Both the position numbers and the translations under genes were made by a program. Below, one piece after another: positions 1 through 14,158 of a DNA stretch of 14,158 nt; position 1 is the first letter of the stretch, and the number at the start of each line of letters is the position of its first letter. The notes below the pieces were generated by a model. The model saw only the letters and a program-made list of their open reading frames with translations, did not search any database and had not been told where the DNA came from. Source of the stretch: an uncultured Clostridia bacterium (GTDB lineage Bacteria; Bacillota; Clostridia; Lachnospirales; Anaerotignaceae); the NCBI GenBank assembly GCA_958420075.1, contig CATZIM010000023.1:1-14158 (forward strand), read 5' to 3'.

Positions 1-153
1 ATTTCTGATAAATATCACAAAAATTGTATTTAATGAAATATGTTTTTTCTTCTAAAATCGCAAATTTTTTCATAAATTACATCAATAATCAAGTTCTTTT
101 GTTTTTTCAAGCGATTTTTTCTTGTAAATTTTTCACTGCTCATTTTTCAAAAG
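1..153. other. AT-rich intergenic end of window
   Basis: This stretch is very AT-rich with several T and A runs. I see no open frame with a ribosome binding site and no RNA gene in it. It lies beyond the terminator that closes the hsdR remnant on the minus strand. Confidence 0.5.
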
Positions 154-196
154 AAAAATACCCTTGCTGCAATAAATTTACAGCAAGGGTATTTTT
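154..196 (-). terminator. Rho-independent terminator of the hsdR unit (probably bidirectional)
   Basis: Positions 154-169 and 181-196 form a perfect 16-bp inverted repeat with an 11-nt loop. The GC core is CCCTTGCTG/CAGCAAGGG, flanked by A5 on one side and T5 on the other, so it has the form of an intrinsic terminator on either strand. On the minus strand it overlaps the stop codon of the HsdR C-terminal frame (195-197). Confidence 0.85.
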
Positions 197-728
197 ATAA
201 TGCATTGATCTTCACGGACTCAATGGTTTCTATTAAATTTTTTCTTGTATTTTCATCAAAAAGACGAATAAACTTTACAGGATGATCAAAGGGTGCTCTC
301 GTTAAAATCATTGTATCATCCATGTATCCATTTTTCTCAATATGGTGAATGATCTTCCGCACAAAATTGATTTGCTGAGCATTTAAGGATTCATCATTGA
401 TAAATTTCGAAAATGCAGCCAAAGCCGCTTCATGATCCAGCTTTGCTACTTTCCGTACCAGCAAGCCAAAAGGTGTATCTGGATAAGCTTTATCATAATC
501 CTCTTTGCTGCCCAATTCATGGGTAAAAATTCGCTCTAATTCCTGATAATCACCCTCTGCAAGACGAATATTATGGGTTAATTTATGAATTGCCAGAGTA
601 TCTCCATGTTCCAAAATATACTTTTCTGCTTTTTTCCGATATTCATCTGCTGTAAAACCATGAACTTCAAAATCCTTTCCTTCTGTTGACTCCAGAATTG
701 GATCTGTCAAATTGGTAATTACAATTTT
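195..728 (-). pseudogene. hsdR: C-terminal domain of type I restriction subunit HsdR, out of frame with the main body
   Basis: This open frame continues the HsdR protein encoded at 719-3301 and corresponds to the C-terminal helical domain typical of EcoEI-type R subunits. The sequence between the two parts is contiguous. Adding one A to the A7 run (725-731, T7 on the plus strand) gives an uninterrupted reading ...SAKKIVITNLTDPILE.... The only internal start (TTG at 708-710) has no ribosome binding site, so an independent gene is unlikely. The stop is TAA at 195-197, inside a terminator stem. The shift could be a real deletion, an assembly error in a homopolymer, or a programmed -1 event, because the run sits in the A AAA AAA phase with a zero-frame stop two codons later. 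Confidence 0.8.
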
Positions 729-3301
729 TTTGCACTTTGATCATCTACAAGGAACTTCATCAGCTCACGCAATTCTTTACGGATAGATTCCAAAGAAAGT
801 AAATCTACCGATTCCCAGAAATCCTCGTGCTGCACACTTTGAATCAAAGGTAACTTTTCCTTCACTTGTGGAATAGTAGCTTTTTTTAGCAGCATATTGG
901 CGGTTTCGCCTAATTGTCTTCGAGCTGTTTTTTCCTGTTTGGATGCATTGATGCGCGCCAGCATCAAACCATACATAAAGTTATCAAATCGTTTTGCTGC
1001 TTCATCGTCTTCCTGTAAGAATACCAGAGGTGCGATCTCTTTGATCAATTCATCATGTTTGTCCCCCTCAATTACGTCAAAAGCTTCACGTTTTTTATAG
1101 ACCTCTACATACTTCCGTTTTACGCGAACAGACAGCAGCTTCTCATTTAATGCAGTCACCTGTTCATGACAGGTATCTGCCATTTCTTTTCGCCAATCTT
1201 GATAGGCTTCTTCTGCATAAGCTGCATCCTGCAATTTTTCTAGCAGCATGATTTGTTTCCCAAAAATATTTTCAGCCAAAGTTTTTGTTTCTTTGGCTTC
1301 ATAGCCATTTGGTTTCATACGGAAAAAATCGAAATTCAGACAATAGTCAAAAATGAGGAATCGTTTCTTACCGGTGTATTCTCCATCAATCTGATCCTGA
1401 CAAATCAAATCAGGTGCCAATCTGGTTCCTCGTCCAATCATCTGCCAGAACTTTGTTTTCGAATATACCTTCTTAAAAAACACCAAATTGACACAGGTTG
1501 GCACATCTACGCCTGTATCCATCATATCCACAGAAACGACAATTTGCGGATCTCCATCCGGTTTCTTGAAATCGTCTATTACACTCTGGGCATAATTGTC
1601 ATCACAGATAACCCGCTGCATAAGCTTCCCCTTATATTGCGGATAAAGTGCGTCAAACCGTTCCCGAATAAATTCCGCATGGCGTTTATTCTGGGCGAAA
1701 ATAATGGTTTTCCCGATACGGTCACCACCATCAACCTTGATTCCCCGCTCCATCAAATCTTCCAGAACCTGATCTACAGTACCTTGATTGAAAATAAACC
1801 GATTCAGGTTCTCCGGCAGAATCACACCTGGAATAGACCCATCCTCTTCTTCAAAATCTTCTTCAAAGCGTTCCTTATCTTTTTCTGACAAATCATCATA
1901 ATGAATCCCTTTTACAGTGAAATCTGTTTTCACTTCATAATTGTAAAAAGGCACCAGCACATGGTCTACCTCTACAGCTGTATGATAATCGTATGCATAG
2001 GTTGGGGTGTCATTTTTACATTCAAAGAAATCGTATGTATTATGCGCCACATCGTCTTTCGGTGTAGCTGTCAGACCCACTAAAATCCCATCAAAATATT
2101 CAAAAATTGCACGATATTTTTTGAATATACTTCGATGGCTTTCATCAATGATAATCAGATCAAAATGCGCAGGCGTGAATATCAAATTGCCCTCTGCATT
2201 TCGCGCCTCTGTAATGGCATTGAGCATTGTGGGATATGTAGAAAATACAATTCTGGCATTTCTGTCTTCTTTATTGATGCAGAGATTACACAAAGACATC
2301 CCCGGCAAATAGTTTTGAAAATCTTCTTTTGCCTGCTTTACCAGAGCTGTGCGATCTGCCAGAAAAAGTACATTTGTCACATAGCCGCCTCTGCTCAGTA
2401 CATCTGTCAAACTGGAGGCTGTTCTTGTTTTTCCAGTTCCTGTTGCCATGACCAGCAAATGTTTTCGTTTTCCCATCATGATTTTCTCACAAACGGCACG
2501 AATAGCTTCCTTCTGATAATACCGATCTGTGATTTTATCATCAATTTGGATTTTCGTCAGATCTTTACGCATGGTACGGCGATCCATCAGTTTTTGCAGA
2601 TCACCTTTGCTGAATACACTGACAACTGGATGTTCTGTTCCGCTCACATCATCCCAGAAATTTGTATCAAAACCATTTGTCGTAAACATCATGGGTTTTC
2701 TGCCATATTTCCGTTCCAAACACTCTGCATACAGCATTGCCTGTTTTCTTCCGATCTTCGGGTCTTTGCTGGTACGCTTTGCCTCTATGACAGCCAAGGG
2801 CATGCCATCCTTGCCCAAAAGAACATAGTCCACATAGCCTTTTTGACCGGGTTTATTTTCCATGTCCGTCACTTCGTATTCTACTGCAACATCAGCATCT
2901 GGTCCTTCCAGTTTCCACCCCATCAGTTTCAAATCCAAGTCGATATACTGTTTGCGGGTAGCATATTCAGAAAGGTCATTGGGCGCAAAGTGGCGTGTTT
3001 TCTGGTTGGTTTCTTTCTTTTGGGCAAAACTCCCCTGCAGTTCTTCCAACTGTTTCAACAAACCTTCGATTTGAGCATCTTTTTCCTGCAACAGACTTTC
3101 CTGTTTACGGATTTTTTCCACATCTACGGAAGTTTTTTCTGTAGGAATCTTAGATGGGTCAAAGGTGCGTTCCTCATAGTCTGCGCCATAGCAATAATCC
3201 AGCCACTGGACAAATGCAAACAAATTGCGCAAGGAGGACAGAGCTTCCTGACGGGACACCTGATTGCCTGTATGTACCGCGTGATTTCCCAGCTTGACCA
3301 C
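719..3301 (-). CDS. hsdR: Type I restriction enzyme R subunit (HsdR), main nuclease-helicase body; truncated at both ends
   Basis: HsdR is the motor and nuclease of type I restriction enzymes: it translocates DNA with ATP and cuts it, working in a complex with HsdM and HsdS. The frame shows, in order: a DUF4145-like N-terminal part (to about residue 45), a charged coiled-coil stretch (about 60-100), a PD-(D/E)XK nuclease core with D158 and E173-x-K175, Walker A ATGTGKT (286-292), a DESH box (386-389), a TAT motif (411-413) and helicase motif VI QMIGRGTR (620-627). Motifs look intact. The apparent start, GTG at 3299-3301, is only the first start-like codon: the frame stays HsdR-like further upstream (IDPTVWLQIRYVV), so the true N-terminus is lost to lesions at 3304-3441. 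The 3' end stops early at 719-721 after an A7 run. Full-length relatives are about 1000 residues or more. No hsdM or hsdS is present in the window. Confidence 0.9.
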   Translation of the reverse strand: MVKLGNHAVHTGNQVSRQEALSSLRNLFAFVQWLDYCYGADYEERTFDPSKIPTEKTSVDVEKIRKQESLLQEKDAQIEGLLKQLEELQGSFAQKKETNQKTRHFAPNDLSEYATRKQYIDLDLKLMGWKLEGPDADVAVEYEVTDMENKPGQKGYVDYVLLGKDGMPLAVIEAKRTSKDPKIGRKQAMLYAECLERKYGRKPMMFTTNGFDTNFWDDVSGTEHPVVSVFSKGDLQKLMDRRTMRKDLTKIQIDDKITDRYYQKEAIRAVCEKIMMGKRKHLLVMATGTGKTRTASSLTDVLSRGGYVTNVLFLADRTALVKQAKEDFQNYLPGMSLCNLCINKEDRNARIVFSTYPTMLNAITEARNAEGNLIFTPAHFDLIIIDESHRSIFKKYRAIFEYFDGILVGLTATPKDDVAHNTYDFFECKNDTPTYAYDYHTAVEVDHVLVPFYNYEVKTDFTVKGIHYDDLSEKDKERFEEDFEEEDGSIPGVILPENLNRFIFNQGTVDQVLEDLMERGIKVDGGDRIGKTIIFAQNKRHAEFIRERFDALYPQYKGKLMQRVICDDNYAQSVIDDFKKPDGDPQIVVSVDMMDTGVDVPTCVNLVFFKKVYSKTKFWQMIGRGTRLAPDLICQDQIDGEYTGKKRFLIFDYCLNFDFFRMKPNGYEAKETKTLAENIFGKQIMLLEKLQDAAYAEEAYQDWRKEMADTCHEQVTALNEKLLSVRVKRKYVEVYKKREAFDVIEGDKHDELIKEIAPLVFLQEDDEAAKRFDNFMYGLMLARINASKQEKTARRQLGETANMLLKKATIPQVKEKLPLIQSVQHEDFWESVDLLSLESIRKELRELMKFLVDDQSAKKL

Positions 3302-3303
3302 AT

Positions 3304-3441
3304 AACGAATCTGGAGCCAAACAGTCGGATCTATGTTTTTTCAGAAATCAGAGCTTGCAGGTTGTCCTTGTATGGCTACTCCAGAGATTTATCCACAGAA
3401 TAAAGCCACTTCACAGCCAGTTCCAAAGCTTTCCGGTACCA
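3304..3441 (-). pseudogene. hsdR: Decayed N-terminal coding remnant of hsdR
   Basis: The minus strand upstream of 3301 still encodes HsdR N-terminal sequence: WYRKALELAVKWLYSVDKSL, then PYKDNLQALISEK, then NIDPTVWLQIRYVVKLG leading into the main body. Two lesions break it. A TAG stop lies at 3376-3378, in frame with recognisable sequence on both sides. A -1 shift lies at an A6 run (T6 at 3336-3341 on the plus strand), where adding one A restores the frame. Sequence before the RKALELAV segment no longer resembles HsdR, so the first few dozen residues are missing or replaced. Assignment to the DUF4145-type N-terminal part of HsdR is from memory of the family. Confidence 0.75.
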
Positions 3442-3806
3442 TTTGGGCACCACATCATTTATTTTTTTGAATATCATCTTATAACAATTTTCTCATACTT
3501 TTCTAAATTCCAGAAAAAAGTAATTGTCACATCGTTATTTCAAATATACAAACCCCCACTGAAACACTTGATTTTAGCTGGTTTTTTAGCGAAAGCGGCG
3601 GTTTTAGAATTCACGTGTCCTTGCGGACAACCTAATTTCGAGTCTTTTGGGGTGAGGGTTTTCCAGTGTTTTCTGGTGCTTGTTTGTGTTAACAAATGAT
3701 GGCACAAAGCCTTGAAAACACTGGATTTCATGGCAGAGAACAGCAAAAATCCAGCCTTTTGTCCAGCCAGAGAAAAAAGCATGTTTTGCGTTGGTTTGTT
3801 AGCATT
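3442..3806. other. Non-coding stretch between hsdR remnant and HTH gene
   Basis: About 365 bases lack a convincing gene. An 80-codon frame on the minus strand (3540-3782) has no clear ribosome binding site and no recognised domain, and it overlaps a long inverted repeat (3662-3725). Short direct repeats TCCAGCC (near 3750 and 3762) and GTTAGCA (near 3798 and 3809) are also present. The concentration of repeats just ahead of a helix-turn-helix gene suggests a control or origin-type site, but this is inference. Confidence 0.5.
3662..3725. repeat. Long nested inverted repeat (stem-loop) upstream of HTH gene
   Basis: TCCAGTGTTTTC (3662-3673) is the perfect reverse complement of GAAAACACTGGA (3714-3725). 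Inside it, TTTGTG (3683-3688) pairs with CACAAA (3703-3708), so the 64 bases can fold into one long interrupted hairpin. There is no T-run typical of a terminator. It could be a protein-binding dyad, a structured RNA or a replication/transfer site. Nothing in the sequence decides between these. Confidence 0.6.
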
Positions 3807-3835
3807 TTGTTAGCAAATATCAGTGTCATTATCAT
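3807..3835 (+). promoter_or_regulatory. Possible promoter ahead of HTH gene
   Basis: TTGTTA (3807-3812) and TATCAT (3830-3835) are separated by 17 bases, a sigma-A-like arrangement with 4/6 matches in each box. Predicted transcription would start near 3842, immediately before the hairpin at 3848-3894. By-eye call only. Confidence 0.35.
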
Positions 3836-3847
3836 CTGTCTTAGGTC

Positions 3848-3894
3848 AAAAGACCACACAGAAAGAGGAAAAATCCTCTCTGTGTGGTCTTTTT
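3848..3894 (+). terminator. Strong intrinsic terminator / possible attenuator before the HTH ribosome binding site
   Basis: AAAAGACCACACAGA...GAGGA (3848-3869) pairs with TCCTCTCTGTGTGGTCTTTT (3874-3893), with only a two-base bulge, a short A-rich loop and a T-run at the end. The Shine-Dalgarno GGAGGA of the next gene begins at 3901, so the terminator lies in the leader of that gene. It may simply insulate the gene from upstream transcription, or act as an attenuator. Confidence 0.75.
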
Positions 3895-3912
3895 CTGTCT
3901 GGAGGAATGCTT

Positions 3913-4608
3913 ATGAAATTAACACGACCGTTTGTCATGGTGGAAAAAGATGTCCTCTTTTCCCCGGAATTGACTGCCCTTGAAAAATTAGTTTATTGCG
4001 TTTTATGCGCTTTTTCTTTTAATATTACTCGTTCCTGCTACCCATCCTATAACACCATTGCAGAGAAAGTCGGTTGTTCTAAAAAGACTGCTATACAGTG
4101 TGTCGCTTCGCTGTGTGATAAAGGTTGGATGCAGAAAATGGAACAACGGACGAAGAAAGGCGGTCATCGCAGCAATATGTATTTTCTTGTTCTGTCACCA
4201 GAAAAACAATACCTCTACCCTAGCCACACAAAACCGGAATCCCCTTCTCCATCGGAAAAATCAGATTCTTCGTCTGATGGCGAACCATATTGGGGTTATA
4301 CAGAACGGTTGGAAGATGTCAAGAAAAGAATTGACTATGATTACTTTGCGGAACATATGCCAGATCAGCTTTATATGGTGGATTTCCTTTGCCAGTGTAT
4401 CCCAGAGCTTTATGATACTTCTTTCCCTGAAGACAGAAAACTGCTGAACAAAGTCAGCGGTCTGGATATTATCGGATTTTTGCACTATACAGCTGGTCGG
4501 AATTATTCTGGAGTGAAAAATATGAAGGCTTATTTGAAAACTATGTTTCTGGAATATCTACGGAACAAACAGCTGCTTCTGGCAACGGCAGTCCCACCCA
4601 AGATATGA
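3913..4608 (+). CDS. Helix-turn-helix (HTH_36-like) protein, possible replication or element-control protein
   Basis: This 231-residue protein has a winged-helix-type N-terminal half. A helix with TALEKLVYCVLCAFSF (about residues 21-36) is followed by YNTIAEKVGCSKKTAIQCVASL (about 46-67), the usual helix-turn-helix layout of proteins that choose between primed and unprimed DNA sites, and then a basic wing (QRTKKGGHRSN). The middle (about 105-125) is a Pro/Ser-rich linker. The C-terminal half is helical and unrecognised. I chose ATG at 3913 because GGAGGA (3901-3906) sits 6 bases upstream; the open frame extends further back but through the terminator hairpin. Proteins of this shape are common in integrative elements and plasmids of clostridia, where they are called replication initiators or regulators. 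That role is inference here. Confidence 0.75.
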   Translation: MKLTRPFVMVEKDVLFSPELTALEKLVYCVLCAFSFNITRSCYPSYNTIAEKVGCSKKTAIQCVASLCDKGWMQKMEQRTKKGGHRSNMYFLVLSPEKQYLYPSHTKPESPSPSEKSDSSSDGEPYWGYTERLEDVKKRIDYDYFAEHMPDQLYMVDFLCQCIPELYDTSFPEDRKLLNKVSGLDIIGFLHYTAGRNYSGVKNMKAYLKTMFLEYLRNKQLLLATAVPPKI

Positions 4609-4658
4609 TAGACAGAGATAGATACATGGGTATAGTTCTTTAAATATAGTTTGGGTGA

Positions 4659-4787
4659 ATGGACGAAACAAGGGAGGTGAATGTTGGAAACAAGGTGGTG
4701 AAACCAATACACCCTAGTGAGGACTTGAAGAAACCAGAAAGACATATTTTTCAATTCGAATATATGGACGGTCATTCTCTGCAATGA
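4659..4787 (+). CDS. Possible small ORF (42 codons), unknown
   Basis: An ATG at 4659 opens a frame to TGA at 4785-4787 whose product (MDETREVNVGNKVVKPIHPS... ending FEYMDGHSLQ) has balanced, protein-like composition. A strong GGGAGG (4672-4677) lies inside it and would be too close to an in-frame GTG at 4677; the ATG itself has only a weak GGGTGA upstream. It may be a genuine micro-gene, a truncated remnant or chance. No family recognised. Confidence 0.25.
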   Translation: MDETREVNVGNKVVKPIHPSEDLKKPERHIFQFEYMDGHSLQ

Positions 4788-4823
4788 TATACTTTTCATA
4801 GATACAATAGCGAGGTGAATCCC

Positions 4824-5225
4824 ATGGATGCAAAGGAAAAAATCAATACCATATTGTGTGACGTATTATCTGACTGCGCAAATCTTGTTGGCGGAAACAG
4901 CTTTTTGCTCCGAAAAGTCCATTCTAAATTGCCTACCGAAGCAGTTCATATGAATATTGAAAATGGAGATTTTCTCCTAGTTAGCCAACTGCTGAATGCC
5001 ATCGGAAATATACTGCAATTTGATGAGGAAAATCAGGTATGTACTGCTGTTGTCGGTTCTGGATTTGCAAATATGAATCCAGCCCTTGTTGTGGCAATGA
5101 TGGAAGATCAGACACTCTACCTTGCTGCCTATGCCAAAGAAGGACTGCTTAAACAGCATACAGCAGAAAAGGCATTGAAAAATATCGTTAATTCTTTGCA
5201 AATGATGGAACAGGAAGCTGAGTGA
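4824..5225 (+). CDS. Hypothetical protein, 133 residues
   Basis: I do not recognise this family. ATG 4824 is preferred over the in-frame GTG at 4815 because GAGGTG (4812-4817) is spaced correctly for the ATG. The protein is acidic to neutral with no transmembrane segment or signal peptide. It has an N-terminal helix (about 3-20), a middle with alternating hydrophobic strands (FLLVSQLLNAIGNIL, VCTAVVGSGFANMNPALVVAMM, TLYLAAYAKEG) and a C-terminal amphipathic helix rich in Lys/Glu. It follows the HTH gene on the same strand after about 215 bases and is followed by a terminator, so it could be expressed with that gene or alone. Confidence 0.7.
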   Translation: MDAKEKINTILCDVLSDCANLVGGNSFLLRKVHSKLPTEAVHMNIENGDFLLVSQLLNAIGNILQFDEENQVCTAVVGSGFANMNPALVVAMMEDQTLYLAAYAKEGLLKQHTAEKALKNIVNSLQMMEQEAE

Positions 5226-5294
5226 AACTGTGGGTGCAGAAAATTTGAGTATGATATGTCCTTGTGCTATCATTTCTTACGTCCATACTGACAG

Positions 5295-5320
5295 AAAATA
5301 AGGGGGAACCCCTTTATTTT
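5295..5320 (+). terminator. Intrinsic terminator after the 133-residue protein gene
   Basis: AAAATAAGGGG (5295-5305) pairs with CCCCTTTATTTT (5309-5320) with a single bulge and a 3-base loop, ending in a T-rich tail. A competing pairing, AGGGGGAAC (5301-5309) with GTTCTCCCT (5325-5333), is also possible. Confidence 0.65.
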
Positions 5321-5395
5321 AGAAGTTCTCCCTACTCTTAGACAAGTGTTATCACAAATGTATTTTACAATATATTTTTTCAAGGAGGCGAAGCT

Positions 5396-5644
5396 ATGTG
5401 CGCTGAAAAATGTCCCTATTGCGGTGGCGAATTGGAAAAAGGCAAATTGATCAGCAGAGGCGGTAATTTTTTCTTGCCTGATGGGGAAAAAATGCCTGCC
5501 CTGTTTACAGAAAAATCAATGAATAAAAGCAGAGCTATTCTATTGCCTCCGGATGTTGTTTCTGATGGGGATGTGCAGTTTCCAGTAGCTTATGTGTGTC
5601 GGGTATGTAAGAAAATTATCATTCCCTATGGTATATATAAATGA
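5396..5644 (+). CDS. Small zinc-ribbon protein (DUF6487/PF20097-like)
   Basis: This 82-residue protein carries two CxxC knuckles, C6-PY-C9 near the N-terminus and C68-RV-C71 near the C-terminus, which should bind one structural zinc. The start CPYCGGELEKGKLISRGGNFFLPDG matches the pattern of small clostridial PF20097-type proteins (CPYCG..ME.G.I.......W.P.G), whose function is unknown to me. The start is secure: AAGGAGG (5382-5388) lies 7 bases before ATG 5396. Its last codons (GGT ATA TAT AAA) are part of a 14-bp sequence repeated at 7128-7141, on the far side of the neighbouring IS. Its TGA stop is the first sequence past that repeat, so the stop may have been supplied by the insertion. Confidence 0.75.
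   Translation: MCAEKCPYCGGELEKGKLISRGGNFFLPDGEKMPALFTEKSMNKSRAILLPPDVVSDGDVQFPVAYVCRVCKKIIIPYGIYK
5628..5641. repeat. 14-bp direct repeat flanking the first IS256-like element (left copy)
   Basis: ATGGTATATATAAA occurs here and again at 7128-7141, on either side of the plus-strand IS256-family transposase. A shorter GTATATATAAA is also found at 9028-9038, at the start of a repeat copy. It could be a target-site duplication, though it is longer than the 8-9 bp normal for IS256, or part of the local repeat family. The sequence is low in complexity. Confidence 0.5.
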
Positions 5645-5790
5645 CTTGAGAAATTTTCATATTAAAAAAATAAACCACTGATATAAGCTATATTAGCGGT
5701 TACTTTGGATAGAGCTAAAATTCTGAAATTCTACCCTTTTGGGCAGTGTGAAACTTTTTCTGTAAATATGTAATTGAAGAGGTTCTTCTA

Positions 5791-5799
5791 TGGTAAAAT
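5791..5799 (+). promoter_or_regulatory. Extended -10 promoter-like site for the transposase
   Basis: TGGTAAAAT matches an extended -10 box (TGn plus TAAAAT). It lies about 25 bases before the transposase start, with AGGAGG at 5809-5814 between. The -35 region is poor (TTGAAG at 5774 is too close). Confidence 0.3.
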
Positions 5800-5824
5800 T
5801 TAAATCATAGGAGGACCTTTTATT

Positions 5825-7066
5825 ATGGCAAAACAGAAGAAACCCATACATCGGGTACAAATGACAGAGGGAAAACGAAACATTATTCATCAGCTCATGG
5901 AAGAATACGATATTCAGACAGCTGAGGATATTCAGGAAGCTCTAAAAGACCTTCTGGGCGGAACCATCAAAGAAATGATGGAAGCAGAAATGGAGGATCA
6001 TCTCGGATATGAAAAATCTGAGCGTTCTGACAATGATGATTACCGAAATGGGTATAAACGCAAACGTATCAACAGCAGTTATGGTTCTATGGAAATTGAG
6101 GTTCCACAGGATCGTAAATCAACCTTTCAGCCGCAAGTAGTCAAAAAGCGCCAGAAAGACATCTCCGATATTGATCAGAAGATCATCTCTATGTATGCCA
6201 AAGGAATGACGACCAGACAGATATCTGAAACCATCGAAGATATTTACGGTTTTGAAACTTCGGAAGGATTCATTTCTGATGTAACAGATAAAATCCTCCC
6301 TCAGATTGAAGATTGGCAGAACCGCCCGTTAGATGAAGTATATCCAATTCTATTTATCGATGCAATCCACTATTCTGTCCGGGATAACGGTGTCATTCGC
6401 AAATTGGCGGCATATGTAATTCTTGGAATTAATACAGCAGGAAAAAAAGAAGTGCTTACCATTCAGGTTGGTGATAACGAAAACTCTAAATACTGGCTGT
6501 CTGTCTTAAATGAACTGAAAAACAGAGGGGTAAAAGATATCCTGATCCTTTGTGCTGATGGTCTGTCTGGAATCAAAGAAGCTATTTCGGCTGCTTTTCC
6601 GAAAACAGAATATCAACGCTGTATTGTCCATCAGGTAAGAAACACTCTGAAATATGTTCCAGATAAAGACAGGAAAGCCTTTGCAACGGATTTGAAAACC
6701 ATCTATCAGGCACCGGACGAAAAGAAAGCTCTGGCAGCCCTTGAACAAGTAACAGAGAAATGGACACCAAAATATCCGAATTCCATGAAACGCTGGAAAG
6801 ATAACTGGGATGCCATTTCTCCAATTTTCAAATTTTCGGCAGATGTCCGAAAGGTCATATACACGACCAATGCCATAGAATCTCTGAATTCCACCTATCG
6901 GAGATTAAACCAGCAAAGAAGCGTATTTCCAAGCGATACAGCATTGCTGAAAGCCCTGTATCTGGCAACTTTTGAAGCCACAAAAAAATGGACAACCACC
7001 ATCCGGAACTGGGGTCAGGTCTACGGAGAATTAAGTATTATGTATGAAGGACGGCGTCCAGAATAA
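5825..7066 (+). CDS. IS256-family (Mutator-type) DDE transposase
   Basis: This 413-residue protein has the normal length for the family and appears intact. The catalytic triad is visible as D179 (LFIDAIHY), D245 (CADGLSG) and E352 (TTNAIESLN), with the family C266-x2-H269 signature between the second Asp and the Glu. The N-terminal half holds the helix-turn-helix DNA-binding part (around MYAKGMTTRQISETIEDIYG, residues 123-142). AGGAGG (5809-5814) supports ATG 5825. It catalyses cut-and-copy movement of its IS through a circular intermediate in known members. It resembles the second transposase in this window throughout (long identical blocks such as KIISMYAKGMTT and LKNRGV-DIL) but is clearly a different element, not a recent duplicate. 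Confidence 0.95.
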   Translation: MAKQKKPIHRVQMTEGKRNIIHQLMEEYDIQTAEDIQEALKDLLGGTIKEMMEAEMEDHLGYEKSERSDNDDYRNGYKRKRINSSYGSMEIEVPQDRKSTFQPQVVKKRQKDISDIDQKIISMYAKGMTTRQISETIEDIYGFETSEGFISDVTDKILPQIEDWQNRPLDEVYPILFIDAIHYSVRDNGVIRKLAAYVILGINTAGKKEVLTIQVGDNENSKYWLSVLNELKNRGVKDILILCADGLSGIKEAISAAFPKTEYQRCIVHQVRNTLKYVPDKDRKAFATDLKTIYQAPDEKKALAALEQVTEKWTPKYPNSMKRWKDNWDAISPIFKFSADVRKVIYTTNAIESLNSTYRRLNQQRSVFPSDTALLKALYLATFEATKKWTTTIRNWGQVYGELSIMYEGRRPE

Positions 7067-7084
7067 AAAGAACAGATTGGTTAA

Positions 7085-7107
7085 AACAGGCGGAAAAGCC
7101 GCCTGTT
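7085..7107 (+). terminator. Hairpin terminator after first transposase
   Basis: AACAGGCGG (7085-7093) and CCGCCTGTT (7099-7107) form a perfect 9-bp stem with a 5-base loop, 18 bases after the transposase stop. The following tail (ATTGAC) is not a good T-run, so termination efficiency is uncertain. Confidence 0.55.
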
Positions 7108-7127
7108 ATTGACATGCCATCTTTTGG

Positions 7128-7141
7128 ATGGTATATATAAA
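7128..7141. repeat. 14-bp direct repeat flanking the first IS256-like element (right copy)
   Basis: Second copy of ATGGTATATATAAA (first at 5628-5641). The sequence from 7131 on also begins the left half of a 90-bp repeat that continues at 8672 after the second IS. Confidence 0.5.
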
Positions 7142-7150
7142 ACAAAGGTG

Positions 7151-7166
7151 GAGTGCTTCATTTCAA
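7151..7166. repeat. 16-bp direct repeat bordering the second IS (left copy; right copy 8656-8671)
   Basis: GAGTGCTTCATTTCAA lies immediately before 7167 and again immediately after 8655. The two ends inside it are inverted-repeat related, so this looks like a target-site duplication. Joined without the IS, it restores a palindrome-like target (GGTGGA.TGCTT...AAGCA.TCCACC). Confidence 0.7.
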
Positions 7167-7229
7167 GAGACCGTTTCAAGTTTTGTGTAAACCAGAAAAA
7201 CTGACATAAGATATATTATTAGTTACTCT

Positions 7230-7259
7230 GGGCAGAGCCGAATCTTTGAGGCTCTGCCC
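7230..7259. repeat. Perfect hairpin inside the left end of IS 2
   Basis: GGGCAGAGCC (7230-7239) and GGCTCTGCCC (7250-7259) pair perfectly around a 10-base loop, followed on the plus strand by TTTCCT. It may block transcription entering the IS from the left. A degenerate counterpart lies at the same place in IS 1 (GGATAGA 5707-5713 with TCTACCC 5730-5736). Confidence 0.6.
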
Positions 7260-7335
7260 TTTCCTGTATTATAATGCAGTTCCTGGACATGTCAAGCAGA
7301 GCTGGCTAAGCCAGCCCTCTCAGACAGGAAGCTGC

Positions 7336-8583
7336 TTATAATCCGGATAGTCTTTCTTCAAAGAAAATCTCCAGCTGCGAATGGATCTGCCCCCAATCCT
7401 GTCGGTGACCTGTCCATTTTTTCGTGATATCCATCATGGTCAGATACAGCATTTTCAGGAGACTCTCATCGGAAGGAAACACTGTCTTGGCTTTTGTGAC
7501 CTTCCGGAGCTGGCGGTTAAATCCCTCGATGGCATTGGTAGTATAGATTAAACGGCGGACTGCTTCTGGATACTTGAAATAGGTCGAAAGATTGGTCCAG
7601 TTATCTTTCCAAGATTTCGCTATTTTGGGGTATTTTCCGCTCCATTTGTCATCAAAGCTGTCCAGTTCTGCTAATGCGATTTCTTCCGTTGGAGCCGCAT
7701 ATACACGTTTTAGATCGGCCATCAGCGGCTTGAGCTCCTTGTAGGAAACAAACTTCGTTGTATTACGGATCTGATGGATGATGCACTGCTGAATCTCTGT
7801 CTGGGGAAAGACAGCCTCGATTGCCTGGGGAAATCCTGTCAGCCCATCTACACATGCGATCAGGATATCTTCCACGCCACGATTTTTCAGACCATTCAGG
7901 ATGGAGAGCCAAAATTTTGCACTTTCGTTTTGCCCGACATACATACCGAGCACGTCTTTATATCCCTCCATATCAATCCCGATGGCAATATAAACCGCAC
8001 GTTTTACAATCCGTCCTTCGTTACGTACATGATAGTGGATCGCATCCATAAAAACAACTGCATAGATCTCTTCTAAAGGTCTTTCCTGCCATTCTTTCAC
8101 AATGGGAAGGATCTTGTCTGTGATCCTGCTGATGGTACTGTCAGAAATTTCGATATCGTATAGTTCCCGCATATGACTTTCGATATCATTCGTAGTCATT
8201 CCTTTGGCATACATGGAAATGATTTTTTCTTCCATATCCTGGGTGACCGTATTCTGGTATTTCTTTACAATCTGTGGTTCAAACTCACCCTTCCGATCAC
8301 GGGGGATATCGATTTCCATATCGCCATAACTGGTATGCATTATCTTTTGAGAATGTCCATTTCTGGAATTATCCGTTTCCTTGTTACGATAGTCATACTT
8401 AGAATAACCTAATTCCTCGTCCATCTCCTGATCCAGGGCACTTTCCAGAATGATGGACATCATATCCCTCATGATGGAATTTACATCTGTTCCGTCTTTT
8501 ACCTTAACATTGTTTTCTTTCATGTAGTTGCTCATTATTTTCCGAAGAGCTGCTTTTTGTGGGGTATCCTTTTTTCTTGCCAT
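7336..8583 (-). CDS. IS256-family (Mutator-type) DDE transposase
   Basis: I take ATG at 8581-8583 as the start (415 residues) because GGAGG lies 8 bases upstream. An in-frame TTG at 8596-8598 overlaps that ribosome binding site and is unlikely. The catalytic residues are D180 (VVFMDAIHY), D246 (CVDGLTG) and E353 (TTNAIEGFN), with C-x2-H in QQCIIHQ. Length and motifs suggest an active enzyme. It faces the first transposase convergently, across its own 170-bp 3' end. Sequence similarity to the first transposase is moderate, so the two are relatives of the same family rather than copies. Confidence 0.95.
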   Translation of the reverse strand: MARKKDTPQKAALRKIMSNYMKENNVKVKDGTDVNSIMRDMMSIILESALDQEMDEELGYSKYDYRNKETDNSRNGHSQKIMHTSYGDMEIDIPRDRKGEFEPQIVKKYQNTVTQDMEEKIISMYAKGMTTNDIESHMRELYDIEISDSTISRITDKILPIVKEWQERPLEEIYAVVFMDAIHYHVRNEGRIVKRAVYIAIGIDMEGYKDVLGMYVGQNESAKFWLSILNGLKNRGVEDILIACVDGLTGFPQAIEAVFPQTEIQQCIIHQIRNTTKFVSYKELKPLMADLKRVYAAPTEEIALAELDSFDDKWSGKYPKIAKSWKDNWTNLSTYFKYPEAVRRLIYTTNAIEGFNRQLRKVTKAKTVFPSDESLLKMLYLTMMDITKKWTGHRQDWGQIHSQLEIFFEERLSGL

Positions 8584-8655
8584 AAAATAAACCTCCAAAC
8601 TGGTAAGTCTATCTTACATCAGTTTGAAGGTTTACACAAACTTTGGGATACTCCT

Positions 8656-8671
8656 GAGTGCTTCATTTCAA
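8656..8671. repeat. 16-bp direct repeat bordering the second IS (right copy)
   Basis: Exact second copy of GAGTGCTTCATTTCAA (7151-7166), directly adjoining the right end of IS 2. Confidence 0.7.
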
Positions 8672-8725
8672 AGCATTCCACCCAGTCTTATCATAGAAGA
8701 ATCTTATTTACAGACTTTTCTTCAT
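8672..8725. repeat. Unclassified repeat, copy 1 (right part; left part at 7131-7166)
   Basis: Positions 8674-8725 match 9063-9114 at 46 of 52 bases without gaps (CATTCCACC...CTTATCATAGAAGAATC...CAT). The left part of the same repeat is at 7131-7166, separated by IS 2. The rejoined copy is about 90 bp against 87 bp for copy 2. I do not recognise the parent element. Confidence 0.7.
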
Positions 8726-8730
8726 ACCCT

Positions 8731-8918
8731 CCCATTGAGCGCCTCAATCGTGAGATCAAACGCCGAACAAAAGCAATTGGTGCTTTCCCCGATGGGCAGA
8801 GTGCTCTGATGCTCGTATGTGCCAGATTGCGCCATGTAGCAGCAACGAACTAGAGAGCCAGACATTACACCTTTTCAAAGCAGAGGATGATCTGCTGTCT
8901 GATATCATAGCCGGTTGA
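8731..8918 (+). pseudogene. C-terminal fragment of a third IS256-family transposase, decayed
   Basis: Frame 8731-8853 reads PIERLNREIKRRTKAIGAFPDG then QSALMLVCARLRHVAATN before TAG. ERLNREIKRRT with the following PDG...ALMLVCARLRHVA is the typical region around and after the catalytic Glu of a different IS256 subgroup from the two intact elements. The TAG (8851-8853) falls where relatives usually have Trp. Another frame just after it reads QTLHLFKAEDDLLSDIIAG to a TGA at 8916-8918, a plausible original tail, which implies a further frameshift. All of the N-terminal four-fifths is missing, and the fragment starts directly after repeat copy 1. The open frame to the left of 8731 is not transposase sequence. 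Confidence 0.75.
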
Positions 8919-9202
8919 CTGCCGGCTACCAAATGGCTAGATTTATTTTTGCGAAAGAACCTTTACACTATCTTTTTACCAAAGGACCTTGGATGCCCTG
9001 CTATTATTAGCATACATTCTTTAGTTTGTATATATAAAAAAAGTGGGGTACCTGTTTTTCGTCATTCCACCAAATCTTATCATAGAAGAATCCTATTTAC
9101 AAACTATTTTTCATTCTCTGAACATCTTTGTCGCAAGTCAACTCCGCTCATACCATAGTCTACAAACCCATTTAACTTAACTTTTGACTCTATCTTTTTA
9201 TC
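8919..9202. other. Intergenic region with IS debris and repeat copy 2
   Basis: No gene seen. The part up to about 9000 (with CCTTTACACTATC and similar) looks like the downstream end of the decayed IS256 fragment, but I cannot define an inverted repeat. Repeat copy 2 follows at 9028-9114. No clear terminator is visible for the minus-strand gene ending at 9203. Confidence 0.5.
9028..9114. repeat. Unclassified repeat, copy 2
   Basis: This uninterrupted 87-bp copy begins GTATATATAAAA, continues through a GTGGGG...TCATTCCAC imperfect dyad and ends CTATTTTTCAT. It aligns with the interrupted copy (7131-7166 joined to 8672-8725) with a few single-base gaps on the left and 46/52 identity on the right. 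The two copies bracket the decayed transposase fragment. Confidence 0.7.
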
Positions 9203-10471
9203 TTATTCTTCCGAAATAATTTCATTTAAAATTCCTAACACATCTTCATTTTTTTGCATATCCCAGACACTGTGTAATTCATTGACCAGTTTTTGTGTTT
9301 CTCTATTCGTTAGTATTTTGGGATCTATAATATAAATTAATAACAATTCAACTAATTTAGAATTTCCCATTATCATTTTTTTTTGAATATTGTCCCATAA
9401 AATTCTTCTCCACAATTTATGTTGTAACCACATCAACCGCTCAGGAAATAAATTAAGTATTTTTTCGTAGTACATATCAGTATTTTCTCGAACTCGCACT
9501 ATAACCTTCGCAAACTGAACCAAAGAAATTGGTCTGAAAAAAATGTGACCTCCTTCTTTATCCCTAAATCTTCCTACGGTACCATCTATATAATCATTAA
9601 TTTCCTCGCACCGCAACATAATTGACTTCCAAAACTCATAACATTCTTTTGTAAAATCATTAACAACTTTTTCTGAAGGTCTATGTCTTAAATATTCATT
9701 TATTTTTTTTCTACCTTTAATTTGTTTCCCATCTAAACCAATTACATCAATGTCCTTCACGAACATCCATAATAATTCTTTGTTACATTCATAATAAGCA
9801 ATAATTGTAGTTAGTGCAGTACTATTTGTCTCAGGAATCGCTTTATTTTTTGAATCTAAAATACGATCTTTCAAAAACAAATCTGTGTCATCAATTAAAT
9901 TTCTAGATGCTATTGCTACTACATCATCTTCATCTAGCGCAATAATATCTCTTAAAGATACAGGTTTAGCATATCTATTTAGCGTACTAAACATTCTCCT
10001 TGTTCTTTGCATCCCAACTTCATCCTTTGAATGTCCAATAAAAATTACTGGTACTCTCTCTTTTCCTAAAATTGGTTTATGTTCCAATGCCTTCTTTATG
10101 CCTGCAACTCTATGTTGCCCATCTACTGGGAAAATCTTTTCTTTTCCAGATAAAGTTAATATTCCTAAAGGAGAATCACCATCTTCAAATTCACTAATAC
10201 GAATTTCATTCCACTCTGGTTCACCATCATATACCGCAAGAATTAGAGAATTAAAAAATCTCTCTTTCTGTGTTTCTAAGTAGTTAGCTATATTTTTATA
10301 ATTGTCAGTTACACTTCTTTGTATCATTTCTGATAAAAACTTGGACTTATGTAATTCATCATTAATTGGACTTATATAATCTAAAATATCTTGAAAACTT
10401 AATGAGCTTACATAATATATCCATATACCCATTTGAGATCTAATTGCTGGTACTCTAATCATATTCCCCAT
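9203..10471 (-). CDS. DGQHR-domain protein, DndB-like
   Basis: The 422-residue protein carries the defining D117-G-Q-H-R121 motif, in the context KIFPVDGQHRVAGIKKAL, followed by a FSTLNRYAKPVSLRD segment (about 161-174). Both are characteristic of the DGQHR/DndB family. Known DndB proteins act as DNA-binding regulators of phosphorothioate (Dnd) DNA-modification operons. The C-terminal half is helical and unrecognised. The gene follows the GIY-YIG gene after 12 bases, with the ribosome binding site GGAG right after that stop codon, so the two are probably translated from one message. No dndA, C, D or E is present in the window, so a role in sulfur modification is not supported. A regulator or DNA-sensing part of a defence system is more likely, by inference. 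Confidence 0.8.
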   Translation of the reverse strand: MGNMIRVPAIRSQMGIWIYYVSSLSFQDILDYISPINDELHKSKFLSEMIQRSVTDNYKNIANYLETQKERFFNSLILAVYDGEPEWNEIRISEFEDGDSPLGILTLSGKEKIFPVDGQHRVAGIKKALEHKPILGKERVPVIFIGHSKDEVGMQRTRRMFSTLNRYAKPVSLRDIIALDEDDVVAIASRNLIDDTDLFLKDRILDSKNKAIPETNSTALTTIIAYYECNKELLWMFVKDIDVIGLDGKQIKGRKKINEYLRHRPSEKVVNDFTKECYEFWKSIMLRCEEINDYIDGTVGRFRDKEGGHIFFRPISLVQFAKVIVRVRENTDMYYEKILNLFPERLMWLQHKLWRRILWDNIQKKMIMGNSKLVELLLIYIIDPKILTNRETQKLVNELHSVWDMQKNEDVLGILNEIISEE

Positions 10472-10483
10472 ATTATTTTCTCC

Positions 10484-10999
10484 TTAATTAAAAGCCTTCT
10501 GACTTGGCAATACTCTTATATACTCATCCGGATATTGAGTATTACACGGAGCCTTAATAACTCTATTTAACTCTCTTTCCACTTTTTCAATTAATAAGTC
10601 ATCTTTTATTGGCAAATAGTAAAAATATAATGCTTTTCCCCATAGTTCTCTCATCATTGCTACTTTAGGTCTTGTATCCCTCATATAGGATTTACACCTT
10701 TTTCTTAAACTAAATCCTTTCCCTCTTCTTGCTCTCCCAATATACATAATATACAAATGCAGTCCAGGTATTAAATCGGGTCGGAGAACAAAAATATAAA
10801 TACCTCCCACATCATCAGGTACTGTCGCAACTGCCTCATTCAATGCATTCCCTTCATCATTTAAAAACTTTATATTTTCCCATTCTCCTGAAACAATGTC
10901 TTTAACCTCTTCATCCATACTTTCCCATTGATCAATATTTAACTCAAATGACAGGGTAAGTACCTTATTTCGACAAAATATATCGACAATATCCGACAT
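10484..10999 (-). CDS. GIY-YIG endonuclease-like protein
   Basis: I place the start at ATG 10997-10999 (171 residues) because AGGAGGAAGAGG lies directly upstream. The longer frame from a TTG at 11026 would read through that ribosome binding site. The nuclease core is visible as G66-I-Y68 (VGGIYIF), Y86-I-G88 (LYIMYIGRA), conserved basic residues R99/R101 on the following helix (FSLRKRCKSY) and a late Glu (E141 or E143) before the APCN turn (150-153), which is the usual E...P..N ending. The first 60 residues form an unrecognised N-terminal part. GIY-YIG enzymes cut DNA using one metal ion; no homing or UvrC features are seen. It is paired with the DndB-like gene, so it is probably the effector of that pair. 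Catalytic residues appear complete. Confidence 0.8.
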   Translation of the reverse strand: MSDIVDIFCRNKVLTLSFELNIDQWESMDEEVKDIVSGEWENIKFLNDEGNALNEAVATVPDDVGGIYIFVLRPDLIPGLHLYIMYIGRARRGKGFSLRKRCKSYMRDTRPKVAMMRELWGKALYFYYLPIKDDLLIEKVERELNRVIKAPCNTQYPDEYIRVLPSQKAFN

Positions 11000-11044
11000 A
11001 TTACCTCTTCCTCCTAACAAAGCCAATTTTTATAATAGCAGCTG

Positions 11045-11090
11045 CTCATTATTTATTGTTCTATATGTCATACCTATCAAAGATAGCTAT
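11045..11090 (-). promoter_or_regulatory. Promoter with overlapping operator-like dyad for the GIY-YIG/DndB-like pair
   Basis: On the minus strand TTGATA (11080-11075) and AATAAA (11057-11052) are spaced by 17 bases (5/6 and 4/6 matches to the consensus). The -35 box lies within a symmetrical sequence at 11070-11090 whose core is CTATC-AAA-GATAG with matching ATA/TAT ends, as expected for a repressor site. It sits in the only sizeable gap (11000-11219) of the minus-strand gene set. No clear terminator was found in that gap. Confidence 0.4.
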
Positions 11091-11219
11091 GTTTTTTGTT
11101 CCAAACCTTGTTTATCAACCGTGATCTAATACTTTTGCTCTCAAAATTACTATATCAAAATAATATCAAACAAAATACACCTCTTATCTATCTCTAAACA
11201 TTGAAAAACCTTAGAACAC

Positions 11220-12134
11220 TCATAATTTAATATTTAAACTTGCTAATCTAACTCTTTGTGAATAATTTGGTCTATCGATTATTATCTCTTCCATCTTAAG
11301 CGCTGCACTCCATAAAAGAAGATTTGTAAGCATATTCTTTATATCCCTTCTATATGGTTTTGGGTCCGAAACCAATGTACTATGTAATTTTTCTGACAGC
11401 GCTCCGAAAAACATGCAACCATTATTTTCCTTTAATGTTGTTAAAAGCCATAAATATGCATTACTCCAACGAAATGCTTCCTTCAATTGCTCGATATCTC
11501 CAAAATACGTCTCATCTAAAAAGGAAATATATTCTCCTTCACGGATTAAGAAATTTTCTGGCAATTCATATGAAAATAATGCATCTATATGCGGATGAAA
11601 CAGCTTTGTTATTGAATAATCCCAGCAAGGATTTCTAGCTCCATTAAGCTCATCGAACCTAACTATTTGTTTTTTCATATTTTCTAAAAGTTTATAATCA
11701 ATATGAATAGCATCATTAAACAGTTGACCAATTTTTTCTACATCCTTTGCCTCTATATCCACTAGCGTTGCCATTTCTATGTTGCCATTTTTTCCAATAC
11801 TTAGCCCTGACTTTGTTGCATTTGCGCTACCAACAAGTCCTCTCTTATTATCAACAATATACGTCTTAGCATGCAAATCAAAACGAACGTACACACTCCA
11901 CCCATTCTTTAAACCACTTTCAAGGACAGAAAAGTCTGTGCTGCCTTTTAATATATCATCCATTCTAAATCTAACAAGAAGTTTTTTTTCATAAACTTCC
12001 TTCCCAATACATGAATTCAAATATAAAAAAGATGATTCTTTACAATATGCAGTAATAATTTGAACTGATGTAGACGCATTTTTTAATTCTTTTTTTATAC
12101 AAGCAAGTATTTCGTTAGAGAATAAAATCGACAT
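11220..12134 (-). CDS. Phospholipase D-like (HKD) nuclease
   Basis: The 304-residue protein has one PLD active-site motif, H88-A-K90-(x4)-D95, followed by G102-S-A-N105 (DLHAKTYIVDNKRGLVGSANAT) and a later conserved Glu (E120, NIEM). That is the single-motif arrangement of bacterial PLD nucleases of the BfiI/Nuc type, which work as dimers. No signal peptide or membrane segment is present, so it acts in the cytoplasm, most likely on DNA. The C-terminal 150 residues are helical and unrecognised. Its start is 9 bases after the stop of the GHKL ATPase gene, with AGGGTGAT as ribosome binding site, so the two are cotranscribed. PLD nucleases paired with SF2 helicases occur in DISARM, but the DISARM DUF1998 partner and methyltransferase are not seen here. 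Confidence 0.85.
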   Translation of the reverse strand: MSILFSNEILACIKKELKNASTSVQIITAYCKESSFLYLNSCIGKEVYEKKLLVRFRMDDILKGSTDFSVLESGLKNGWSVYVRFDLHAKTYIVDNKRGLVGSANATKSGLSIGKNGNIEMATLVDIEAKDVEKIGQLFNDAIHIDYKLLENMKKQIVRFDELNGARNPCWDYSITKLFHPHIDALFSYELPENFLIREGEYISFLDETYFGDIEQLKEAFRWSNAYLWLLTTLKENNGCMFFGALSEKLHSTLVSDPKPYRRDIKNMLTNLLLWSAALKMEEIIIDRPNYSQRVRLASLNIKL

Positions 12135-12143
12135 ATAATCACC

Positions 12144-13943
12144 CTATTTCTTTGCGAAGCTTTGTTGCTCATTAATATATCTACGCAACTTCTCATTCCA
12201 TATAGCTATTAGATTATCATTCTGTTCTTCTTGAGACATTTTTGTTTCATCAACAGCTTTAACTAATGATGCAACAAACAACTCAAATGCTGTTTTGGTA
12301 TCTATAGATTCAAAGATTTCGCATAATGTTGTTTTATAAAAAAGATGATCCATATTAAAAGTTACCAGGCAACTCCCTAACTCAAAAGAATAATCAAATA
12401 AACCTGCTGTTTTTCCTAGGTTTTTATGAACAACGTTCACTTTGTTATTCATATAACTGTTTACATCTTCTTCTGTAGGATTTTCAATTCCTTGTTCTTT
12501 AAGTTCCTCTTTTGTCTTTTCCACCAATGTTTCATGTGGAGTATTTTCTCTAACCTCATCTGTTGCACTTTCCGACGTGCCCTCCTGGTTTTCTTCTGCT
12601 AAATTTATAATCTGAGTTGTTGGTGGAGTGATATCCTTTACCGTTCTCGCATTTTCTCTCGTCTTTTTATTAGCAGCATACATAGCAGAAATTGTATCAT
12701 GAACAATATTGTATAATTGTGCCCAAACAGGCTTTATTTCCTCATCTATATAATCATTTTGCTCGACACGTCGAAGTTCGACATGCTGTTTATTATTTGC
12801 TACTCCAAATGCCTCATCTAATTCTGGATTAAATCTAATTTCACACCCCCACCATCTATGCTCTGGTTGGTTAACATTTTCATAAAAATCAAATTGACCA
12901 AAATCAATTTCACGATTTGCTCTCACAATTGAAATACCTTCAAGTTCTTTTACATGCTTCCCTAACTGAGTTTGACCAGGATTTCCAGAAATTGCAGTTT
13001 TATCATAGAAAATATTTTTCACAATAGAAAACTTGATTTCCACCTTCGATTCTTTTGTTTCTCCTGTTTCTGGATCTAAATATTTAATAGAATATGGTAT
13101 AATTCCATCCGGATACTTAGAATTTGTATAAGCTTCAAAAACTGGAACAGTACAGTTAATGTTGGTTCTAGGAGAAATAACACCTGGATTATCAGGATTT
13201 CCCAAAACATAATTATTGGGCATAAGCATTAAAGGATCATTAGGCATAATCTCATGCGTATAATCCTGATTTTCATTATGAATCAATCGTATACTACTTC
13301 TCCCCTCACTTATAAAGTATCTAAACTTCTGTCCTAATGCGAAGTCAAGCTTCTTAAACAAAAAATTTACTGTTTTAGGTATTACTCTATCACATTTTTT
13401 CCATATTACAAATGTTCCATGCTGAGTAAAATCATACGTCTTATCACCTGCATCGGAAATCACTTTATAGGTCAAATATTTTTGATATTTTTCAGGGATT
13501 TCTGAAGAAATAGGATCCTCGATTTCTGTCTGTTCTTCATTCTTAATTTTATCAATATCCAAAAATACTTTTTTACAATTATCATATCCTCCTTGCCAAG
13601 AATAAACATCAACAGCGGGACAAGCATAAAGAGATGCTTGTGGCAGCCCTACTCCAAATCGACCTAGTCCTTTTCGATCAGTTCTTGTTGAATAGCCAAT
13701 TCCAAGACATCCTTCTATCTCCTCATTAGTCATCCCACTCCCATCATCTAAAAATACTATTTCTGATATATTATTTCTCCCAGTTCTAGGATTATATTCC
13801 TCTGACACTATTACCAAAATATTCTGAGCACCAGCTTGGACTGAATTATCTATAATTTCAGCCATAGCACATTCAATATTTTTATAACCAGTATTACGAA
13901 GGGCATCTCCCATCGTTTTAATTACAAATATATCTTTTGCCAT
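12144..13943 (-). CDS. GHKL ATPase (MutL/MORC/Hsp90-like)
   Basis: This 599-residue protein has an N-terminal GHKL ATP-binding fold. The N-box is E29-IID32-N33 (AEIIDNSVQAGA), G1 is D66-D-G-S-G-M71, and G2 is G92-L-G-R-F-G-V-G-L100. A GTFVIW strand (about 176-181) then marks the start of the transducer part. Residues about 425-490 form a charged, Glu/Thr-rich linker, and the last 110 residues make a separate helical C-terminal domain. In this family ATP binding closes a dimer around a partner or DNA. Prokaryotic MutL/MORC-like GHKL proteins of this kind occur in restriction-like neighbourhoods with helicases and nucleases. It lies 13 bases after the helicase and 9 before the PLD gene, with GGGAGAG as ribosome binding site. 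A histidine kinase is unlikely because no H-box domain is present. Confidence 0.85.
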   Translation of the reverse strand: MAKDIFVIKTMGDALRNTGYKNIECAMAEIIDNSVQAGAQNILVIVSEEYNPRTGRNNISEIVFLDDGSGMTNEEIEGCLGIGYSTRTDRKGLGRFGVGLPQASLYACPAVDVYSWQGGYDNCKKVFLDIDKIKNEEQTEIEDPISSEIPEKYQKYLTYKVISDAGDKTYDFTQHGTFVIWKKCDRVIPKTVNFLFKKLDFALGQKFRYFISEGRSSIRLIHNENQDYTHEIMPNDPLMLMPNNYVLGNPDNPGVISPRTNINCTVPVFEAYTNSKYPDGIIPYSIKYLDPETGETKESKVEIKFSIVKNIFYDKTAISGNPGQTQLGKHVKELEGISIVRANREIDFGQFDFYENVNQPEHRWWGCEIRFNPELDEAFGVANNKQHVELRRVEQNDYIDEEIKPVWAQLYNIVHDTISAMYAANKKTRENARTVKDITPPTTQIINLAEENQEGTSESATDEVRENTPHETLVEKTKEELKEQGIENPTEEDVNSYMNNKVNVVHKNLGKTAGLFDYSFELGSCLVTFNMDHLFYKTTLCEIFESIDTKTAFELFVASLVKAVDETKMSQEEQNDNLIAIWNEKLRRYINEQQSFAKK

Positions 13944-13956
13944 AATATCTCTCCCG

Positions 13957-14158
13957 TTAACTCCAATAATTATTAAAATGTGAAAAAGCCATATTTTCGT
14001 TATATTGTTGCAAATTATCTTTTACATCAACTAATAAGCAGATCTCATTTCCTCCCATTTGCGGACCTCTCAAACCACGTCCTATCATCTGACTATATAA
14101 CACAATAGATTGCGTTGGTCTAGCAATAAAAACACATTCTATATTCGTAGCATCAAAT
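13957..14158 (-). CDS. Superfamily 2 helicase, C-terminal end (5' part outside the window)
   Basis: The frame is open from the window edge to TAA at 13957-13959 and gives 66 residues, FDATNIECVFIARPTQSIVL followed by YSQMIGRGLRGPQMGG and a tail ending NNYWS. ARPT (12-15) and the motif VI block QMIGRGLRGP (23-32) are the conserved end of RecA domain 2 of DEAD/DEAH-type helicases, including those related to restriction subunits and RadD-like proteins. Motif VI arginines R27 and R30 are intact. The short tail after motif VI means there is no large C-terminal domain. It is the first gene seen of the minus-strand set and is closely spaced to the GHKL gene. The N-terminal domains, and any upstream genes, are not visible. 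Confidence 0.85.
   Translation of the reverse strand, partial: FDATNIECVFIARPTQSIVLYSQMIGRGLRGPQMGGNEICLLVDVKDNLQQYNENMAFSHFNNYWS

What the first reader, a model, noticed from the sequence alone, without database searches (positions are those of the whole stretch)
9203..14158. Candidate undescribed defence operon: SF2 helicase, GHKL ATPase, PLD nuclease, GIY-YIG nuclease and DndB-like protein
Five same-strand genes (13-, 9- and 12-bp gaps within groups) combine a DNA motor, an ATP-driven clamp/switch, two unrelated nucleases and a DGQHR protein, next to a dead restriction subunit and an IS nest. The motifs are read directly from the sequence. The defence role follows from what these families do elsewhere (MutL/MORC-like GHKL proteins in restriction neighbourhoods, PLD with helicase in DISARM, DndB in Dnd systems). 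I know of no named system with this exact gene set.
Basis: partly seen in the sequence, partly recalled or inferred. Interest (0 to 1): 0.85.

Follow-up and report, generated by a model that had tools for sequence, protein, structure and literature searches.

The report
Effector genes of DNA-sulfur phage defence
These five genes look like the cutting half of a bacterial defence system that marks its own DNA with sulfur, and relatives suggest that such systems are assembled from interchangeable cutting cassettes, two of which I found under no published name.

Summary
The five genes are real: SF2-helicase C-terminus (cut by the window end), GHKL ATPase, PLD nuclease, GIY-YIG nuclease and DGQHR (DndB-family) protein. 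They are not a self-contained operon. In 26 of 26 chromosomal relatives fetched with the GHKL protein, helicase-GHKL-PLD lies behind sspB and sspC, with sspD and sspA in 25 of 26 each: the DNA phosphorothioation (PT) machinery. ssp genes also lie within about 20 kb of helicase-GHKL in 13 of the 14 best plasmid hits (of 37; PLD recognisable in 11). The triad meets no test for SspFGH, Pbe or BREX-4. GIY+DGQHR is a separate module: 3 of 26 relatives carry it; others hold DUF262 proteins or PbeA/PbeC in that slot; on plasmids it also sits beside SspFGH and DndBCDE. Edges of exchange are sharp: L003 and L022 are 92.7% identical through sspD-sspA and diverge at the helicase; L009/L011/L012 are 79-82% identical to the end of PLD, then carry three different modules. 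Best reading: a PT-dependent restriction arm plus a second, two-gene PT-sensing nuclease like DndI/SspE. Function, and ssp genes in this genome, are inferred.

The parts
13957..14158 (-). C-terminal 66 residues of an SF2 (RadD/ResIII-type) helicase, cut by the window edge
   Evidence: RadD 2.7e-9; 66-85% identical to the helicase end in 26 of 26 relatives; most intact relatives are 557-619 aa long
12144..13943 (-). GHKL (HATPase_c_3) ATPase, 599 aa, MORC/SMCHD1/MutL-like fold
   Evidence: 1.4e-23; structure model matched to SMCHD1, MORC, MutL, Hsp90 chains; 26 genomic relatives
11220..12134 (-). PLD-family nuclease, 304 aa, one HKD motif (H88-K90-D95)
   Evidence: PLDc_2 2.8e-10; H, K and D invariant in 31 of 31 aligned sequences: window, 25 of the 26 loci, 5 plasmids
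10484..10999 (-). GIY-YIG nuclease, 171 aa (start corrected to ATG 10999)
9203..10471 (-). DGQHR-domain (DndB-family, ParB/Srx-type) protein, 422 aa, DGQHR at residues 117-121
   Evidence: DndB 7.5e-27; DGQHR domain 95.3 bits over cut-off 58.85; DndB equivalog cut-off not met

Best explanation
The window holds the restriction half of an Ssp-type DNA phosphorothioation (PT) defence system. Beyond the window edge, SspA, SspB, SspC and SspD (inferred from relatives) would place a sulfur in the backbone of host DNA at a short motif. The helicase-GHKL-PLD triad is the main effector: the SF2 helicase moves on DNA, the GHKL dimer closes on DNA as an ATP-gated clamp, and the PLD nuclease (one HKD per chain, so probably a dimer) cuts or nicks DNA that lacks the mark. 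GIY+DGQHR is a second, exchangeable effector: the DGQHR protein, of the same ParB-like superfamily as the DUF262 sensor of SspE and DndI, senses PT and hydrolyses NTP, and so controls the separate GIY-YIG nuclease. It would be a two-gene counterpart of SspE/DndI. Shown here: gene identities, synteny with ssp genes in relatives, cassette exchange, co-inheritance of helicase with GHKL, and use of the same slot by DUF262 and Pbe modules. Inferred: ssp genes and PT marking in this genome, the order of events, PT sensing by the DGQHR protein, and antiphage activity.
For:: 26 of 26 GHKL relatives have helicase end, GHKL and PLD; SspB and SspC families in 26 of 26, SspD in 25 (the L019 stretch ends first), SspA in 25 (L006 is degraded); identities of these families in L011. 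DUF4007/SspB in 26 of 26 host genomes, against 22 of 348 in a Lachnospiraceae sample; the GHKL protein is in 2 of 348, both among the 22; 13 of the 14 top-ranked plasmid relatives (of 37 matched) have ssp genes within about 20 kb; no SspF/G/H hit for the window's triad proteins, while the L042 trio scores 786, 722 and 2429 bits; no PglZ on the core contig in any of 26 genomes; the slot holds GmrSD_N proteins or PbeA+PbeC in other loci. GIY beside a DGQHR hit in 5 of 5 plasmid records matched; the three contexts read (L039, L042, L043) are PT loci; cassette exchange and co-inheritance. Papers: DUF262 proteins and DndB in one ParB-like superfamily (PMC11662687, passages); DGQHR/DUF262 similarity (PMC4619093, passages).
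Against: The window contains no ssp gene and no genome is held for it, so the modification arm is inferred. GIY+DGQHR is in only 3 of 26 close relatives; its absence from the 6 loci with DUF262 modules is expected by chance with these numbers. The distant GHKL relative in Nocardiopsis (L040) has no ssp genes within 12 kb, and 23 weaker plasmid records were not read. In Agrobacterium and Aminobacter the third gene is an unmatched 359-aa protein, not a recognisable PLD. In several plasmids the ssp genes are on the other strand and so not in one operon with the triad (L033, L037, L039). Canonical DndB is a transcriptional regulator (PMC4507180), so the DGQHR protein could be one too; 15 of 20 plasmid DGQHR records have no GIY hit. 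No PT measurement and no phage assay for this set came up in my searches.
Confidence: 0.74

Rival explanations
1. The DGQHR protein is a transcriptional regulator of the locus, like DndB of Salmonella, and the GIY protein is an unrelated passenger nuclease.
For: DndB regulates its own gene and dndCDE in Salmonella (PMC4507180, passages); the protein is in the DndB family by Pfam; most plasmid DGQHR records (15 of 20) have no GIY hit.
Against: The window-type DGQHR protein is directly downstream of the GIY gene in the 7 loci examined (window, L003, L008, L023, L039, L042, L043), including Rhizobium NXC14, where a separate annotated dndB also exists. It fails the DndB ortholog cut-off. The five closest plasmid DGQHR hits are the five with GIY. 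In L003, L008, L023 and the window the pair sits in a slot used by DUF262 proteins in other loci.
Confidence: 0.15
2. helicase-GHKL-PLD is an independent defence system that merely shares defence islands with Ssp systems.
For: Helicase-GHKL and the Ssp genes have incongruent trees. Iyer et al. 2008 describe GHKL (MORC/paraMORC) proteins with SF2 helicases in methylation-type R-M operons (PMC2292703, passages and section 5). MzaB is the nearest named model of the GHKL protein. The Nocardiopsis relative has no ssp genes nearby.
Against: 26 of 26 and 13 of 14 linkage with ssp genes, with the same order in the 26 apart from insertions in L006, L007, L010 and L019. In L003/L022 the swap begins at the sspA/helicase boundary, so an exchanged cassette is put back behind an ssp arm. 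PLD follows the Ssp arm better than the helicase-GHKL pair.
Confidence: 0.15
3. A variant of BREX type 4, whose modification proteins (BrxP, DUF4007, BrxC) are homologous.
For: The PAPS reductase of L011 scores best with BrxP (266 bits, against SspD 44.8) and carries an Fe-S region, as described for BREX 4 (PMC12839542, passages).
Against: PglZ, retained in all type-4 taxa of that paper, is not on the contig of the core in any of 26 genomes; hits over the cut-off lie on other contigs in 2 of 26. The large ATPase scores best as SspC (340 bits, against BrxC 84).
Confidence: 0.06

Closest known systems
SspABCD-SspE (phosphorothioation-sensing defence)
   Same: Homologous modification genes in relatives; SspE pairs a ParB-superfamily NTPase domain with a nuclease, as the DGQHR and GIY proteins may do in two genes. 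L009 and L019 carry a long DUF262-type protein in the same locus.
   Different: Main effector is helicase-GHKL-PLD; the second effector uses DGQHR instead of DGQQR/DUF262 and GIY-YIG instead of HNH.
SspABCD-SspFGH
   Same: A three-gene restriction arm beside sspBCD.
   Different: The window's triad proteins hit no PADLOC SspF/G/H model; SspF has a Walker A motif and SspH an FtsK-like end (PMC8092258, passages). In Agrobacterium (L031, L088) an FtsK-containing trio and helicase-GHKL lie side by side near one sspABCD set.
IscS-DndBCDE-DndI
   Same: DndI is a ParB-superfamily NTPase fused to a nuclease, which senses PT and spares self-DNA (PMC11662687, passages); functional model for GIY+DGQHR.
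   Different: Fused DUF262-HNH protein, and Dnd modification instead of Ssp.
DndCDEA-PbeABCD
   Same: PLD and SF2 helicase used by a PT system.
   Different: PbeA fuses PLD and helicase and works with SMC-like PbeC (PMC6459918, passages); here PLD is separate and the partner is a GHKL ATPase. L012 has PbeA and PbeC as an additional module behind the triad.
MORC/paraMORC R-M operons (Iyer et al. 2008); MZA (MzaB)
   Same: GHKL+S5-type ATPase with SF2 helicase and nucleases.
   Different: Iyer's operons are described with DNA methylases (PMC2292703, passages); the make-up of MZA is recalled. Here the modification genes of the relatives are phosphorothioation genes.

Membership tests
Ssp phosphorothioation system (SspABCD modification arm) | sspA/B/C/D beside the effector genes | not testable with these tools
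   Window ends inside the helicase and no genome is held. In relatives: B and C 26 of 26, D and A 25 of 26; DUF4007 in 26 of 26 genomes.
SspABCD-SspE | effector with DUF262 (DGQQR) + DUF1524 in one protein | tested here: not met
   None of the window's five proteins hits these Pfam families; the DGQHR protein matches DndB/DGQHR instead.
SspFGH | matches to SspF, SspG and SspH models | tested here: not met
   No such hit for the window's GHKL, PLD and helicase end, nor among the 25 of 33 families shown for the full helicase of L011. Positive comparison: L042 trio 786/722/2429 bits.
PbeABCD | PbeA with PLD-ResIII-Helicase_C in one protein plus SMC-like PbeC | tested here: not met
   PLD is a separate gene; full helicase of relative L011 scores 59.7 bits with PbeA against 711 for L012's PbeA; no PbeC hit among the window proteins scanned.
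BREX type 4 | PglZ (BrxZ) in the operon | tested here: not met
   Tested in relatives, not in the window's own genome: no PglZ on the core contig in any of 26 genomes; BrxL was not searched for.
DndB (ortholog) | TIGR03233 above cut-off (328 bits) | tested here: not met
   68.7 bits.
DGQHR-domain superfamily | TIGR03187 above cut-off and DGQHR motif | tested here: met
   95.3 bits against 58.85; motif at 117-121, present in 120 of the 120 listed relatives of 3511.
GIY-YIG nucleases | GIY-YIG fold and catalytic Tyr/Tyr/Arg/Glu/Asn (set recalled) | tested here: met
   Alignment and structural second look; but no Pfam hit and no Foldseek match at E <= 0.001. Activity not tested.
MZA (MzaB) | NCBIfam MzaB above cut-off (850 bits) | tested here: not met
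   59.6 bits.

The most novel reading that the evidence does not exclude
PT-based immunity in these loci is a plug-in architecture. One co-inherited modification arm (SspABCD) is combined with (i) a motor-clamp cassette (SF2 helicase + MORC-like GHKL ATPase) that is exchanged as a unit and that I found under no name, (ii) a PLD nuclease that follows the modification arm and so may carry mark or motif specificity, and (iii) a 3' slot taking interchangeable effectors: GmrSD/SspE-like proteins, DUF262+kinase, PbeA/PbeC, or a two-gene DGQHR-sensor/GIY-YIG nuclease that works like DndI and also plugs into SspFGH and Dnd systems.
Probability: 0.45. Interest if true: 0.8.

Novelty: new variant of a known kind. 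Interest (0 to 1): 0.66.

Why it matters
Wang et al. 2021 (PMC8092258, passages) counted 2,211 of 2,678 sspBCD loci with neither SspE nor SspFGH and named more diverse restriction partners as one of two possible reasons. The helicase-GHKL-PLD triad, found here beside ssp genes in several phyla, is a concrete candidate for part of that gap. It is compact and testable: modification arm plus three genes, with clear active sites. If GIY+DGQHR is a PT-sensing nuclease, it would show that PT sensing is not tied to DUF262-HNH fusions, and give part of the DndB/DGQHR family an effector role. It would also put a MORC-like ATPase, a relative of eukaryotic MORC proteins, under the control of a backbone sulfur mark.

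Tried and rejected
SspFGH identity: rejected by PADLOC models. BREX 4: rejected by absence of PglZ near the core in relatives. Phage or plasmid origin of the stretch: no near match in either collection; scans of the viral contigs for relatives of the GHKL and GIY proteins confirmed none (pattern-limited). One weak 108-residue match of the GHKL protein in a phage record was not followed. Internal promoter in the 220-bp gap: 1 promoter-like site, on the + strand, against a mean of 2.7 in shuffles; no terminator. Solved-structure sequence search: nothing for GIY (limit 1), PLD and DGQHR (limit 0.1), MORC4 at 0.079 for GHKL. Rfam: none. The GxWxYY motif near the N-terminus of the DGQHR protein (119 of the 120 listed relatives) was considered as a PT pocket like Y25/Y30 of DndI/SspE; the YY is also in the one canonical DndB compared, so this stays a guess. 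One search repeated the plasmid search with an alphaproteobacterial GHKL protein: 18 records at 1e-20; four of them (two Roseivivax, Leisingera, Rhodobacteraceae SC52) were not read. Literature for the combination: searches. None of the passages that I read describes helicase-GHKL-PLD with ssp; I read passages or single sections, no whole paper and no supplement, and subscription papers and most preprints are not held. PADLOC-DB is of 2023; DefenseFinder was not available.
Full report

What the operon belongs to. A scan of GTDB species genomes with the GHKL alignment gave 26 loci. All 26 have the helicase end directly before and the PLD gene directly after the GHKL gene. Clustering of their ORFs showed a conserved seven-gene set: a ~576-aa PAPS-reductase protein, a DUF4007 protein, a ~1196-aa ATPase, a cysteine desulfurase, helicase, GHKL, PLD. 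In L011 the first four match BrxP/SspD, SspB (188 bits), SspC (340 bits) and SspA/DndA: the DNA phosphorothioation arm. Presence: SspB and SspC 26 of 26, SspD 25 (L019's stretch ends first), SspA 25 (L006 is degraded). L004, L010 and L021 have split core genes; L006, L007, L010 and L019 have extra ORFs inside the set. All 26 host genomes have a DUF4007 hit over the cut-off, whereas a Lachnospiraceae sample has 22 of 348; the GHKL protein is in 2 of 348, both among those 22 and both already in my 26. The relatives are not independent draws, so no probability is attached.

Breadth. A tblastn of the GHKL protein against plasmids matched 37 records. I read the surroundings of the top 14, H1 to H14 (extended). 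Thirteen have ssp modification genes within about 20 kb, by annotation or tblastn; the exception is Nocardiopsis (L040, searched to 12 kb). They cover Cyanobacteriota, Bacteroidota, Pseudomonadota and Spirochaetota; the chromosomal set adds Bacillota and a Coriobacteriaceae genome. In several (L033, L037, L039) the ssp genes are on the opposite strand. PLD is recognisable in 11 of 14; in Agrobacterium and Aminobacter its place holds a 359-aa protein without Pfam hit. The other 23 of the 37 matched records were not read.

Not a named effector. PADLOC models for SspF, SspG and SspH give strong scores for the trio of Rhizobium K1/93 (786, 722, 2429 bits) but no hit for the window's triad proteins, nor among the 25 of 33 families shown for the full helicase of L011. 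PbeA is a PLD-helicase fusion (PMC6459918, passages); L012's PbeA scores 711 bits, L011's helicase 59.7. BREX 4 retains PglZ (PMC12839542, passages); PglZ hits over the cut-off occur in 2 of the 26 genomes and on other contigs than the core.

The GIY+DGQHR pair. It follows PLD in L003, L008, L023 and the window. In the Roseobacter plasmid the pair lies beside ssp genes and convergent to the triad (DGQHR 35% identity, 1e-66; GIY 26%, 2e-11). A search with that GIY protein hit 5 plasmid records, and in all 5 a DGQHR hit is adjacent; these are also the five closest of 20 DGQHR records, while the other 15, mostly annotated as dndB, have no GIY hit. Two of the contexts are of other kinds: next to SspFGH and SspBCD in Rhizobium K1/93 and next to DndBCDE in Rhizobium NXC14, which has its own annotated dndB. 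Two further Rhizobium records were not read. In cyanobacteria a diverged GIY-like protein (my reading of the motifs; no Pfam hit) precedes a long DGQHR protein between sspD and the helicase.

The slot. Behind PLD, or in L019 between sspA and helicase, 6 of 26 loci have DUF262-type proteins: L009 and L019 as one long protein, L011 and L022 with a kinase, L014 and L016 with a 251-aa protein (L016, L019 and L022 by cluster membership). L012 has PbeA and PbeC. The DUF1524 part of the L009 protein is weak (0.005, below cut-off) and PADLOC lists no SspE hit for it, so I call it GmrSD-like. Others have DUF3644 (L007, L021), SMC-like (L001), UvrD-like (L017), RT-Toprim-like (L025) or apparently unrelated genes. 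In 3 of 20 further Lachnospiraceae DUF4007 loci a homologue of the L009 protein lies directly behind sspA (L068-L070), and none of the 20 shows the triad, though several of these stretches are short. DUF262 proteins and DndB are placed in one ParB-like superfamily (PMC11662687 passages; PMC4619093 passages); SspE and DndI use DUF262 to sense PT and control an HNH nuclease (PMC9646914, PMC11662687, passages). This is the basis for proposing that DGQHR+GIY is a two-gene analogue.

Cassettes. On 21 of 26 loci (5 dropped: broken, split or missing genes) protein distance matrices correlate at 0.95-0.97 among SspA-D and at 0.96 between helicase and GHKL, but only 0.29-0.48 between these blocks; PLD correlates 0.63-0.73 with Ssp and 0.51-0.56 with helicase/GHKL. 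Even the weakest of these exceeds permutation (p 0.0025 or less). Tree tests agree: the Ssp alignment rejects the helicase-GHKL tree (8013 log units) and the reverse (3523); PLD rejects both, less so Ssp (172) than helicase-GHKL (391). Within blocks some smaller conflicts are also significant, e.g. the GHKL-only tree on the helicase alignment (38 units, AU 0.0003), the SspD tree on the joint Ssp alignment (224 units) and the joint Ssp tree on SspD (32 units, AU 0.034). DNA comparison shows the edges: L003 and L022 are 92.7% identical over 7.7 kb, from before sspD to about 60 bp before the end of sspA, then drop to short 68-70% patches in helicase and GHKL, have PLD at 71.6%, and carry GIY+DGQHR against DUF262+kinase. 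L009, L011 and L012 are 79-82% identical from sspD to the end of PLD, and no match continues behind it. L003 and L023 share most of PLD plus GIY+DGQHR at 78.7% while their ssp genes are at 66-70%. The window is itself a mosaic: its GHKL is nearest L001 (69%), its PLD nearest L009 (70%) but 37% to L001.

Mechanism. Committed reading as given in Best explanation. The helicase-GHKL co-inheritance suggests a physical motor-clamp pair; Iyer et al. 2008 proposed DNA looping for such GHKL proteins (PMC2292703, passages and section 5). That PLD follows the modification arm suggests contact with the mark or with SspB/C; this is inference.

Limits. The ssp arm of this very genome is not visible; chemistry, motif and antiphage activity are untested; counts come from one pattern-based genome scan and one plasmid collection; the defence library dates from 2023.

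Noticed in passing
window 195-3301 (-): Type I R-subunit-like protein (HSDR_N, ResIII, EcoEI_R_C) split into two ORFs in different frames; looks like a frameshifted remnant.
   Followed up: partly
window 5825-7066 (+), 7336-8598 (-), 8557-8853 (+): Two Mutator-family (IS256-type by recall) transposases in opposite orientation and a third fragment between the HsdR remnant and the PT effector genes.
   Followed up: partly
window 3823-4608 (+): HTH_36 protein with a weak DnaD_N match, of a kind often seen as a replication initiator in mobile elements (last part recalled).
   Followed up: no
L031, L088 (Agrobacterium plasmid NZ_CP039925.1): sspABCD, an FtsK-containing trio and helicase-GHKL-359aa in one stretch: apparently two restriction arms around one modification set; the trio was not scanned against SspFGH models.
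   Followed up: partly
L005:12818-15159: Behind PLD a second PAPS-reductase-family protein and a second, smaller HATPase_c_3 protein, resembling a further two-gene module.
   Followed up: no
L030, L038, L091 (cyanobacterial plasmids): Long (about 770 aa) DGQHR proteins with GIY-like partners among the ssp genes; annotated toxin-antitoxin pairs lie among the genes of L036 and L038.
   Followed up: partly
L003:14298-15143: PARG_cat_microb domain protein directly behind GIY+DGQHR.
   Followed up: no
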